From contig NZ_JAJAPB010000009.1 of assembly GCF_026226615.1 (NCBI RefSeq), forward strand, positions 1-64,000: a stretch of DNA of 64,000 nt, in the 5' to 3' direction. Below, one piece after another: positions 1 through 64,000 of this stretch (the stretch's first letter is position 1; each line of letters opens with the position of its first letter). The DNA comes from Geovibrio ferrireducens. GTDB lineage: Bacteria > Chrysiogenota > Deferribacteres > Deferribacterales > Geovibrionaceae. Both the position numbers and the translations under genes were made by a program. Under the pieces are notes generated by a model. That model ran no database searches, had not been told where the DNA came from, and was given only the letters and a program-made list of their open reading frames with translations.

Positions 1-54
1 GAAAAACACCGCAGCAGTTAAACGATATTTGTCCTCGAATTACTTGACATATAC

Positions 55-86
55 AATTGCGAACCCTGCAAGGGTGAAGCAATCTC
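55..86. repeat. Short dispersed repeat, GTCATTGCGA...GAAGCAATCTC type
   Basis: Ends with GAAGCAATCTC and starts with TTGCGAA; the middle is a small hairpin, ACCCT (63-67), loop GCA, AGGGT (71-75). The same unit lies at 10345-10378 in reverse orientation with another loop, and diverged relatives are at 200-229, 10138-10175 and 20028-20060. It borders copy 1 of the larger structured repeat. Function unknown. Confidence 0.6.
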
Positions 87-96
87 TTGTTTATAA

Positions 97-193
97 ATAG
101 TTCAGAGACGGCAAATCCTGTGTTTTTTCCGCACACGCTCGCGGTCTGCAAAGCAGACCTTCGCTTCGCACGGCGCAGTTCCATCCATGGAAC
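97..193 (+). repeat. Structured variable-stem repeat, copy 1
   Basis: Order on the plus strand: box A (97-120, ATAGTTCAGAGACGGCAAAT then CCTG), box B ACACGCTCGCG (133-143), hairpin H1 GTCTGC/GCAGAC with loop AAA (144-158), box C CTTCGCTTCGCACGGCGCA (159-177), hairpin H2 GTTCCAT/ATGGAAC (178-193). Boxes B and C recur nearly unchanged at 8.2, 10.2, 10.4, 20.3 and 49.4 kb while both stems change sequence and remain self-complementary. It lies downstream of the nickel-transporter ATPase gene. The remainder of 1-307 shows no coding sequence. Confidence 0.8.
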
Positions 194-199
194 TGTTTG

Positions 200-229
200 C
201 GTCATTCTGAGCGTCAGCGAAGAATCTCT
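200..229. repeat. Short dispersed repeat, GTCATTCTGAG...GAAGAATCTC type
   Basis: GTCATTCTGAGCGTCAGCGA followed by AGAATCTC directly after H2 of copy 1. A diverged reverse copy is at 20028-20060 (GAGATTCTTC ... CAGAATGACA). Repeats of this general wording are widespread in bacterial genomes; their role is not known to me. Confidence 0.55.
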
Positions 230-307
230 CATTAATTAAATCTTAGTTTTAAAGGGTTTAGAGCGTTAAGAAGGTTTCCCAAGGAAAGAAGAGAAAATTA
301 AAAATAA

Positions 308-958
308 TTAACCCTCAACCAGCCCCTTTTCTGTGAGGAACATCTTGCGGGCTCCGATTTTTTCAATAAAATCAATATCATGGGAAACGATCAGCATTGT
401 TTTGTCGATCCCGCGGAGGATTTCCGCCAGCTTTTCAGCGCTTTTTTCATCCAGTGCTGCTGAGGGCTCATCCAGAAGCAGTATTTCCGGCTTCATCACA
501 AGTACAGAGGCGAGAGCAACCATCTTCTTTTCCCCTCCGGAGAGGTGAAGAGTTATGCGGTCGCGCAGGTGGGATATATGCAGTTCATTCAGCATAGCCT
601 CAGCCTTTGCAACGGCTTCCGGCTGTTTTATGCCCTCATTAAGGAGACCGAAAGCGACTTCCTCAATGACTGCCGGAGCGATTATCTGATCGTCCGGGTC
701 CTGAAAAAGGAAGCCTATCTCCCTCCGTGCGGCAGCAAAGTCCTTCTCAGTCGTGAGCCTTTTATGGTGGATTTCAAAGTGACCGCCGCATGTGCCGCCC
801 AGCCCTACAATGGCCTTAAGAAGAGTAGTTTTCCCTGCTCCGTTGGGGCCGAGAAGGGCGATTTTATCCTTGTGAGTAAGGTTGATTGTAACATTTTCAA
901 AGAGCACCCGGTCTGCCGTGCGGCATGAGATGCCTTTCAGGGAAAGTGTGCAGCTCAT
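308..958 (-). CDS. nikO: Nickel/cobalt ECF transporter ATPase (NikO/CbiO)
   Basis: Cytoplasmic ATPase that powers energy-coupling-factor uptake of Ni2+ or Co2+. At 216 aa it is a compact single ABC domain: Walker A GPNGAGKT (residues 37-44), Q-loop FQDPDDQ (85-91), signature LSGGEKK (139-145), Walker B ILLLDEP (159-165). The FQDPDDQ Q-loop is typical of the CbiO/EcfA branch. It is the last gene of nikKMLQO and overlaps the permease gene by 4 nt (start 958, permease stop 955), so translation is probably coupled. Metal choice cannot be read from the ATPase; nickel is preferred because of the NikK/NikL partners and the RTAACAC promoter motifs upstream of the operon. Confidence 0.9.
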   Translation of the reverse strand: MSCTLSLKGISCRTADRVLFENVTINLTHKDKIALLGPNGAGKTTLLKAIVGLGGTCGGHFEIHHKRLTTEKDFAAARREIGFLFQDPDDQIIAPAVIEEVAFGLLNEGIKQPEAVAKAEAMLNELHISHLRDRITLHLSGGEKKMVALASVLVMKPEILLLDEPSAALDEKSAEKLAEILRGIDKTMLIVSHDIDFIEKIGARKMFLTEKGLVEG

Positions 959-1611
959 GTAATCTGTCCGATTGTGAGGGCAGCCTGAACGATGAGCATA
1001 AGCGCCAGAAAGCCGTCAGCAGCACTCAGCGGGTGCGTGTTAAACGGATAAAGCCTTCCCCTGAACCCTCTGAGCTGCATAGCGTGATGCAGTGCCTTTG
1101 CTTTTTCCATGCTTTTTACGAACAGCATACCCACCAGATACCCGAATGTTTTGTAAGTGAAGAGGTTTGTCCCCGGATTAAAGCATCGTATACGCAGGGA
1201 GTCACGCATTTTTTTATATTCAGTGCCGAGAATCTCGGTGTATTTGATAACAAAGAACAGCAGAACAGTGAACCTGTCAGGGAATTTCAGCCCGCAGAAA
1301 CCGTAATAAATACCCATGCTTCCGTGGGGAGCAAATAGAAGCAGGTTTGCACTGAGGATAAGGTTTGCCCGGAGAAAAATCAGAAGAGCGTATGACGGAT
1401 CATTATGAAAAATCAGCACTGTGGCGCATATAAAAAGAATAACCAGATTAAGCCGCAGAAGCCTGATGAACGGCCGCAAGCCGGATTTCAGCGATACCGC
1501 AGGCAGAAAGGCAGCAAACACAGCATCGTATGCGGTGATATGCGTTCTGAAAGCTATCAGCAGCGAGTAAATGATTGCGGCAGCTATTGCGGCTGAGGGG
1601 GAGAATTTCAT
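955..1611 (-). CDS. nikQ: Nickel/cobalt ECF transporter T component (NikQ/CbiQ)
   Basis: Membrane coupling subunit (218 aa) linking the NikO ATPase to the substrate-binding NikM. Several hydrophobic segments lie in the first two thirds; near the C-terminus is the coupling-helix signature of this family, AMQLRGFRGRLY (about residues 177-188), where the Arg-Gly pair contacts the ATPase. It overlaps nikO by 4 nt downstream and its start overlaps the nikL stop by 4 nt (1608-1611). Function follows from the family and operon context. Confidence 0.87.
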   Translation of the reverse strand: MKFSPSAAIAAAIIYSLLIAFRTHITAYDAVFAAFLPAVSLKSGLRPFIRLLRLNLVILFICATVLIFHNDPSYALLIFLRANLILSANLLLFAPHGSMGIYYGFCGLKFPDRFTVLLFFVIKYTEILGTEYKKMRDSLRIRCFNPGTNLFTYKTFGYLVGMLFVKSMEKAKALHHAMQLRGFRGRLYPFNTHPLSAADGFLALMLIVQAALTIGQIT

Positions 1612-2129
1612 TTCTTTCTGAAAAGCATGAAAAGTCCGAATATTCCGAAAAGGTAGCCGATTCCGGATATTATCCTGTCAGTGTTGGAACGACCGGAATC
1701 TATGGCTGCCTGAATCTCCACAGTCTGCTTTCCGAGTTCCTGGCGGATTATAGTGCGCAGGGCATCTTCGTCAAAGGCTGCGGTGCTGCTGCTCTCAGGA
1801 GCGGTGTCCTGCTCATTATTATCTGCTGCTTCTGCATGTACTTCCGCCTTGGCGGAATGTCCCATGCCCGCATTGACAGTAACGGTGAAAGATTCGGGAA
1901 GAGTGTCAGCGAGTGTTGCCTCACCGCCTTCACTGAGGCTCCCATTATAAATTTCGCTGCCGTTTGCATCAGTGATTGTGAATCCGCAGTTTTTGCAGTA
2001 TGTGCCATCAGCAAAGTAGGATGTAATGTTCAGAGTGCCGCCTTCATAGATGGCAAGCACGTTCAGTTTGTGCGCGTAAGCGGAAGAAAAGCAGATAAGT
2101 ATAAGGGAAATAGTGAGAAGTTTCTTCAT
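1608..2129 (-). CDS. nikL: NikL-like exported auxiliary protein of the nickel ECF system
   Basis: I place the start at 2129 (MKKLLTISLILICFSSAYAH), which gives a clean signal peptide ending in AYA and a 173-aa protein; an in-frame start at 2147 would only add six residues. The mature part begins HKLNVLA, contains a Cys pair (CKNC) in a carboxypeptidase-regulatory-like segment, then a low-complexity acidic and histidine-bearing linker, and ends in a single membrane helix before FRKK. This architecture (signal peptide, small beta domain, C-terminal anchor) matches the NikL/CbiL auxiliary subunits found with NikM and NikK. It probably helps present the metal at the periplasmic face. His and Cys residues are candidate metal ligands. 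Confidence 0.75.
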   Translation of the reverse strand: MKKLLTISLILICFSSAYAHKLNVLAIYEGGTLNITSYFADGTYCKNCGFTITDANGSEIYNGSLSEGGEATLADTLPESFTVTVNAGMGHSAKAEVHAEAADNNEQDTAPESSSTAAFDEDALRTIIRQELGKQTVEIQAAIDSGRSNTDRIISGIGYLFGIFGLFMLFRKK

Positions 2130-2136
2130 TGTAACC

Positions 2137-2733
2137 TCATTTATCAAGGAATGAAGGGTACACCTTCATTATGAATCTCAGTATGAAAACCGTGGCAGTT
2201 CCTTCAATGAACATGACAGGGATATGGGCGAGGAAGATGGCCTGTGCAGCCTGAGTGAGCTTATCTCCGCTGAGAAAAAGCATGAAGGATACGAGAGCGC
2301 CGGAAAGGGCAACAGGCAGAAAACCGGCAAGAAAAAAGAGAACAGACTGCACTGTTCCGCAGGATTTCAGCCCGACACGGCAGAGAATCCATGCCAGAAG
2401 AGCAGGCAGGGCTATGTTAAACGTATTGATCCCCAGCGTGGTAAGTCCGCCGAACTGAAAGAGGAGCCCCTGAAGCAGAAGCGCCATGAAAATGGCAGGG
2501 AAGGCGGCAAACCCCAGTACAGCGCCGACGAGACCATTAAGGAGCAGGTGGACGCTGGAAGGTCCAAGAGGTACATGAATGAAGGAGCCGACAAAAAACA
2601 GGCTGGACATCAGCGCGGTCTTTGTCAGCAGCTCATCCTTCATGCGGCGGAAGCCGTAAACGAGAAATCCTAACGAGGCGGCAGCCCCCGCACCGAGCAC
2701 AGGGGCAGAAAGAACGCCTTCGGAAATGTGCAT
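2137..2733 (-). CDS. nikM: Nickel/cobalt ECF substrate-binding membrane protein (NikM/CbiM)
   Basis: 198 aa, starting MHISEGVLS. The N-terminal Met-His2 is the family hallmark: in NikM/CbiM structures the N-terminal amine, His2 and further His residues bind the metal. Other histidines sit in FIHVPLGPSSVHLLLNG (about residues 52-68), also conserved in the family. Six or seven hydrophobic stretches follow. It is S-component of the complex with NikQ and NikO, and sits between nikK and nikL with very short gaps. Confidence 0.9.
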   Translation of the reverse strand: MHISEGVLSAPVLGAGAAASLGFLVYGFRRMKDELLTKTALMSSLFFVGSFIHVPLGPSSVHLLLNGLVGAVLGFAAFPAIFMALLLQGLLFQFGGLTTLGINTFNIALPALLAWILCRVGLKSCGTVQSVLFFLAGFLPVALSGALVSFMLFLSGDKLTQAAQAIFLAHIPVMFIEGTATVFILRFIMKVYPSFLDK

Positions 2734-2734
2734 A

Positions 2735-3490
2735 CTAGTCTGCTCCGTAAGTTTTCACCCAAAAAACAGCACCAAGCTCAACGGGATAGTCTTTCCCTTC
2801 GTGTTTGAGCGTCACATCATCTTCAATGAGAGCGGCAAATGCCCACCAGCCAGCAAAGGGCATGGCATAAGTGAAAACACCGTTGGCATCAGCCTTGATA
2901 ACCTGAGTTATGTGAGCGTCTGTGGGGTGCTTGATTTTACTGCCCTTGTTGTAAAATTCAACCTCTATTTCAGCATTTGGAACAGCCTTGCCCTTGTAAA
3001 TGACTTTGCCTGTGAAAGTATTGCCTTTCCAGAGGCCGTAAGGGCGTGTAAGAGGCACTATTTCAGCTTTGAGACCCACAGGGGTGTCCCAGCCTTCTTC
3101 CATGCCGAATGCGTTTACAACGGTTTTTGTGATGTGCTGAATGAATACTCCTTCAGCAGGTTCGAAATAGTAATCGGGAGTAACTGTAAATATATAGTCG
3201 CCGGGTTTAGCGAAGGAGTATTTGAAATCCCATGCTGATTTACCCTGAATGGTGGTTTTAGTTACAGACTTCATAAGATCGGTTTTTTTACCGTCAAAAT
3301 ATACGGAAACGTCTTTAGGCTTAACCATCTCCATAATCGGACCCTGCTCAAAGGGGTGAGTGAACTCCATGTGGAAGGAGGCGGTTTTGGCAGCGGGCGT
3401 CACAACATCAGTGGAAGGGATCAGTGTCTGAAAATGCGCAAAAGATGCAGATGCGCAGAGCACAAGAAAGAGTGTAAAAAATTTCTTCAT
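2735..3490 (-). CDS. nikK: NikK-like periplasmic DUF4198 protein, first gene of the nickel operon
   Basis: 251 aa with a signal peptide (MKKFFTLFLVLCASASFA) and mature N-terminus HFQTLIPSTDVV. It resembles the DUF4198/NikK periplasmic proteins encoded with nickel ECF transporters, with Ig-like repeats including FTGKVIYKGKAVPNAEIEVE (about residues 160-180). The HF start of the mature chain and several His residues (HMEFTHPFEQ, near 42-51) suggest metal binding. It is transcribed first, directly behind the RTAACAC-bearing promoter, and ends 1 nt before nikM. The role as a metal-capturing periplasmic component is inference from context. Confidence 0.8.
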   Translation of the reverse strand: MKKFFTLFLVLCASASFAHFQTLIPSTDVVTPAAKTASFHMEFTHPFEQGPIMEMVKPKDVSVYFDGKKTDLMKSVTKTTIQGKSAWDFKYSFAKPGDYIFTVTPDYYFEPAEGVFIQHITKTVVNAFGMEEGWDTPVGLKAEIVPLTRPYGLWKGNTFTGKVIYKGKAVPNAEIEVEFYNKGSKIKHPTDAHITQVIKADANGVFTYAMPFAGWWAFAALIEDDVTLKHEGKDYPVELGAVFWVKTYGAD

Positions 3491-3500
3491 GTCAATCTCC

Positions 3501-3587
3501 GTGTTACAGTTTTAGGCTACTGTGTTATCACGGTGTCATGAGAAAGTCAATGTGTGTTATTATGATAAAGAATGATTTTTGTGTTAC
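3501..3587 (-). promoter_or_regulatory. nik promoter with four RTAACAC motifs (candidate NikR operator)
   Basis: Read on the minus strand: GTAACAC (3587-3581), ATAACAC (3560-3554), ATAACAC (3528-3522), GTAACAC (3507-3501). A -35-like TTGACT (3550-3545) sits between the second and third motif and the third overlaps the expected -10. Benanti and Chivers described GTGTTAC-N13/14-GTAACAC as the Geobacter NikR site. The promoter-proximal pair here has exactly N14 spacing but as a direct, not inverted, repeat. Nickel repression is a reasonable but unproven reading. Confidence 0.55.
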
Positions 3588-3729
3588 GGAGATTATAAAA
3601 TTGTTTTTGCAGTATCTCCATCACCCTGAGTCTCTGTTTTTCAGGGCTTTTTCATTTCAAGTAAAATTACCCTGCCATGGACTATTTTCCGCTGTATAAT
3701 CTGTCATAAACATTCAAGGCGGTGCGTCC

Positions 3730-4245
3730 ATGTTCGAATCAATAGCTCTGGCTCTGGCGAAGGCTCTTGCCACTTATCTTTTCAAATATTACGTCATGGC
3801 TACACCCGTTGTAAAAATAGAAGGTGCACCCGGCTGGTACTACAAGGAATCCTCAAGCGAGATATGCGTCTTTGCCAATGAACGAGGCGGCTACAACGCC
3901 GTTGATGCCCTCAAGGGCAGATCAGGCATACTCATGGCTGAAAAGATAGACGGCATACTTCAGGTGGCTGTGTATGACAACTACAGGGAGCTGAAAGACC
4001 CGAAGGAAAAGGAGTTTGTGAAAGCCTTCATGAAGGATGCCGAGCTGCCGGTGTTCATAACAAAAACGATGAAATTCAGAAACATAGTCTATGATAAAGA
4101 CATACAGACAGCCTTCTCCAAGGCGTGTATTGAAAAGAATGAGCTGATCAGCTATCAGGAGGAGAGACTTGAGAAGCTGAAATACTCCCTGTCCCACGAA
4201 CGCGCAGGAAACGCGTTCGATGAGCTTGAGGAATCTGTCAAGTAA
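3730..4245 (+). CDS. Conserved-looking hypothetical protein
   Basis: 171 aa, not recognised. It opens with a hydrophobic/amphipathic stretch (about residues 1-24) that is not a clear signal peptide, then a mixed domain with GAPGWYYKES, and ends in a charged helical tail rich in Glu and Lys. The ribosome site AAGGCGG lies 7 nt before the ATG and a TATAAT box is at 3695-3700. Divergent from the nickel operon and convergent with the methyltransferase gene, overlapping its 3' end by 8 nt. No function is proposed. Confidence 0.6.
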   Translation: MFESIALALAKALATYLFKYYVMATPVVKIEGAPGWYYKESSSEICVFANERGGYNAVDALKGRSGILMAEKIDGILQVAVYDNYRELKDPKEKEFVKAFMKDAELPVFITKTMKFRNIVYDKDIQTAFSKACIEKNELISYQEERLEKLKYSLSHERAGNAFDELEESVK

Positions 4246-4921
4246 GCTTTGAACTGTACAGGGTGTGGAGGATTATGGCTGCGCTCTGTGATACATTCAG
4301 CGAGTCTATATCGCCGCACATGGGAATACGGAAGGCGGTGTCTGCCTTCTCCAGCACACCGGGGCGTATTCCTTTCCCCTCGGAACCGAGAATCACCGCT
4401 GACTGCTCAGCGAACTGCACATCGTTCAGCACCTTGTCGCCGTCAATATCAGCGGCGTATATCTTATACCCCATGCTCTGGAGATCCTCCGCTGCTGAGC
4501 TTATATTTGTTGTTTCATAGATGTCTGCGTGAAAAAGAGTTCCGCTGGAGGCTTTGCATACTGCTGCCGTTATGGGCGCCTGATGGTATCTGGCAACTAT
4601 GATGGTCTTTACTCCGAAGCAGTTGGCAGCACGGATTATTGTTCCGTAGTTGTGCGGATCCTGAATCCTGTCCAGAATAAGCACATGCCCGCTGATCGAT
4701 TTTCTGTGGCGGACAAAATCCTTGGGCTCTATATCGTTTATTTCTGCGGCCACTCCCTGCGCCTCGTCCCCGAAGCGGTGCTCAAACTCCTTTCTGCCGA
4801 ACTCCGCAGCTTCCATATCCGCAGGTTTCTCCCTGAAAGTGGAGCCTTTGCGGAGAAAGAGGTTTTTCACCAGTCCGAGTTTGAGCGCTTCTGCAACAGT
4901 GTTTCTGCCGTGTATTATCAT
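4238..4921 (-). CDS. rlmB: TrmH/SpoU-family rRNA 2'-O-methyltransferase (RlmB-like)
   Basis: 227 aa SPOUT enzyme transferring methyl from SAM to a ribose 2'-OH, probably G2251 of 23S rRNA. An N-terminal substrate-binding part (HGRNTVAEAL) is followed by the knotted catalytic domain with motif 1 QDPHNYGTIIRAANCFG (near residues 95-111), motif 2 VILGSEGKGIRP (near 175-186) and motif 3 DSLNVSQSAAIILH (near 205-218). The Asn/Arg of motif 1 and the knot motifs are intact. RlmB is the most likely member; a tRNA-specific TrmH relative cannot be excluded. Confidence 0.85.
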   Translation of the reverse strand: MIIHGRNTVAEALKLGLVKNLFLRKGSTFREKPADMEAAEFGRKEFEHRFGDEAQGVAAEINDIEPKDFVRHRKSISGHVLILDRIQDPHNYGTIIRAANCFGVKTIIVARYHQAPITAAVCKASSGTLFHADIYETTNISSAAEDLQSMGYKIYAADIDGDKVLNDVQFAEQSAVILGSEGKGIRPGVLEKADTAFRIPMCGDIDSLNVSQSAAIILHTLYSSKLT

Positions 4922-4991
4922 GTTCCTTTCCTTTGCTTATGAGTAGAGGGAGTTATAACAGCCCTTTGCCGCCCCCGCAAGGGAAAAGGCT

Positions 4992-5366
4992 CTATACAAG
5001 CTCATCAAAATACATTCCGCGCATGAAGAGCTCGGTCATGTACTGCTGCTCCCTGTATTCCTTAGTAAGGCGCGCGTCCTTTTTTTCCTCAAGCTTAACA
5101 AGAAACTGCTTAACTTCTGCCTTTTCCTCCATTATTTCACCGTATTCCTCAAAACGGAGATGCTTATCCTGATCCATTTTCTTAAAATCTTTGACTCTGA
5201 GCTCCTTGTGGTATTCCATTGAGTCATACTCCGCTATCCGCATGCGGCGTTTATCGTCAATGCGGCTGACTGTTTCGGCTATGGCGGAATTGTGGAATTT
5301 TACAACCTCATCCGATGAGTTGCGGCTCACCGGCTGCTCAATTGCGGTATTGCGTTCGATCTTCAT
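4992..5366 (-). CDS. Small charged helical protein behind a sigma-28 promoter
   Basis: 124 aa with no hydrophobic segment, very rich in Glu, Lys, Arg and Asp, predicted mostly helical (for example the segment RRMRIAEYDSMEYHKELRVK). No family is recognised. The interest is its promoter at 5510-5535, which matches the flagellar sigma-28 consensus closely, with about 140 nt of untranslated leader. A flagellar or chemotaxis accessory role (chaperone, anti-sigma, motility-linked coiled coil) is therefore suspected. It is monocistronic, separated from the hydratase genes. Confidence 0.6.
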   Translation of the reverse strand: MKIERNTAIEQPVSRNSSDEVVKFHNSAIAETVSRIDDKRRMRIAEYDSMEYHKELRVKDFKKMDQDKHLRFEEYGEIMEEKAEVKQFLVKLEEKKDARLTKEYREQQYMTELFMRGMYFDELV

Positions 5367-5509
5367 ACATGACCCCCTGAAAAACGGGGTGCGAAAAGCT
5401 GTGCGAGAACTCTCAGAAGGCTTTAAAAGCCTGATAAGAAGGGTGTTCTGCGCACGGGCGCACCTCTACGGCAACATCCCTGTAGAAAAATTGCATCCGT
5501 GCTTCTTTC

Positions 5510-5535
5510 TTATCGGCCAAAACAGAAAAAACTTA
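5510..5535 (-). promoter_or_regulatory. Sigma-28 (FliA) promoter
   Basis: On the minus strand TAAGTTT (5535-5529), 11-nt spacer, GCCGATAA (5517-5510). The established FliA consensus is TAAAGTTT-N11-GCCGATAA, so the -10 matches 8/8 and the spacing is exact. It points at the 124-aa gene starting at 5366. The only such site I found in the window. Confidence 0.75.
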
Positions 5536-5572
5536 AGAAGATTTTACAAAAAATGACAAAAAAATAATAGGC

Positions 5573-6220
5573 CTACAAGCCCTTGTGAAAAAAGCCTCTT
5601 TTCATGCGGCTGAGAAGCTCCCGATCCTTTGCGGCAATCTTTGAGCTTAAATGTGCTGCATAGGAATCCATATCTGCTGCTGATGAAAAATACTCTGTGA
5701 GGAAACCGCCGCGCTTCATCTCCTCCGCGCGGAACATATCGCCGGTGCAGAAAAATTCCGCAGCGGCAGCGGGCTTCATTATTCTTGGAATCGCCTGTGT
5801 TCCGCCGAAGCCTGTGATTATGCCGAGCTTGGTTCCCGGATGTGCGAACACGCTTTCGGCAGTGGCAAGCCTGAAATCACACGCAGCGGCAAAGTCCATC
5901 CCGCCGCCCATGCAGTACCCGTCCACCTCAGCGATTATAATCTGCGGCATTGTCCGCATCAGGTTGAACAGGGAGTTTCCCAGCATGGAAAAACCCTTCG
6001 CAGTGAAGCCGTCGTAATCATACATTGTCTTGAGATCAGCCCCCACGGCAAAACAGCCTGAGCCGCCCTGAATGCGGATCACCTTTGCAGGTGTTTCCGA
6101 GGCCTCGTTAAGTGTTCTGATTATTTTCTTTATTGTCGGCGCATCAAGCAGGGTAAACCTGCCCTCCGGCGGGGTGAGCTTAACAACAGCGGTTACATCC
6201 TTCAGGCAGAGGCTTATCAT
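5573..6220 (-). CDS. Enoyl-CoA hydratase/isomerase family protein
   Basis: 215 aa crotonase-fold protein. The oxyanion-hole segments are visible: GGSGCFAVGADLK (near residues 51-63) and EVDGYCMGGGMDFAAACDFR (near 98-117), followed by PGTKLGIITGFGGTQ. It is shorter than the usual 255-265 aa, mainly at the C-terminus. The upstream paralogue overlaps its start. The pair probably acts on acyl-CoA intermediates, but specificity (hydratase, isomerase, hydrolase) cannot be assigned. Confidence 0.8.
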   Translation of the reverse strand: MISLCLKDVTAVVKLTPPEGRFTLLDAPTIKKIIRTLNEASETPAKVIRIQGGSGCFAVGADLKTMYDYDGFTAKGFSMLGNSLFNLMRTMPQIIIAEVDGYCMGGGMDFAAACDFRLATAESVFAHPGTKLGIITGFGGTQAIPRIMKPAAAAEFFCTGDMFRAEEMKRGGFLTEYFSSAADMDSYAAHLSSKIAAKDRELLSRMKRGFFHKGL

Positions 6221-7002
6221 CAGTCCTCCTCAAACCTCAGGTCTTCCCAGCGGTTTTTGAAAACAGGCTTCCGTTTTTCGATGAAAGCTCCCATCCCCTC
6301 CCTTTTATCCTCGCATGAGAACGAAAAGGTGAATGCGTTTTGCTCAAAGAGGAGCGCCTTGTCAAAATCCATCTCAATGCCGGAGTTCACTGTCTCCTTA
6401 GCCAGACCGAGGATGAAGCTGCTTTTTTCCGAAAGTCTGGCGCAGAGGGCATCAACATGGACATGCATGGAGGCGGCATCGGCAAAAACAGCATTGAGTA
6501 TGCCTTTTGCGTGCAGCTCCTCCGCTGCGGCGGAATCACCAGTAAAAACAAGGTACTTGGCAAAGGTTTCATATACTTTGCGGGCGGCAAGCTGCGTTCC
6601 GCCGAATCCGGGAATAATCCCCAGATTAACCTCCGGGAACGCGAACCTTGATGATGATGTGGCGAATATCAGATCAGAGGCGAGGGCGATCTCAAAGCCG
6701 GGGCCGAAGGCCTCTCCGTCCACCTCTGCTATTATAAGTTTTTTCAGACTGCGCATGGTTTTCACAAGCCTTTGCCCGCGCTCAGCGTAAGCTCTGGCCT
6801 CTTTCTCGCCGAAGGAACCGAGCCTGCTTACTGCGCGGCCTATGGAAAAGCTTCCGTCTGAACCTCTCAGGCGGATGAAGTCAATATTCCTGTCCGCCTC
6901 CGCCTCTTCCAGAACACGGCAGAGTGCCTGCGGGTCGGTACATTTTTTATGAAGAGTGATAACTGCCGCTCTGCCTGAAACTGACGAACCGAAACATTCC
7001 AT
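6220..7002 (-). CDS. Enoyl-CoA hydratase/isomerase family protein
   Basis: 260 aa, full-length crotonase-fold protein, paralogous to the next gene. Oxyanion-hole motifs GSDGSFSIGRAVS and EVDGEAFGPGFEIALASDLI are present, then PEVNLGIIPGFGGTQLAARK. In the second motif GGG is replaced by GPG, and the first lacks the usual GAD acid, so canonical hydratase activity is uncertain. It lies 3 nt downstream of the small membrane protein gene and may share a transcript with the TauE genes. Confidence 0.8.
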   Translation of the reverse strand: MECFGSSVSGRAAVITLHKKCTDPQALCRVLEEAEADRNIDFIRLRGSDGSFSIGRAVSRLGSFGEKEARAYAERGQRLVKTMRSLKKLIIAEVDGEAFGPGFEIALASDLIFATSSSRFAFPEVNLGIIPGFGGTQLAARKVYETFAKYLVFTGDSAAAEELHAKGILNAVFADAASMHVHVDALCARLSEKSSFILGLAKETVNSGIEMDFDKALLFEQNAFTFSFSCEDKREGMGAFIEKRKPVFKNRWEDLRFEED

Positions 7003-7005
7003 GCT

Positions 7006-7323
7006 CTATTCCCCCGCAATCATAACCACGCATAGCATGGCGATAATTATAAGACACATAAAAACAAGGCGGAAATTTCTTTTCGCCGCCCCGTGCCAGA
7101 GAACATAGAGTATCCCTGCGGCAGGAGCGGCCAGAACTGTCCAGATACCTGTCATTATGGTATCCGCCCCGTTCAGGGCAAAAGCGCCCGCTATGTGTCC
7201 CGCTATACTCTTATTAACATATTCCGAACCAAGCCCCAGAAGATTTTCCGCCAGACCGAGAATAACTATCCCGACTCCGAGGAGGCCGATATATTTGAGC
7301 AGACTGCCTAAAGTTTTTTCCAT
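7006..7323 (-). CDS. Small three-helix membrane protein (DUF1634-like)
   Basis: 105 aa with three hydrophobic segments (about residues 10-30, 60-78 and 85-103). Its size, topology and position 4 nt behind a TauE/SafE gene fit DUF1634 proteins, which often accompany TauE exporters. The family call is from context rather than a clear motif. It may be an accessory subunit of the exporter. Confidence 0.6.
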   Translation of the reverse strand: MEKTLGSLLKYIGLLGVGIVILGLAENLLGLGSEYVNKSIAGHIAGAFALNGADTIMTGIWTVLAAPAAGILYVLWHGAAKRNFRLVFMCLIIIAMLCVVMIAGE

Positions 7324-7327
7324 GAAA

Positions 7328-8149
7328 TCACCCCAGCGCCTTGTAGAACATCTGCACCGCTATGAGCAGAAGGACAGCTATGAAAATCTTCTTTATCCTG
7401 TTGTCCGTAACCTTGCGGAGCTTAGCCGTTACGAAGGCGGAGCCGATGAGAACGCCGACTATTATAGAACCCGCAAGCTGAGGGAGGAGGTAGCCGTGGA
7501 ATACATACGCCACTGAACCGGCGGCAGCGGTAAAGCCTATCATGAAGTTGCTTGTCGCAGTTGCAACACGGAGGGGCACACCTGAGAGAATATTCATGGC
7601 GGGAACCTTAAAAAAGCCGCCCCCCACGCCGAGCATGCTGGAGATTACACCCGCAAAAGCGGAAACCATCATGGAGAGATGCACTTTCTTCACTCTGTAA
7701 TGTATGACCCTGCCGCGCATCTCGTCCATGTAAGAGCCGGAGTAGAAGCCGTTGCCCTCATCAGGCGGGGTTTCCGCATCTTCTGTGCTGACGGTTTTCT
7801 TCCACATGAGATAAGCGGTTACAAGGGTGATTATGGAAAACATGATCAGGATAGGTCTTTCGCTGACGGAAACACTGATATATCCGCCGACGAGAGCGCC
7901 GAAAATAGTCACTGTCTCAAGGGTGACAGCCAGAGGAATATTGACGAGATTCCTGTTCAGATTGGAGGCGGATATGAGCACACTTCCCACTGTTATGGAC
8001 GCAAGGGAAGCCGCCACCGCAGTATGAACAGAATAGCCGAATATAAGAACCAGAACGGGAACTATCAGCACTCCGCCGCCTATGCCCAGCAGATAGCCGA
8101 GAATGCCCGCAAGTATCCCCACCGGGATAAGCTGCATTATTTCAATCAT
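7328..8149 (-). CDS. TauE/SafE-family anion exporter
   Basis: 273 aa inner-membrane protein with about eight hydrophobic helices and the internal duplication of this family: GILGYLLGIGGGVLIVPVLV near residue 16 and AGVISSMLGVGGGFFKVPAM near 165. Both halves carry the GxGGG(x)xxVP signature. A hydrophilic loop (about residues 125-150) sits between the halves. Known members export sulfite, sulfoacetate or related organic sulfur anions; the substrate here is not deducible. Likely co-transcribed with the next three genes. Confidence 0.85.
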   Translation of the reverse strand: MIEIMQLIPVGILAGILGYLLGIGGGVLIVPVLVLIFGYSVHTAVAASLASITVGSVLISASNLNRNLVNIPLAVTLETVTIFGALVGGYISVSVSERPILIMFSIITLVTAYLMWKKTVSTEDAETPPDEGNGFYSGSYMDEMRGRVIHYRVKKVHLSMMVSAFAGVISSMLGVGGGFFKVPAMNILSGVPLRVATATSNFMIGFTAAAGSVAYVFHGYLLPQLAGSIIVGVLIGSAFVTAKLRKVTDNRIKKIFIAVLLLIAVQMFYKALG

Positions 8150-8187
8150 CTGTCAGATATAAGTTAATGATGGATGAAAGTCAACTT

Positions 8188-8277
8188 AATAGCTGAAACT
8201 GTACATCCTATCAGTTTTAGCCACACGCTCGCGTCGGGATAAACCCGCCTCCGCTTCGCACGGCGCAACTCCAGTTG
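8188..8277 (+). repeat. Structured variable-stem repeat, copy 2
   Basis: H0 hairpin GCTGAAACTG, loop TACATCCTAT, CAGTTTTAGC (8192-8221); box B ACACGCTCGCG (8223-8233); H1 CGGG, loop ATAAA, CCCG (8235-8247); box C variant CTCCGCTTCGCACGGCGCA (8249-8267); H2 CAACT, CC, AGTTG (8266-8277). It is followed at 8289-8326 by a second H0 unit that matches 34 of 38 bases of 8188-8225. It lies just downstream of the phospholipase-like gene. Confidence 0.8.
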
Positions 8278-8288
8278 TATTCCTACTC

Positions 8289-8326
8289 AATAGCTAAAAC
8301 TGTACCTCCTGTCAGTTTCAGCCACA
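8289..8326 (+). repeat. Second H0 hairpin unit flanking copy 2
   Basis: Direct repeat of 8188-8225 (34/38). Stem GCTAAAACTG / CAGTTTCAGC, loop TACCTCCTGT. Together with the first unit it brackets the box B-H1-box C-H2 segment, so copy 2 looks like a structured segment held between two H0 hairpins. Confidence 0.65.
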
Positions 8327-8350
8327 AAGCAAGAAGGGCAGAAGCAGACT

Positions 8351-9190
8351 TTAGTCAGTCGGGGTATATGAATAAACATTCCCGTTGCGGTAGCGTTCCT
8401 TCATCTTGCGTATGCCGACATTTTTCACCAGCCTGTCGTGTTTTTCCCGCGCTTTTTCCATAGCGGCCTTTCCTGTGGGGTCGTAATCACTGAGGTGTTC
8501 AAACCCTTTGGAAACGGAGAGCCCGGCGAGCTTTTCCGCCTCGATGCGGAAACTGACGCAGTGTTCCTTAAATGAGGGCATGGTGGCAAGTTTATAGGCC
8601 TTAACCGCCTTCTGGAGCCTGAACATTTTCTGGTAGCTCAGTGCAAGGCGAAGGGTGTGCATCTCCTTCGTGAAGAATGCGGGGTCAATGTTCATAACCC
8701 TTATGAACAGATCCCCAAGCTCCTCCGCATCGGTCATAAGCTTCATCATTGTGCCGCTGAAACGGTTGTTGTGCAGGGCTTCCTCTGCATACTCAAGCAT
8801 AAGGTGCGAGCCCATGCGCCCCTTGCCCATGTACATAAGGTGCTGAGGTACAAAGCGGTTGTGAGCCACAATATCCGCCGAGAGATGAGCAGCGTACCCG
8901 TGGGCAAAGGCCTGATCCTCATCACTTTTCACACCTGCGAAAAGAGACGAGACAGTCTTCCACGAGTGCGTCTCAAGATTGCGCTTATATTCGGAAAAAT
9001 CTTTAAGAAACAGGAAAAAGTCAGGAAATATGTTGCCCAGCATGAAGTGGGCAGGGTATGCTTTTATTACACCCTCTGCGGACGCAAGAATACTGTTTGC
9101 TATGGAGAGATGAGTCTGAAACCCCCATGCGAATGCGGACTCCGGCAAAAAGCACAGTAAAACAGCGGCGAGAACCGTTATAGTTTTCAT
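8351..9190 (-). CDS. Exported zinc-dependent phospholipase C / S1-P1 nuclease-fold protein
   Basis: Start placed at 9190 (MKTITVLAAVLLCFLPESAF), giving a good signal peptide ending AFA and a 279-aa protein; an upstream in-frame start at 9238 would bury the signal peptide. The predicted mature chain begins WGFQTHLSIA. In zinc phospholipase C and S1/P1 nucleases the mature N-terminal Trp ligates zinc through its amine, and a following His is also a ligand; both are present. Further ligand candidates are HAxxHLSADIVAHN (AHGYAAHLSADIVAHNRF, about residues 95-112) and HLMLEYAEE. Membrane lipid or nucleotide hydrolysis outside the cytoplasm is likely; the substrate is unknown. Confidence 0.8.
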   Translation of the reverse strand: MKTITVLAAVLLCFLPESAFAWGFQTHLSIANSILASAEGVIKAYPAHFMLGNIFPDFFLFLKDFSEYKRNLETHSWKTVSSLFAGVKSDEDQAFAHGYAAHLSADIVAHNRFVPQHLMYMGKGRMGSHLMLEYAEEALHNNRFSGTMMKLMTDAEELGDLFIRVMNIDPAFFTKEMHTLRLALSYQKMFRLQKAVKAYKLATMPSFKEHCVSFRIEAEKLAGLSVSKGFEHLSDYDPTGKAAMEKAREKHDRLVKNVGIRKMKERYRNGNVYSYTPTD

Positions 9191-9231
9191 GCTAATATAG
9201 TAGTAGCCATAGTGCATTTGCGCAAGAGGTG

Positions 9232-9260
9232 TTGACAAAAGATATTAAGATAATTATGGT
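9232..9260 (+). promoter_or_regulatory. Sigma-70-type promoter
   Basis: TTGACA (9232-9237), 17-nt spacer, TATGGT (9255-9260), about 45 nt before the ATG at 9305. A purine-rich ribosome site GGAGG (9292-9296) precedes the start codon. Confidence 0.55.
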
Positions 9261-9304
9261 ATTAATATCCGCTAACAAATGAACATAAACCGGAGGTAAC
9301 TGTC

Positions 9305-9538
9305 ATGAAAGAAAAAGCTCTTGAACTCAAAAAGGAATTCACCCGCATGAAAGATGACTGGGAAGAACTTACCGAAGGCGAAAAACAGGTGGCAAGAGAC
9401 CGTGAGGCAGAGTACGAAAAGCTCACGCATAAAATGAGTGAAAGCGATTTGAAATGGATCGAGGACGGTTTCGCAGTCTGGTATGCTGAATATATTGACG
9501 TTGAAACCAAAATTTTCATAAAACCCTGCGAAGGGTAA
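9305..9538 (+). CDS. Small hypothetical protein
   Basis: 77 aa, acidic and helical at the N-terminus, ending with an aromatic-rich segment (FAVWYAEYIDVETKIFIKPC). No membrane helix or signal peptide. Preceded by GGAGG and a good promoter, and followed 11 nt later by a lipoprotein gene, so it is very likely real and co-transcribed. Function not recognised. Confidence 0.65.
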   Translation: MKEKALELKKEFTRMKDDWEELTEGEKQVARDREAEYEKLTHKMSESDLKWIEDGFAVWYAEYIDVETKIFIKPCEG

Positions 9539-9549
9539 CGGAGAACAGA

Positions 9550-10116
9550 ATGAAGCGGATTCTTATAATGCTGGCGGTAGTCATCTCGGTTGCCGCCTGC
9601 GTTACTGTGGGCAAAAAAACCACATCCATGGACGACACGACATACTACACGCAGTACTCCTTCTTCTATAAAGCGGGCATACACAAATCCGCCAATTACC
9701 GCGAAGGAACCCTTGTGCCGATCAACACACCGGTGAAAATACGCTCAATCGGCGGCTATGACCTCACCGGGGACGAATCCTTTGAAATAACCACTGTGGA
9801 CGGAAGGCATAAAATAGTTGTTTCAAACGATAAAGATAACAGTGGAATGAGCCTTACTGACTACCGCGGCAAGCTCTTAGGAAAAGCAAAGGCGGATCTC
9901 TCTGCTTATTCTGAACAGGCACAGGCATTCATCAGAAACGGTGAAGCTGCCAAAGGCATGACCAAGGAGATGATACTCATGGCGCTGGGCACTCCGCCCG
10001 TTGATCTCACCCCTTCGCTGAACAGTGATGCGTGGATCTACCGCCTGAACCTGCTCCAGAAAACATACATAAGCTTTGATGAAAACGGCATGGTAAAGGA
10101 CATTTTCCACAAGTGA
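9550..10116 (+). CDS. Lipoprotein with a BamE/SmpA-like C-terminal domain
   Basis: 188 aa. Lipobox VAAC (cleavage before Cys17) after MKRILIMLAVVISVAAC. The C-terminal third, MTKEMILMALGTPPVDLTPS then WIYRLNLLQKTYISFDENG, has the pattern of OmlA/SmpA (BamE) domains: a helix ending in GxP, a Trp-Tyr strand and a final strand FDENGMV. The N-terminal 100 residues are not part of that fold as I know it. Outer-membrane or periplasmic localisation is likely. True BamE is usually shorter, so this is called BamE-like only. Confidence 0.7.
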   Translation: MKRILIMLAVVISVAACVTVGKKTTSMDDTTYYTQYSFFYKAGIHKSANYREGTLVPINTPVKIRSIGGYDLTGDESFEITTVDGRHKIVVSNDKDNSGMSLTDYRGKLLGKAKADLSAYSEQAQAFIRNGEAAKGMTKEMILMALGTPPVDLTPSLNSDAWIYRLNLLQKTYISFDENGMVKDIFHK

Positions 10117-10137
10117 TGTAAACGCTAACTAATTGCT

Positions 10138-10175
10138 GTGTCACTGCGAGAAGCCGAAGCGACGAAGCAGTCTCT
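10138..10175. repeat. Short dispersed repeat, GTCACTGCGAG...GAAGCAGTCTC type
   Basis: A diverged member of the family seen at 55-86 and 10345-10378, here with GAAGCCGAAGCGAC in the middle in place of the small hairpin. It lies immediately downstream of the BamE-like gene, next to copy 3 of the structured repeat. Confidence 0.55.
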
Positions 10176-10208
10176 AAATATATAACTTCCGTTCGCAATG
10201 ACGCAAAC

Positions 10209-10339
10209 AGTTCCATGGATGGAGTTGCGCCGTGCGAAGCGAAGGACGGTTTATCCGTCCGCGAGCGTGTATAAAAATTCCCAAGGAAGGTGAATTTTTA
10301 TTATTAAGGTAGCAGGATGTACCGTTTCTGAACTATCAT
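10209..10339 (-). repeat. Structured variable-stem repeat, copy 3
   Basis: Written along plus coordinates: H2 AGTTCCAT, GG, ATGGAGTT (10209-10226, closed with two G-T pairs), box C complement TGCGCCGTGCGAAGCGAAG (10226-10244), H1 GGACGG/CCGTCC with loop TTTAT (10244-10260), box B complement (10260-10270), an extra hairpin ATAAAAATTC/GAATTTTTAT (10271-10301), then the box A complement (10313-10339). Copy 4 repeats this order 175 bp further on. Confidence 0.8.
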
Positions 10340-10344
10340 AACGA

Positions 10345-10378
10345 GAGATTGCTTCACCCTTTCAGGGTTCGCAATGAC
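10345..10378. repeat. Short dispersed repeat between copies 3 and 4
   Basis: GAGATTGCTT ... CGCAATGAC with an internal hairpin ACCCT, TTC, AGGGT. Reverse complement relative to the unit at 55-86. Its position between two tandem structured repeats shows the two families travel together. Confidence 0.6.
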
Positions 10379-10383
10379 ATAAA

Positions 10384-10514
10384 CAACTCCATGGAAGGAG
10401 TTGCGCCGTGCGAAGCGAAGGTCAGTTCTGCTGACCGCGAGCGTGTATAAAAATTCCCAAGGATGGTGAATTTTTATTATTAAGTCAGATGCTGTACCGT
10501 TTCTGAACTATCAT
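10384..10514 (-). repeat. Structured variable-stem repeat, copy 4
   Basis: H2 CAACTCC/GGAGTTG with loop ATGGAA (10384-10403), box C complement (10402-10420), H1 GGTCAG/CTGACC with loop TTCTG (10420-10436), box B complement (10436-10446), hairpin ATAAAAATTC/GAATTTTTAT (10447-10477), box A complement (10488-10514). Box A abuts the truA stop codon. H1 differs from copy 3 at most paired positions, yet both are perfectly paired. Confidence 0.8.
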
Positions 10515-11248
10515 CAATAGAATACTTCTTTTAAATACAGCCCGCATGCGGGGGCAGTCATCCCCGCTTTTCTCCTGTCTTTTCCCTGAATGATCTTCTG
10601 TATATCCTCAGGCGCCTGCCCCCGGAAAGCGCCTCTGACAACAGTGCCGGTTATTATGCGTATCATCATGTGCAGAAAGCCGCTGCCGTTTATCTCAAGG
10701 TTTATATAATCACCGTCTTCATAAACCTTTGTATGATAAATGGTTCTTACCGTATTTTCCTTCATCCCCTCCGCAGCGCAGAAGCATGCGAAATCATGCT
10801 CCCCCTCAACAGCCCGCAGAAGCTCACGCATCAGCCCGACATCCGGCCTTTTCTTCAGCCACCATGCCCTGTTCCTGTCCAGAGCGGAGGGTATCCAGCG
10901 CGCCAGAAGTCTGTACATATATGTTTTGCTCACTGCAGACTTCTGAGAGTGGAAATCCTCATGAACATCCTCAGCGGACTTCACTGCGATGTCGCCGGGC
11001 AGCAGAGTATTTATCCCCATGACAAAGCCGTTCAGCGGAATATAGCTTTCTGTGCGGAAATTAAAGACCTGATTCAGGGCATGCACACCCGCATCGGTTC
11101 TGCCGGAGCCGATGGCAAACAGCTTTGTTTTGTACATGGTTTCCAGCGCTTTTTCTATCTCAGCCTGAACAGTGCGGACCTCTTTCTGCGCCTGCCATCC
11201 GCAGAAGTCTGTTCCGTCATATTCCACAATGCATTTCCTGTTATACAT
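10514..11248 (-). CDS. truA: tRNA pseudouridine(38-40) synthase TruA
   Basis: 244 aa from the start at 11248 (MYNRKCIVEYDGTDFCGWQA), chosen because it begins at the family N-terminus; an in-frame start at 11266 would add six residues. The catalytic Asp lies in GSGRTDAGVHALNQV (about residues 48-62). FLHMMIRIITGTV near residue 196 is the C-terminal family motif. It converts U38-U40 of tRNA anticodon arms to pseudouridine. The start overlaps the EcfT stop by 8 nt. Confidence 0.92.
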   Translation of the reverse strand: MYNRKCIVEYDGTDFCGWQAQKEVRTVQAEIEKALETMYKTKLFAIGSGRTDAGVHALNQVFNFRTESYIPLNGFVMGINTLLPGDIAVKSAEDVHEDFHSQKSAVSKTYMYRLLARWIPSALDRNRAWWLKKRPDVGLMRELLRAVEGEHDFACFCAAEGMKENTVRTIYHTKVYEDGDYINLEINGSGFLHMMIRIITGTVVRGAFRGQAPEDIQKIIQGKDRRKAGMTAPACGLYLKEVFY

Positions 11249-11924
11249 AATACCCGCCGACGGCAATAACGATTACAAAAAGAAAGGCAGTATAATCCCC
11301 GTAACGCATATATGGAAGCCTCATTCTCTCCTCAAAGCTGTCAAACATAAGCTGAACAGTCTCCCTTGAATGGCTGAGCGCTTTTTCCGCCAGAGGTGCG
11401 AAAAACTCCTTCACAGAAAAAAGTCTGCCGATGCGCCTTTCACCCTGCGGCCTGAAAAAAGAGAAGAATACCGGAACAAAGCTCAGGGCGCATCCGAGGG
11501 AAACGCTTAAGCCTTTGGCATCGGTGAAGGGGACAACGCGGAGTATGCGGTAAAAAAGTGCCGTCAGGTGCTCTGTTCTGATTAAGAATGTGAGCAGAGA
11601 GGAAAAAAATATAAGAAGCGTCAGCCTGCCCACAATAAACAGGGAATGCCCGCCATCCTTTATACCGAAAAACCAGTGGCTGGCGAAAGATGCTATCAGC
11701 ACAGGGGAAAGAGGGATAAGAGCTTTTAAAAAAAGCAGCGGGTTTATCCTTGAAAAAAGGAGAACAGCGGCAAAAACTCCCCAGAAATAAAACAGGCCGG
11801 AAGAGGATTTCACCGTTCCGGCCGTAATTGTCAATATAATAACAGAAACCGCCTTAACAGCGGGATGCAGCCTGTGCAGGGGGGAATCAGCTTCTATATA
11901 AGAACCGAAAGTTCCGCCAGCCAC
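11241..11924 (-). CDS. Isolated ECF transporter T component (EcfT/CbiQ family)
   Basis: 227 aa membrane protein: hydrophobic helices around residues 22-60, 66-85, 95-115 and 205-225 with the long cytoplasmic region (about 145-200) typical of EcfT. The coupling signature is degenerate: SFEERMRLPYMRYGDY replaces the usual A-R-G arrangement. No ATPase or S component lies beside it; its neighbours are tatA and truA. It may use ATPases encoded elsewhere, or be a diverged family member with another role. Confidence 0.7.
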   Translation of the reverse strand: MAGGTFGSYIEADSPLHRLHPAVKAVSVIILTITAGTVKSSSGLFYFWGVFAAVLLFSRINPLLFLKALIPLSPVLIASFASHWFFGIKDGGHSLFIVGRLTLLIFFSSLLTFLIRTEHLTALFYRILRVVPFTDAKGLSVSLGCALSFVPVFFSFFRPQGERRIGRLFSVKEFFAPLAEKALSHSRETVQLMFDSFEERMRLPYMRYGDYTAFLFVIVIAVGGYYV

Positions 11925-11957
11925 TTAAAACCGCACCGTCAGACAGCCCTGATATAA

Positions 11958-12164
11958 TCAGGCGTCTTTGTTTTCGTTCTCGATTTTCTTTTTATCCGTT
12001 TCCGGAGTAATATCGAGGGCGTCTTCTGCATCCTTTGCGGACTTTTTAAAGTTCCTGATGGCTTTTCCGAGACCGTCGCCGATCTGGGGAAGTTTGCCCG
12101 CACCGAATATAACCAGAGCGATTATAAGGATGATCAGAATCTGCTGAGAACCTACTGAACCCAT
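11958..12164 (-). CDS. tatA: Twin-arginine translocase subunit TatA/TatE
   Basis: 68 aa. A short periplasmic N-terminus, one membrane helix (about residues 7-22), the hinge FGAGKLPQIG (20-29), an amphipathic helix LGKAIRNFKKSAKDAED and an acidic/lysine tail. This is the standard TatA layout and length. It supplies the pore-forming component for folded-protein export; a Tat-signal protein is encoded at 43876. TatC is not in this window. Confidence 0.9.
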   Translation of the reverse strand: MGSVGSQQILIILIIALVIFGAGKLPQIGDGLGKAIRNFKKSAKDAEDALDITPETDKKKIENENKDA

Positions 12165-12213
12165 ACTTTGCCTCCTAAAGATGTATGAACATTAATATAC
12201 ATCGTCTATTTAT

Positions 12214-13707
12214 TCAAGGCTTATTATGTCTGCGAATCTGCTTTATAAGTGTTGCCGATAAACTTACAAATAAAAGCACTCCGAGCCATGTATAGCCGTA
12301 TACACCAAAGAACGTCCGCCCCTGCACAAGGTTCACCTCGTAATCCAGATAACCGCTCTCCCCTACACCCATGACGGACTTTATGCGTCCCGTGGGGTCA
12401 ATGTAGGCGGATATGCCGGACTGTGTGCAGCGTACAATCCATCTGCCGAATTCGGATGCCCGCATAACGTCCACAGCAAGGTGCTGATAACGCCCGTGGG
12501 AGAAGCCGAACCAACTGTCATTAGAAATTATCACCACCATATTCGCCCCGGCAGCAGCCTGCGCCATAAGCTGGCGGTAAAAAGCACCCTCGTAGCAGAT
12601 CATGGGGGCTATCTTCATTTTACCGAGGTCAAAGACGCTTAATTTTTCGCCCTTGCTGTAATCGTGAGCCCCGTTAAAGAAGAAGTCGTCTATCGCTTTA
12701 AACAGGCCGCTCATGGGGAAGTATTCGCCGAACGGAACAAGATGCACCTTGTCATAAACGGCTGAACCCTGCCCGGCGTAAAGGGCGGCACTGTTGTAGT
12801 ATTTTCTTTCGTCTCCGGCCTCCTCCCTGCGCATAACGCCTATAAGAACCGGAGTGTCCTCCCCTATGGTGGAGAGAGTGAGGTTTATTATAGCATCATC
12901 CTGCACCAGAACCGGATAAGCGGTTTCGGGCAGAACAAGGAGGTCAAAATCCTTAAACCCGCTTCCGAGCACCATCTGCTGAACGGTGCTTATTACGCGC
13001 TCCTTCCTGTCCTCATCCCACTTTTCCTCCTGCGCCACACCTGTCTGGATCAGCCTTACCCTTGCAGAGCCTTCCGCAGTCTGCTCAGGAATTGCCGAGC
13101 CCGCCAGATAAAGCAGAACAGGAAGAAAAATTCCCGCAGCAAACATAATGTGCCTTCTGCTCCGCACACCGTGATAAACCAGAAGGTTTCCGGCGACTAT
13201 GAGAAAACTCAGCCCGTATTCACCGATAAACGATGTCACAGTGAGTATCTCAGGGTAGAGGTACTGAGTCTGCCCCAGAGTAAGCCACGGAAAACCAGTG
13301 AGAAAAATCCCCCTGAAAAATTCGCCCGCAGCAAAAACAGCAGGCACTAAAAGCAGGGAACCCCTGCTCCGGGCAAAAATATATGCTGTCAGCCCGTAAT
13401 AAAGGCCGAGATAAGCGGCAAAAACCGCAGTAACTATCCATGATACAAAAAGGGGCGCACTGCCTATATCCGTCAGAGGAAAAGACAGCCATGAGATTCC
13501 GAAAAAGTAATAAAACTCTCCGAACAGAAGCCCTGCCCAAAAAGGGCGGATGTATCTTTTTTCCGCAAGGATAAACAAAGGCACAAGAGCAAACCATGCC
13601 AGAAACCCCTTGTCCATCCCAGGGGATGCCAGAGTGAGGAGCATTACCGATGAAAACAGCAGCGCCGCCGCATGAAACAGGTTTTTCATATCTGCCTTAT
13701 TGTTCAT
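12214..13707 (-). CDS. lnt: Apolipoprotein N-acyltransferase
   Basis: 497 aa from the start at 13707 (MNNKADMKNLFHAAALLFSS). The frame stays open to 13878, but that part overlaps a hairpin repeat and adds no plausible protein, so I exclude it. The N-terminal half has about six membrane helices; the C-terminal half is a periplasmic nitrilase domain with catalytic Glu (VLPETAYPV), Lys (YDKVHLVPFGEYFP) and Cys (APMICYEGAF). It N-acylates the lipid-modified Cys of lipoproteins, consistent with the several lipobox proteins here. Confidence 0.9.
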   Translation of the reverse strand: MNNKADMKNLFHAAALLFSSVMLLTLASPGMDKGFLAWFALVPLFILAEKRYIRPFWAGLLFGEFYYFFGISWLSFPLTDIGSAPLFVSWIVTAVFAAYLGLYYGLTAYIFARSRGSLLLVPAVFAAGEFFRGIFLTGFPWLTLGQTQYLYPEILTVTSFIGEYGLSFLIVAGNLLVYHGVRSRRHIMFAAGIFLPVLLYLAGSAIPEQTAEGSARVRLIQTGVAQEEKWDEDRKERVISTVQQMVLGSGFKDFDLLVLPETAYPVLVQDDAIINLTLSTIGEDTPVLIGVMRREEAGDERKYYNSAALYAGQGSAVYDKVHLVPFGEYFPMSGLFKAIDDFFFNGAHDYSKGEKLSVFDLGKMKIAPMICYEGAFYRQLMAQAAAGANMVVIISNDSWFGFSHGRYQHLAVDVMRASEFGRWIVRCTQSGISAYIDPTGRIKSVMGVGESGYLDYEVNLVQGRTFFGVYGYTWLGVLLFVSLSATLIKQIRRHNKP

Positions 13708-13798
13708 AATTAATATATACCGCCATAGGAAAACCCAAGGTAAAGACGGACATTTTACAGCCGTTGCTGCACCTTTACGAAGCAGATTAAAATTTTTG

Positions 13799-13854
13799 AA
13801 AGGGTTTGGGAAAAGCTTTTTATAAAAAGTTTTCCCAAGACAGGAGAAACCCTT
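13799..13854 (-). terminator. Nested inverted repeat downstream of hypF (likely terminator)
   Basis: Outer arms AAGGGTTT (13800-13807) and AAACCCTT (13847-13854); inner arms TTGGGAAAA and TTTTCCCAA around the perfect 14-bp palindrome CTTTTTATAAAAAG. It lies 30 nt past the hypF stop and shares the GGGAAA(A)CTTT wording with hairpins at 20130, 36299 and 49491. Confidence 0.6.
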
Positions 13855-13883
13855 CCCAAAACTCAATATATTTTGCAATTACA

Positions 13884-16112
13884 TCATAATTTTATATCGT
13901 CACCGTAAACATACCCGCAGACCTGTCCTAATGATATGCACCCGTCATTGGCGGGGATGCGTCCGTGGATGAGCGGGGTGAACCCTTTTTGGCGAAGCAG
14001 AGTCGTAACTCTTTTCAGCAAAAGCATATTCTGGAACACTCCGCCTGAGAGGGCAACGGTTTTTATTCCGTCTGCGTGTATTACGCATGCATCCGTGAGC
14101 ATGCGGGCAAACCCGTTGTGGAACCTTGCGGAGCATATGGAAGAATCCCTGCCGGAGGCGAGATCAGCGAACAGTCCGTCAAAGAGTCCTGCGGGGTTCA
14201 TGGGTTCGGTATGATAATAATCGGTGACTGTTTTGTCAGCCGCATATTCCAGCCTGATGGCAAGGTGAGCTTCGAAGTCGTTCTCTGCTATGCCCGAAAC
14301 CAGCGCTCCGGCAGCTTCAAAAAGCCTGCCGGTGCTTGAGGTTTCTATGGAGTTCAGACCCGTTTCCACCATTTTTTCGGTGAGTCTGAGTGCGGTCTGC
14401 ATTCCGGGAAACCTGCCGTAGAGGAAATCCGCGTATTTTTCAAGTCCGTATGACTTCATTGCAGAAACGAGCATCATGACAGGTTTCTTCGCCGCTGTGT
14501 CCATAGCAGGCTGCAAAATATAGGGAAGGTGAGCCGCACGTGTTACTTTTTTGTCTTTTCTGACAAATAGTTCTCCGCCCCATATTCTGTTGTCTGTTCC
14601 GAGTCCGGTTCCGTCAAGGATCAGGCCGAGGGCATCCTCTTTGTGTCCGTTTTCACCGAGGACAGCGTAAAAATGCGCAAGATGGTGCTGTAATGCGATG
14701 ACTTCCGCCCCGGTTTCTGCCGCATATCGGGTGCTGAAATAATCGGGGTGAAGGTCAGTAACCACTGTCTCAGGCTCAATGCCAAGAAGGTGCTTCATTT
14801 TCACCCATGTCTCGGTGTAGAAGTCCCTTGTTTCAGGGTTATCCAGATCGCCTATGTACTGGCTCGGAAACGCATAAGCACCTGATGCGAAGCATATCCC
14901 GTTCTTGAGATGCGCGCCCGCACCTGCAATCTGCCTGTCCGCCTCGAATGGGAGCATGACCGGATAAGGCGCAAAGCCCCGTGCACGGCGCAGAACATAG
15001 GGGAAACCTTCCGCCACGGCGACAACAGAATCATCCACTCTGTTGTGTATTGCTCTGTTATGATGGAGAAAATTGTCAGTGTAGTGTTTCAGCCTCTGCT
15101 CTGCGTCTGTTTTGTCAATGCAGATAGGCTCATCCCGCAGGTTGCCGCTGGTGGCTATTACGAAGTCAGTATTAAGGCGGCTCATAAGGAGCGCATGAAG
15201 CGGGGTATAGGCGGTCATTACTCCCACATTGCTCCCCATGGGGTTAACTGAACCGGAAAAGGGCGGGTTATCCCAGTCAAGAAGAAGAACCGGAGCCTGC
15301 GGACTTGAGATGATGTTCCGTTCGACGTCCGTCAGCGGGCGGTATTTCTCAAGGGTCTGAACATCCGCGCACATCACGGCAAAGGGCTTTTCACCCCTGC
15401 GCTTGAGTTCGCGGAGCCTTTTCACCGCCGTTTCATTCAGTGCGTCACATATGAGGTGATAACCGCCGAGGCCTTTCAGGGCGAGTATTCCGCCTGAGTT
15501 TACAGCGTCTGCCGCCCGGTTCAGCGCAGCATCACCCGCAAGCCCGAAGCCGTAAACCCCTGGGCCGCAGACTGAGCAGCAGTCCGGCTGAGCGTGAAAA
15601 CGCCTGTCTGTCGGATTTTTATATTCGGATGCGCACTCAGCGCACATGGCAAACTCTTTCATTGTGGTCATTCTGCGGTCATAGGGAATGGATTCGATTA
15701 TGGAGTATCTGGGGCCGCAGTTTGTGCAGTTTATGAACGGGTAATGATAACGTCTGTCTGCTGTGTCAAAAAGCTCCCTGCGGCAGTCAGGGCAGAGAGC
15801 CACATCCGGCGAAACAAGGGTTAGTCCGCCGCGGGTTTCGGATTCCCTGATCTCAAACCCTGTAAAGCCTTGCGCAGAACCTTCTGTTATTTCAACGGAA
15901 GCTATGTGAGATAATGGCGGGGCTAGTCTCCTGACATCCTCTGCAAACTTCCGGGCTACGGCATCAGAGCACTCAAGCCCGATCTCCACGCCTTCGGAGT
16001 TGTTAAGAACATAACCCCTGAGTTCACGCGCAGCGGCAAGGTTATAAACAAACGGGCGGAAGCCCACACCCTGCACAATTCCTTTGATTTTTATCAGGTA
16101 AGTATTTGTCAT
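13884..16112 (-). CDS. hypF: Carbamoyltransferase HypF ([NiFe]-hydrogenase maturation)
   Basis: 742 aa, full-length. Domains in order: acylphosphatase (residues 1-90, motif GIVQGVGFRPFVYN); two C4 zinc fingers (CPDCRRELF ... CTNCGPRYS and CAECASEY ... CSVCGP, about 108-185); YrdC-like carbamoyl-AMP domain (about 195-380); Kae1-like carbamoyl transfer domain with TDLHPDYFST and QHHLAHFYAV. HypF makes the CN ligand of the hydrogenase active site from carbamoyl phosphate. Its start overlaps trkH by 4 nt. No other hyp genes are in the window; the nickel importer at 1-3.5 kb fits the same enzyme class. Confidence 0.95.
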   Translation of the reverse strand: MTNTYLIKIKGIVQGVGFRPFVYNLAAARELRGYVLNNSEGVEIGLECSDAVARKFAEDVRRLAPPLSHIASVEITEGSAQGFTGFEIRESETRGGLTLVSPDVALCPDCRRELFDTADRRYHYPFINCTNCGPRYSIIESIPYDRRMTTMKEFAMCAECASEYKNPTDRRFHAQPDCCSVCGPGVYGFGLAGDAALNRAADAVNSGGILALKGLGGYHLICDALNETAVKRLRELKRRGEKPFAVMCADVQTLEKYRPLTDVERNIISSPQAPVLLLDWDNPPFSGSVNPMGSNVGVMTAYTPLHALLMSRLNTDFVIATSGNLRDEPICIDKTDAEQRLKHYTDNFLHHNRAIHNRVDDSVVAVAEGFPYVLRRARGFAPYPVMLPFEADRQIAGAGAHLKNGICFASGAYAFPSQYIGDLDNPETRDFYTETWVKMKHLLGIEPETVVTDLHPDYFSTRYAAETGAEVIALQHHLAHFYAVLGENGHKEDALGLILDGTGLGTDNRIWGGELFVRKDKKVTRAAHLPYILQPAMDTAAKKPVMMLVSAMKSYGLEKYADFLYGRFPGMQTALRLTEKMVETGLNSIETSSTGRLFEAAGALVSGIAENDFEAHLAIRLEYAADKTVTDYYHTEPMNPAGLFDGLFADLASGRDSSICSARFHNGFARMLTDACVIHADGIKTVALSGGVFQNMLLLKRVTTLLRQKGFTPLIHGRIPANDGCISLGQVCGYVYGDDIKL

Positions 16113-17560
16113 TTTTTCCAGAACATGGGCGTCAACAGCACGAACACGGTATAAAGCTCAAGCCTGCCCGCCATCATGGCGAAGCTGAGAATCCATTTAA
16201 CATGATCCGGCATAAAGGCATAGTTCTCCGCAGGCCCCACACCGCCGAAGCCCGGACCAATATTTCCAACTGTCGCTAGGGCAGCAGTAACCGAAGTAAG
16301 CAGGTCAATACCGGACGAGGCAAGGGCTATGGTTACCAGCAAAATTGTGGTCATATAAAGGAAGAAGAAACCGCTTATGGCGTAAACTATGTTTTTGCGC
16401 ACCGGGTAGCCGCTTATTTTCAGCACAAACACGCCTCTGGGGTGAACAAGGAACTTCATTTCATTGAACCCCTGCTTAAACAGTGTTGCGATCCTTATCA
16501 CCTTGATTCCGCCTGCTGTGGAGCCGGAGCAGCCGCCCACAAACATAAGGACAAGCAGCGTTACCTGCCCTAGATATGTCCAGTATTCATAATCAGCAGT
16601 GGCAAAACCTGTGGTGGTGAGAATGGACGCTGCCTGAAAGGATGCGTAACGTATGCTCTGCCATACGCTGTCATATATTTTCCCGTGCAGGCTGAAAGCG
16701 ATCAGCGCGCTGGCGGTCAGAAAAATAAGCAGATACGCCTTGAGCTCGGTATTGCGGAATAGCCCTTTGAAGTTGCCGCTCATAAGCCTGAAATGCAGAG
16801 TAAAGTTCATTCCGGCTATCACCATGAAAAGGGTGACCACGCCGTCTATATAAGCCGAGTCATAGTGCCCGACACTCAGGTTCTTTGTGGAAAAGCCGCC
16901 GGTTGCGAGAGTGCTGAAACTATGATTAAGGGCATCGAAAAAGGTCATTCCTCCGCAGACAAGCAGAAAAGTCTCAAGAGCGGTGAAACCCACATAAACA
17001 TACCACAGGTATTTTGCTGTTTCGGCTATCCTCGGTGTTATTTTATCCACCACGGGTCCGGGGGCCTCTGCCTGCATAAGCTGCATGCCGCCTATGCCAA
17101 GGAGGGGAAGGATGGCAACACCGAGAACAACAATGCCCATACCGCCCAGCCAGTGGGTGAGGGAGCGCCACAGAAGGAGTGATTTAGGCATTTTCTCTAT
17201 ATCTGTCAGTATAGTCGCTCCGGTTGTGGAGAACCCGGACATGGTTTCAAAAATTGCGTCTGTCACAGTGAGCATTCCCCCGTCAAAGATATACGGAAAT
17301 GCCGCGACAGTGGAGGCGACCATCCAACTCAGGGTGACAACAAGGAGCCCGTCTCTGGTGGAGAGGGTTTTCTGCCTCTCGTGCCTGAAAACAAAGAGTA
17401 TGCCCATGCTTATGCAGCCGCTGATGGCGATGGAAAGCAGAAAGCTCTGAACCGCCGCCCACTCCTCATAATAAGCGCCGACTCCGGCACAGAGAAGCAG
17501 GAAGAAATCCAGAATAAGTATAAGAACCGAAACGGTTTTGAAGATTACCTTGAAATGCAT
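16109..17560 (-). CDS. trkH: Trk-type potassium channel subunit TrkH
   Basis: 483 aa membrane protein with the four pore-loop repeats of the Trk/Ktr family: GFSTTGATI (about residue 112), LATGGFSTKN (218), LTTTGFATAD (314) and ATVGNIGPGF (433). The filter Gly of each loop is present. It conducts K+ under control of the TrkA ring encoded directly upstream (5-nt gap). It is followed by hypF with a 4-nt overlap; co-transcription of K+ uptake with hydrogenase maturation is probably just packing. Confidence 0.92.
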   Translation of the reverse strand: MHFKVIFKTVSVLILILDFFLLLCAGVGAYYEEWAAVQSFLLSIAISGCISMGILFVFRHERQKTLSTRDGLLVVTLSWMVASTVAAFPYIFDGGMLTVTDAIFETMSGFSTTGATILTDIEKMPKSLLLWRSLTHWLGGMGIVVLGVAILPLLGIGGMQLMQAEAPGPVVDKITPRIAETAKYLWYVYVGFTALETFLLVCGGMTFFDALNHSFSTLATGGFSTKNLSVGHYDSAYIDGVVTLFMVIAGMNFTLHFRLMSGNFKGLFRNTELKAYLLIFLTASALIAFSLHGKIYDSVWQSIRYASFQAASILTTTGFATADYEYWTYLGQVTLLVLMFVGGCSGSTAGGIKVIRIATLFKQGFNEMKFLVHPRGVFVLKISGYPVRKNIVYAISGFFFLYMTTILLVTIALASSGIDLLTSVTAALATVGNIGPGFGGVGPAENYAFMPDHVKWILSFAMMAGRLELYTVFVLLTPMFWKK

Positions 17561-17564
17561 GAAA

Positions 17565-18905
17565 TCAGCCGGAGAACATCTCTGACAGAGCCGAGGAAGC
17601 TTCTTTCACGGAGAATGTCACAATTCTGTCCTTTTCAGCGAAAACAAAATTACCGTCAGGGATGAGGTGCTTAGAGCCTCTGGAAACAGCCGCCACAACT
17701 GAACCTGCGGGGAATCTGGTATCTTTCAGAGTCTTCCCGCAGAGTTCGTTATTAGGCGAAAGGCTGAACTCCGTAACCTCTGCTCTGCCGTCAAAAATTT
17801 TGAAGACATTGAGAATACTCCCCTGACGCATGAACTTGAGAATAGCATTTACCGAGCTTATCTTCGGGCTCACAGTGGCGTTCAGCCCAAGCTCAGCGGA
17901 GATATGCAGATAGTTTGTCTTGTTTACCAGAGCTATGGCTTTCTTGACACCGAGGGATTTGGCATAGATTGCGGTGAGGATATTAAGCTCCTCGTTGCTT
18001 GTGGTGGTGACTATGAGATCGTTGTCCGCAAAATCCTCATCCTCAAAGACACTTTTGTCTGATATATCCCCGTTTATGACCAATGCGCCGGGGAAATCGG
18101 AGGCAATTTTCTTGCAGAGTTCGTAATCCCTGTCCACAACCTTCACTCTGCGGCCAAGCTGGAGAAGCTTCTCCGTGACATACCTGCCCATTCTGCCCGC
18201 ACCGACTATGACCACGGTCTTTATGCGTTTTTTGGGCGTTCCTATTTTAACGAGGATTTTCTCAAAGGTAGAGACTGAGGCGACGATAAAAACGTGATCC
18301 CCTTCTGTGATAACAGTTTCGCCGGACGGAATTATTATTTCGTCCTCACGGATTATTCCCGCAACGATGAACTCCTCTCTGAGGGAGCCTTTTATCTCTT
18401 TGAGCTTTTTGCCAATGAGGAAATGTTCATCATCCATGTATATGTCACGAAGCTGTATTTCGCTGTCATCAAAGCTGAAAATGTCGCTGGTCGCACCATG
18501 CTGAATATTGTTTATGATAGCTTTTGCTGCCTCTATTTCGGGGTTGACTATATAATCCACCCCGTAGCCGCCGCTGAATATGCGGGTTCCGGTATATTTG
18601 AGACTCTTTACACGGGCAATTTTCAGCGGAACATTAAACTCACTGGCCACAACGAAGCAGCTTATCATGTTCACTTCATCGGAATCCGTGGCGGAAATAA
18701 AGGCGGATGCTCTGGCAAGCCCCGCCTCTTTCAGTACTTCAATGTTGGTTGCGTCATCATTTATCACCATGCAGTCAAGGTGATTGGAAGCGTGTTTCGC
18801 ACGCTCCTTGTCACGCTCGATAACTACCACATCGCGGTTTTCAAGTATAAGCTGCTCGGCAATGTGGAACCCCACCTCGCCTGCGCCTGCAATGAAGATC
18901 TTCAT
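17565..18905 (-). CDS. trkA: Trk potassium uptake regulatory protein TrkA
   Basis: 446 aa with two RCK modules, each an NAD-binding Rossmann fold (GAGEVGFHIAEQL at residue 7; VGAGRMGRYVTEKL near 230) followed by a TrkA-C domain. Forms the cytosolic gating ring for TrkH. The gene pair trkA-trkH has a 4-nt gap. Length and layout are standard. Confidence 0.93.
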   Translation of the reverse strand: MKIFIAGAGEVGFHIAEQLILENRDVVVIERDKERAKHASNHLDCMVINDDATNIEVLKEAGLARASAFISATDSDEVNMISCFVVASEFNVPLKIARVKSLKYTGTRIFSGGYGVDYIVNPEIEAAKAIINNIQHGATSDIFSFDDSEIQLRDIYMDDEHFLIGKKLKEIKGSLREEFIVAGIIREDEIIIPSGETVITEGDHVFIVASVSTFEKILVKIGTPKKRIKTVVIVGAGRMGRYVTEKLLQLGRRVKVVDRDYELCKKIASDFPGALVINGDISDKSVFEDEDFADNDLIVTTTSNEELNILTAIYAKSLGVKKAIALVNKTNYLHISAELGLNATVSPKISSVNAILKFMRQGSILNVFKIFDGRAEVTEFSLSPNNELCGKTLKDTRFPAGSVVAAVSRGSKHLIPDGNFVFAEKDRIVTFSVKEASSALSEMFSG

Positions 18906-18914
18906 TAATTCTGC

Positions 18915-19895
18915 CTACTGAACAAGCATTGCCTCGGCTATTTTCATGTACTGGGTACGCTCAAAGCCCATGTGCTCCCCTGCGTTCTTCTTGGATGCAA
19001 GGCCGCGTATATCTGCGAGGGATGCTTTTTTGCGGAGTTCAAGCCACTGGTCAACCTCTTCGAGTATTGCGGAGATCCGCCCGAAGCCGTTTTTATAAAC
19101 CTCTGAAACCATCTGCACGGCGGAAGCGCCCGCAAGTATATGCTGAAGAACCGCTGAGGCGGTGTGCACGCCCGTGGATGAGCTCACATTTACGCCAAGC
19201 TGGGTGGTTATCACGGAGACCCAGCGCAGAACGTTGTAAGTTTCGTTCTCGGTACTGTAGTAGTGTACGGGTTTGAGTTTCAGCGTATCGGTGTCTATTG
19301 CCATCTGGTAATATCTGTTGAAGAGGGTGAGGCTGTCCGCACCGGCTTCCTTAAGCTTTGCCGCCATATAGGGGATTGAGGTGAAGTTGGGGCCTATTTT
19401 AACCGCAACGGGTATCTTCACCTCGGCCTTCACAGCCTTTACGGTGTCTATGTATCTCTGCTCGACCTCTCTGGGGTCATCAGTGATGCTGAACGGAACA
19501 TAGGCTATGTTAAGCTCCACAGCGTCAGCCCCTGCGTTTTCTATGTCCTTGGCGAAGCCTGCCCACCATTTGCCGCCCATGCAGTTTATGCTGGCGATAA
19601 CGGGAATCTGCACGGCTTTTTTCGTTTTTTCTATAGTTTCGGTGTACCCTTTTGTTCCGTAAACCATCAGGGCATCTTTCATTATGTATTCGTAGGCTTC
19701 AGGGTGAAAGCTGTCGGAGTAGCCCACATCCCCCTGCCTGAGTTCTTCCTCGAAAAGAGATTTGAGAATAACGGCGCCCGCCCCTTCGTTTTCCGCCGCT
19801 TTCATATTTTCAGTGGTTTTGGACATGGTGGAGCTTCCGAGAATTATCGGGCTTTTCAGCTTGAGCCCCATGTAGTTCACGCTTAAATCAGCCAT
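18915..19895 (-). CDS. Dihydroorotate dehydrogenase-like FMN protein
   Basis: 326 aa TIM-barrel protein beginning MADLSVNYMGLKLKSPIILG, the family N-terminus. FMN-binding segments such as KIGPNFTSIPYMAAKLKEAG and the glycine-rich SSTGVHTASAVLQHILAGAS are recognisable. The catalytic region typical of PyrD (NISCPN) is replaced by ELNIAYVPFS, so this is the 'PyrD-like' group whose substrate is not established, not the pyrimidine enzyme. A 9-nt gap separates it from trkA. Confidence 0.82.
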   Translation of the reverse strand: MADLSVNYMGLKLKSPIILGSSTMSKTTENMKAAENEGAGAVILKSLFEEELRQGDVGYSDSFHPEAYEYIMKDALMVYGTKGYTETIEKTKKAVQIPVIASINCMGGKWWAGFAKDIENAGADAVELNIAYVPFSITDDPREVEQRYIDTVKAVKAEVKIPVAVKIGPNFTSIPYMAAKLKEAGADSLTLFNRYYQMAIDTDTLKLKPVHYYSTENETYNVLRWVSVITTQLGVNVSSSTGVHTASAVLQHILAGASAVQMVSEVYKNGFGRISAILEEVDQWLELRKKASLADIRGLASKKNAGEHMGFERTQYMKIAEAMLVQ

Positions 19896-20027
19896 AGTTC
19901 CTTCCTTAAATGAGTTTTTCAGGTAATTTTATTATATTGTGTTATGAACAGTAAAGCCAGAAATACCGTATGAAAATACAGTTAGCATCAGCATCACATC
20001 CGCAGTGAAGGATCTCAAAAGAATACT

Positions 20028-20060
20028 GAGAGATTCTTCGGCCGCAGCCTCAGAATGACA
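20028..20060. repeat. Short dispersed repeat, GAGATTCTTC...CAGAATGACA type
   Basis: Reverse-oriented relative of 200-229, in the 465-nt gap between the dihydroorotate dehydrogenase-like gene and ftsK. That gap holds this repeat, the hairpin at 20130 and the structured repeat at 20230-20361; no coding sequence is visible in it. Confidence 0.5.
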
Positions 20061-20129
20061 GCATCGGCACTTAAAAAAATTATAGAAATTATTCAAAAAC
20101 CCGCGAAGCAAGTGAGTTTTTGAAGGGTC

Positions 20130-20162
20130 TAAGGGAAACTTTGTTCCAAAAAGTTTCCCTTA
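20130..20162. terminator. Perfect 13-bp hairpin, candidate terminator
   Basis: TAAGGGAAACTTT (20130-20142), loop GTTCCAA, AAAGTTTCCCTTA (20150-20162). The hairpin at 36299-36330 keeps this loop (read on the minus strand) but has a changed stem base (C-G closing). It lies downstream of ftsK. Confidence 0.55.
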
Positions 20163-20229
20163 AATTAAAAACCCAAAGTCAGTTTTTACTTTCGGGAATA
20201 ATCCGCAGGAGCAAATGAGTTTTTGCGGC

Positions 20230-20361
20230 GCATTCCCTTCCATGGGAATGCTAATCTGTCTTGCCGGAATAATCCGCACATCCTGTCGGATTATTCTACA
20301 CGCTCGCGCCGTGGTAAACACGGCTTCGCTCCGCACGGCGCATTCCCTTCCATGGGAATGC
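20230..20361 (+). repeat. Structured variable-stem repeat, copy 5, with duplicated H2
   Basis: H2 GCATTCCC, loop TTCCAT, GGGAATGC at 20230-20251 and again, identical, at 20340-20361. Between them: H0 GAATAATCCG, loop CACATCCTGT, CGGATTATTC (20267-20296); box B (20298-20308); H1 GCCGTG, loop GTAAA, CACGGC (20308-20324); box C CTTCGCTCCGCACGGCG (20324-20340). The last base of the second H2 is the first base of the ftsK stop codon complement. This is the clearest copy. Confidence 0.85.
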
Positions 20362-22616
20362 TAATCCTTCCTGATAACTTCTCTGGGTTTGGATGTTCCG
20401 TCGGACGGGGCAACTATGCCTTTTTGTTCCATTATTTCGACGATGCGGGCTGCGCGGTTGTAGCCTATGCGCAGGTAGCGCTGTATCATGGATATGGAGG
20501 CGAAGCCCTTCTGTCTGACCAGTTCCAGCGCCTCGAAGTATTTGTCGTCTATTTCCGCTTCGTCTATCTCGTCAAATCCCGCTTCCTCATCCTTTACCAG
20601 ATCCATGTTGTATTCCGGTTCGCCGAGGGTTTTGAGGTGTTCCGTTATCCTGCCGACCTCATCATCACTGACGAAACAGCCGTGGACACGGACAGTTTCG
20701 CTTGTTCCGGGCGGGATGAAGAGGCTGTCGCCCCTGCCGAGGAGGAGTTCCGCGCCGTTGGAATCGATGATTGTTCTGGAATCTATCTTTGATGAAACCT
20801 TAAACGAGAGTCTGGCGGGCATGTTCGCCTTGATGATGCCTGTTATAACGTTAACTGAAGGCCTCTGCGTGGCGAGAATCAGGTGTATGCCCACTGCACG
20901 CGCCATCTGTGCTATGCGGATGATCGACTGCTCCACCTCTTTGCCCGCAACCATCATCAGGTCGGCGAACTCATCCACAACCACTATGAGATAAGGCATT
21001 TTCGGATGTCCGTCAGAGACGGACTTCTGGTTGTAGGAGTCTATATTTCTCACCTTGCTTTCTGCAAGGAGGCTGTAGCGGGATTCCATCTCCTGCACAA
21101 CGTTTTTGAGAACAGTAGCCGCCTTGCGCACATCCACCACAACCGGTGCTGCGAGGTGGGGTATCCCTTCGTATATGCTGAGCTCCACCATTTTCGGGTC
21201 GATCATGACAAACTTCACCATCTGGGGTGATGACTTATACAGAACGGAGCAGATCATGGCGTTCACAGAGACTGATTTGCCGCTGCCTGTTGTGCCCGCT
21301 ATGAGCAGGTGGGGCATTTTTGTAAGGTCTGAGATGTACGGCTTGCCGGAAGCATCCTTCCCCATGGCAAAAGTCAGCGGTGACTGGCTTTCTGCGAATT
21401 TCACTGAAGTGAGCAGTTCGCTCAGCACCACTGATTCCCTGTTCTCGTTGGGAAGCTCTATCCCCACCACGGACTTGCCGGGGATGGGGGCTATTATCCT
21501 CACGCTGAGGGCGCTCATGGCGAGAGCCAGATCATCAGAGAGGTTTGCTATCTTGTTTATTTTGATTCCGGGTGCGGGTTCAAACTCGAAGAGGGTTACC
21601 ACGGGGCCCGGACGTATCTCCCGCACTTTGCCCAGAACGCCGAAATCCTTAAGCTTCTGCTCAAGTATAGCGGCTTTGTGCTTAAGTTCCTCGTCAGATT
21701 CGCCGCGCACCTTGCCGGACGGCTTGTCCAGCAGGCTTAACGGAACATCGTACTTAACGCTTGTCTGCTCCACTGTTTCCTTGGGCTTGATGTCTATACC
21801 GTTTGCGGGAAATGATGCTGGTTCAAATAATTCTTCCTCAGCCTCTTCTGCGGCAGAGAAAACAGGCTCCTCTTCGGGTTCCGCCTGTTTGAAGTACTCA
21901 TCCCCCAGAGGCTTGGTGACAGGCACATAGCCCTCGTCAGGCTCCTCATATATTCCGCCGCCGGAGTTCTCCGCCTCAGCGGTTTCAACTGTACGTCTTG
22001 GGTTGATGAACATTCCTCTGAGCCCTTTGCTCCCTGTTCCTTCCTTAACTCCGGTTTTAACACGGAGAAAGGCCTGTTTCATGTCGCTGAGGGTCACGGC
22101 GAAGAAAACCATAAATGAGATAACAAGCAGGAAAAAGGCAGCAATCATCCCCCCCGCCTTGCCGAGGAGAGAGACAAGAATATCAGACGATGCCTTGCCG
22201 GAGATGCCTCCTGTGTACTGGGATTCGAAGAAAAAGTCATGCCCGCCGAAAAAGCCTGACATGACAGAAAGCAGAAAAACGAAAACCGTCATGGCAATGA
22301 ATGAGTAAACAGCGCTGAAACGCCCTTCCTCCCTGCCGCTTCTCAGCAGATACAGCCTGTACACTGTGCCGGTGAAAAACACAGGGATGCACAAAGCAGC
22401 CCATCCGAAAAAGCTTCCGGCAAGATCCGCAAAATAGGCTCCGCTTTTGCCGAAGAGGTTATTCACTCTCAGCTCATAGTCACTGAAAATTATGTGGGAA
22501 AACGACGGATCGGACGGAGAGTAGGAGTATATGGACAGCGTCAGAAAAATCAGCGCAGCTATGCTCAGCAGAAAAATTATGTCAAGCGGCAGGCTCTTTT
22601 TGCTTTCTACATCCAT
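20361..22616 (-). CDS. ftsK: DNA translocase FtsK/SpoIIIE
   Basis: 751 aa. Four or five N-terminal membrane helices (about residues 12-190), a short acidic linker (200-290), then the hexameric motor with Walker A IAGTTGSGKSVSV (about 438) and Walker B YLIVVVDEFADLMM. The C-terminal gamma winged helix is intact (RIGYNRAARIVEIMEQKGIV), which recognises KOPS-like sequences. Clears chromosome dimers at the septum. The start overlaps the uppP end by 10 nt. Confidence 0.94.
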   Translation of the reverse strand: MDVESKKSLPLDIIFLLSIAALIFLTLSIYSYSPSDPSFSHIIFSDYELRVNNLFGKSGAYFADLAGSFFGWAALCIPVFFTGTVYRLYLLRSGREEGRFSAVYSFIAMTVFVFLLSVMSGFFGGHDFFFESQYTGGISGKASSDILVSLLGKAGGMIAAFFLLVISFMVFFAVTLSDMKQAFLRVKTGVKEGTGSKGLRGMFINPRRTVETAEAENSGGGIYEEPDEGYVPVTKPLGDEYFKQAEPEEEPVFSAAEEAEEELFEPASFPANGIDIKPKETVEQTSVKYDVPLSLLDKPSGKVRGESDEELKHKAAILEQKLKDFGVLGKVREIRPGPVVTLFEFEPAPGIKINKIANLSDDLALAMSALSVRIIAPIPGKSVVGIELPNENRESVVLSELLTSVKFAESQSPLTFAMGKDASGKPYISDLTKMPHLLIAGTTGSGKSVSVNAMICSVLYKSSPQMVKFVMIDPKMVELSIYEGIPHLAAPVVVDVRKAATVLKNVVQEMESRYSLLAESKVRNIDSYNQKSVSDGHPKMPYLIVVVDEFADLMMVAGKEVEQSIIRIAQMARAVGIHLILATQRPSVNVITGIIKANMPARLSFKVSSKIDSRTIIDSNGAELLLGRGDSLFIPPGTSETVRVHGCFVSDDEVGRITEHLKTLGEPEYNMDLVKDEEAGFDEIDEAEIDDKYFEALELVRQKGFASISMIQRYLRIGYNRAARIVEIMEQKGIVAPSDGTSKPREVIRKD

Positions 22617-23398
22617 ATTATAGCTGTTATCCCCAGTATGAGGCAGTAAAGGGCGAATACTTTAAGGTTCGCCTTCTTTATAAAATATACCATAAAGCTT
22701 ATGGCGAAAAGACCGCTTATAAAAGCCGCCAGCATCCCCGCACCGTAAGCGGGAAGCTGCTCAACGGGCAGAGTTTCCAGATGACGCACCTGAAGCAGCG
22801 CAGCGCCGAATATCGCGGGAACTGACATAAGGAAGGAGAATTCCGCAATATCCTCCCTTTTTACTCCGAGGAAAAGCCCCGCAGCCACTGTAGAGCCTGA
22901 GCGGGATATGCCCGGAATAACCGCTATACCCTGCACTATGCCGATTACAAATGACTGTGGCAGGGTGAGTTCGCCTCTGGGCTTCATTTTATCCGAGAAA
23001 ACAAGAAGCAGCGACGTGAGTATAAGGAAATACCCCACAACCGAAGGGGTGGTAAAAAAATGCTCAGCCGATTTCTCAAGGGAAAGCCCGATTATTGCCG
23101 TGGGAATGCTGGCTATAACTATTCCCCAGAGAAAGTTTTTATTCTGATAATAAGTTATCCTGTGCTGCTGAAAAAATATGCCGAAAAAAGCCAGCATAAG
23201 GTTCTTCACTCTTTCCCGGAAGTAAAGGAGAACGGCGAAAAGTGTTCCCAGATGCAGCAATGTGTCAAAAAGAAGCCCCGGCTGGGAAAACCCGCTCATA
23301 AGGGACTGGGCAAGCACAAGATGCCCTGAACTGCTTACGGGGAGAAACTCTGTGAGCCCCTGAATAATCCCAAGCAGAACAGCCATTCCTGTTGTCAT
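22607..23398 (-). CDS. uppP: Undecaprenyl-diphosphatase UppP (BacA)
   Basis: 263 aa integral membrane enzyme. Both family motifs are seen: QGLTEFLPVSSSGHLVLA (residues 14-31) and PGISRSGSTVAAGL (about 162-175), carrying the catalytic Glu, Ser, His and Arg. It recycles undecaprenyl pyrophosphate for cell-wall synthesis. Its start abuts the RNase J stop directly, so co-transcription is likely. Confidence 0.94.
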   Translation of the reverse strand: MTTGMAVLLGIIQGLTEFLPVSSSGHLVLAQSLMSGFSQPGLLFDTLLHLGTLFAVLLYFRERVKNLMLAFFGIFFQQHRITYYQNKNFLWGIVIASIPTAIIGLSLEKSAEHFFTTPSVVGYFLILTSLLLVFSDKMKPRGELTLPQSFVIGIVQGIAVIPGISRSGSTVAAGLFLGVKREDIAEFSFLMSVPAIFGAALLQVRHLETLPVEQLPAYGAGMLAAFISGLFAISFMVYFIKKANLKVFALYCLILGITAIIWM

Positions 23399-25039
23399 TT
23401 ATACCTCCACGACAGCGGCCGCCACTGCGGGCCTTCTGTCCATACTTTTTCTGAAAAAACGCCTGACGAGTTTTTCAATAAAATCTTCCAGCAGGGTGTA
23501 ATCCCCGTTTGCTTCCTCTATGAGGCTTGCCATGTTATCGCTCAGGTATTTTCTGAGCTCAAATGTTGTGCGGTCATCTATACGGAAGCCTTTCACTCTG
23601 ACCACGGGAGGCGTTTCAAGCGCCTCGTAAAGCGGACTGTAAAGCACAGTAACCGCCACAGCACCGTCACGGCAAAGGCTTTTGCGGTCTTTCAGCAGTT
23701 CCTCGTCTATCACGGTTCTGCCCCGCTGGTCAATATATACAGCCCCGTGGGGTATATCGTCAACGGCTACAAGTTTACCGCCGGCAAAAACAGCCTTCAT
23801 GCCGTCCTTGACGGGCAGAACGCTTTCCCGTTCGAAGTGCCCTGTCTTCATGGCGGTTTTGCGCATGTGAGCCAGATGCATCTCTTCGCCGTGTACGGGT
23901 ATGAGGTACGAAGGCCTCGTAAGGTTCATCATTTTTGTGAGTTCCCCTCTGGAAGCATGGCCGGAAACGTGTATTTTACGTGCGGCAGTGTCTATTACCT
24001 CGCCGCCGTTTTCATAGATCAGGTTTATGAGCCTGTTCAGGTTTTTTTCATTACCCGGAATAACGCGGGAGGAGATTATGAAGGTGTCGCCGGGCTCCAC
24101 TTTCAGATCCCTGCGCTCGCGGGAGGCTATGCGGTAAAGGGTGCTCTGGGTCTCCCCCTGACAGCCGGTGATTATGTAAACCACCTTGTTTTCCGGCATT
24201 TTTTTGCCTGCGGAAAGCTGTACAATCGCCTTGGGCGGTATGTCCAGATAGCCTATCTTCTTTGCTATATCAACATTGCGCTCAATGGAGGCTCCTTCAA
24301 GCACCACCTTGCGCCCAAGCTCCTCGGCGGCTTCTATCACCTGCCTGAGCCTGTCAAGGTTTGAGGAGAATGTGGTGAAGAACACTCGCCCGGGTGAACT
24401 GCGTATTATATCCTTAAGCTCTGCTTTTATGGATGACTCTGAGTTGGTAAAACCTTCGTTCTGTGAGTTGGTGGAGTCCAGCAGGAGACAGGTAAGCCCG
24501 CCTGCTGCGAGGGGTGCGAAGTCATCCTCGTTGAAAGGTTCACCGGAGACGGGGGTGTAGTCTATCTTAAAATCAGAGCAGTGAAGGGCTGAGAACGGCC
24601 CGTGCTTTACATATATGGCAAAGGTGTCCCCTATGGAGTGAGTGACGGGGAGAAAGGTCACGGAGAAATCACCGATTTTCACTGTTTCCCTTGATTCAAC
24701 AGGGATCAGGGTTACCTTCTCCTTCTTTGAGCCGAGCTTGGCTGCGAGGATGCCCAGAGAAAGCTTTCCGCCGTAGACAGGTACATTGAACTCGCTGAGA
24801 AAATAGGGCAGGGCGCCTATATGATCCTCATGCCCGTGGGAAACAAGAACCGCCTTAAGCTTGTGCTCTATGTCTCTTATATATGTAAAGTCGGGGATTA
24901 TGTAGTCCACACCGGGGTATGTGTAGTCCGCAAACATCACGCCGCAGTCAACGACCACTGCTGTGTCCTCGGTTTCATAAACATACATATTCATGCCGAT
25001 TTCGCCTACTCCGCCGAGTACGGCAACTGATGCCCTCAT
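23399..25039 (-). CDS. rnj: Ribonuclease J
   Basis: 546 aa metallo-beta-lactamase/beta-CASP nuclease. Metal motif SHGHEDHIGALPYF (about residues 69-82); further ligands in PVTHSIGDT and LHCSDFKIDYTP; beta-CASP motifs RVFFTTFSSNLDRL and HVSGHASRGEL. The C-terminal RNase J tail (about 440-546) is present. It degrades and matures RNA with 5' exonuclease and endonuclease activity. First gene of rnj-uppP-ftsK as transcribed. Confidence 0.93.
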   Translation of the reverse strand: MRASVAVLGGVGEIGMNMYVYETEDTAVVVDCGVMFADYTYPGVDYIIPDFTYIRDIEHKLKAVLVSHGHEDHIGALPYFLSEFNVPVYGGKLSLGILAAKLGSKKEKVTLIPVESRETVKIGDFSVTFLPVTHSIGDTFAIYVKHGPFSALHCSDFKIDYTPVSGEPFNEDDFAPLAAGGLTCLLLDSTNSQNEGFTNSESSIKAELKDIIRSSPGRVFFTTFSSNLDRLRQVIEAAEELGRKVVLEGASIERNVDIAKKIGYLDIPPKAIVQLSAGKKMPENKVVYIITGCQGETQSTLYRIASRERRDLKVEPGDTFIISSRVIPGNEKNLNRLINLIYENGGEVIDTAARKIHVSGHASRGELTKMMNLTRPSYLIPVHGEEMHLAHMRKTAMKTGHFERESVLPVKDGMKAVFAGGKLVAVDDIPHGAVYIDQRGRTVIDEELLKDRKSLCRDGAVAVTVLYSPLYEALETPPVVRVKGFRIDDRTTFELRKYLSDNMASLIEEANGDYTLLEDFIEKLVRRFFRKSMDRRPAVAAAVVEV

Positions 25040-25289
25040 CTTGCTCCTTAATTTCTCTGAATAACGGATATTTTAAGGTAAACGCAATTAAATGAAAAGG
25101 CAAGGATTAGGAAATGATCCAAATTGATCTGCTTCGTTTGAGTTCTTTGCTTTGCAGGATTACTTAATCCAGCCGTTGTTCACCTTAAGTCGGCAGTGGT
25201 AGTGTTTATATCTCTGGTAAATTATTACATCACTGCTTTGTAAACTTTTAATAATTTTCACTCGAATACATTATAATAAGCAAACTATA

Positions 25290-25311
25290 GTATTTACTAA
25301 CAAGTAAATAC
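25290..25311. promoter_or_regulatory. Perfect 9-bp inverted repeat in the AT-rich leader
   Basis: GTATTTACT (25290-25298), AACA, AGTAAATAC (25303-25311), about 300 nt upstream of the 480-aa nuclease-like gene. Symmetry fits a repressor site or an RNA hairpin. The rest of the 575-nt gap 25040-25614 is AT-rich from about 25200 and has no supportable gene. Confidence 0.4.
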
Positions 25312-25614
25312 ATATTCATTGTTCATAATAAGGGAATGGTGCTTATTTTTTGGCAGTTTTTTTGGGGGAGGGGAATTGTATGGTGTTTAATTTGAAAAGG
25401 AAGAAAGTCTAAACAGGTTTCATATAAAAAATGTGTGTTTAGTAACATGCAATCATACCCTTTTAGAATATAGTCACATGAAATTGACGTATTGTTATGT
25501 GCGGTGGTAAAATTATGGAGATTTTATAGCTTTAATCAGATTTGCAAGTATCATATTACTGCATGACATAGTACTGACTAACTATGTTGATATTACAATA
25601 ACCTTGAGGTTGTC

Positions 25615-27057
25615 ATGGGAAAGATCAAGAATCCAATTAATTTTTCAACAGCATTTAATTTGAACAAAAAGACAATTACTAAAATAGGAGTTGTCGATGT
25701 GATTTTAAATGTTGACACTAATTTGTTTATTGATCCTCTCTTATTGGAGAAATCAAAACATGCTGAAATGTCGGATGCTGCGTACAATAGTTACAGGAAA
25801 CGCTTTGAAACAATAATTAAGCTTCTTTCAAAATCTAAAAAAATAGGTGATACAGCTTGGCGTAATGCACTAAAGCAATTTCAATTCCATGAGGTGTCGT
25901 GGACATGTTTGGGATATGGCAGCTCTGTACGTGGTTCAGGATTCGGTTCTGAATTAATTACAAGTACTTTGTCAACTGCTAAAGATATTGTCGAACTAGG
26001 TATTGATGATGTAGACCTTTTTATGGCACTTGCTTTATTTGAGGAAGGTATTGGTCCAGATCGAATTAGTGATATGACAACGAATATAATCTTAAAAGAT
26101 TTGTGCACTTTTAATACACGTGTAATTAAACAACTAAAGCTTCCATCTGAAAAGTTCGAAATTGATGGGAAAATCATAAAACTTTTGAGTAATCCCTATT
26201 CCAAGAGCAAAGAACCGTTACTACTGGTTCCGAATGATATTGTCAGAGACCTGCCGATTGCAACAGATTGGAGCGAGGTGATTGATGCTGCTAGTAGAAA
26301 CCAAGCCTTACGGGATAAAGTTAATAGTAATATTGCTGGTATATGGATGTCGTTGACAAGAAAAGATAAAAAAAGACTTAAGAGCCAAGCTCTTGGTAGT
26401 AAAGAAGCATTTGAATCATTTTTATCTATTCTTAAAACAGCTAAAAAGGTTTCCTATGATGTAAACACAGATTACAATGGTGAAGTTTTCTGGGGCAGCT
26501 TAGTTGAGAGAGTTGCAAAAGAATTCCCTAAAGACTTTTCGAAATATCAAAACCGAAGACTTGATATTAGTGACGTTTATGCATTAGTTGGTGAAATCAT
26601 TAATGAATTTAAATTTCTAGTAGAAGAGCGCGATCTATGGCGGGAGCTATGGGATGAAACATTACAAAAACATAAAAAAGAAAAGGCTGCACAAAGGCTA
26701 TTTTTTGCAGTAGCTCATAGTTATTGCAAGAGTAATAATCTTGATATAACACCTGAGGCAAATACGGGTAATGGTCCTGTTGATTTTAAAGTTTCAAATG
26801 GTTATTTAGGGAAAGTATTAGTTGAAATCAAGTTATCAACAAATAATCTAGATCATGGATATGAAAGGCAACTTAAAATTTATCGTGATGCGGAACAAAC
26901 TCTTGCTGCGTATTACTTAGTAGTTGAGGTCAATAGTTACTCCGAAAGGAAAAAAAGGTTGTTGGCAATCAAGTCAAAACAAATTGGAATTGGACAAAAT
27001 GCATCAGAGATTGTTTGCATTAATGCACAGCCAAGGAAATCAGCTTCTAAGAGATAA
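25615..27057 (+). CDS. Uncharacterised protein with C-terminal PD-(D/E)XK nuclease-like domain
   Basis: 480 aa, family not recognised. The C-terminal region shows a nuclease-like motif set: E381, D390 in GNGPVDF, E404-x-K406 in VLVEIKLS, and Q419 in YERQLKIY, spaced as in PD-(D/E)XK enzymes. The N-terminal 340 residues are of unknown fold (conspicuous NLFIDPLLL at 36-44 and a Trp-rich segment LWRELWDE at 341-348). The gene is visibly richer in A+T than its neighbours, stands alone and opposite in strand between rnj and thiL, and has AT-rich flanks, all signs of recent acquisition. The ribosome site GAGG lies 7 nt before the ATG. A single-gene restriction or antiphage effector is a hypothesis. 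Confidence 0.7.
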   Translation: MGKIKNPINFSTAFNLNKKTITKIGVVDVILNVDTNLFIDPLLLEKSKHAEMSDAAYNSYRKRFETIIKLLSKSKKIGDTAWRNALKQFQFHEVSWTCLGYGSSVRGSGFGSELITSTLSTAKDIVELGIDDVDLFMALALFEEGIGPDRISDMTTNIILKDLCTFNTRVIKQLKLPSEKFEIDGKIIKLLSNPYSKSKEPLLLVPNDIVRDLPIATDWSEVIDAASRNQALRDKVNSNIAGIWMSLTRKDKKRLKSQALGSKEAFESFLSILKTAKKVSYDVNTDYNGEVFWGSLVERVAKEFPKDFSKYQNRRLDISDVYALVGEIINEFKFLVEERDLWRELWDETLQKHKKEKAAQRLFFAVAHSYCKSNNLDITPEANTGNGPVDFKVSNGYLGKVLVEIKLSTNNLDHGYERQLKIYRDAEQTLAAYYLVVEVNSYSERKKRLLAIKSKQIGIGQNASEIVCINAQPRKSASKR

Positions 27058-27091
27058 TTATATATAAATATCTTTTGCTAAATTTACTATA

Positions 27092-27145
27092 AATCAGAAA
27101 CAGAAAGCATAAAAATAAGTTTTTCATGGTTCAGTATTTCTGATT
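27092..27145. other. Inverted repeat downstream of the nuclease-like gene
   Basis: AATCAGAAA (27092-27100) and TTTCTGATT (27137-27145), 9/9 complementary with a 36-nt loop. It lies 35 nt past the stop codon. It could close a weak transcription end or mark the border of the AT-rich islet. Confidence 0.35.
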
Positions 27146-27246
27146 CATTTTTGATCAATTCTAAACAACAAGTTTCAATCAAGAATGCATGAGTTTAACA
27201 AGATAGGATTAGTGCCAAACCGCAGGACGTGGGTTCTACGGTATAT

Positions 27247-28110
27247 TTAAAGATGCTCCCACCCTTTTTCTGAAATATTCTCTCCGTCCATGAAAACTCC
27301 TGAGCCCTTTGTGACCTTACCTATGCGGTAAACAGGGCGTTTGAGGTCACGGTGAATGAGTTCCTCCATCTCCTTGGCGCGGCTTTCGGGCACGGTGAAA
27401 AGGAGGGCGAATTCCTCGCCGGAGCTGACGGCATCAGATATTCCGTATTCGGGAATCAGCCTTGAATCAAGTTCTATGCGCACTCCGCTTGCTTCTGCTA
27501 TGTGCGAGGCATCCCGCCCCAGACCATCGCTTATATCTATGCAGGAATTAACGCCGAAACTGCCGAGGTATTCCCCAAGCTCCGTTTCAGCCTTGTAGAG
27601 ATAATGGTCGTACACCCTCTCCCCGGCAAGCTCACGGGCAAGCATAGCCGCTGCGCCGCCCACAGGTCTGGAGAGATATACCTCGTCCCCCTCCTTTGCA
27701 CCGCTTCTCACGAGGACATTCTCCGAAGGGGAGCCGATTATGGTGAGGGATGCGAAAAAATGCGAGACGGAGGAGGTGGTGTCCCCGCCGATGAGTTTTA
27801 TATTATAATACGAGCATGCGTAGCGAACGGCCTCAGTGAGTCTGCCCTTGTCAAGCAGTTCAGGCAGGGCAACACCGAGGAGAGCCTTCTCCGCCCGTCC
27901 GCCCATTGCCGCTATGTCGCTTACATTCGCAGTGAAAAGCCTGAAAATTATGTTTTGCAGGGGAGCGCCTTCGGTGAAGTGCACCCCCTCCGTCACAATA
28001 TCCTTGGCTATCAGAAGCCCGTCAGTAAGAACGGCATCATCGCCTATTCCGTACAGACCGCCCTCCGGGCTCAGGCTTTTCAGGCTTTCTATAAAGGCAA
28101 ATTCCTTCAA
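27247..28110 (-). CDS. thiL: Thiamine-monophosphate kinase
   Basis: 287 aa, slightly shorter than the usual 310-330. The N-terminal GIGDDAVL motif (residues 21-28), the ligand segment IKLIGGDTTSS (about 104-114) and CIDISDGLGRDASHIAEASG (about 190-209) mark ThiL of the PurM/AIR-synthase fold. It phosphorylates thiamine monophosphate to the diphosphate cofactor. The start overlaps the thiE stop by 4 nt. Under the TPP riboswitch upstream of thiC. Confidence 0.92.
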   Translation of the reverse strand: MKEFAFIESLKSLSPEGGLYGIGDDAVLTDGLLIAKDIVTEGVHFTEGAPLQNIIFRLFTANVSDIAAMGGRAEKALLGVALPELLDKGRLTEAVRYACSYYNIKLIGGDTTSSVSHFFASLTIIGSPSENVLVRSGAKEGDEVYLSRPVGGAAAMLARELAGERVYDHYLYKAETELGEYLGSFGVNSCIDISDGLGRDASHIAEASGVRIELDSRLIPEYGISDAVSSGEEFALLFTVPESRAKEMEELIHRDLKRPVYRIGKVTKGSGVFMDGENISEKGWEHL

Positions 28111-28751
28111 AGCTCCTCCGCAAGCTCACGCATCAGCTTCGCATCGCAGTAAGGATCGCCGGAAGTGCAGAGTGCGGATGAAACCGCCACGCCGGAGAGC
28201 CCCATGCCTTTGAGATTTTTTATATTTGAAGCCTTTATGCCGCCTATGGCGATGGCGGGCAGCGGGCTTCTTTCCGTTATGAGCCTTATCCCCTCCGGCC
28301 CGATGACAGGGCGGAGATCCTTCTTCGTATCAGTATTAAACGCAGGCCCAACGCCGATGTATGACGCACCGCCGTTCACCGCCGTTTCCAGATCCGTTAA
28401 GCAGTTGCAGGAATACCCGTAGACCGTTTCCGGCCATGTACTCACCGCTGCCTCAAGGGGAATGTCCTTTATTCCCAGATGCACAGCCTCAGCACCCAGA
28501 GCAAGGGCAAGATCAACTCTGTCATTCACCACAAACAGAGTGCCCGTGCCTTCGATGAGCTCCATTATCCGGTGTCCTGTAATAAGCGTCCGGCGGAGGT
28601 CAGCCCCCTTGTTGCGGAGCTGGATTGCCGTTACCCCGCCCTCAATAACCGCCGGAATAAACTCATCCAGCGGCACTTGAAGCATGTCTTCCTCAAAAAC
28701 GAGGTAAAGCCTTAAATAGTCGGAAGCTTTTTGTCTATCTTCACTGCGCAT
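28107..28751 (-). CDS. thiE: Thiamine phosphate synthase
   Basis: 214 aa from ATG at 28751; a GTG at 28763 is also in frame. Either start lies inside the 3' end of thiC, giving a 40-52 nt overlap in another frame. Family motifs: AIQLRNKGADLRR (about residue 30), FVVNDRVDLALALGAEAVHLG (60-80; diphosphate and Mg site), GVGPAFNTDTKKD and IAIGGIKASNI. Joins the pyrimidine and thiazole halves of thiamine. The QLRNK spelling replaces the common QLREK. Confidence 0.9.
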   Translation of the reverse strand: MRSEDRQKASDYLRLYLVFEEDMLQVPLDEFIPAVIEGGVTAIQLRNKGADLRRTLITGHRIMELIEGTGTLFVVNDRVDLALALGAEAVHLGIKDIPLEAAVSTWPETVYGYSCNCLTDLETAVNGGASYIGVGPAFNTDTKKDLRPVIGPEGIRLITERSPLPAIAIGGIKASNIKNLKGMGLSGVAVSSALCTSGDPYCDAKLMRELAEEL

Positions 28752-29989
28752 AATTTCCCGCACATGGAGCAGGAATCAACATCCCTGTTCCTTTCGAATT
28801 TTTCTCTGGCCTTGGCCGGGTCTATTGCGAGGGAGAACATCCCTTCCCAGTTAAGCTCTTTTCTGTACTTACTCATAAGTATATTACGTTCCATCGCTCC
28901 GGGGTAGCCTTTTGCTATATCCGCAATGTGCCCTGCGATACGGGAGGCGATAACTCCTTCACGCACATCGTTTTCATCCGGCAGGCAGAGATGCTCCGCC
29001 GGTGTCACATAGCAGAGGAAATCCGCACCCGCAGCACCCGCTATGGCTCCGCCTATTGCTGCGGTTATATGGTCGTAACCGGGGGCAATATCGGTGGGAA
29101 GCGGTCCGAGGATATAGAAGGGCGCACCGTCGCAGAGGGTTTTCTGCAATGTCATGTTCGCCTCAATCTGGTTAAGGGGAACATGACCGGGGCCTTCTAT
29201 AATTACCTGAACATCCCGCTCCTTCGCCCTTTTGGCAAGTTCGCCGAGGATTATGAGCTCATCTATCTGGGCTCTGTCGGACGCATCAGCGATTGCGCCC
29301 GGACGGAAGCCGTCACCAAGGCTTAATGTTACATCATATTTATATGCTATATCCAGAAGATCTTCGTAATATTCATAAAGCGGGTTTTCTTTGCCGTTTC
29401 TGCGGATCCAGTTAGCGGTGATTGAACCGCCCCTGCTGACTATTCCGCAGACCCTGTCTGTTCTGTCCATTCTGGCGACTGATTCCTTCGTTACGCCGCA
29501 GTGAACTGTGATGTAGTCAATCCCCTGCTCGCATTGTTTCTCAATGCTGCGAAGCAGGACTTCCGGGTCCATCATCTCGGTGTTTTTATCCGCCATGGCA
29601 AGCTCAGCCGCAACTGCATACAGCGGAACAGCACCCACCATAACGGGAGAAGCCTCAAGTATAGCCCTGCGCACAGCTTCAAGGTCGCCCCCGGTGGAGA
29701 GATCCATCACGCTGTCAGTGCCTGCGTCAAGAGCCGCCTTAAGCTTGTCAAGCTCGCAGTCTATGAACGGACGGTCGCCGGATGTGCCTATGTTGGCGTT
29801 TACCTTGGTGCGCAGTCCGCGGCCTATGCCCATAACCTGAGCGAAATCTCTGTTTTTATTTTTAGGGATAACAACTTTGCCGTCCGCAATGAGGCACATG
29901 AGCTTTTCAGCTTCCATGAATTCGTCTGCGGCTATTTTCTTCATTTCGGGGGTGATTATGCCTTTACGGGCTGCTTCAAGCTGAGTCAT
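28712..29989 (-). CDS. thiC: Phosphomethylpyrimidine synthase ThiC
   Basis: 425 aa radical-SAM enzyme making HMP-P from AIR, of the short form lacking the long N-terminal extension of enterobacterial ThiC. The C-terminal cluster motif is CSMCGKLC near residue 409. Conserved segments include NANIGTSGDRP, DLSTGGDL, HCGVT and EGPGHVPLNQIEANM. First gene of thiC-thiE-thiL; ribosome site AAAGGCAGG sits 9 nt before the ATG, downstream of the riboswitch. Confidence 0.95.
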   Translation of the reverse strand: MTQLEAARKGIITPEMKKIAADEFMEAEKLMCLIADGKVVIPKNKNRDFAQVMGIGRGLRTKVNANIGTSGDRPFIDCELDKLKAALDAGTDSVMDLSTGGDLEAVRRAILEASPVMVGAVPLYAVAAELAMADKNTEMMDPEVLLRSIEKQCEQGIDYITVHCGVTKESVARMDRTDRVCGIVSRGGSITANWIRRNGKENPLYEYYEDLLDIAYKYDVTLSLGDGFRPGAIADASDRAQIDELIILGELAKRAKERDVQVIIEGPGHVPLNQIEANMTLQKTLCDGAPFYILGPLPTDIAPGYDHITAAIGGAIAGAAGADFLCYVTPAEHLCLPDENDVREGVIASRIAGHIADIAKGYPGAMERNILMSKYRKELNWEGMFSLAIDPAKAREKFERNRDVDSCSMCGKLCAVKIDKKLPTI

Positions 29990-30084
29990 TGATTTATACC
30001 TGCCTTTAAGTGAACTATTGATTATTTTCCGTAAGGGCGGGTAATGCGAAAAGGGTTCTGAGTGAAAAGACCAAAGAAAAACCG

Positions 30085-30170
30085 TTTCCCTACGCCGGCA
30101 TTATCCGGATCAGGTTACGGGGACTCTCTCAGCCTGCCCTTTTTAAACGGCAAGCACCCCCACGGATGTT
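30085..30170 (-). ncRNA. TPP riboswitch (THI element)
   Basis: On the minus strand: GGGGTGC (30163-30157), GGCTGAGAG, CCGTAACCTGATCCGGATAA, then TGCCGGCGTAGGGAAAC ending at 30085. These are the conserved CUGAGA and ACCUGAUC...AAUGCCGGCGnAGGGAA blocks of the thiamine pyrophosphate aptamer. The thiC start is about 95 nt further on; sequestration of its ribosome site is the likely mode, as no clear terminator hairpin with a U-run follows. Confidence 0.95.
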
Positions 30171-30255
30171 GGTTTAATCTACACTCTGATTTGAGCGAAT
30201 GCAAGAATAAGTGAAAGTTTTCTGACAATGGCTTGAAAAAGAAGGCTCGGAACCC

Positions 30256-31194
30256 TTAATAATTCGTTATCAGGAGCTCGCTGATTGAGCCTCGTTTGTC
30301 CGCACTGCTGTTTATGTTGCGGGCGGCTCTCACCCTGCGTATGCGGAAACCGCCATAGAGTGTCTCAAAGAAGCTGTCGGCGGGGTCTGCGTTTTTCGGG
30401 TCGGAGTTGCTGAGCATCTGCACGGCTCCCTTTTCACTGAGTCCGCGGAAGCAGGACGCGAGGCGCACCTGCTCCGTGTCGTCAAAGCCGCCTGTGGAAT
30501 ATGTTGTGAAGCATGCCGTCTTGTTCAGCGGCCTGTATGGCGGGTCGTAGTAGACAAAGCTGTTTTTTGATGCCTCAGCAAGCGCATCACCGAAATCGGC
30601 GTTAGTTATCTCTGCCTCAGTCTCATTGAGTGCTCTGCTCACCGCGAATATGTTTTCCGGCTCGATTATGGTAGGGGACTTGTATCTTCCGGCGGGAACG
30701 TTAAACTCCCCCCTGCTGTTCACCCTGAAAAGGCCGTTGAAGCAGGTTTTGTTCAGAAAAACCGTTGCCGCGGCACGGGTTACGGGCTCAAAACCTTTTC
30801 CGGCGTTGTACTGCCGTCTCTTGCTGTAATAGTATTCCGCACGTTCACGGTCATCAAGGGCAAGATACTCACAGGACAGGGAAAGACATGATTCTATGAA
30901 GTTCGAAGGGGAGTTTTTTATAACCGAATAAAGACCTGCAAGATCCGAATTGAGGTCGTTCAGAAAGGCTTTTTTGATGAGCCCCTTTGCCGCGAGGTGG
31001 AGAAAAACCGCTCCGCCGCCTATGAAGGGTTCGAAGTAAACCGTTCTTTTCTTTGGGAAAAACGGTTCGAACTGAGGAATTAGCTTAGCTTTACCGCCAG
31101 CCCATTTTAAAAACGGACGGGGGCGAAACGCATCCTCCCTGATTTGTATCGCCTGTCTGACACTCAATGAATTCTCCGTAAAAAGCGTTGTCAA
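30256..31194 (-). CDS. dam: DNA adenine methyltransferase (Dam, D12 class)
   Basis: 312 aa. SAM motif PFLKWAGGKAKLIPQ (about residues 27-41) and YFEPFIGGGAVFLHL (52-66), catalytic motif VYYDPPYRPLN (about 208-218) with DPPY intact. D12-class enzymes methylate adenine N6, typically in GATC. No restriction endonuclease is adjacent, so this looks like an orphan regulatory methylase. The start is TTG overlapping the HAD stop (TTGA), and it is the last gene of the operon. Confidence 0.88.
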   Translation of the reverse strand: MTTLFTENSLSVRQAIQIREDAFRPRPFLKWAGGKAKLIPQFEPFFPKKRTVYFEPFIGGGAVFLHLAAKGLIKKAFLNDLNSDLAGLYSVIKNSPSNFIESCLSLSCEYLALDDRERAEYYYSKRRQYNAGKGFEPVTRAAATVFLNKTCFNGLFRVNSRGEFNVPAGRYKSPTIIEPENIFAVSRALNETEAEITNADFGDALAEASKNSFVYYDPPYRPLNKTACFTTYSTGGFDDTEQVRLASCFRGLSEKGAVQMLSNSDPKNADPADSFFETLYGGFRIRRVRAARNINSSADKRGSISELLITNY

Positions 31195-31841
31195 CCAAGT
31201 ATATCGGTCAACTCCGAAATATCATTAAGCACGAATTTAACATTTTTGTTCATACATTCAGTTTCATTTCCGAAACCGTATGAAGCCCATGCCGCATCCA
31301 TGCCGCAATTCAGGGCAAAACCCGTATCCTGCACAGCGTCTCCTATCATTAAACATTCAGACGCTGAAACGCCGAAACGGGGCACAATTATTTCCGTAAA
31401 TGCCTGCGGATGAGGTTTCTGGAACTGACCGTCACGCTCCCCCGCCACAAGTCCGCAGAAAGGCGTAAGCCCCGTTACCTCTACAGACTGCACAACCACT
31501 GCGTGGTTTTTATTACTTATCACAGCAATGTCATAGCCTGTGCCGTGCAGGTTTTTCACCGTGTCAAAGGCCGAGGGGAAAAGCTTTGTCATCTCCATCC
31601 CCTCTTTGCGGTAATATTTTCTGTAAATATCAGTTACTTCCTGCGCTGTCACATCGTCCAGCCCGCCAAGGAGAGCGATCATCCGCATCAGCGGAATCCC
31701 TATCGCATTCCGCACGGATTTTTCATCCGGCGGAGTAAGACCGTATTCCCTGAATGCAGTTCTCATGCAGAACTGTATGGCAGGTTCGGTGGCGGCGAGT
31801 GTGCCGTCAAAGTCGAATATCAGAAGCTTATATTTATTCAT
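31191..31841 (-). CDS. HAD-family phosphatase (phosphoglycolate phosphatase-like)
   Basis: 216 aa. Motif I DFDGTLAATE (residues 9-18) with both Asp, motif II VISNKNHA, Lys in FQKPHPQAF and motif III MIGDAVQDTGFA. The alpha-helical cap (about 20-85) fits the Gph/PpaX subgroup. Substrate not determinable. It lies 2 nt after acyP and overlaps dam by 4 nt. Confidence 0.85.
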   Translation of the reverse strand: MNKYKLLIFDFDGTLAATEPAIQFCMRTAFREYGLTPPDEKSVRNAIGIPLMRMIALLGGLDDVTAQEVTDIYRKYYRKEGMEMTKLFPSAFDTVKNLHGTGYDIAVISNKNHAVVVQSVEVTGLTPFCGLVAGERDGQFQKPHPQAFTEIIVPRFGVSASECLMIGDAVQDTGFALNCGMDAAWASYGFGNETECMNKNVKFVLNDISELTDILG

Positions 31842-31843
31842 TC

Positions 31844-32116
31844 TCAGTGTCTTATCTCAAAGGAGGAAAATTCACCCGTGGGTTTCTCCTCCAGAACGGT
31901 CATATCTGTAACTTCGGAAAAGGGCGAGCCCGCACGGGCTTTTTTCAGCACCTCGGCAAGCTGAGCCTCAGTGCCTTCGGCAACAATCTCAACACTGCCG
32001 TCAGTAATATTGCGGATATACCCGCCCACGCCGAGAGGAGCCACGCCGTTATGCACAAACGCCCTGTAGCCCACTCCCTGCACTTTCCCTTTCACACGAA
32101 TTTCGATCCGTTTCAT
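31844..32116 (-). CDS. acyP: Acylphosphatase
   Basis: 90 aa, the standard family length. Catalytic Arg in VQGVGYRAFVHN (residues 13-24) and Asn in GYIRNITDGSVEI (about 33-45). Hydrolyses acyl phosphates. It starts on the stop codon of the carboxypeptidase gene. The same fold appears as the first domain of HypF. Confidence 0.92.
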   Translation of the reverse strand: MKRIEIRVKGKVQGVGYRAFVHNGVAPLGVGGYIRNITDGSVEIVAEGTEAQLAEVLKKARAGSPFSEVTDMTVLEEKPTGEFSSFEIRH

Positions 32117-33639
32117 TACTCTATCTCAAGCCAGATCTCGCCTATCTCATTGCGGCTGTTGCCGGCTATTACCGGGTATGCACTGCCTTTGCCGTCGCGG
32201 GAGTATTTCAGCATGAAGTAATCCGTCATGCGGATTCTGTAGCCTCTGTCATCCCCGTTGTTCACCGCTCCGGCCGGAACATAGCCCTTCACGTTGACAG
32301 GCACGTCCGGCGAGCCGAAATCCCCGCCGAGAGCCTCTGTAAATTCAATAACGTCAGTTTTCTTCAATTTCACAACACCGCCGGAGGCGACACGTCTTTC
32401 GACTCCGTTGACCTTCATCACGAAGACAACGTTCGTCTTAGAAGGAACAAGATTTTCCGTTCCCGACTGAACGACAGGCTGCTTAGGCTGTTCAGGTGCT
32501 TTCACGACCGGCTGCACAGGCTGCTTCACGGGCGCGGCGGCTGTTTTTGTTTTGTAGGCAAGTTTTATTTCACCCATCTTCTGGTTGTCCTTACGGAAAA
32601 CGATGCGTGATTCGCCCTTGACCTCAACTCTTTTGCCGCAGTCATTAAGGTCGCCCATGCCGAGAATATCGCAGGAAATGCCTCTGTCATAATTGGCATC
32701 CACATTTGTTATCTCTATAATGTCCCCTCTGTCAGCAAAAAGGGTTTTGCCGTTTTCAACGGTAACAACCTCGTCATTAACCTTTATCACAGCATAATTC
32801 AGTTTGGGAGCCTTCAGAAAAATCCTCGGATGCTCCGGAACTATGTCGTAATACTTCATAAATTCGTTCACTGCATAGTTATGGTGAAGAACCTTAAGTT
32901 CCAGCGAGGGGAGATTCTTTGAAGACTCCACACCGAAGGAAGGAAGGCAGAAATGTTTAAGCGCATAGTAGGTTGCCGTTTTGCGCATGTCGGTGAACTT
33001 AGTGAGCGGATCTTCGGTTTTGGTGTTGAAATAATGCATAAAGTACTGCTCTTCACCTATGCTTTTATTCACAGCCTCCAGAACCTTCTTTGCCGGGGTT
33101 TTGAGATCCAGCATGCGGCCGTCGTCGCAGGCGAAAATGTCAGCATCAGTGATGATGGACTGTCCGAATCTGGAAGGGTTGCGCCACTGGTCTATGTATT
33201 TAGGGTTATGGTAGCCCCAGCCGTCATGGAGGTTAAGAAACACATCCGACTCGGACATGAGATCTACTATAACAGCAACAACCTTGTCCATCTCCATAAC
33301 GCCTAAATCTTTTGTGAATCTGCGGTTCATGTCCGCTTCGCTTTCACGGTCAAAAAGGATTACGGACTTGAAGTTCGCTCTGGGAACAACGATGAGGTTC
33401 CCCCTTTCCAGACGCATATCCGAGTAGAGATCCGCAGAAAGAAATCCGCCCGGCTCATCCCCCTGAATACCGCCTATGACCAGCATTGTCTTGCCGTCCT
33501 GTCTGCCGTAAATCTTATAAACCTCAAGCTCATACTCAGTCCCCTTGAAATACACCTCGTTTTTGGTGTACGGGCGTGTCTGAGCAAAAGACAGAGCGGC
33601 AGTAACCAGCAGAATAAAAAGAGTCAGAGTTTTTTTCAT
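32116..33639 (-). CDS. M14/M99 zinc carboxypeptidase, Csd4-like (peptidoglycan tripeptide trimming)
   Basis: 507 aa with a signal peptide (MKKTLTLFILLVTAALSFAQ). The zinc site is GGIQGDEPGG with Gln59 and Glu62 and His138 in LNLHDGWGYH; Asn105-Arg106 follow in DMNRRF. Helicobacter Csd4 is a D,L-carboxypeptidase known to use Gln46, Glu49 and His128 in place of the usual His-Glu-His, so the substitution and spacing match. Two or three beta domains fill the C-terminal half, with a Pro/Lys/Val linker (about residues 375-395). It overlaps the Csd6-like gene by 4 nt. Role: cutting muropeptide tripeptides, influencing cell curvature. Confidence 0.82.
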   Translation of the reverse strand: MKKTLTLFILLVTAALSFAQTRPYTKNEVYFKGTEYELEVYKIYGRQDGKTMLVIGGIQGDEPGGFLSADLYSDMRLERGNLIVVPRANFKSVILFDRESEADMNRRFTKDLGVMEMDKVVAVIVDLMSESDVFLNLHDGWGYHNPKYIDQWRNPSRFGQSIITDADIFACDDGRMLDLKTPAKKVLEAVNKSIGEEQYFMHYFNTKTEDPLTKFTDMRKTATYYALKHFCLPSFGVESSKNLPSLELKVLHHNYAVNEFMKYYDIVPEHPRIFLKAPKLNYAVIKVNDEVVTVENGKTLFADRGDIIEITNVDANYDRGISCDILGMGDLNDCGKRVEVKGESRIVFRKDNQKMGEIKLAYKTKTAAAPVKQPVQPVVKAPEQPKQPVVQSGTENLVPSKTNVVFVMKVNGVERRVASGGVVKLKKTDVIEFTEALGGDFGSPDVPVNVKGYVPAGAVNNGDDRGYRIRMTDYFMLKYSRDGKGSAYPVIAGNSRNEIGEIWLEIE

Positions 33640-34919
33640 TTAGCTCTCCAGAGTTCGCTCCTGATTTTGTAGTCCCCCGGACACCCTTCAAGCTCAAGGG
33701 TTTTTATACCCGTGTCACTGTAGGAGTCTCCGCTGAAGTGCTGAATGAAGCTCACTCTGACCCGCTTCGGGGAAATCTGCGAAATTTTTATATTGTCTAT
33801 TCCTATTTTAATTGTTGAATACTTCTGAAATTTGTCTGCCTTGTCAGTCTTCCAGCTCTCATAGCTGAAACCATCGGAGGAGAAGGATGAAGAGTATGCG
33901 GACATATATTCCGCCGTGTTCATGCTCTCCCATGAATGTTTCCATTTCTGGAGAAAGGCAGCAACTTTTTCACGCACGAATCCGTCGGAAGATTCTGAGA
34001 AGAACTCCTCCGCGATTATCTTAAGCTCGTCCACTTCCCTTTTCAGGTAGAGCCTTTTGTTGCCGTAAGCAAGTATGTTGTCAGCACAGTAGAGCTGGTC
34101 AAAGTCATACACAAACTCATCCTTGTTTTCCTTGAAGGCGCGCACGGATGAGATCTCTATCCTGCGTTCGGGGTAAAGCCCCATAAGAGTTTTCTTTTTG
34201 CCGAGATACTGTGCATAATTCTCACCGGAACCGCTTCTGAACTGTATGTGGTAATGAGATGCGAAGTTTTCAAAATCAAGCCCCGCCCATGAAGCCACAA
34301 GATCGTCCAGCTTTTCTTTCAGGAAAGCCTTCTCGGATTCGTAGTTATGAAGCTGCTCAAACTCAACCTTTTTGGCGATCACAACAGGAACACCCCGCTT
34401 AAGATACTGCTTATATTTATCAAGCACATCGTTCTCAAGGGCGACACAGCCCCTTGTGGTCTGCTCTTTCCTGTCCATCCTTTTTCCGTGGATCCAGATT
34501 CCGCTGCCTGTTTTGCCGCTGATCCGGTCGAAGAAGTTGGGATAGTTCAGGGGGAACGCTCCGGTTCCGTAGTCATCCGCCACGCTGCCGTAAGTCTTTC
34601 TCAACTGTTCCGGAGAAAGATAGCCCGTGATGTAGTAAACACCCTCAGGGGTCTTCATATCGCCGGAGACTTTTTTATCCCCGCCGCCGCCGCCGACCAG
34701 AACAGAAGTTTTGGCGATTATTTCCGGCCTTCCCTCTTTCATTTCAACTATGTACAGCACGCTGGTGCTTTTATCCACCACCACAGCAATAAAAGGCTCG
34801 CTTTTGTAGGCAAATACATTGCTTGAAAGCTGTTGCTGAGCATGCGCCCCGAATGCGGTAAAAACCACCGCGAATAAGATGAAAATTGCTGAAAGTTTAG
34901 AATTCAATGTTTTTCCCAT
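33636..34919 (-). CDS. YkuD-fold L,D-carboxypeptidase/transpeptidase, Csd6-like
   Basis: 427 aa from the start at 34919 (MGKTLNSKLSAIFILFAVVF), which opens a signal peptide ending AHA; the frame is open further upstream but only through the rRNA methyltransferase gene. The YkuD catalytic motif is GIWIHGKRM with His144 and TTRGCVALENDV with Cys158. The C-terminal 120 residues resemble an NTF2-like domain, as in Helicobacter Csd6, which trims tetrapeptides to tripeptides and has this YkuD-NTF2 layout. Overlap with the Csd4-like gene supports sequential action. Confidence 0.8.
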   Translation of the reverse strand: MGKTLNSKLSAIFILFAVVFTAFGAHAQQQLSSNVFAYKSEPFIAVVVDKSTSVLYIVEMKEGRPEIIAKTSVLVGGGGGDKKVSGDMKTPEGVYYITGYLSPEQLRKTYGSVADDYGTGAFPLNYPNFFDRISGKTGSGIWIHGKRMDRKEQTTRGCVALENDVLDKYKQYLKRGVPVVIAKKVEFEQLHNYESEKAFLKEKLDDLVASWAGLDFENFASHYHIQFRSGSGENYAQYLGKKKTLMGLYPERRIEISSVRAFKENKDEFVYDFDQLYCADNILAYGNKRLYLKREVDELKIIAEEFFSESSDGFVREKVAAFLQKWKHSWESMNTAEYMSAYSSSFSSDGFSYESWKTDKADKFQKYSTIKIGIDNIKISQISPKRVRVSFIQHFSGDSYSDTGIKTLELEGCPGDYKIRSELWRAK

Positions 34920-36231
34920 ACAAAAAGTACCTGTCCAGCTTGTTTTTAAATTTACCGTCAACGGTTTTGACTGTCCCGACCGGAACATCCCCGTAGTAAA
35001 GAACCGGGGTATGATAATCGGACGTCTTATCCGTGTCAAATCCTTTCAGATAGCGCTGTGCGCTGTTCAGATCCGTTTCCGCGCGGTATTCAGGGCGGAG
35101 GTTCGCACCCAGTTCCCATGCGCACTGTGCGCTGAGTTCTCCGGGACGCTTCCAGAGGAGTATGCCGCTTTTGCTTAGGCGTACCCTTGCTTCCAGAACA
35201 CAGCCGGTTTCTATATATGCAATGTTTGACCCCTGAGAAACGGAAAGGTTTGCCGGAAGCTCATAAAAAAGAGAATCAAGCTGCCTGTCACGCCTGATTT
35301 TCATACTGCATCCGTCCGCCTCGTCCCCTCTGCGCCTCAGTGCCGCTATGAAGAAACCGTCATAGGGCAGTTTGTGAGGCATAACACGGAGCACCTTCTC
35401 ATCCACCTCGGAGTTACCGCTGATACCGAATGTCATCTCCCCTTCGGAGATGTCCAGAAGCTCAGCCTCGTCATTATCCGCAAGGAACGAGCCTATAACC
35501 GCTTCGTTCTCCTCAACCGAGAAAGTGCATGTGGAATAAACCAGCACTCCCCCCTTCTTGAGGCATTTAAAAGCGGATTCCAGAATCTCCCGCTGGAGCT
35601 TGGCCATGCGTTCCACAAGGGCTGGCTCCCATGAGGCGTTTACTGTTTCGTTACGGAATATTTTATTTTCGTTGCTGCACGGAGCGTCCAGAAGTATGCC
35701 GTCAAAGGCCTCCTCCATGTGCCTGTCCAGCACGCGCCCGTCAAATGAGACGGTCTTTGCGCTCCAGCAGCCGTATTTTTCAAGGTTAAATTCCAGCGAC
35801 CTCAGCCTTTTCGCCGAGGGCTCGTTGGCGACCACGACACCGCTGTTTTTAAGCATATCACACAATGCAACGGTTTTGCCCCCCGGTGCGGCGGAAACAT
35901 CCATAACAGCCGGATTTTCAGGCAGAAACCTGCACAGTACATCCGGCGGAAAAACTGACGAAGGGTTCTGGATATAAAAGCCCCCGGTCTGGAAAGATAC
36001 GGTGGAGGTAAGCTTTTCCGCCCCTTCAAGCACCTTGTAAACCGCGGGGAAACGCCTGTCATTCTCAAGGATTATGCCGTGCTCCGCTATTTCGGGCAGG
36101 TAGTTTATGCCCCGCTTGGTGTTCATGCGTATATGTTTTGAGGGCATAGGTTCAAGAGAAGCGAAAAACGCCTCGGAATCAGTGCCTAAAATTCTGCTGA
36201 AATGCTCTGTGAATGCGCGGTTTTTTTCCAT
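34897..36231 (-). CDS. RsmB/RsmF-type RNA m5C methyltransferase
   Basis: 444 aa from 36231 (MEKNRAFTEHFSRILG); 36276 would add 15 residues without family similarity. SAM site VMDVSAAPGGKTVALCDML (about residues 112-130), DAPCSNENKIF with the release Cys, and VYSTCTFSVEENE with the nucleophile Cys. The C-terminal 140 residues look like an RsmF-type PUA-like RNA-binding part. First gene of the operon leading to csd6, csd4, acyP, HAD and dam; the csd6-like start lies 23 nt inside its 3' end. Confidence 0.85.
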   Translation of the reverse strand: MEKNRAFTEHFSRILGTDSEAFFASLEPMPSKHIRMNTKRGINYLPEIAEHGIILENDRRFPAVYKVLEGAEKLTSTVSFQTGGFYIQNPSSVFPPDVLCRFLPENPAVMDVSAAPGGKTVALCDMLKNSGVVVANEPSAKRLRSLEFNLEKYGCWSAKTVSFDGRVLDRHMEEAFDGILLDAPCSNENKIFRNETVNASWEPALVERMAKLQREILESAFKCLKKGGVLVYSTCTFSVEENEAVIGSFLADNDEAELLDISEGEMTFGISGNSEVDEKVLRVMPHKLPYDGFFIAALRRRGDEADGCSMKIRRDRQLDSLFYELPANLSVSQGSNIAYIETGCVLEARVRLSKSGILLWKRPGELSAQCAWELGANLRPEYRAETDLNSAQRYLKGFDTDKTSDYHTPVLYYGDVPVGTVKTVDGKFKNKLDRYFLYGKNIEF

Positions 36232-36298
36232 CCGGAAAGTAAAGCCTGAAAAAGGATCACAGTCAATAAAAATCAAATTTCCGTGCTTTTAAAAAGAG

Positions 36299-36330
36299 CG
36301 GGGAAACTTTTTTGGAACAAAGTTTCCCCG
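36299..36330 (-). terminator. Hairpin between rsmB-like start and degT end
   Basis: CGGGGAAACTTT (36299-36310), loop TTTGGAAC, AAAGTTTCCCCG (36319-36330); 12 perfect pairs. Read on the minus strand the loop is GTTCCAAA, the same as in the hairpin at 20130. It lies 38 nt past the DegT stop codon, a typical terminator position. Confidence 0.6.
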
Positions 36331-36367
36331 AATTACTTCAAAAACTTATTTCTTTAGGCTGTACTGT

Positions 36368-37492
36368 TTACTTAAAGAACTCTGCAACAGCACCTGCGAC
36401 TATATTGATCTCTTCCTGTGTTTTGTATGCGCACATGGGAAGGCTCATTATATGCGCGGCCACTTTTTCTGAGACGGGGAGCGTACCTTTCTTCACGCCG
36501 AGGTCAGCGAAAACCTCCTGCATATGCAGGGGGATGGGGTAATGAACCGCAGTGGGGATGCCTTTTGCGCTGAGGTGAGCGGCGAGGCCGTCCCTGTCCT
36601 CCACCATAATGGAGTACTGCGCCCACACTGAGCGGTTAAAGTCTGTAACAACAGGAGTTTTCACACCGTCAATCTGTGAGAGCTTTTCGGTGTACATAGC
36701 GGCGATTCTGTCGCGTCCGTCTATCTCTTTATTTACGAAAAGATCAAACTTGCCGAGGAGCACTGCTGCCTGAACACTGTCCAGCCTGCCGTTTATGCCG
36801 ACTATTTTGTGGCGGTATCTCTCGTTCTGACCGTGGTTTCTGATCCAGCCCATTTTTTCTGCCAGAGTGTCGCAGCCGGTGAAAACCATTCCGCCGTCAC
36901 CGTAGCAGCCAAGTGGCTTGGAGGGGAAGAAGGATGTGGCGGCTATGTCCCCGAAGGAGCATGCACGTCTGCCTCTCTGCACAGCGCCGAAGCTCTGTGC
37001 CGCATCCTCCATGAGGAAGAGATCAAGACCGCTCTCAGCGATAACCTTTTCTATTGCTGCGTAATCGGGCATCTGTCCGTAAAGGTCGACTGCTATAACG
37101 CCCTTGATCTTCGCTTTGTCCACAGGAGGGTTTTTCAGCATTTCCGCAAGCTTTGCGGGGTCGATATTGTACGTGGTTTCCTCAATATCGGCGAAGAGAG
37201 GCACAGCGCCGAGGAGAGCTATCATCTCCGCTGTGGCGATAAAGGTGAAAGGGGTGGTGATTACATAATCTCCGGGCTTAACGTCATAAGCCATCAGCCC
37301 CATAAGCAGGGCATCAGTGCCGGAGGAAACGGCGAGGGCGTGTTTAACACCGCAGAATTCGGCGCATTTTCTCTCAAGCTCCGTTATTTCGGGGCCGAAA
37401 ATGTATCTTCCGTGTTCAAAAACGGCTATGACACGGCGGTCGATGTCTTCTTTTACTAATGAATACTGGCTTTTAAGATTGCAAAAATCCAT
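36368..37492 (-). CDS. DegT/DnrJ/EryC1/StrS-family PLP aminotransferase
   Basis: 374 aa. The PLP-binding residues are readable: VSSGTDALLMGL (about 57-68), FLMEDAAQSFGA (about 158-169), SFFPSKPLGCYGDGGMVF with the Schiff-base Lys (about 189-206), and NGRLDSVQAAVL. These enzymes aminate keto-sugars for surface polysaccharides. No sugar-nucleotide genes are nearby, so substrate is unknown. Monocistronic between a hairpin and the divergent thiG promoter. Confidence 0.88.
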   Translation of the reverse strand: MDFCNLKSQYSLVKEDIDRRVIAVFEHGRYIFGPEITELERKCAEFCGVKHALAVSSGTDALLMGLMAYDVKPGDYVITTPFTFIATAEMIALLGAVPLFADIEETTYNIDPAKLAEMLKNPPVDKAKIKGVIAVDLYGQMPDYAAIEKVIAESGLDLFLMEDAAQSFGAVQRGRRACSFGDIAATSFFPSKPLGCYGDGGMVFTGCDTLAEKMGWIRNHGQNERYRHKIVGINGRLDSVQAAVLLGKFDLFVNKEIDGRDRIAAMYTEKLSQIDGVKTPVVTDFNRSVWAQYSIMVEDRDGLAAHLSAKGIPTAVHYPIPLHMQEVFADLGVKKGTLPVSEKVAAHIMSLPMCAYKTQEEINIVAGAVAEFFK

Positions 37493-37636
37493 CTGGAAAT
37501 CCTCGCAGGTTTATATTGTCTCATTGTATCTGACAAAATTGACGCAACTAAGTTTACGCCTATTTTAATTTTTGGCAAGGGTATTCAGGGGCGGGTATCG
37601 GCTTATCAGAGACAATATTTATCTATCAATATATTG

Positions 37637-37664
37637 TTGACATTTAATCAGCGGCTATTACTAT
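37637..37664 (+). promoter_or_regulatory. Promoter upstream of thiG
   Basis: TTGACA (37637-37642) with TACTAT at 16-nt spacing (37659-37664); 35 nt before the thiG ATG. No TPP aptamer blocks (CTGAGA, ACCTGATC) occur in this 206-nt gap, so this thiamine unit is not controlled by a riboswitch here. Confidence 0.45.
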
Positions 37665-37698
37665 TGAAATACATTCAGTTATTCAGGCGGTAAAGAGC

Positions 37699-38475
37699 AT
37701 GTTCTCAAAAAATCTTATTATAGACGGAAGAACCTTCAGAAGCAGACTCATGGTGGGCACAGGGAAATTCGCCGGAAGCGGTGTGATGGCTGCCGCGGCT
37801 GAGGCAAGCGGTGCTGAGATCGTGACCGTTGCCCTGCGCAGGGTGGACATAAACAACCCGCAGGACGACATACTCAACCATATAGATACTTCAAAATACC
37901 TCCTGCTCCCGAACACATCCGGCGCAAGAGACGCGGAAGAGGCTGTCAGGCTGGCAAGAATTGCCCGCGCCGCAGGGTGTGAGCCTTGGGTAAAGCTTGA
38001 GGTCACACCTGATCCGTACTATCTCCTCCCTGATCCGATCGAGACATTCAAAGCGGCGGAAATCCTTGTGAAGGAGGGGTTCAAGGTTCTGCCCTATATC
38101 AACGCAGACCCTGTTCTCTGCAAGCGGCTTGAGGAGATAGGCACTGTCACGGTTATGCCCCTCGGTGCGCCCATAGGCAGCAACAAGGGAATAAGAACGG
38201 AAGATAACCTTAGAATAATAATAGAGCAGGCGAATGTCCCCGTTGTGGTGGATGCGGGGATAGGCGCACCGAGCCACGCGGCGCTGGCAATAGAGATGGG
38301 GGCGGATGCGGTTCTCGTCAACACTGCCATCGCAACGGCGGGAGATCCCGTAAAAATGGCAGAGGCGTTTAAACTGGCTGTGGATGCGGCTGTACTTGCC
38401 CGTGATGCAGGAATGCCCTCCAGAAAGGAAAAAGCTGAGGCATCAAGCCCGCTCACCGGATTTTTAAGAGATTAA
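37699..38475 (+). CDS. thiG: Thiazole synthase ThiG
   Basis: 258 aa. Family motifs [11 protein letters not shown] (about residues 15-25), [18 protein letters not shown] with the substrate-binding arginines, the Schiff-base Lys in [17 protein letters not shown] (about 98-114), and [20 protein letters not shown] near 180. Builds the thiazole phosphate of thiamine from DXP, ThiS thiocarboxylate and dehydroglycine. ThiH follows with a 1-nt gap. The sulfur carrier ThiS is not in the window. Confidence 0.95.
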
Positions 38476-38476
38476 G

Positions 38477-39592
38477 ATGACATTCACACAGATACATAAG
38501 GAATACGACTGGAATGAGGTCAAGAACTTCATCCACTCAAGGACGGCAGCGGATGTTGCCGCGGTAATGAATAAAGACACCCTGACAGAGACCGATTTTG
38601 CCGTTTTGCTCTCACCCGCAGCGGAGGCTTTCCTTGAGCCCATGGCACGGGAGGCAAGCCGCATAACTTTGCAGAGGTTCGGCAAAACAATCAAGATATA
38701 CGCCCCTATCTACACATCCAACGAGTGCACAAACTCATGTGTTTACTGCGGATTCAACAAGCACAACGAAATCCCCAGAGTGACGCTGACTGATGAGGAG
38801 ATACTCGCCGATGCTAAAACCATCGCCGATATGGGGATTCAGCATCTTCTCCTTGTCACCGGGGAATCGCCGAAGGTGGTCAGCGTTTCGGATCTCGCCA
38901 GAACCTGCGACATGCTGAGGGATATGTTCAGCTCTCTTTCAATAGAAGTTTTCCCTATGAGCACAGAGGAATACGCCGCTCTGCGCAGTTCCGGTGCGGA
39001 CGGTCTGACAATATATCAGGAAACCTACAACAGGGAAACCTACGCCAGAGTACACCCCGCGGGGAAAAAACGTGATTTTGACTGGCGCCTTGAAACGCCG
39101 GACAGAGGAGCGGACGCAGGCTACCGCACAGTGGGAATAGGTGCGCTTATGGGGCTTGAGGATTTCCGCACCGAGGAATTTTTCGTCGGAATCCACGCCC
39201 GTTATCTTATGAAGCAGTACTGGAAGACCCACGTAACGGTCTCCTTCCCCCGAATACGTTTTGCAGCGGGCAACTTTACGCCTTATGAAATAATAAAAGA
39301 CAAAAACCTTGTTCAGTCCATGCTCGCACTGCGTCTTTTCCTCCATGACGCAGGCCTTGTAATCTCCACCCGTGAACCCGCCGAGATGAGGGAGCACCTT
39401 CTCCCGCTGGGGGTAACGCAGATGAGCGCAGGTTCCAAGACCGAACCCGGCGGCTATAACAAGGAGCACGAAGGCAAGCAGTTCAAGGTTGAGGACGACA
39501 GGACTGTGGATGAATTCTGCTCCATGCTCCGCTCCAAGGGCTATGACCCTGTTATGAAGGACTGGGATAAAAACTTCCTCGTGAGGTCGTAA
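38477..39592 (+). CDS. thiH: 2-iminoacetate synthase ThiH
   Basis: 371 aa radical-SAM tyrosine lyase. The 4Fe-4S motif is NECTNSCVYCGFNKHNE (CxxxCxxC, about residues 84-100). GLTIYQETYNRETYARVHPA and DFDWRLETPDRGADAGYRTV are ThiH-typical. Cleaves tyrosine to supply dehydroglycine to ThiG, an oxygen-sensitive route common in anaerobes. Directly behind thiG. Confidence 0.95.
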   Translation: MTFTQIHKEYDWNEVKNFIHSRTAADVAAVMNKDTLTETDFAVLLSPAAEAFLEPMAREASRITLQRFGKTIKIYAPIYTSNECTNSCVYCGFNKHNEIPRVTLTDEEILADAKTIADMGIQHLLLVTGESPKVVSVSDLARTCDMLRDMFSSLSIEVFPMSTEEYAALRSSGADGLTIYQETYNRETYARVHPAGKKRDFDWRLETPDRGADAGYRTVGIGALMGLEDFRTEEFFVGIHARYLMKQYWKTHVTVSFPRIRFAAGNFTPYEIIKDKNLVQSMLALRLFLHDAGLVISTREPAEMREHLLPLGVTQMSAGSKTEPGGYNKEHEGKQFKVEDDRTVDEFCSMLRSKGYDPVMKDWDKNFLVRS

Positions 39593-39593
39593 T

Positions 39594-40061
39594 ATGTATA
39601 TGGCTCACCTTACCAACAGGCACATAGGCGATGTTTTTCCCGTGTTTGACGATGCGGGCAGGCTCACAGAGGTCTGCCTCATCCGTCCGGAGGAATTTGA
39701 CACTGCGCCCGTTAAAAAAGAGCACGAGGCAATATGCGCCTATCTGGAATCATACCCCGACGGCGAATGCCCGCTGAAATTTGATGAGCTTGTCTTTGAA
39801 GGGAGAAGCGATTTCCATAAAAATGTTTATAAAAATCTCTTCCTCCTTCCCAAGGGAGAGGTGATCACCTACGGCAGACTCGCCGAAATAAGCGGGAGCA
39901 AAAACGCCGCGCGCGCAGTGGGCACGGCAATGGGGACAAACCCCTATCCGCTTATCGTTCCCTGTCACAGGGTTGTGCGTTCGGATTCTCTCGGAAACTA
40001 TTCCAGCGGAGTACATAAAAAAGTAAAACTTCTCGAAGCGGAAGGAGCTCACTGGAAATAG
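39594..40061 (+). CDS. ogt: Methylated-DNA--protein-cysteine methyltransferase
   Basis: 155 aa. The C-terminal DNA-binding module has the suicide Cys in PLIVPCHRVVRSD (about residues 120-132), the helix GRLAEISGSKNAARAVGTAM and YSSGVHKKVKLLEAEG. The N-terminal part is shortened. Repairs O6-alkylguanine. Starts 1 nt after thiH and continues the same transcript. Ogt versus Ada-C type cannot be separated. Confidence 0.88.
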   Translation: MYMAHLTNRHIGDVFPVFDDAGRLTEVCLIRPEEFDTAPVKKEHEAICAYLESYPDGECPLKFDELVFEGRSDFHKNVYKNLFLLPKGEVITYGRLAEISGSKNAARAVGTAMGTNPYPLIVPCHRVVRSDSLGNYSSGVHKKVKLLEAEGAHWK

Positions 40062-40104
40062 CGGGATTTTTTTGGTAAAATTACCAAAAAACGGCGGTGC
40101 TTCC

Positions 40105-40932
40105 ATGAACAAAGCAGCGGAGATCATACGCGGTGCAAAAACCTGCCTTTTTCTCACCAGTGCAGGGATGAGCGCCGAATCGGGCATACCCACATTCAGG
40201 GACAAAGAAGGCTACTGGCGGAACTTTCCCGCTTATAAGAACCTCAACCTTGAGGCGGTGGATCTCGCAAACCCCAGAAGCTTCAAACTCCGCCCCGCCC
40301 ACGCATGGGCATTTTACGAATGGCGCAGGCGGAACGCCCGTGAAAACAGGCCGCACGAAGGTTACGCAGTCATAAACGCTCTCATCGAAAAACACTTCCG
40401 AAACTCTTTCATCCACACCACCAATACAGACGGCTACCACATGATCTCAGGCACATCCGCTGACCATGTTTATGAAATTCACGGCAGCATATGGCGTTTG
40501 CAGTGTATGGCGGGGCTTGGGTGCAGCTATACATACGAAGAAAATGACGATGTACCGCTCTGCGAGCTTAACAGTGAGAGCATGACCGCCTCAAAACTGC
40601 CCTTGTGCCCCAAGTGCGGCGGTCTTCTGCGGCCTAATGTGCTTATGTTCGGCGATTTTGACTATGTGGAGCACGCTTATCAGTATAATAATTTCAGGGA
40701 CTTTCTCGAACGCTCCGGCGTTCCTGACGTGGCAATGCTAATAGGTTCCAGCGGCAGTGTGCCCACGAACGACTATCTTGCCTTGCGTTTGCAGACCTCC
40801 GGGTGCAGAATAATCACCATAAACCCTGATGAATCGTCCCTTAAAGTCTGCAAGCCTGATGTGTTCATACAGACCGGGGCAAAGTCCGCTCTTACCGAAA
40901 TAGCGGACAGCCTCGGCATAAAATATAACTGA
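40105..40932 (+). CDS. Sir2-family NAD-dependent protein deacylase
   Basis: 275 aa from ATG 40105, preceded by GGCGG. NAD-binding GMSAESGIPTFRDKEGYW (about residues 17-34), the pocket TTNTDGYH in place of the common TQNIDxLH, catalytic His in YEIHGSIWRL, and a zinc tetrad Cys (LQCMAGLGC ... LCPKCGG). The TNTDG motif and long zinc-loop are atypical, so deacetylation, other deacylation or ADP-ribosylation are all possible. Confidence 0.85.
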   Translation: MNKAAEIIRGAKTCLFLTSAGMSAESGIPTFRDKEGYWRNFPAYKNLNLEAVDLANPRSFKLRPAHAWAFYEWRRRNARENRPHEGYAVINALIEKHFRNSFIHTTNTDGYHMISGTSADHVYEIHGSIWRLQCMAGLGCSYTYEENDDVPLCELNSESMTASKLPLCPKCGGLLRPNVLMFGDFDYVEHAYQYNNFRDFLERSGVPDVAMLIGSSGSVPTNDYLALRLQTSGCRIITINPDESSLKVCKPDVFIQTGAKSALTEIADSLGIKYN

Positions 40933-40942
40933 AGGTGCTAAG

Positions 40943-41419
40943 TTGAAAACAAGTGCTGCGATACTTAACAAAAATCCCAGATTCGCCGATTTTTCCGCTG
41001 CGGAAATGGAAGACTTTCTGAGTTATTTCACCAAAGAATCATACATTGCCGGAGAGCTTATTCTCAGAGAAGGTGACAAGGGCGATAAATTCTCAATCAT
41101 TGCCGATGGGGAAGTGGGGATCTCCAAGGATGTAAATGAGCAGACGTCCCTTTTCCTCAACAATCTCAAAGCAGGTGACTTTTTCGGGGAGATGGCTATC
41201 CTGACCGGTTACCCGCGCTCCGCAAACGCAAAGGCGCTGACTGCGGTTGCCATCCTCTCCATAACCGGGGAAAGGCTCGATGTGATGAAGAAAGCGCACC
41301 CTGCGATCTTCGGTAAGTTTGTGTGGATAATGGCAAAAACAGTGTCTGAAAGAATGTATAAGCTTGAGGAGAGACTTTCGGGGATTCTCAACGCATCGCT
41401 TTCGGAAAATTTCCTTTAA
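40943..41419 (+). CDS. Cyclic nucleotide-binding domain protein
   Basis: 158 aa starting with TTG, with GAAGG 7 nt upstream. One cNMP-binding domain fills residues 15-130, with phosphate-binding cassette FFGEMAILTGYPRSANAKAL (about 79-98) in which the Arg for the cyclic phosphate is present. The C-terminal helix carries no helix-turn-helix, so it is not a Crp-type regulator. It may act as a stand-alone sensor. Last gene of the thiG unit. Confidence 0.8.
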   Translation: MKTSAAILNKNPRFADFSAAEMEDFLSYFTKESYIAGELILREGDKGDKFSIIADGEVGISKDVNEQTSLFLNNLKAGDFFGEMAILTGYPRSANAKALTAVAILSITGERLDVMKKAHPAIFGKFVWIMAKTVSERMYKLEERLSGILNASLSENFL

Positions 41420-41446
41420 AAATTTACGGACAAAGATAAAATTACG

Positions 41447-41475
41447 TTGACTAGGACGTGAAAATAGTTTAATAA
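41447..41475 (+). promoter_or_regulatory. tRNA promoter
   Basis: TTGACT (41447-41452), 17 nt, TAATAA (41470-41475), ending 16 nt before the tRNA. Confidence 0.55.
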
Positions 41476-41491
41476 ATCAGTCCCGATATAA

Positions 41492-41565
41492 GGCGGTATA
41501 GCTCAGATGGTTAGAGCATGCGGCTCATATCCGCAGTGTCCGGGGTTCAATTCCCTGTACCGCCA
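41492..41565 (+). tRNA. tRNA with CAT anticodon (tRNA-Met, elongator, or tRNA-Ile2)
   Basis: Full cloverleaf: acceptor GGCGGTA/TACCGCC, D arm GCTC...GAGC, anticodon arm TGCGG-CTCATAT-CCGCA with CAT, T arm CGGGG-TTCAATT-CCCTG, discriminator A; CCA is not encoded. The Watson-Crick pair at the acceptor end argues against initiator tRNA. Its last 21 bases recur at 43710-43730, so the gene appears to have served as an integration site. Confidence 0.93.
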
Positions 41566-41566
41566 T
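41546..41566 (+). repeat. Candidate attachment site, tRNA-side copy
   Basis: TTCAATTCCCTGTACCGCCAT plus following (T)AATAT; matches 20 of 21 positions of 43710-43730. The copy lies in the tRNA T arm and 3' acceptor strand, the usual site for tyrosine-recombinase integration. Confidence 0.7.
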
Positions 41567-41580
41567 TAATATGGGTTCTG

Positions 41581-41616
41581 AAGGCTTCTTCGAGAGATCG
41601 AGGAAGCCTTTTTTAT
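41581..41616 (+). terminator. Rho-independent terminator after the tRNA
   Basis: AAGGCTTCTTCGA, loop GAGA, TCGAGGAAGCCTT followed by TTTTTAT; 12 of 13 stem pairs match. Confidence 0.85.
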
Positions 41617-41766
41617 TTGGCAGGTTCATGTTGTTTTTGTTATGCCTGCTTCTAAGCCGACGTTTTCAAATCCATATAAGCCTTACAGTACAATATGTTA
41701 GAGCATTTAATCAACTATGCAAAATACCAAGCGATGTGCGTCATGGTTAATTCCCAAGGCATAAAC

Positions 41767-41809
41767 ATAATATTTTTATATTATATTGCAAAAATATTAT
41801 AATATTTTT
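41767..41809. promoter_or_regulatory. AT-rich palindromes upstream of the DUF4143 ATPase
   Basis: A perfect 20-bp palindrome AAAAATATTATAATATTTTT occupies 41790-41809; a third half-site TAATATTTTT lies at 41768-41777, inverted relative to the middle one. It ends 36 nt before the ATG, so an operator is possible. The rest of 41617-41766 shows no gene. Confidence 0.45.
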
Positions 41810-41845
41810 CTGTTTTGATGCTATTATATTATAAAAGGTGATGGC

Positions 41846-42976
41846 ATGATAAAAAGGAAGCTCACGGAAGCAATACGCAAAAGGCTGAACGGCAAAAAGG
41901 CACTGATAGTTTATGGTGCAAGGCAGACAGGCAAAACCACTCTGATAAAATATATACTGCCTGAAATATCTGATAATGTCCTTTATCTTAATGGTGATGA
42001 TTCTGATGTGAGAGAACTTTTCAGCTCTTATTCATCCACACAACTGAGGGCTATTATAGGAAAAAACGACACTGTTTTCATTGACGAGGCCCAAAGGGTG
42101 AAGGAAATAGGGGTCATCATCAAGATCATCGTAGATAACTTTCCGGAAATCAAAGTCATTGCCACCGATTCATCATCTTTTGAGTTATTGAGCAATATCA
42201 GCGAACCGCTTACAGGCAGAAAATATGAATTTCTGCTGTATCCTCTGTCCTTTGGCGAAATGGCTGAACATCACGGCCTGTTGGATGAATCGAGGCTTCT
42301 GGAACACAGGCTCCTATACGGCTATTACCCTGAGATAGTGACAAGCATCGGCGAAGAGAGGGAGCTTCTTAAACTGCTTGCCGACAGCTATCTGTATAAA
42401 GATTTGCTTAAACTGGAGAGCATCGCAAAGCCGGCTTTACTGGAAAAGATTGTCAAAGCTCTTGCCCTGCAGGTTGGCAGTGAGGTTTCTTTTAATGAAA
42501 TTTCTCAGCTTGTGGGGGCGAACAACGCAACAGTGGAAAAATATATCACATTGCTGGAGCAGGCTTTTGTTATTTTTCAGCTTCCTGCTTTCAGCCGTAA
42601 TGTCAGAAATGAAATCAAGAAAGGCAAAAAGATATATTTCTATGATAACGGGATAAGAAACGCCGTCATAAACAACTTTACACCTATTGAATCCAGAGCC
42701 GACAAAGGGGCATTGTGGGAAAACTTTCTGATATGCGAGCGCATGAAAAGAAACGCTTATAACGGCATTTCTGCAAAAACATATTTCTGGAGAACAACGC
42801 AGCATCAGGAGATTGACTACATCGAAGAGATCGACGGCGCTTTATATGCTTATGAGTTCAAATACAGCGAAACAGCAAAGGCAAGACTGCCGCTTACATT
42901 TTCCAAAGCATATCCTGACAGCAGTTTCCGGTTGATTAACAGACAGAATTACAAGGATTTCTTAATACAGACCTAA
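41846..42976 (+). CDS. AAA-type ATPase with DUF4143 C-terminal domain
   Basis: 376 aa. Walker A GARQTGKT (residues 24-31), Walker B TVFIDEAQRV (about 73-82), then a helical/winged-helix middle (QVGSEVSFNEISQLVGANNA, about 212-231) and a C-terminal nuclease-like fold with EIDYIEEIDG and AYEFKY (an E-x-K-like pair, about 325-343). This ATPase group is widespread as solitary genes; biological role is unsettled. It lies inside the tRNA-bounded islet beside a toxin-antitoxin pair. Confidence 0.82.
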   Translation: MIKRKLTEAIRKRLNGKKALIVYGARQTGKTTLIKYILPEISDNVLYLNGDDSDVRELFSSYSSTQLRAIIGKNDTVFIDEAQRVKEIGVIIKIIVDNFPEIKVIATDSSSFELLSNISEPLTGRKYEFLLYPLSFGEMAEHHGLLDESRLLEHRLLYGYYPEIVTSIGEERELLKLLADSYLYKDLLKLESIAKPALLEKIVKALALQVGSEVSFNEISQLVGANNATVEKYITLLEQAFVIFQLPAFSRNVRNEIKKGKKIYFYDNGIRNAVINNFTPIESRADKGALWENFLICERMKRNAYNGISAKTYFWRTTQHQEIDYIEEIDGALYAYEFKYSETAKARLPLTFSKAYPDSSFRLINRQNYKDFLIQT

Positions 42977-43012
42977 GTGCTTTTCAGCCCTTTCCGGAGC
43001 AGGAAAGGGTTA

Positions 43013-43324
43013 TCAGGCGGATAAGGTCTGAACACGGCTCAGGTCAGTTGTCTGCTCAGCCTTCCATAAATCATAAGCCTGCTGCATATTCAGCCAGCTT
43101 TGAGGTGTAGTGCCAAAAAATTTACTCAGTTTCAGAGCTATTTCAGGGCTTATGCCTCTGCGTTTATTGCATATCTGATTAATGGTTCTGAAAGACACAC
43201 CAAGAGAAGCTGCCAGGCTGCTCTGCGTGAGCCCGTGCATTTCTTCAATAATTTCAGAAAGATACTCTCCCGGATGTTCGGGCTGGCGCTCCGCCTTTCT
43301 ATACATATCTCTCTGGATAGCCAT
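43013..43324 (-). CDS. higA: HigA-family antitoxin
   Basis: 103 aa. Xre-type helix-turn-helix LTQSSLAASLGVSFRTINQI (about residues 32-51), with the HPGEYLSEIIEE lead-in characteristic of HigA (VapI-like). Probably neutralises the toxin and represses at the palindrome 43628-43646. Follows the toxin gene after a 12-nt gap, the higB-higA order. Confidence 0.88.
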   Translation of the reverse strand: MAIQRDMYRKAERQPEHPGEYLSEIIEEMHGLTQSSLAASLGVSFRTINQICNKRRGISPEIALKLSKFFGTTPQSWLNMQQAYDLWKAEQTTDLSRVQTLSA

Positions 43325-43336
43325 AATATCCTCCTT

Positions 43337-43618
43337 TCAGTGGTAATCGACTATTTCAACATCAAAGGCATCACTCTCGTCAAATCTGAAAATTATGCGC
43401 CATTGCATATTGATGCTGATACTCCAGAATCCCTCTAAACTGCCGGAAAGCTTATGCAATCGGTGGCTTGGCGGCAGCCGGAGAAAATCTGTCGTGTCAG
43501 CGGCGTTTATCCTGTCCAGTATCTTTGCTGCTCTGGACAAAATATCTGACGGTAGCTTCTTGCTTTTTCCGTCATAAAATACATTCTCAGTTTCTTTATC
43601 GCCGAAAGACTTGATCAT
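43337..43618 (-). CDS. higB: HigB/RelE-family ribonuclease toxin
   Basis: 93 aa: MIKSFGDKETENVFYDGKSK opening, KILDRINAADTTDFLRLPPS and SGSLEGFWSISINMQWRIIF, all family-typical of HigB mRNA interferases that cut at the ribosome. C-terminal basic and acidic residues near EIVDYH complete the fold. Transcribed before higA. Confidence 0.88.
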   Translation of the reverse strand: MIKSFGDKETENVFYDGKSKKLPSDILSRAAKILDRINAADTTDFLRLPPSHRLHKLSGSLEGFWSISINMQWRIIFRFDESDAFDVEIVDYH

Positions 43619-43627
43619 TTAATAAAC

Positions 43628-43646
43628 TATAACCTATATGGTTATA
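43628..43646 (-). promoter_or_regulatory. higBA operator palindrome
   Basis: TATAACC (43628-43634), TATAT, GGTTATA (43640-43646); perfect inverted repeat 10 nt upstream of the toxin start, as expected for HigA autorepression. Confidence 0.65.
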
Positions 43647-43709
43647 AGTCAATGTTTTTGAAAACAAATAAATATTATTGATTTCTTGTTTAACTAAATT
43701 TGACTTAAA

Positions 43710-43730
43710 TTCAATCCCCTGTACCGCCAT
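43710..43730 (+). repeat. Candidate attachment site, distal copy
   Basis: TTCAATCCCCTGTACCGCCAT followed by AATAT. Differs from the tRNA 3' end (41546-41566) at one position. It lacks the rest of a tRNA, so it is a fragment, and it closes a 2.1-kb segment. Confidence 0.7.
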
Positions 43731-43875
43731 AATATCAAAGCCCAGTGCGAGTTTTCCCCGCAGGGTTTTGATTGTGCTGAAAACCTTCCTGACTTTGCAT
43801 ATCATAAGAATGTTGCACAAATGCAATTAGCATGTCATCTTTGAACCATTCCAAATTGTCTAAAGGAGCCGCAAT

Positions 43876-44445
43876 ATGAAACAGGATGTAAAGTCCACAA
43901 GACGAACTCTTTTAAGGTTCACAGCAGCGGCAGGGATGTTTGCTGTGCTGGGCATGGCTCCGTCTGTTTATTCCGCAGAAGCTCCCTCTGTTGATGCTGC
44001 GAAAAAGTCAGAATGTAAATCCGGCGATTGCCCTGACGTTCAGCTTATGCCCGGCGGTCGGGCCACTTACGACAGCACAAACGATATACTTACCTTTATC
44101 GAGGATAATCTCACAATACATTTTGAAAAGCACAACAGCAAAGCAGCAAATCACCCGATAAAAACCGGCAAAGGGTTTTTCATATTCTATGACGGACTGT
44201 CTTACAGTGCTATGCCGGACATGAATATTAGCGTGTTCAAAGATGGAAACAGAATTTTTGAAAAAGCAGGGGCCAACTTTATCGCTAAATCAACAGGTGA
44301 GCTTCCTGACAATCTCATACTCTCATTCGGAGATGTTTCTTTCGATTTCGGGAAATACATAGTAACCATGAAAAGAAAAGATTCACAAACTACTGCTAAA
44401 CAACTTTTCTTTAACAGTAACGATAATACTTTTATTAAAGAGTAA
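43876..44445 (+). CDS. Tat-exported protein of unknown function
   Basis: 189 aa. Twin-arginine signal STRRTLLRF (residues 7-15), hydrophobic stretch to about residue 30, cleavage near YSAEA. The mature part has a Cys pair (CKSGDC, about 47-52) and a beta-rich body with the phrases GGRATYDSTNDILTFIEDN and VSFDFGKYIV. No family recognised. Tat export implies a folded or cofactor-bound state; the adjoining ferredoxin fragment suggests an Fe-S partner. GGAGC lies 10 nt before the ATG. Confidence 0.65.
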   Translation: MKQDVKSTRRTLLRFTAAAGMFAVLGMAPSVYSAEAPSVDAAKKSECKSGDCPDVQLMPGGRATYDSTNDILTFIEDNLTIHFEKHNSKAANHPIKTGKGFFIFYDGLSYSAMPDMNISVFKDGNRIFEKAGANFIAKSTGELPDNLILSFGDVSFDFGKYIVTMKRKDSQTTAKQLFFNSNDNTFIKE

Positions 44446-44463
44446 AGGCGGTCTTATGGCAAA

Positions 44464-44556
44464 GTGAATAGCGCACCTAATGTTATATTGTGCATTTGCT
44501 GCGAAGCATGTGAAGAAGTCTGCCCAACCAACGCAATCGGCGTTAACTGTGCTTAA
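44464..44556 (+). pseudogene. Small 4Fe-4S ferredoxin motif, short ORF or fragment
   Basis: Read from GTG 44464 it encodes 30 residues, NVILCICCEACEEVCPTNAI near the middle, a complete CxxCxxCxxxCP cluster motif. A ribosome site AGGCGG sits 8 nt before an ATG at 44456 in another frame (ATG GCA AAG TGA), which would join the motif if one or two bases shifted. Either a frameshifted remnant of a small ferredoxin partner of the preceding gene, or a tiny protein with a GTG start. Confidence 0.45.
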
Positions 44557-44715
44557 CTTATTTTATAAATGGCTCACTGTTGGCTTATAATCAGCAGTGA
44601 ATCTTTGTATTCCCTGCCTTTCTAATAATTTTCCATCCCACGCACGATTGTTCTGGAAAGTTTATCCTTTAGATGTCATATTTATTATTACACAATTTTT
44701 ATCCGGGGATTAACC

Positions 44716-45087
44716 ATGTACAAAAAGAAACAGGAACGCCGCAGACACAAACGGTACAGTGGTGTGCCTCTCAAGCTTTATTTGAAGAAGGACGGGGAAT
44801 ATACCCTTGTGGAGCTTGTCGATGTCAGTATAGGCGGGTTTCTCTCCAACACTGGCATATCATTTGAAATATATGACGATTACGAAGCGAAAATACAGTT
44901 CCCCAATCACGGCGTGAAGGATGTTGTCCATGCTCACGCTGTCGTCTGGCGTATTGAGGCGAACAAGGACGAACTCAGCGCAAAGAAGCGCTTCGTTGCG
45001 TTCCAGTTCACCAAAATTTCCGATGTGGACAAGCATCTTATCAATGAATTTCTCAGGCACTATGAGGAGAATGTTCCGTATAAATAA
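44716..45087 (+). CDS. PilZ-domain c-di-GMP effector
   Basis: 123 aa, one PilZ domain: c-di-GMP motifs RRRHKRY (RxxxR type, residues 8-14) and DVSIGGF (D/NxSxxG, about 36-42). The protein is otherwise the short single-domain form. GGGGA precedes the ATG. The window encodes two GGDEF proteins that could supply the ligand. Target unknown; flagellar brake-like action is possible given flgFGA downstream. Confidence 0.88.
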   Translation: MYKKKQERRRHKRYSGVPLKLYLKKDGEYTLVELVDVSIGGFLSNTGISFEIYDDYEAKIQFPNHGVKDVVHAHAVVWRIEANKDELSAKKRFVAFQFTKISDVDKHLINEFLRHYEENVPYK

Positions 45088-45111
45088 AAGACAGAGACAG
45101 CCATTCCTGCC

Positions 45112-45933
45112 TCAGAATTCCGGTCTATTTATCCTGAAATCGTCCCTCTGAACGCCTCTGGGATATTTGTACTTCGCCTTGCCGAAAAGAAGTGCGTAGG
45201 GCGCTTCGTGCCCGGACGGAATCCCAAGAACATCCTTTATCTCCGGCATAAACTCAAACATAAATGCAAGAAACCCCAGCCAGACAGTGCCCACCTTGAG
45301 GCTGTAGGCATAAAGTTCAAAATAGCTGAGTGCGATGTAGCAGTCTGCTGCGGGGGTTCCCTCCCCTTTGGGCGCGGAAGCCACTATAAGGTGCGGTGCA
45401 CCGCGGAAAATAATATCCCTCCCGCTTTTGTACCTCCGGAGAAGAGTTGCATAAAACCTGAATTCATCCGGCAGAGTGCCTTCCTCGACCCTCTTCTCAA
45501 GAAGAGCGTATGCCTTATCGACAAATTTTTCCATATCAGCGCGGTTGTCTATTATGGTGAAAGTGAGCTCCCGCCTGTTCTCTCCTGTGGGGCAGTTCGC
45601 CGTAACACAGAGCAGCGAGCGGATCGTCTCAAACTCCACATCATTCTTTTTGAAATGCCTTACGGAGCGTCTGTTGCGGATAAGTGCCTCTGTCTGCCTT
45701 GCTGTTGGCATATCAGAAGCGGGCATGCTGTCCTCCGGTTTTTTGCCGAGGATCGAAAGAGCAGCATCAGGACAGATAGCCAGACAGTGCTGACACCGGA
45801 TACAGACCTCCTCTTTCTCCTCCGCGATGAGGGGAAAACCTTCACCGTCCTTCTCTATAACCCCCACAGGACAGTCCTCCATGCAGAGTGAACACCTGCG
45901 GCATTTCTTGCGGTCTATAGTGAATTCGAGCAT
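45112..45933 (-). CDS. Nitroreductase-family protein with N-terminal 2[4Fe-4S] ferredoxin
   Basis: 273 aa. Two cluster motifs: CRRCSLCMEDCP (residues 11-22) and CIRCQHCLAICP (44-55), followed by the nitroreductase fold beginning ETLIRNRRSVRHFKKNDVEF. FMN-binding features include RRSVRHF and the segment GFLAFMFEFMPEIKDVLGIP. Proteins of this layout are Fe-S flavoenzymes of unknown physiological substrate, frequent in anaerobes. Divergent from the lipoprotein-flg unit. Confidence 0.85.
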   Translation of the reverse strand: MLEFTIDRKKCRRCSLCMEDCPVGVIEKDGEGFPLIAEEKEEVCIRCQHCLAICPDAALSILGKKPEDSMPASDMPTARQTEALIRNRRSVRHFKKNDVEFETIRSLLCVTANCPTGENRRELTFTIIDNRADMEKFVDKAYALLEKRVEEGTLPDEFRFYATLLRRYKSGRDIIFRGAPHLIVASAPKGEGTPAADCYIALSYFELYAYSLKVGTVWLGFLAFMFEFMPEIKDVLGIPSGHEAPYALLFGKAKYKYPRGVQRDDFRINRPEF

Positions 45934-45955
45934 AAATCACCTCATTAACAGGATA

Positions 45956-45972
45956 TTGGCATGTTTCTTGAT
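45956..45972 (+). promoter_or_regulatory. Sigma-54-like site upstream of the flg cluster
   Basis: TTGGCATGTTTCTTGAT resembles TTGGCAC-N5-TTGCA with the GG conserved and the -12 GC degraded to GA. 24 nt upstream of the lipoprotein ATG, a short leader. Rod genes are sigma-54 dependent in several Gram-negatives; here the match is partial. Confidence 0.3.
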
Positions 45973-45996
45973 TATAACTCAGTAACGGAGGACAGG

Positions 45997-46851
45997 ATGA
46001 AGAAAATATTTCCCCTGCTGCTTGCACTCGCCTTATTTACCGGATGTTCGTCAAAACTGACAAACCCCGGCAAGCTGGCCTCAAGCATAGACGATACGCT
46101 GACAGAGGTCATAGAACTCACAACCCGTCTGGATTCAGGCGTTCTGTTTGTTCTTTTAAGCCTTGAGGCAAATTCGAACATATCCTCCCTTATTTTTGAC
46201 AAAACAAAGGAAAAGGTCACGACATTCTACGCGCAGGCCTATGAAACTCTGCCCATAGGAAAGACATACTACATCCTCCCCGCCAGAATCACAAGGGAAG
46301 GAAAGACATATTACGATGAAGAAACCGGAAGGATGATGCGGAACTATTTTCAGCTTTCCAAACTGGGCAGAGTCACTGACAAGATTCAGCAGGCGGACTA
46401 CATAATCGTTTCCCGCATTAACGAAGGTGTACAGAGAAGCTATGACAAAAACTCCAGCACAGTTGTGCTGAGCATAATGACAAAAAGTGATATACCTGTT
46501 TTCTCCAGCGTGATCACCCTTGAAAGCAAAGCAGATATAAACTTCTGGTATTACCCGACAAAAAACGCCATCCCCTCCAGCACCCTTTCCATGAAGGCGA
46601 TGGGACAGATGTTCGCAGTTGCTCTTCCAAGAGCCTACGGCATTCCCGTAACCAAGATGGAAAAGTTTGAAAAACGCATGGAGGAGCGCGCCGAAGCAAA
46701 AAAAGCGCAGAAAGAAGCGGATGCAGAGCAGCAGGAAATACGCGGACTTGAAGAAAAAAGAGACACCGCAAAAAAAGAAGCCCAGTGGCAGAAGGAATTT
46801 GATGAATACCTCAAAAGTCTTGATAACGATACATCCTCAGAGGGGGAATAG
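45997..46851 (+). CDS. Lipoprotein co-transcribed with flgFGA
   Basis: 284 aa from ATG 45997 (MKKIFPLLLALALFTGCSSK), giving lipobox LFTGC. An earlier in-frame ATG would place the lipobox too far in. The middle (QQADYIIVSRINEGVQRSYD, then strands to ADINFWYYPTK) has a FlgO/LpoB-like flavour; the last 60 residues form a charged coiled coil (KRMEERAEAKKAQKEADAEQ). It ends 3 nt before flgF, so translation is likely coupled. Not a standard flagellar gene; possible outer-membrane or ring-associated component. Confidence 0.65.
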   Translation: MKKIFPLLLALALFTGCSSKLTNPGKLASSIDDTLTEVIELTTRLDSGVLFVLLSLEANSNISSLIFDKTKEKVTTFYAQAYETLPIGKTYYILPARITREGKTYYDEETGRMMRNYFQLSKLGRVTDKIQQADYIIVSRINEGVQRSYDKNSSTVVLSIMTKSDIPVFSSVITLESKADINFWYYPTKNAIPSSTLSMKAMGQMFAVALPRAYGIPVTKMEKFEKRMEERAEAKKAQKEADAEQQEIRGLEEKRDTAKKEAQWQKEFDEYLKSLDNDTSSEGE

Positions 46852-46854
46852 CAC

Positions 46855-47619
46855 ATGCTGAACGGACTTTATGTCGCCACCAGCGGCCTTATGATGCAGA
46901 GCAGGCGGGTGGAGAACATCGCCAACAACTTAGCCAATGTAAATACCACGGGCTATAAAAAGGACGTGCCTGTATTCACGGAATACTTCCCCACGGAAAA
47001 AGAGTTTCCCCAGAACTTCATACGCACAACAGACTACAACAAGGCTATGAACTCCACTGTGAAGATGTCTGAGAACAAGACAGATTTCTCCATCGGCTAC
47101 CTGCGGGAAACAGGCAACAAGCTTGACTTCGCCCTGACAAACCCGAACACCTTTTTCACTGTGGACACTCCGTACGGCATACGCTACACCCGCGACGGTT
47201 CCTTCACCGTGAACGAAAACAATGAGCTCGTAACAGCGGAGGGCTACCCCGTGCTCTCCAATATAGATGATGACAACCCTCAGCCCATAGTGCTGCCTCA
47301 GAACTATACTGTGAGCGAAACAGGCACAATCCTTGTGGACGGCGCGGCTATGGATCAGCTTGGCATAGCCTATTTCGAGAGTACTGACAACCTCCAGAAA
47401 GTAGGTCATAACCTTTACGCCGCTGTGGACGCCATACCCACACAGGCGGAAAACCCCGGAGTTACAGCAGGGTACATAGAAGGGAGTAATGTCAACGCCG
47501 TGATGGAGATGGTACGGATGATCGATGCCATGCGCGGTTTTGAGACCTACCAGAAAGTAATACAGAGCATAGATTCAATAAACGGAACAGCAATCAACAC
47601 CGTCGGCAAATCGGTGTAA
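46855..47619 (+). CDS. flgF: Flagellar proximal rod protein FlgF
   Basis: 254 aa. N-terminal rod motif MLNGLYVATSGLMMQSRRVE then NIANNLANVNTTGYKKD, C-terminal EGSNVNAVMEMVRMIDAMRGFETYQKVIQSID. These ends form the D0 coiled coil. Length fits FlgF rather than FlgG, which follows directly. Forms the rod between MS-ring and distal rod, exported by the flagellar type III apparatus. Confidence 0.92.
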   Translation: MLNGLYVATSGLMMQSRRVENIANNLANVNTTGYKKDVPVFTEYFPTEKEFPQNFIRTTDYNKAMNSTVKMSENKTDFSIGYLRETGNKLDFALTNPNTFFTVDTPYGIRYTRDGSFTVNENNELVTAEGYPVLSNIDDDNPQPIVLPQNYTVSETGTILVDGAAMDQLGIAYFESTDNLQKVGHNLYAAVDAIPTQAENPGVTAGYIEGSNVNAVMEMVRMIDAMRGFETYQKVIQSIDSINGTAINTVGKSV

Positions 47620-47631
47620 GGAGCATATAAC

Positions 47632-48420
47632 ATGATGCGGACTCTCTGGACAGCCGCCACAGGCATGACTGCTCAGCAGACAAATGTGGACACAATCGCC
47701 AACAACCTTTCAAACGTTAACAACGTGGGTTTCAAGAAATCCAGAGTGCTGTTTGACGACCTTATGTATCAGGAGGTCAGGCGCGCCGGAGCAATAACAG
47801 CAGCAGGGCTTGAACACCCCACGGGTATAGAAATAGGTCTTGGTACAAAAGTTACCGCCATACAGAAAATACACTCACAGGGTTCGTTCCAGTACACCGG
47901 GAACAACATGGATGTGGCTATAGAAGGGGACGGGTATTTTCAGATAGCCCTGCCCGACGGAAACATAGCCTACACCCGTTCCGGAGCCTTCCAGATAGAC
48001 GGGAACGGCAACATCACCACCCCCAACGGCTATCTTCTGGAACCTGCGATTGTTGTACCTGAGGATTCCACAGAAATATCATTTGCGGAAGACGGTACAG
48101 TGAGCGTTGTTCTTCCGGGGGATGAAGAGCCGACTGAGATAGGAGCCATTGAGCTTGCCCGCTTCATAAACCCCTCCGGACTCCATGCGATGGGAAAAAA
48201 CCTTTACCTGGTAACAGGCTCCAGCGGTGATCCGCAGGTGGGCGTGCCCGGTGAGGACGGTTTCGGCGTTCTCGCTCAGAACATTCTGGAAATGAGCAAC
48301 GTGAGCCTTGTGGAAGAGATGGTGGCGATGATCACCGGACAGAGGGCATATGAAATAAACTCAAAAGCGGTTCAGACCGGAGATGATATGCTCCAGGTAG
48401 TCAACAACCTTAAACGTTAG
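47632..48420 (+). CDS. flgG: Flagellar distal rod protein FlgG
   Basis: 262 aa, the usual FlgG length. N-terminus MMRTLWTAATGMTAQQTNVD with TIANNLSNVNNVGFKKSRVLF, middle FQYTGNNMDVAIEGDGYFQI, and C-terminus EMSNVSLVEEMVAMITGQRAYEINSKAVQTGDDMLQ. FlgG length specification depends on the number of subunits; nothing unusual here. 12 nt after flgF. Confidence 0.95.
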   Translation: MMRTLWTAATGMTAQQTNVDTIANNLSNVNNVGFKKSRVLFDDLMYQEVRRAGAITAAGLEHPTGIEIGLGTKVTAIQKIHSQGSFQYTGNNMDVAIEGDGYFQIALPDGNIAYTRSGAFQIDGNGNITTPNGYLLEPAIVVPEDSTEISFAEDGTVSVVLPGDEEPTEIGAIELARFINPSGLHAMGKNLYLVTGSSGDPQVGVPGEDGFGVLAQNILEMSNVSLVEEMVAMITGQRAYEINSKAVQTGDDMLQVVNNLKR

Positions 48421-48435
48421 TAAGCGGAGTATGAT

Positions 48436-49302
48436 ATGAAAATCAGGAAAATTGTGACTCTCACCCTCTTAGCAGTATTTATGGCGGCGGCATCTTTTTC
48501 CGCTCATGCGGCGAATGTTATCACCATAGAGAAGGAATGTGTAACTGTTGAGGATGTGTTTCCGAACATAGGGATAAAGGATCAGGTTTTCTGCGGCCTT
48601 GACTACGGTGAAACAAGGAAGCTCAGCACACAGCTTGCCACTCATATCATAAACAAATACAACATCAAAGCCGCTCCCGGCGAGGCCTACTTTAACCGTA
48701 AAGGGAAAAAGATAGAGCAGCCGGAGATTGAGGCGAAGATATACGAAAAACTCTCGCAGATATATCCCCATGCGGATCTTCAGATAGATAAAATCCGCAT
48801 ACAGAGTGATATTTACACTGCTGAGAACGGGAAATTCAGCGTAGACATCTCAAACCCCAGAATAGGCGGAATGTACGGCAGGCTGAACAACGGATTCAAA
48901 GAAATCGGCTTCACTGTGTATGTGAAGGGTTACATGGAAGTATTTGTCACCACAGACAGAATCAGGAAAGGGGACAACGTGGCAAACTATGTGAAAACGG
49001 AGAAGGTGGAGCTTTCAAGACTGAGAGGCGAACCGGTGGCAAGTGTTGAAGGGCTGATCGCCACACGCAATATAGGCGCAGGTGTTCCCCTCACAGGCGA
49101 ATTTGTCTCCGAACAGCCCGATCTGCCCGAAGGCGCAGCAGTCAGACTTGTGTACAAGGGGAGCGGCATCCATCTGGAAGCCAGAGGAATACTTCAGGAA
49201 AACGCCTTTTCCGGCAATATAATAAAAGTTAAAAATGCTGATTCCGGCAAAATAGTCACTGCAAAATATCAGGGCGGCAGAACGGCTGTGGTAAATTTCT
49301 GA
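48436..49302 (+). CDS. flgA: Flagellar P-ring assembly protein FlgA
   Basis: 288 aa with a signal peptide (MKIRKIVTLTLLAVFMAAASFSAHA). The C-terminal SAF-like domain, ATRNIGAGVPLTGEFVSEQ and IIKVKNADSGKIVTAKY, is the FlgA chaperone signature. The N-terminal half is longer than in enterobacterial FlgA. Periplasmic chaperone for FlgI. FlgH and FlgI are not in the window; transcription ends in the repeats below. Confidence 0.88.
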   Translation: MKIRKIVTLTLLAVFMAAASFSAHAANVITIEKECVTVEDVFPNIGIKDQVFCGLDYGETRKLSTQLATHIINKYNIKAAPGEAYFNRKGKKIEQPEIEAKIYEKLSQIYPHADLQIDKIRIQSDIYTAENGKFSVDISNPRIGGMYGRLNNGFKEIGFTVYVKGYMEVFVTTDRIRKGDNVANYVKTEKVELSRLRGEPVASVEGLIATRNIGAGVPLTGEFVSEQPDLPEGAAVRLVYKGSGIHLEARGILQENAFSGNIIKVKNADSGKIVTAKYQGGRTAVVNF

Positions 49303-49337
49303 CCTGATAACATCAAACCGAACATCGTGTCTTTACA

Positions 49338-49433
49338 TCCAAAATTTGCCATCCTTGGAAATTTTGGACACACGCTCGCGGGCGGTTGAACCGCCCTTCG
49401 CTCCGCACGGCGAACTCCCATCCTTGGGAGTTC
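49338..49433 (+). repeat. Structured variable-stem repeat, copy 6
   Basis: H0 TCCAAAATTT, loop GCCATCCTTGG, AAATTTTGGA (49338-49368); box B (49370-49380); H1 GGGCGGT, loop TGA, ACCGCCC (49380-49396); box C CTTCGCTCCGCACGGCG (49396-49412); H2 GAACTCCC, loop ATCCTT, GGGAGTTC (49412-49433). All three stems are perfect and differ in sequence from every other copy. Downstream of flgA. Confidence 0.85.
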
Positions 49434-49443
49434 AAGGCTTAAT

Positions 49444-49468
49444 GTACACGCTCGCGGTAAACTCCCAT
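49444..49468 (+). repeat. Partial structured repeat (box B remnant)
   Basis: GTACACGCTCGCG followed by a short ACTCCCATA segment, without box C. A truncated unit 11 nt past copy 6. Confidence 0.6.
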
Positions 49469-49490
49469 ACGGGGGATTTAGTTTTAACAA

Positions 49491-49519
49491 CAGTTTCCCC
49501 TTTTATTAAAGGGAAACTG
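49491..49519. terminator. Hairpin ending the flgFGA unit
   Basis: CAGTTTCCC (49491-49499), loop CTTTTATTAAA, GGGAAACTG (49511-49519). The remaining gap to 49875 holds only an imperfect GGGGTT/AACCCC inverted repeat (about 49549-49592) and no gene. Confidence 0.5.
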
Positions 49520-49875
49520 AGGGGGATTTATTGATAAGCATCTCAATACTTGGGGTTATCATTGAAAGCAGCGTCATAATGAACCCCGAAGCTTGAACCA
49601 ATCTCCAGACTACAGCAGAGAACAGGGGAACCGGACAGAAATATCGTTCCCCTCCTTAGTTTGCTAATAATAAAACTTTTCTGATTTCACTTGAATTTTA
49701 TCTATCTCCGCCACATCTTTTAAACAGCACATATCAGAACCTGAAAACACAAAGATTAGGATTTTGGATTTTTGGTGCATGGGACAAAAACATCAAAAAT
49801 ATCATAAAGCCTGATTTCACCAGACCTTATGAATGCAGATTTTCAGAGGATGAATAAATATTTCTCCTGAACGCT

Positions 49876-49904
49876 GCTGACGAAGCCGATAGGTATGGTA
49901 TAAT
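49876..49904 (+). promoter_or_regulatory. Extended -10 promoter
   Basis: GCTGAC (49876-49881), 17 nt, TATAAT (49899-49904) with TGG just before it (extended -10). Ribosome site GGAGGG at 49911-49916 leads to ATG 49924. Confidence 0.65.
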
Positions 49905-49923
49905 AATACTGGAGGGTGCGATT

Positions 49924-50298
49924 ATGAAACGCTTGGAAATTGCCCTGCAGGAGCAGGAAAAGTTAAAGGTTGAAGCAGTAATCGGCAAGCTCGCCGTGCA
50001 TATAGAAGAACGCAGCGAATCTATGCGCATAGTAGGCATTACTGAGAACCCTTATGTAGTGGAAAACGGCGGGGTGAAGCTCATCGCCGAAAAGCTTGAC
50101 TTCCTTTTTGATGACACGCTCTCCTTCGACTGGTTTGTGGAAAATGTTCACGAAGGTTACGAAATAGGTCTCAGCCGTGAAAAGGATGAGTTTCTTAATC
50201 TGGATGATCTTTTTGACATTGAATACATAGAAGACACAGAGGAAAATGAGGTGGACATACCAGGTTACGTGGTGATGGCCGCCGCAATATCAAGATAA
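49924..50298 (+). CDS. Hypothetical acidic protein
   Basis: 124 aa, soluble, very acidic C-terminal half (DDLFDIEYIEDTEENEVDIP). No family recognised. It has its own strong promoter, a good ribosome site and a strong terminator, so it is a well-defined single gene and probably highly expressed. Divergent or convergent neighbours give no functional hint; it is flanked by flagellar genes and a c-di-GMP regulator. Confidence 0.65.
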   Translation: MKRLEIALQEQEKLKVEAVIGKLAVHIEERSESMRIVGITENPYVVENGGVKLIAEKLDFLFDDTLSFDWFVENVHEGYEIGLSREKDEFLNLDDLFDIEYIEDTEENEVDIPGYVVMAAAISR

Positions 50299-50306
50299 CA
50301 CATTAG

Positions 50307-50335
50307 CCCCGCTTGAAAAAGGCGGGGTTTCTTTT
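50307..50335 (+). terminator. Rho-independent terminator
   Basis: CCCCGC (50307-50312), loop, GCGGGG (50322-50327) followed by TTTCTTTTTTT. Confidence 0.85.
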
Positions 50336-50337
50336 TT

Positions 50338-51231
50338 TCAGACTCCGGCGCTTTTCCTTTTCTTTTTCTCAGCGTACATAACTTCGTCCGCCATGTTCAG
50401 CAGCGCTTCCAGCCCTGAGCATCTGTCATCGCAGAAAGCCCAGCCTATGCTGGCTGCAAGGATATAAGAGCGTATCTCGGAGGCGTTGAGTCTGCTCATC
50501 CGCTCCTGGAGCCGTTCTTTTACCACCGGGGCATCCTCGGTTGCTTCCAGAACCACCGCCGCCGCGAATTCGTCCCCGCCGAGGCGCGCTGTAACGTCTG
50601 ATTCCCTGAAAGATTTGCGCATAATATCTGCCATATCCATCAGAGCCTTATCGCCCTCGGAGTGTCCGAGGCTGTCGTTTATGTGCTTCATACCGTCAAG
50701 GTCTATGAAATATATGGTGAATACGCCTGTTCCGCGTCTGCTTATTTTAAGCAGTTCGTCAGCTTTAATCATGAAGCCGCGTCTGTTGTTCAGTCCGGTG
50801 AGCTCATCCTTGAAAGACATTTTATGGAGGTGCAGAACTGTTTTCTGGCGCTCAATGGCATAATTTATAGCCCGAACAAGCTGCTTTTCGTCAAACTGTC
50901 CCTTGACTATGTAGTCCTGCGCGCCCTCACGGACGGCAGAAAGGGCAATGGTTTCATCATCGTTTCCGGTGAGAACCACAATCGGGGTTTTAGGTGTGGC
51001 TTCGCGGGCTTTTAGAAAGCTTTCCAGCCCGAAACTGTCCGGCAGGGCAAGATCAAGGAGAATCACATCAAAATGAACAGCGTTCATGGCATCAAGGGCA
51101 GCAGAAAGCCTGTCCGCCTTTTTACAGCGGAAATCAAACTGGGCACTGTCGTGAAGCATTATCTCAATAAGGCGGGCATCGCCCGGATTATCCTCCACTA
51201 TCAGAACATTCAAATGCATCTCTTTGTTCAT
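50338..51231 (-). CDS. Response regulator with GGDEF (diguanylate cyclase) output
   Basis: 297 aa. Receiver domain (residues 8-125) with acidic pair ED (13-14), phospho-Asp in FDVILLDLALPDSFGLES (about 54-71) and Lys in DYIVKGQFDEKQLV. GGDEF domain (about 135-295): DELTGLNNRRG, then RLGGDEFAAAVVLE with the intact active site. Makes c-di-GMP on phosphorylation. The histidine kinase and a second receiver lie immediately upstream in the same operon. Confidence 0.92.
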   Translation of the reverse strand: MNKEMHLNVLIVEDNPGDARLIEIMLHDSAQFDFRCKKADRLSAALDAMNAVHFDVILLDLALPDSFGLESFLKAREATPKTPIVVLTGNDDETIALSAVREGAQDYIVKGQFDEKQLVRAINYAIERQKTVLHLHKMSFKDELTGLNNRRGFMIKADELLKISRRGTGVFTIYFIDLDGMKHINDSLGHSEGDKALMDMADIMRKSFRESDVTARLGGDEFAAAVVLEATEDAPVVKERLQERMSRLNASEIRSYILAASIGWAFCDDRCSGLEALLNMADEVMYAEKKKRKSAGV

Positions 51232-51234
51232 AAA

Positions 51235-51678
51235 TCACCCTTCCGGCAGGAACGCGAGCCTCAGCCAGAACTGTTCTATTGTTTTGACAACATTCTCAAA
51301 CTCGTCCAGATCGACCGGTTTTTTTATATACGAGTTGGCATGCAGTCCGTATGCTGTCTGTACATCCGTATCGGATGAGGAGGTAGAAAGCACTATAACC
51401 GGAATACGTTTCACACTTTCGTTCTGCTTCACTTCCGCCAGAACCTCCCTGCCGTCTTTGCGGGGCAGGTTCAGATCAAGGAGGATAAGGTCAGGCCGGG
51501 GCGAGCTGAAAAATTCGTCCTGCCTGTAGAGAAAACGCAGGGCATCCACCCCGTCTTTAACCACATTTATGTTGCAGGGGGTTTCTATCTCCCTGAAAGC
51601 CTCTTTCAGAAGGCGCGCGTCGCCCGCATTGTCTTCGACAAGGAGCACTTCAAACGGAACATTCTTTTCTCTGCCCAT
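51235..51678 (-). CDS. Single-domain response regulator (Rcp1-like)
   Basis: 147 aa receiver only: acidic residues in LVEDNAGDARLLKEAF (13-28), phospho-Asp in LILLDLNLPRKDGREV, Thr/Ser in VLSTSSSDTD, Lys in SYIKKPVDLDEF. The LLKEAF/NLPRKDG wording is typical of Rcp1-type regulators paired with phytochrome-like kinases. It sits between the kinase (overlapping stop/start) and the GGDEF regulator (3-nt gap). Confidence 0.9.
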   Translation of the reverse strand: MGREKNVPFEVLLVEDNAGDARLLKEAFREIETPCNINVVKDGVDALRFLYRQDEFFSSPRPDLILLDLNLPRKDGREVLAEVKQNESVKRIPVIVLSTSSSDTDVQTAYGLHANSYIKKPVDLDEFENVVKTIEQFWLRLAFLPEG

Positions 51679-53459
51679 TACTCACGCCCCTTACCCTGAA
51701 GGGTGAAGATGAAGTCGGAGCCTTTGCCCTCGGCAGATTCCACAGATATTTCACCGCCGTGGCGCTCCACTATTTTTTTGCATATCGCAAGGCCTATTCC
51801 TGTTCCGGGAAATTCTTCCTTAGTATGAAGCCTCTGGAATATTACAAAGATTCTGTCCAGATATTTTTTATCTATTCCTATACCGTTATCTTTTACCACA
51901 AACCTGAAGAGATTGCCTTCCTTTTTGGCACTTATTTCAATTTCAGCCTTAACCCCTTCTCTGCGGAATTTTATGGCGTTTCCGATCAGGTTCTGGAAAA
52001 GCTGTGTCATCTGGGACTTATCCGCCCTGACAGTGGGGAGCTTGCTGTATTTTATCACGGCTCCGGATTCTTCTATGACCCCTTTGAGGTTAGCTTTCAC
52101 AGCTTCAAGCACGCCGTTTAAATCCACATGGCTGAACTCATCGCCTTTCGTACCCACACGGGAGTAGCTGAGCAGGTCGTTTATAAGCACCTGCATGCGG
52201 TTTGCACCGTCCACTGCGTAGTTAATAAACTCGGTTGCGTCCTCATCCAGTTTGTCTTTATATCTTTTCGCCAGAAGCTGGGTATAACTTGAGATCATTC
52301 TTAAGGGTTCCTGAAGATCGTGGCTCGCTATGTAGGCGAACTGCTCAAGCTCCTCGTTTGAGCGTTCAAGCTCCGATGTTCTCTCCGCAAGCTCCCTGTC
52401 CCTTTCCTGTAAGGCTTCGGCCATGGAGTCAAAGGCCTTTGCGAGCTGTCCGAGTTCCCCTCTGCCGTATCTTATTCCTGTGCGGACAGTGAGATCACCA
52501 GCGCTGAGCTCCTTGGTTACGTTAGCCAGACGGTTTATTTTATTCAGGGCAAAAAGACTGCCCGCCACCCAAGCGGTTATAAGGACTATTGTGCTGAAAA
52601 CAATCCACACACCTATATAGAAGAATACCTTTTTTACGGGCTCCATGGCGAGTTTTTCCGGTATGCCCACCATAAGGCGGAGGTTTGTTCCCTGTCCGGT
52701 CATGGTGGTGAAGCCGAAGAGGCGTTTTTCCCCGTCCAGCCCGACAGCGCGGAACATGCCGTCATTGCTGCTCTGCATCATTTCCACAGCCTTGGAACGG
52801 CCGACACTGCGCCCTATCCAGTCGCCGGCGTCAGGGTACATTGCCATTATTTTTCCCGAACTGTCCAGAACGGTGAGTGTTGTCCCCTCCGGAAGCTGGG
52901 AGCCCGCAGCAATGGAGCGGAACCATGAAAGATTGAATGTGGCGGAAAGCACTCCCTTCACCGAGCCCTCAGCCTCCACAGGGTAAGAAAGGCTGAACTC
53001 CGTAGCTCCGGTAACGAGGCCGAGCCTGTATGAACCGAAATAGAACGAGCCGTCCACGACAGATTTTGTGAACCATTCGGTGTTTGTGGGGATGCGTGTT
53101 ATGGTCAGGGGTCTGCCGGAGCAGATTATGGAGCCGTTTCTGTCAACGAGGAGAAGGTTCTCATATGATGGATAAATATCTATGAGGTCGGTAAATATCT
53201 TTTCACAGGCAGGAGCGTCCATGTCCCTTATCTGAGGAATGCGCGAAAGCCCCAGAAGGAGATGCTTGGTTCCGTTCATTGCGCTGTTGTTATGCTCCGC
53301 AGCGTATTTAGCGAAGCGGTGTGCATCCTTGAGCGCTCTGTCCATTTCATAGCGGATCTCCGAGAACGCCGTAAACAGCAGAACGCCGAGAGCCGGAATC
53401 ACCGCGAACAGAACCAGAAGAACCAGTCTGCCCCGCAGTCCTGAAATACCTATTGCCAT
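51678..53459 (-). CDS. Membrane histidine kinase with periplasmic Cache-type sensor
   Basis: 593 aa from 53459; AGGAGG lies 12 nt upstream. N-terminal helix (about residues 7-30), periplasmic dCache-like sensor (about 40-275), second helix (about 283-305), HAMP (about 306-358), a coiled coil, HisKA with SHDLQEPLRMISSYTQLLAK (phospho-His), and HATPase_c with N box FQNLIGNAIKF, DNGIGIDKK and GTGIGLAICKKIVERHGG. The DLQEPLR H-box is the phytochrome-type kind. Likely donates phosphate to one or both regulators downstream. Confidence 0.9.
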   Translation of the reverse strand: MAIGISGLRGRLVLLVLFAVIPALGVLLFTAFSEIRYEMDRALKDAHRFAKYAAEHNNSAMNGTKHLLLGLSRIPQIRDMDAPACEKIFTDLIDIYPSYENLLLVDRNGSIICSGRPLTITRIPTNTEWFTKSVVDGSFYFGSYRLGLVTGATEFSLSYPVEAEGSVKGVLSATFNLSWFRSIAAGSQLPEGTTLTVLDSSGKIMAMYPDAGDWIGRSVGRSKAVEMMQSSNDGMFRAVGLDGEKRLFGFTTMTGQGTNLRLMVGIPEKLAMEPVKKVFFYIGVWIVFSTIVLITAWVAGSLFALNKINRLANVTKELSAGDLTVRTGIRYGRGELGQLAKAFDSMAEALQERDRELAERTSELERSNEELEQFAYIASHDLQEPLRMISSYTQLLAKRYKDKLDEDATEFINYAVDGANRMQVLINDLLSYSRVGTKGDEFSHVDLNGVLEAVKANLKGVIEESGAVIKYSKLPTVRADKSQMTQLFQNLIGNAIKFRREGVKAEIEISAKKEGNLFRFVVKDNGIGIDKKYLDRIFVIFQRLHTKEEFPGTGIGLAICKKIVERHGGEISVESAEGKGSDFIFTLQGKGRE

Positions 53460-53488
53460 ATGCGGTGATCTCCTCCTTTCTCTCGCTG

Positions 53489-53518
53489 AATTTAGCACAG
53501 AAAAGCGTAATAATTCAA
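53489..53518 (-). promoter_or_regulatory. Promoter of the kinase operon
   Basis: TTGAAT (53518-53513), 18 nt, TAAATT (53494-53489) on the minus strand, about 30 nt before the kinase start. Divergent from the promoter at 53524. Confidence 0.5.
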
Positions 53519-53523
53519 CTCCC

Positions 53524-53552
53524 TTGACAGCTTATGCCGCGGGGACTAAACT
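53524..53552 (+). promoter_or_regulatory. Promoter upstream of the membrane protein/rseC pair
   Basis: TTGACA (53524-53529), 17 nt, TAAACT (53547-53552). Only 5 nt separate its -35 from that of the divergent kinase promoter. Confidence 0.6.
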
Positions 53553-53577
53553 CGTAAGTCATAGACACGGAGTACAG

Positions 53578-54051
53578 ATGGGCAGAATAGACGAGAGTGA
53601 ATTTTTTCACAAAGCAATGATGATAACCAAAGCGATGTTCCCCGGAGTTTTTATTTACCTGTTTTTTGCGGGGCTGGCGGAATATTTTCAGTGGAATGTT
53701 TTTCTGTATATCTCACCGGAAACTGTAAAGCAGACCGGTTTTGTTTTCATAGCTCTTTCCGTTATTTCCTTCCCTTTGGCAAGAGAGATCGAAAAACACG
53801 CAGTAAAAAAAGCCGAGACCGGTGACGGCCTCCTGAAAAGGCTGTATTTTTCCACGCTGATAAACCTTGCCGTCGGTGAGTTTTCGGCCTTTTTCGGTAT
53901 AATAATATATATAATGTCAGGGGATATTAGGTACTTCTTCCTGTTTTTCAACATCTGCCTTCTGCATATCATCCTTAACAGACCCACATACCATAAATGG
54001 AAAAAACATATGCGTGAACGCTTTACCTCCCTTCCCGGTGAGGATGAATGA
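53578..54051 (+). CDS. Small membrane protein of unknown function
   Basis: 157 aa from ATG 53578 (MGRIDESEFFHKAMMITKAM), which sits at a normal distance behind the promoter; the frame is open upstream into the promoter. Four hydrophobic segments (about residues 15-38, 48-62, 92-112, 115-132) and a basic C-terminus. Overlaps the RseC-family gene by 4 nt. Possibly a partner in the same process; not recognised. Confidence 0.6.
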   Translation: MGRIDESEFFHKAMMITKAMFPGVFIYLFFAGLAEYFQWNVFLYISPETVKQTGFVFIALSVISFPLAREIEKHAVKKAETGDGLLKRLYFSTLINLAVGEFSAFFGIIIYIMSGDIRYFFLFFNICLLHIILNRPTYHKWKKHMRERFTSLPGEDE

Positions 54052-54458
54052 TGAGCGGACGCAGCATATCACACAAGGGAATTGTAGCCGAAGCGGACTC
54101 AGGCAGCGGTGTGCTTATTGAGATAACCAGAAGCGGAACCTGCGGAGACTGCAAAGAGAAGGGTGCATGCGGCATGACGGAAAGCGGTTCCCTGTTTGTC
54201 CGCCTGAACAGTCCCCGCGAGCTGAACAAGGGGGATGAGGTGACAGTTGAAATATCCCGAAGTGAGTTTTACCGCTCCGTAGGGCTGGTATATATAGCTC
54301 CCGTGGTGCTTATGCTGTCTGCCGCCGTTGCCGTAAGTTCTGCGGGGTTTTCCGAACTGGTTACCGCTGTTTTCACCCTCGCCGTTCCCGCTGTTTATTT
54401 CCCTGTGCTTAGGCTGTTTCTGAAAAAAAGCAGCCGTACAAGCTACCGCATCAAATAA
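54048..54458 (+). CDS. rseC: RseC/MucC-family protein (SoxR-reducing system)
   Basis: 136 aa. N-terminal Cys-bearing module CGDCKEKGACG (about residues 26-36), then two membrane helices (about 82-100 and 103-122) and a basic tail. This is the RseC layout. In enterobacteria it is linked to the Rnf/Rsx complex that keeps SoxR reduced; in anaerobes it often accompanies Rnf or Nqr genes, which are not visible here. Confidence 0.82.
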   Translation: MMSGRSISHKGIVAEADSGSGVLIEITRSGTCGDCKEKGACGMTESGSLFVRLNSPRELNKGDEVTVEISRSEFYRSVGLVYIAPVVLMLSAAVAVSSAGFSELVTAVFTLAVPAVYFPVLRLFLKKSSRTSYRIK

Positions 54459-54476
54459 TTTACCCCTGCCATTAAA

Positions 54477-54493
54477 CCTGCCGAAACGGCAGG
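54477..54493. terminator. Hairpin between convergent rseC and hisD
   Basis: CCTGCCG, AAA, CGGCAGG. No long T-run on either side, so terminator strength is uncertain. Confidence 0.45.
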
Positions 54494-54514
54494 CTTCATG
54501 CGTGTAAGCTTGTC

Positions 54515-55786
54515 TTACTTCTTCTTTTTCCTCACAGCGGCGGAGTTGCGGTGCGCTATGAGCTCTTCGTGTTCCGCAAGGGTGATAATGTCCTCCATGT
54601 CTTCAGCAAGCTGCTTTTTGGAGTAGTAGAGTATGCTTGAGCGTTTTATGAAATCATAAACACCCAGCGGTGAGAAGAAGCGGGCTGTCCCACCTGTGGG
54701 CAGGACGTGGTTGGGCCCGGCTATATAGTCGCCCACTGGTTCGGGCGTGTTTTCGCCGAGGAAGATTGCTCCGGCGTTTTTTATTTTCAGCATCATCTCC
54801 ATAGGGTTTTCAACGTAAAGCTCAAGGTGTTCGGGGGCAATTTCGTTCGCCACCTCGCATGCCTCGTCCATATCCTTCACGAGGATTACCGCGCCGTATG
54901 AGTCGATGGATTTCTTGGCTATCTCTTTTTTGGGGAGTTCCTCAAGCTGTTTTCTGAGCTCCTCTTCTATTTTTTCAGCCAGTTTTTTATTATCCGTCAC
55001 CGCAACGGAGCTTGCCAGTTCGTCATGCTCCGCCTGAGAGAGCATGTCTGCTGCGATGTATTTCGCCTTGGCGGACTTATCGGCTATGATAAGTATCTCG
55101 CTGGGGCCCGCGATCATGTCTATATCCACCTGACCGAAGACAAGCTTTTTCGCCAGCGCCACGTAAATATTGCCGGGGCCGACTATTTTATCCACCTTCG
55201 GCACGGTTGCTGTTCCGTAAGCCAGAGCCGCAACAGCCTGAGCCCCGCCGACTTTGAAGCCTCTGTCGACCCCTGCGATATACGCCGCAGCCAGTACAAC
55301 GGGGTTAACTTCACCCCCTGTTGCGGGTGTGGTCATTATTATTTCACCGACTCCGGCAACTTTTGCGGGCAGTGTGTTCATCAGCACACTGGACGGGTAA
55401 ACCGCCTTTCCGCCGGGAACATATACGCCGACTTTTTCAAGGGGGGTGATCTTCTGTCCGAGGAAGGTTCCTTCGCTTTTTTCGTATATCCATGTTTTTT
55501 CAAGCTGCTTTTCGTGGAAGGAGACTATGTTGTCCCGCGCTTTTTCCAGAGCCTTTTTCAGCTTGGGGTCGAGGGCTTTGTACGCCTTCTCCATCTCTTT
55601 GCGGGTTATCTCTATGCTGCTGCCTTCGAAGCGGTCAAACTTTTTTGTCAGTTCTAAAAGTGCCGCATCCCCTTCCTTCCTGATCCTGTTTATAATGCCG
55701 AGAACAGTGTCAAGGTACTGCTCATCAAAGGATTCGCCTCTGCCCAGTATTCTTTTCAGTTTTTCGTCATTTCTTTTTATTATCAT
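54515..55786 (-). CDS. hisD: Histidinol dehydrogenase
   Basis: 423 aa. Family motifs: VPGGKAVYPSSVLMNTLPAK (about residues 122-141), FKVGGAQAVAALAYGT, VDIDMIAGPSEILIIAD, and QAEHDELA; the catalytic Glu/His come in IAPEHLELYVEN. The last two steps of histidine synthesis. Other his genes are absent here; it overlaps the diguanylate cyclase gene by 4 nt. Confidence 0.95.
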   Translation of the reverse strand: MIIKRNDEKLKRILGRGESFDEQYLDTVLGIINRIRKEGDAALLELTKKFDRFEGSSIEITRKEMEKAYKALDPKLKKALEKARDNIVSFHEKQLEKTWIYEKSEGTFLGQKITPLEKVGVYVPGGKAVYPSSVLMNTLPAKVAGVGEIIMTTPATGGEVNPVVLAAAYIAGVDRGFKVGGAQAVAALAYGTATVPKVDKIVGPGNIYVALAKKLVFGQVDIDMIAGPSEILIIADKSAKAKYIAADMLSQAEHDELASSVAVTDNKKLAEKIEEELRKQLEELPKKEIAKKSIDSYGAVILVKDMDEACEVANEIAPEHLELYVENPMEMMLKIKNAGAIFLGENTPEPVGDYIAGPNHVLPTGGTARFFSPLGVYDFIKRSSILYYSKKQLAEDMEDIITLAEHEELIAHRNSAAVRKKKK

Positions 55787-56841
55787 GATTCCATTCCCGT
55801 AAATCTGTTTTTGCCGCTCTTCTTGCTTTCATAAAGCCTTGAGTCGGCAAGTTTAACTATGCCCACACTTTCAGCGCCTTCGGGGAAATCCTTCGGAACC
55901 GCCACTACCCCGCCGCTTATTCCGGCGGTTCCCGCATAGCCTGCTTTCTCAAAAACCTCTGAGGCCACACCGGTCAGTTTCGTGCAGACCGCTTTTATAT
56001 CAATTTTGTCATCTTCGGGGATTATTATGAAAAACTCATCCCCGCCGAAGCGTCCCAGAATATCGCTGGCGCGGAGTTTCTCCCTGAATCCCCTGCACAG
56101 TTCCACAAGGAGGCTGTCGCCCACCAGATGCCCTTCCTTATCGTTCACGGCTTTGAAATTGTCAATATCCGCCATGATGAAGTAAAAGCCCTTGCCGTAT
56201 CTCTGGTGTCTGTTTATCTGTGCGTTTATAAGCTCGGCCATGGCCATTTTATTATATGCTCCGGTGAGGAAGTCAGTCCTTGCCTGTCTGTAGATGATTT
56301 CTGTGTTGTGGAGCTTTTTCAGGGCAACCATGACAACAAATGAAAGCTCCTTCACAAAGTCCATCGACCCGGCGTCGTCAAACCTTTCCGGTTCTCTGCT
56401 GAAAAGGGCGAGGGCAGCTATTATCCGCCCGTTTTCCGTTATGGGTGCTATGAGGTATGAGCCTATCTCCTCCTCCACCCTGAACTCGCTTATGATATTC
56501 ATCGTGTCTTTGCCGGAGTAGGGGCGTTTGTCCAGAAAGAAGTATTTGAAAACCTTCTCCGGGTGGAAGAATATTTTATCCGCCAGGTTGTCCGTTTTGC
56601 GCTCAAAGTCCAGAGCGTCAGAGTTGAGGAACAGCACAGCGCGGTCAATGTCAAAAATTTCCGCAAGATACGAAAGCGGCTTTTCGGTGATCTCCGCCAG
56701 AGAGTTTGACAGGAGAAAGGCATATTCCACAATCCTGAATCCGCCGTGTTTGGCCTCATTCTCCCTCACAAGGGTGATGAGTTTTTCAAGTTCGTCTTTG
56801 AGATCCCTGTTCTCTTTGATAACCGTGTCGAGTCTTCCCAT
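55783..56841 (-). CDS. Diguanylate cyclase (GAF-like sensor plus GGDEF)
   Basis: 352 aa from ATG 56841, which has GGAG upstream; a TTG further up lacks one. N-terminal coiled coil (about residues 5-35), GAF-like sensor (about 40-175), GGDEF domain (about 190-350) with RTDFLTGAYNKMAMAEL and RFGGDEFFIIIPEDD. The active site is intact. It sits between polA and hisD, starting 1 nt before the polA stop codon. The signal sensed is unknown. Confidence 0.88.
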   Translation of the reverse strand: MGRLDTVIKENRDLKDELEKLITLVRENEAKHGGFRIVEYAFLLSNSLAEITEKPLSYLAEIFDIDRAVLFLNSDALDFERKTDNLADKIFFHPEKVFKYFFLDKRPYSGKDTMNIISEFRVEEEIGSYLIAPITENGRIIAALALFSREPERFDDAGSMDFVKELSFVVMVALKKLHNTEIIYRQARTDFLTGAYNKMAMAELINAQINRHQRYGKGFYFIMADIDNFKAVNDKEGHLVGDSLLVELCRGFREKLRASDILGRFGGDEFFIIIPEDDKIDIKAVCTKLTGVASEVFEKAGYAGTAGISGGVVAVPKDFPEGAESVGIVKLADSRLYESKKSGKNRFTGMES

Positions 56842-56842
56842 T

Positions 56843-59248
56843 CTATTTAAGCTCCCCAAGATTTTTGCCTATGGAACCGTTAACTGAAAGCGGAACACGC
56901 AGAGAGGCGGCGCTCTCCATGATTCTCTTCACTTCCGGCGCGAAGCTTTCTGCTATGCTTTCCCGCACCTCGAACACAAGCTCATCATGAAGCTGGAGTA
57001 TAAGGTGAGCATCCAGTCCGTTTTCCCTGATATATTTATCGCAGTTGAGCATAGCCACCTTGATTATGTCCGCGGCGGAGCCCTGCATCTGGGTGTTTAC
57101 AGCCACACGCTCCCCCTTCATGGCTATGGTCCTGTTTCTGCTTTTTATGTCCGCTATAAATCTTTTTCGGCCGAAAATTGTTTTTGCAAAGCCGTTTTTT
57201 TTCGCTTCCTCAATGGTTTCAGCTATGAACTTCTTCACGCCGCTGTATGTGGCGAAGTATTTGTCTATGAAGATCTGTGCGTCCTTGGGGTTTACGCCTG
57301 TGTCCCTTGAGAGGCCGTAGGCGGAGAGCCCGTATATTATGCCGAAGTTAACGGCCTTTGCCATGCGGCGCATGTTTCCGTCCACCTTGTCCTCCGGCAC
57401 GTCAAACACCTTTGAAGCTGTCTGGGTGTGGATGTCGAGCCCTCTGGAATATGCGTCCACAAGAGCTGCATCCCCCGTGAGGTGGGCGAGGATGCGGAGT
57501 TCTATCTGCGAGTAGTCAAAGGAGACGAAAACATAGCCTTCCTCAGGCACAAATGCGGAGCGGATAGCTTTTGCGAACTCCCCCTTCTGGGGTATGTTCT
57601 GCATGTTCGGCGCAGTGGATGAGAGCCTGCCTGTTGCGGTTCCCGTCTGTTTGAACTCGGTGTGTATGCGCTTTGTGCGCGGATCTATGAAGTTTATCAG
57701 CGTGTATGTGTATGTGGAGAGCAGCTTGCTCAGCTCCCTGTGGCGCAGTATGTTAAGTATCACTTCCTGATGCTCAGGGTTGTAGACCATGAGATCACGC
57801 AGGGCTTCTTCGGATGTGGAGAAGCCTGTCTTTGTTTTTTTCACCGCTTTTATTCCAAGCTCATCATACAGAAATGAGGAAAGCTGTTTTGGGGAGTTGA
57901 GATTTATGTCATGCCCTACTGCGCTGATAAGCGAGTTCTGAAGCTGGATAAGCTCCGTCTCAAGGATTTTGGCAACTTCACGTATGCGTTCGGGATCAAG
58001 CTTCACACCCTTTTTCTCCATCTCGGCGAGGACATAGCAGGTTTCTATCTCCATCTCCTCATAGAGTTTTTTCAGGCCGTTCTTTTCCAGATTTTCTGTC
58101 TCATCCGCCGCGGACTGTCTGATTCTGCTTATGAAATCTTCCGCCTGCTCATCCTTCATAAGGCGCAGACCGCCCTGATCAGGCTCATTCATCCAGCTTA
58201 TCAGCATTATATCCTGCGGATTTTCAGGCTTGAGTCCCGTTTCCTTATAAATGTGCTTGAGATCATACAGCACAGCACCCTGCGGCACTGCTTCGGGGTT
58301 TTTCTGCTCCGGCTCCTGATTTCCGCTCTGAATCCATATCTCGCCGTTTATGCTGGCGATCACTGTGAAATCACTGCTGACAGGCTTTGTTTCGGGAGCA
58401 GGGGGCTGAGGCATGTTCGGTCTTGCGGAACCGTCACCGAAAAGTCTGCGGAGAACCGAGCTCATTTCAAGCTCACGGAGCTTTTCCTCAAGGGCGGGCT
58501 CATCCTTCTCCGGAGCGGAGTAATCCAGATTATCTATGAACTGCAGTGTGGCGAGCTCACGGCTGAAAAACGCTTTTTCCTTATCCGTTTCAAGCTTTTC
58601 TTTCAGCTTGCCCTTAACTTTGTCTATGTTTTCATAGACCCCTTCCAGAGTTCCGAACTCCGCCAGAAGTTTCTGGGCGGTTTTCTCCCCGACTCCGGCC
58701 ACACCGGGAATATTGTCCGATGCGTCCCCGCTGAGAGCGAGCATATCGAGGATTTTTTCAGGCGGCAGGCCGAACTTTTCCGTCACCTCGGCGGCTCCCA
58801 TGGGGGTGTTTGCTGAGAGGTCAAGTATCTTCACCTTACCGTTGACAAGCTGGTGGAGGTCTTTGTCTTTCGTGGCTATGTAAACTTCGCCTTCAAGGGT
58901 GAGGGCGAGGGTGTTTATGGTGTCGTCCGCCTCATAACCGTCAATGCACAGGACAGGTATTCCCATCAGGGGTATCATTTCCTTGAGGGCTTCAAGCTGG
59001 GGGATCATATCCTCCGGCATGGACTCACGGGTGGCCTTGTATGCCTCATGCATTTCATGGCGCTTGGTTTTCTCCTTGGAGTCAAACACAACGTAGATCT
59101 CTTCGGGGTTCAGCTTCTCCCTCATTGATATGAGGAACTGAAAAAAACCGTGGATTACCGCTGTGGGGAATCCCTTGCTGTTCGTCAGGGGGCGTGTGGC
59201 GTAAAAAGCCCTGTATGCTATATAGTTGCCGTCGATTACCAGTTTCAT
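56843..59248 (-). CDS. polA: DNA polymerase I
   Basis: 801 aa. 5' nuclease domain (residues 1-290, with DGYEADDTINTLA and GVGEKTAQKLLAEFG), a degenerate 3'-5' exonuclease domain (about 295-400), and the polymerase domain with motif A FVSFDYSQIELR, motif B RRMAKAVNFGIIYGLSAYGL and motif C LQLHDELVFEV. The DxE motif expected at the start of the exonuclease domain is absent (VIASINGEIWIQS stands there), so proofreading is probably lost, as in Taq and some Bacillus PolA. Fills Okazaki and repair gaps. Confidence 0.94.
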   Translation of the reverse strand: MKLVIDGNYIAYRAFYATRPLTNSKGFPTAVIHGFFQFLISMREKLNPEEIYVVFDSKEKTKRHEMHEAYKATRESMPEDMIPQLEALKEMIPLMGIPVLCIDGYEADDTINTLALTLEGEVYIATKDKDLHQLVNGKVKILDLSANTPMGAAEVTEKFGLPPEKILDMLALSGDASDNIPGVAGVGEKTAQKLLAEFGTLEGVYENIDKVKGKLKEKLETDKEKAFFSRELATLQFIDNLDYSAPEKDEPALEEKLRELEMSSVLRRLFGDGSARPNMPQPPAPETKPVSSDFTVIASINGEIWIQSGNQEPEQKNPEAVPQGAVLYDLKHIYKETGLKPENPQDIMLISWMNEPDQGGLRLMKDEQAEDFISRIRQSAADETENLEKNGLKKLYEEMEIETCYVLAEMEKKGVKLDPERIREVAKILETELIQLQNSLISAVGHDINLNSPKQLSSFLYDELGIKAVKKTKTGFSTSEEALRDLMVYNPEHQEVILNILRHRELSKLLSTYTYTLINFIDPRTKRIHTEFKQTGTATGRLSSTAPNMQNIPQKGEFAKAIRSAFVPEEGYVFVSFDYSQIELRILAHLTGDAALVDAYSRGLDIHTQTASKVFDVPEDKVDGNMRRMAKAVNFGIIYGLSAYGLSRDTGVNPKDAQIFIDKYFATYSGVKKFIAETIEEAKKNGFAKTIFGRKRFIADIKSRNRTIAMKGERVAVNTQMQGSAADIIKVAMLNCDKYIRENGLDAHLILQLHDELVFEVRESIAESFAPEVKRIMESAASLRVPLSVNGSIGKNLGELK

Positions 59249-59406
59249 TTTATTACCTTATTCTGTTAACGGATTCTTTATTTTTCAGCCGGGCGCATGG
59301 AACCGCGCCGTGCAAAACCGAAGAATCTCATTCAGCATCTGTGATTTTAGATACGTATTCCGGCATTTTATGATAAATTGGGTAGCTTGTACACGGTTTT
59401 ATCCCC

Positions 59407-59435
59407 TTGACAGAGCGGGTTTGTTCCGTTATTCT
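59407..59435 (+). promoter_or_regulatory. ilvE promoter
   Basis: TTGACA (59407-59412), 17 nt, TATTCT (59430-59435). The leader to the ATG is about 145 nt with no evident T-box or attenuator. Upstream, 59300-59330 contains a degraded fragment of the repeats (GCGCCGTGC ... GAAGAATCTC). The 338-nt gap is otherwise empty. Confidence 0.7.
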
Positions 59436-59586
59436 TAAATAAGTCTAGGATTACTGAACTGTATCGCAGTTTTTGTATGTAAACTGTACCGCTCCGCGGG
59501 GAGTCTTTCCCTCTTTTCAGGTGAAACAGACACGGAGCAGGCCGATTCTGCCGCTTACACTGCGGCAATTTATAGAAGGTGTTAGG

Positions 59587-60672
59587 ATGAAGATCGAATT
59601 GAAACTGAAACCCCAATCGGAAAGACGTCAGGATGTTTTTAAACCCGAAAAGCCTCTGCCTTTCGGCCAGCTCCGCACAGACCATATGTTTCTGGCCGAT
59701 TACGCTGACGGAGTCTGGAAAGATCCGAGAATTGTGCCCTACGGCAATTTCAGCATAGCCCCCGGCGCAACCTCCCTTCACTATTCTCAGGAAATTTTCG
59801 AAGGGGCAAAGGCCTTTATGCACCCGGACGGGGAGATTTACTCCTTCCGCATAGACAAAAACGCCAGAAGAATGAACATCTCCGCAGAGATTGTCTGCAT
59901 GCCCAAGATAGATGAGGAACTCCAGATAGATGGAATCCAGAGGCTTATAGATGTGGACAGAAAATGGTTCCCCGTTCAGGAGGGCGCATCTCTGTACATC
60001 CGCCCCTTTATGTTCGGTACGGAAGACATGCTCGGCGTTAAACCCAGTAAGACCTTCACATACGCAGTAATCCTTTCCCCCAGCGGCCCTTACTACCCCA
60101 AGGGGATAACAGAGCCCGTGAAGCTGCTTATCAGTGACCGCTTCCACAGGGCAGCCCCCGGCGGAACAGGCGCTGCGAAAACAGGCGGGAACTATGCCGC
60201 CTCTCTGAGAGCGGGTGAATATGCCTACTCAAAAGGGGCAAGTCAGGTGCTTTATCTTGACTGTACAAACACATATATTGAGGAATGCGGGGCAATGAAC
60301 CACTACCACGTCATGAAGGACGGCACGGTGGTTATACCCGAATTTACCGAAACAATACTGCGTGCCATCACCTCCGAATCTGTGATTGAGCTCCAGAAGG
60401 AACTGGGACGCAAGGTTATTCAGCAGAAAATAAAAATTGAGGACTTCATAAAAGGCGTGGAAAACGGAGAGATCATAGAGGCGGGCGGTTTCGGAACTGC
60501 GGCTGTTGTTTCCCCTGTGGGCACGTATATTTTTGAGGACGGGCGCGAGCTTAAAGTCGGAGACGGCAAAATAGGCAGCGTAAGCAAATCAATCTACGAA
60601 TATTACACCGGCATCCAGACCGGCAGAGTAAAAGCTCCCGCCGGATGGCTGAGAAAGGCTGAGAGATACTGA
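59587..60672 (+). CDS. ilvE: Branched-chain amino acid aminotransferase
   Basis: 361 aa from ATG 59587 (MKIELKLKPQSERRQDVFKP); AGAAGG lies 7 nt upstream, and a longer in-frame extension to 59473 runs through the leader and is rejected. Fold-type IV PLP enzyme: SLHYSQEIFEGAKAFMH, the Lys-containing AAKTGGNYAASLRAGEYAYS, and EECGAMNHYHV. This is the longer, class II (BCAT-like) form of about 360 residues. Last step of Leu, Ile and Val synthesis. Confidence 0.93.
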   Translation: MKIELKLKPQSERRQDVFKPEKPLPFGQLRTDHMFLADYADGVWKDPRIVPYGNFSIAPGATSLHYSQEIFEGAKAFMHPDGEIYSFRIDKNARRMNISAEIVCMPKIDEELQIDGIQRLIDVDRKWFPVQEGASLYIRPFMFGTEDMLGVKPSKTFTYAVILSPSGPYYPKGITEPVKLLISDRFHRAAPGGTGAAKTGGNYAASLRAGEYAYSKGASQVLYLDCTNTYIEECGAMNHYHVMKDGTVVIPEFTETILRAITSESVIELQKELGRKVIQQKIKIEDFIKGVENGEIIEAGGFGTAAVVSPVGTYIFEDGRELKVGDGKIGSVSKSIYEYYTGIQTGRVKAPAGWLRKAERY

Positions 60673-60730
60673 GAAAAATCCCCTTTGTTAAGGGAGTAAG
60701 ATCATTGCTGTTAAATACAAACAACAAATA

Positions 60731-60760
60731 AGGCGGGGTTTATGCCCCGCCTCAGTTTTT
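60731..60760 (+). terminator. Terminator after ilvE
   Basis: AGGCGGGG, loop TTTATG, CCCCGCCT, then CAGTTTTTAT. It abuts the chemoreceptor stop and may serve both directions. Confidence 0.8.
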
Positions 60761-62441
60761 ATATCTTAAACTTATTCACCAGCATCTTAAGCTCATCCGC
60801 CTGAATCTGGAGGCTTGAGATTGTTGAAGCCACTTCCTGGAGCGCTGATGAACTCTCCTCAACACCGGAGGCGATCATCTGGGTGCTTTCGTTTATGTTG
60901 TGGATAGCGCCAACCTGCTCCTCCACTGCGGACTGGATTATTTCGTTAACCCTGCTCATTGTGTCCACAGAGGTGACAATGTTTTCAAAGGTGGACTTGG
61001 TATCATTTATTATGTTCACTCCGCCTTCCACCTTATCTCTGGCGTTGCTCATTTCTGTGGAGGCCAGCTTGGCTTCCTTCTGAAGATTCTGGATTATGGA
61101 TGATATTTCGCCTGTGGATGTCTGTGTGCGTTCGGCGAGTTTCCGTACCTCATCAGCCACCACGGCGAATCCGCGTCCGTGCTCTCCGGCTCTTGCCGCC
61201 TCTATTGCCGCATTCAGCGCCAGCAGGTTTGTCTGGTCTGCAATGTCGGTGATAACATTGAGAATATCGCCTATTCTGGAGGAGGATGCCAGCAGCCCTT
61301 CGATGGTTTTACCCAGAGCCTCCACATTGCCTTTAATGACCACCATTTCGTTTACCGCTTCCTGAAGCTTTTTATTGCCCTGAATGGTAAGCGCGTTGGT
61401 CTCCTCAATGTTGTTTCTGCCTTCGTTTATGGAGCCTGAAACCTCTGCGGCGGAGGCCGTCATCTGCTCCGTGGCGCTGGCCACGCCTGAAATCTGCGCC
61501 GCCTGATCATTCATTGTGGTGGAGAGTTCCTCTGTGGAGGCGGCAAGCTGGGTGCTGCTTGAGGCCACTGCATCGGCATTCAGCATCACTGTCTGAATTA
61601 TGTCCCTGAGCTTGCTTATGAACTCATTGAAATATCTGCCGAGTTCACCTACTTCGTCATGGGTGCTCACCGCGATTACCTTTGTGAGGTCTCCCTCCCC
61701 TTCGGCTATTTCTTTCAGGGATGAGGAGACAGAGCGTATGTTGTTGGACACTCTCTTTGAGATATAAAGGGCGGCAGCGATTATGATTCCTATACACACA
61801 ACACTGATCAGTATGAATTTGAAGATGACAGCACCGATTTCTTTTGAGATATTTTCGCGTATTTTAGCCACTTCCTTGTCGATGTCATCGATGTAGAAGC
61901 CGGTTCCCAGTGCCCATCCCCAGTTGCCCAGGGGTACTGAGAAGGAAAGTTTTTTCGCTACGGTTTTTTCCGAAGGCTTGTCCCATAAGTAAACGAGGTA
62001 GCCGCCGCCTGCCTGTGCCTGTTTCACAAGCTCACGTATGAGGAACACCCCTTCCTTATCCTGCACATCCCACATGCTTGTCCCCTCTCTCTGCGGGCTG
62101 GGGGGCAGGAGTATGTTAATTCCGTCGTATGTGTATATGAAGTAGTAGCCGTCAGCACCGTAGAAAAGCTGTCTGATGGTTTCCTTTATCTGCTGCTGAG
62201 CCTCTTCCTGAGTCAGTGAGGTATTCTCCGTAATGTGTTTAACGGAGGTTTTTGCGAGGTCGATATAGTTGCTCAGCTCCGCCTTTTTCAGGTTCATCAT
62301 TGTTGTTTCCACAAGTTCGATCTCTTCGTTCCCCATTTTTCTGATATTGCCGATACTTATAACGGCAAGAATAACCGACAGCAAAATAACTGGAACCACT
62401 GCCGTCAGCAGAATTTTGGAACCGATCTTCAAATTAAACAT
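60759..62441 (-). CDS. Methyl-accepting chemotaxis protein (single Cache)
   Basis: 560 aa from 62441 ([20 protein letters not shown]); starts further upstream add a soluble leader only. N-terminal helix (7-30), periplasmic Cache segment (about 40-190) with [20 protein letters not shown] and [12 protein letters not shown], second helix (about 200-222), HAMP, and the signalling hairpin [21 protein letters not shown]. Ends LVNKFKI without a CheR/CheB pentapeptide. Ligand unknown. Tandem paralogue of the next gene. Confidence 0.92.
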
Positions 62442-62598
62442 CCGCGCACCGCCTGATTTGATAACTGGAATTTTTATTGGGTATGACATTTGTATAACCA
62501 ATTCTAATATTAAATCGTTAAATTATCTACAAAACTAGAGGGGATATATTCTGAACATAAGATTTCGGAAGGAATTTTTATTTTGCGGTGCTGAGAAA

Positions 62599-62623
62599 CA
62601 TGGAGGCTGCGGCAGCCTCCATG
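62599..62623. terminator. Perfect hairpin downstream of the second chemoreceptor
   Basis: CATGGAGGCTGC (62599-62610), single G, GCAGCCTCCATG (62612-62623); 12 pairs. No strong T-run, so a weak or Rho-assisted end. Confidence 0.5.
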
Positions 62624-62634
62624 ATATATGAAAT

Positions 62635-64000
62635 TTAAACCTTGAACTTATTTACCAGCATTTTCAGCTCATCCGCCTGAACCTGGAGGTTTGATATTGT
62701 GGCGGAAACTTCCTGAAGCGCGGCGGAGCTCTGCTCAACACCGGAGGCTATCATCTGGGCGTTGCTGTTAATGTTGAGAATAGCCTTTGACTGCTCCTCG
62801 ACTGCGGACTGTATTATTCCGTTGACAGAGCTCAGGGTGTCAACTGAACCGACTATCCGCTCGAATGTGCTTTTGGTTTCGTCAATTATTTTAACGCCGC
62901 TTTCCACTCTTCCTCTGGCGTTTGTCATTTCATGGGAAGCGTTTCTGGCTTCGTTTTGAAGGCTGCCGATTATTTTTGATATTTCTCCGGTGGATGTCTG
63001 GGTGCGTTCGGCCAGCTTACGTACTTCATCAGCCACCACCGCGAACCCGCGGCCGTGATCACCGGCTCTGGCGGCTTCGATTGCGGCGTTCAGTGCCAGC
63101 AGGTTTGTCTGGTCTGCTATGTCTGTGATTACGTTTATGATTTCGCCTATCGTGGAGGATGATTCAATGAGGCTGGCGACAGTTGTTCCCAGTGTCTCCA
63201 CGTTCCCCTTAATAAGCATCATCTCTTTAACTGCCTGCTGGAGTTTGTTGTTTCCTTCAATTGTCAGGCTGTGGGTTTCCTCAATGTTTCTGCGTCCTTC
63301 GCCGACAGAGTTTGTGACTTCCCCGGCGGAAACGCTCATCTCCTCTGTGGCTGTGGCTACGCCTGAAACCTGTGCGGACTGATCGTTCATCGTGGTGGAA
63401 AGTTCCTCCACTGAGGCGGCAAGTTCTGTACTGCTTGAGGCTACAGTATCCGCATTCATTTTTACGGTGTTTATGATGTCGCGGAGTTTGGCGAGGAAGG
63501 TGTTGAAATATTCGGCAAGCTTTCCTGCCTCGTCTGCGGAATTTATCGGCAGCTGAACAGTGAGGTCGCCTTCACCTTCGGCTATTTCTTTCAGGGATTC
63601 AGACACCGAGGAAACGCTTGAGGAGATCCTGCGGGAAACAAAATAGGCTATGATGGCAACTGCAATAAGACATACTATGGAAAAAGTCATGAAGAGACCG
63701 ACCAGTCTTTTTATCTCGGCGGATATATTCGCTTCGATCTTTGCTGTCTCCTCTTCAATGTCATCAATATAGAATCCTGTGCCCACAACCCAGCCCCATT
63801 CGGGAATGGATACTGAGTAGGAGAGCTTGTCCGCCTCGGCGTTTTTTGAGGCTTTGAACCATGAATAGACAAGGTATCCGTCACCGGATAGAGCGGCATT
63901 GATGACCTCTCTGGTGACATAGGTTCCGGCGGAGTTTTTCACATCCCACTGGCTTGTGCCCTCAAGCTTCCGGTTTGATGGCTGCACAAGGCACAGCCCC
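62635..64000 (-). CDS. Methyl-accepting chemotaxis protein (single Cache), 5' end outside the window
   Basis: About 455 residues visible; the start is beyond 64000, as the reading frame is open to the edge and the first residues are mid-Cache ([20 protein letters not shown]). Then [18 protein letters not shown], a membrane helix, HAMP and the [21 protein letters not shown] hairpin. Ends MLVNKFKV. Close paralogue of the preceding receptor, with the signalling part most alike; a recent duplication is likely. Confidence 0.92.

Follow-up and report, generated by a model that had tools for sequence, protein, structure and literature searches.

Dispersed three-hairpin elements with GGA loops, candidate CsrA-binding modules, in Geovibrio ferrireducens

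Here, we describe a family of elements of about 102 nt in Geovibrio ferrireducens, each composed of three hairpins (HA, H1 and H3) set on near-invariant linkers. The family is almost certainly one of structured RNAs. Judged from sequence, its members form a dispersed, multi-copy module that is carried, for the most part, at gene 3' ends or between the genes of operons, and the module probably, if by no means surely, binds CsrA, which is a global regulator. The loops of HA and H3 carry the GGA motif, and H1, the middle hairpin, changes fastest between sister species and does so with its pairing kept.

Two element copies beside truA

The window, which is the whole stretch of 64,000 nucleotides that was analysed, contains a gap between an ORF on the + strand (9550-10116) and the truA ORF (- strand, 10514-11266). 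The first of these ORFs has no Pfam match at E<=1e-6, and the label BamE-like is putative. Two unit copies lie in the gap, at 10191-10308 and 10367-10484 (+), and they align without gaps at 89% identity. A covariance model, R1, built from 17 hand-checked copies, places element copy 1 at 10206..10306 (+; 96.5 bits, E 1.9e-18) and element copy 2 at 10382..10482 (+; 97.1 bits, E 1.4e-18). In both copies the order is HA hairpin, linker 1, H1 hairpin, linker 2 and H3 hairpin.

In copy 1, all parts of which are on the + strand, HA (10208..10227) reads CAGTTCC-ATGGAT-GGAGTTG and has an ANGGAN loop; its helix covaries in 33 copies. Linker 1, CGCCGTGCGAAGCGAA (10228..10243), and linker 2, GCGAGCGTGT (10261..10270), both of which are nearly invariant throughout the family, flank H1 (10244..10260; GGACGG-TTTAT-CCGTCC), whose word is also found at the orthologous site of the congener G002. 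Sequence and fold define H3 (10271..10301) as ATAAAAATTC-CC-AAGGAA-GG-T-GAATTTTTAT, with a GGA loop and a bulge on its 3' side. In copy 2, likewise on the + strand, the HA hairpin (10384..10403; CAACTCC-ATGGAA-GGAGTTG) again has an ANGGAN loop, with a 5' arm, CAACTCC, that differs from the CAGTTCC of copy 1. H1 of copy 2 (10420..10436; GGTCAG-TTCTG-CTGACC) is unlike that of copy 1, and H3 (10447..10477) is one loop base apart, so that the two can be written together as ATAAAAATTCCC-AAGGA[A/T]-GGTGAATTTTTAT. Linker 1 (10404..10419) and linker 2 (10437..10446) are identical to those of copy 1, which agrees with an earlier note on this DNA that had reported near-constant linkers with differing H1 (GGACGG vs GGTCAG).

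Compared with dinucleotide shuffles, the folding of copy 1 has a z of -4.2 and that of copy 2 a z of -3.5. The gap copies are thus not due to chance, since they fold far beyond shuffles and the element recurs genome-wide. The minimum-energy fold of copy 1 is an alternative in which HA is paired with H1; it is covariation, and not this single fold, that supports the three-hairpin structure.

The two structured repeats that the earlier note had described in this gap are therefore real, and their tandem spacing holds, although the period is 176 bp and not 175 bp. The two short repeats that it had also listed are present, but they are apparently what is left of the right half of a different H3 type (TGTACCGTTTCTGAACTATCAT, about 10318-10339 and 10493-10514). 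The first remnant (GGTAGCAGGATGTACC...TTTCTGAACTATCAT; about 10308..10339, +) again has AGGA, and the second (TGCTGTACCGTTTCTGAACTATCAT) is found at about 10490..10514 (+); an intact H3 of the remnant's type occurs at loci L016, L025 and L033. A REP-like companion repeat (TGTCACTGCGAG...TTCGCAATGACGC; 10140..10205, +) precedes copy 1, and a companion repeat (GAGATTGCTTCACCCTTTCAGGGTTCGCAATGAC; 10345..10381, +) that also stands beside many other copies precedes copy 2. A REP-like companion repeat (GAGATTGCTTC...GTTCGCAATGAC) is often located 5' of elements.

Family, structure and genomic setting

The earlier note had framed the locus as a recent tandem duplication, a frame that gives way to a dispersed family with 58 places by BLAST in its own genome. 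R1 has at least 150 matches in that genome (G000), at least 134 in G001 and at least 151 in G002, the latter two belonging to the same genus; all element copy counts are lower bounds. Outside the genus, 7 matches were found in G007 and about 10-12 in G003, within the same family, and another family has a few weak, single matches, which are putative only. The G007 elements have the same linkers although the TruA identity is only about 52%, and those of G003, another genus, have the same architecture with altered linkers. A structural cousin is also seen in G003 (L212-L229), in at least 10-12 near-identical copies, with the hairpins GGCTTCC-ATGGAT-GGAAGCC and GGGAAATTC-TCAGGATGAT-GAATTTCCC plus an extra hairpin. 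A longer relative (GGCACAGGATGTGCC CGTGGAGCGCGTACCGCAGCGAATGCGAGGAACGCAAGCG ... AACTGCATGGATGCAGGTT), which has two GGA-loop hairpins and a different middle, is found at L032, L041, L043, L019 and L016. Strong matches to the linker pattern in unrelated genomes were discarded as single chance matches.

The window holds further copies detected with R1, all on the - strand. One (20261..20362; 109.3 bits) begins at the stop codon of an FtsK-like gene (Pfam FtsK); a partial copy stands beside it at 20166-20252, and the orthologous site in G001 is empty. Another, at 49332..49434, has the H1 word GGGCGG. The copy at 8186..8279 is decaying, with HA and H1 damaged, and that at 103..197 has a damaged H3. 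At the G002 site orthologous to the 8.2k copy (C1, ~508.2-509.3k; L234), a stretch of ~1 kb, in which one ORF looks like that of an HNH endonuclease, adjoins a decayed element. Other features of the window are a TPP riboswitch (Rfam RF00059, 65 bits) at 30069-30171 (-), a 21-bp tandem repeat of 2.2 copies at 60763-60808, and a region, ~60.7-63.6k, that cross-matches itself in congeners, which suggests paralogous genes.

In the 17-copy alignment, 23 of the 26 pairs change on both sides. Paired cells amount to 93.4%, against 65% in shuffles, none of 500 of which reaches the observed value, and 34-45% in slid controls. Across 33 copies, HA and H1 are 98% paired. The outermost pair of H1 is almost always G-C, and two more G-C pairs and a tandem G-A may lie under H1, in columns that never vary. 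An excess of G-U over A-C departures (65 vs 26) was dropped as proof of a sense RNA; the linkers have a similar excess of C>T over G>A (59 vs 27).

The loops are more constant in form. The HA hexaloop is A-N-G-G-A-N in three species, with A at 97-98%, the G, G and A at 88-100%, and both N positions free; GGA is present in 82/90, 113/135 and 51/53 HA loops and in 96/106, 142/153 and 50/57 H3 loops of these species. The H3 loops have the form CAGGA(N)G, are mainly ACAGGATGT, the commonest, or CCANGGANGG, and are followed by one unpaired base on the 3' side. The HA/H3 signature is seen in about 90% of recognisable hairpins, and about 10% of units have no GGA in a loop. The loops of H1 (TTTAT, CTTTG and similar) never have the GGA form. 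Among other hairpins, sampled from DNA of the same genome, GGA was found in only 7 of 85 loops, with no enrichment beyond the family in this sample; the GGA loop can thus be considered a property of the element family.

Context was counted in clusters of units on the basis of simple ORF calls. Between co-directional genes, sense clusters outnumber antisense clusters by 33 to 10 in G000 and by 22 to 7 in G002; the clusters in convergent gaps number 13 and 12, and those in divergent gaps 4 and 3, respectively. The median distance from the stop codon of a same-strand upstream gene to the start of the unit is 21 nt, with a pile-up from -3 to +10. The upstream genes are housekeeping genes (FtsK, CheZ, RF-1, ATP synthase gamma and FtsW), and no functional theme was found among them, unlike in a classical regulon. 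In G007, several units closely precede a probable ribosome site and a start codon, and one array of G002 consists of eight units followed by a hairpin resembling an intrinsic terminator. This gene context fits an mRNA-borne element, and the module would be transcribed within the mRNA of the upstream gene.

A location right past stop codons and inside operons, stable stems and housekeeping upstream genes would also suit hairpins that protect or terminate mRNA 3' ends, as REP/BIME do in 3' UTRs, without CsrA being specially involved. That explanation is rather improbable, as it leaves unaccounted for the A-N-G-G-A-N of two of the three loops, in which only N is free, as well as the constant linkers and the sense bias.

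A second alternative is a selfish or mobile intergenic repeat, similar to REP or MITE, whose hairpins act as DNA and whose GGA loops mark recognition by a nuclease or transposase and not by CsrA. The high copy number within one genus only is in line with such a repeat, as are the numerous tandem arrays, the empty orthologous sites in G001 (bamE-like/truA, where no insert is found, and 20.2k) and the copies at contig ends and rearrangement breakpoints. On the other side, the Y1_Tnp transposase (PF01797) has no match in G000, G001 or G002, and the two empty sites inspected show no clear target-site duplication or terminal repeats. Moreover, the arms vary while the loops fit a known RNA-binding consensus, and the units have a sense bias and lie near stop codons. 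A mobile repeat of this kind is unlikely, though it retains some appreciable chance. Rearrangements were seen close to elements: a segment of G000 contig 9, at 77.55-86.07k, beyond the window (L243/L244), has the opposite orientation to that in both congeners, and one of its breakpoints falls at an element array; in G001 a rearrangement point is located at the 49.4k element.

Replacement of the H1 hairpin

The differing H1 words had been taken in the earlier note to imply a fast, pairing-preserving replacement, and the comparison of sister species agrees. G000 and G002 share 26 orthologous sites with flanks about 85% identical, at which the differences per position are 0.26 in the H1 arms, 0.12 in the HA arms, 0.11 in H3, and 0.046 and 0.031 in linkers 1 and 2, the conservation of the linkers being partly due to selection, as the sites were found via the linkers. 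Units within arrays were paired by the likeness of HA and H3, and H1 was used only as a length (12-24 nt). Equal divergence of the linkers, which had been set against the claim, is the opposite of what is found at the 26 sites, where the linkers differ by 3-5%. H1 is indeed the fastest part, but it is not the only one to change, since HA and H3 are also swapped, at fewer sites. At the 15 sites where HA and H3 are conserved, H1 differs by 0.24 and all else by about 0.03-0.04; the H1 arms are identical at 7 of these sites, changed at 3 or more of 12 positions at another 7, and in between at 1. Where H1 is swapped, each of the two hairpins nearly always has its full six pairs.

The more distant G001 has a different H1 at 20 of 20 comparable sites, with 0-2 positions changed in the linkers. 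At the bamE-like/truA site, G002 has three units, all with the H1 word GGACGG of copy 1 and with different H3s. The copy at 49332..49434 has GGCGGG as its H1 at the orthologous G002 site, with the remainder nearly unchanged.

The arms of H1 belong to a small set of words (GCCGTG, GGCGGG, GCCTTG, GGGCGG, GGACGG, GCCGCA and others) that is common to the species. These words have no association with the HA word and essentially none with H3. Of 12 swapped sites, 10 have on at least one side a word that the genome concerned contains at two loci or more. For GGTCAG, the word of copy 2, a second exact occurrence within this linker context was not found in the three congeneric genomes, though GGTCTG, which is common, differs from it by a single pair. 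Most swapped sites can be explained by exchange with other copies, the exact donor of GGTCAG excepted, and cassette exchange between copies is the probable source of H1 change. It explains both the block change and the preference for H1, because only H1 has a unit-wide common sequence on both sides. The turnover would proceed by ectopic gene conversion or by template switching; the linkers are short for a RecA-type exchange, and template switching is an alternative to it.

Inversion, which the earlier note had offered as one possible process, does not account for the change: a turned hairpin keeps both arms and alters only its loop, so GGTCAG cannot be made from GGACGG. A phase-variable invertible element is ruled out in the same way, as arms differ between copies and between orthologues.

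Stepwise compensatory mutation under selection for pairing, with no block replacement, would be expected to leave many intermediates. A few sites are one pair apart (GCCGCT/GCCGCA at L356, and GGTCTG of the pool vs GGTCAG of copy 2). However, the differences over the 26 sites are bimodal (0-2 or 4-10 of 12 arm positions) and disfavour this course. Moreover, words recur at unlinked loci with their loops included, and arrays are homogeneous in their H1 word. We regard stepwise change as quite unlikely to be the main course.

The H1 differences could also be, in part, artefacts of short-read assembly across repeats. The G000 draft consists of 46 contigs, many copies are at contig ends, and one H1, at contig 9:77.2k (GCCGCA...CCCGCC), is chimeric and unpaired; either breaks inside H1 can occur, or this H1 is itself an assembly artefact. 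As a wider explanation, artefacts are very unlikely: G002, which is one contig, has equal H1 variety, swaps are also seen between G001 and G002, and the swapped H1s are self-complementary.

Exchange between copies would make H1 a natural record of paired-sequence replacement, in which orthologous sites of sister species jump by a whole hairpin with pairing intact. For RNA stems, this would mean that a compensatory change may be made in one exchange step rather than in two successive mutations.

CsrA and comparison with known systems

The element loops match the published signature of CsrA/RsmA, including which positions vary freely. SELEX gave the consensus RUACARGGAUGU, the repeat of CsrB reads CAGGA(U/A/C)G (PMC7652899), and high-affinity binding of CsrA/RsmE involves an ANGGAX hexaloop that is closed immediately by a stem (PMC4005645). 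The stems of SELEX winners are short (PMC7652899), whereas those of H3 are long, which is a point against CsrA. The genome has one csrA gene (contig 9:86654-86812, beyond the window; PF02599 match), whose product of 77 aa can be aligned with solved CsrA/RsmE chains and has L4 and R44 conserved. The ORF just 5' of csrA looks, by eye, like fliW. Most csrA-bearing relatives in the order have no element; csrA thus does not require the element, and their joint presence across the order was set aside as uninformative. The GGA-bearing loop could be read by something other than CsrA, but CsrA binding is, as far as loop sequences can tell, the likelier main role of the family.

In such a mechanism, the two GGA hairpins of a unit, about 60-70 nt apart from GGA to GGA, would capture one CsrA dimer. 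Hundreds of sites may jointly buffer or sequester CsrA, mark mRNA ends, or do both, and tandem arrays, such as the eight G002 units with their terminator-like hairpin, would act like CsrB. More tentatively, and with the balance leaning against it, a distributed buffer of several hundred mRNA 3'-end sites may replace a CsrB-type sRNA in this FliW-bearing bacterium, with H1 as an exchangeable cassette that has a small, genus-wide vocabulary and moves independently of the CsrA hairpins. To our knowledge, the sequestration of CsrA by RNAs with numerous GGA hairpins has been established for Gammaproteobacteria alone. If the CsrA reading is true, more than 150 mRNA-borne GGA-hairpin units in a phylum outside that class would suggest that the combined transcription of ordinary genes can set CsrA activity.

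The element matched no Rfam family, including the CsrB/CsrC/Rsm models, and the TwoAYGGAY covariance model (RF01731) gave no match up to E 10. Our literature search found no dispersed CsrA-binding repeats and nothing on Deferribacterota. By the definitions of these families, the element belongs to none of CsrB/Rsm, TwoAYGGAY and REP/RAYT. It resembles REP/BIME in being intergenic and palindromic, with many hairpin copies that frequently occupy 3' UTRs or the gaps within operons; it differs in that its stems vary with covariation while its loops are fixed, and in that its genus is without a Y1/REP transposase. TwoAYGGAY RNA has two AYGGAY-loop hairpins and tandem G-A pairs, and was proposed to bind CsrA outside Gammaproteobacteria (PMC4333381). 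The element shares the two GGA-loop hairpins, and possibly a tandem G-A below H1, but has different linkers, a variable middle hairpin and a very high copy number. In Campylobacter, a FliW-bearing bacterium with no known Csr sRNAs, the flaA mRNA is reported to titrate CsrA and so to act as its antagonist beside FliW (PMC4894983); there, a single abundant mRNA leader is involved, whereas the element is a distributed repeat family. The element shares with CsrB/CsrC and RsmX/Y/Z the repetition of hairpins whose loops read CAGGA(U/A/C)G or ANGGAN (PMC7652899, PMC4005645). Those RNAs, known from Gammaproteobacteria, are one or few stand-alone sRNA genes, whereas the element consists of more than 150 dispersed gene-end units, each with a third, non-GGA hairpin. 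In its anatomy it is alike to a Csr sponge, for which its sequence makes it a candidate.
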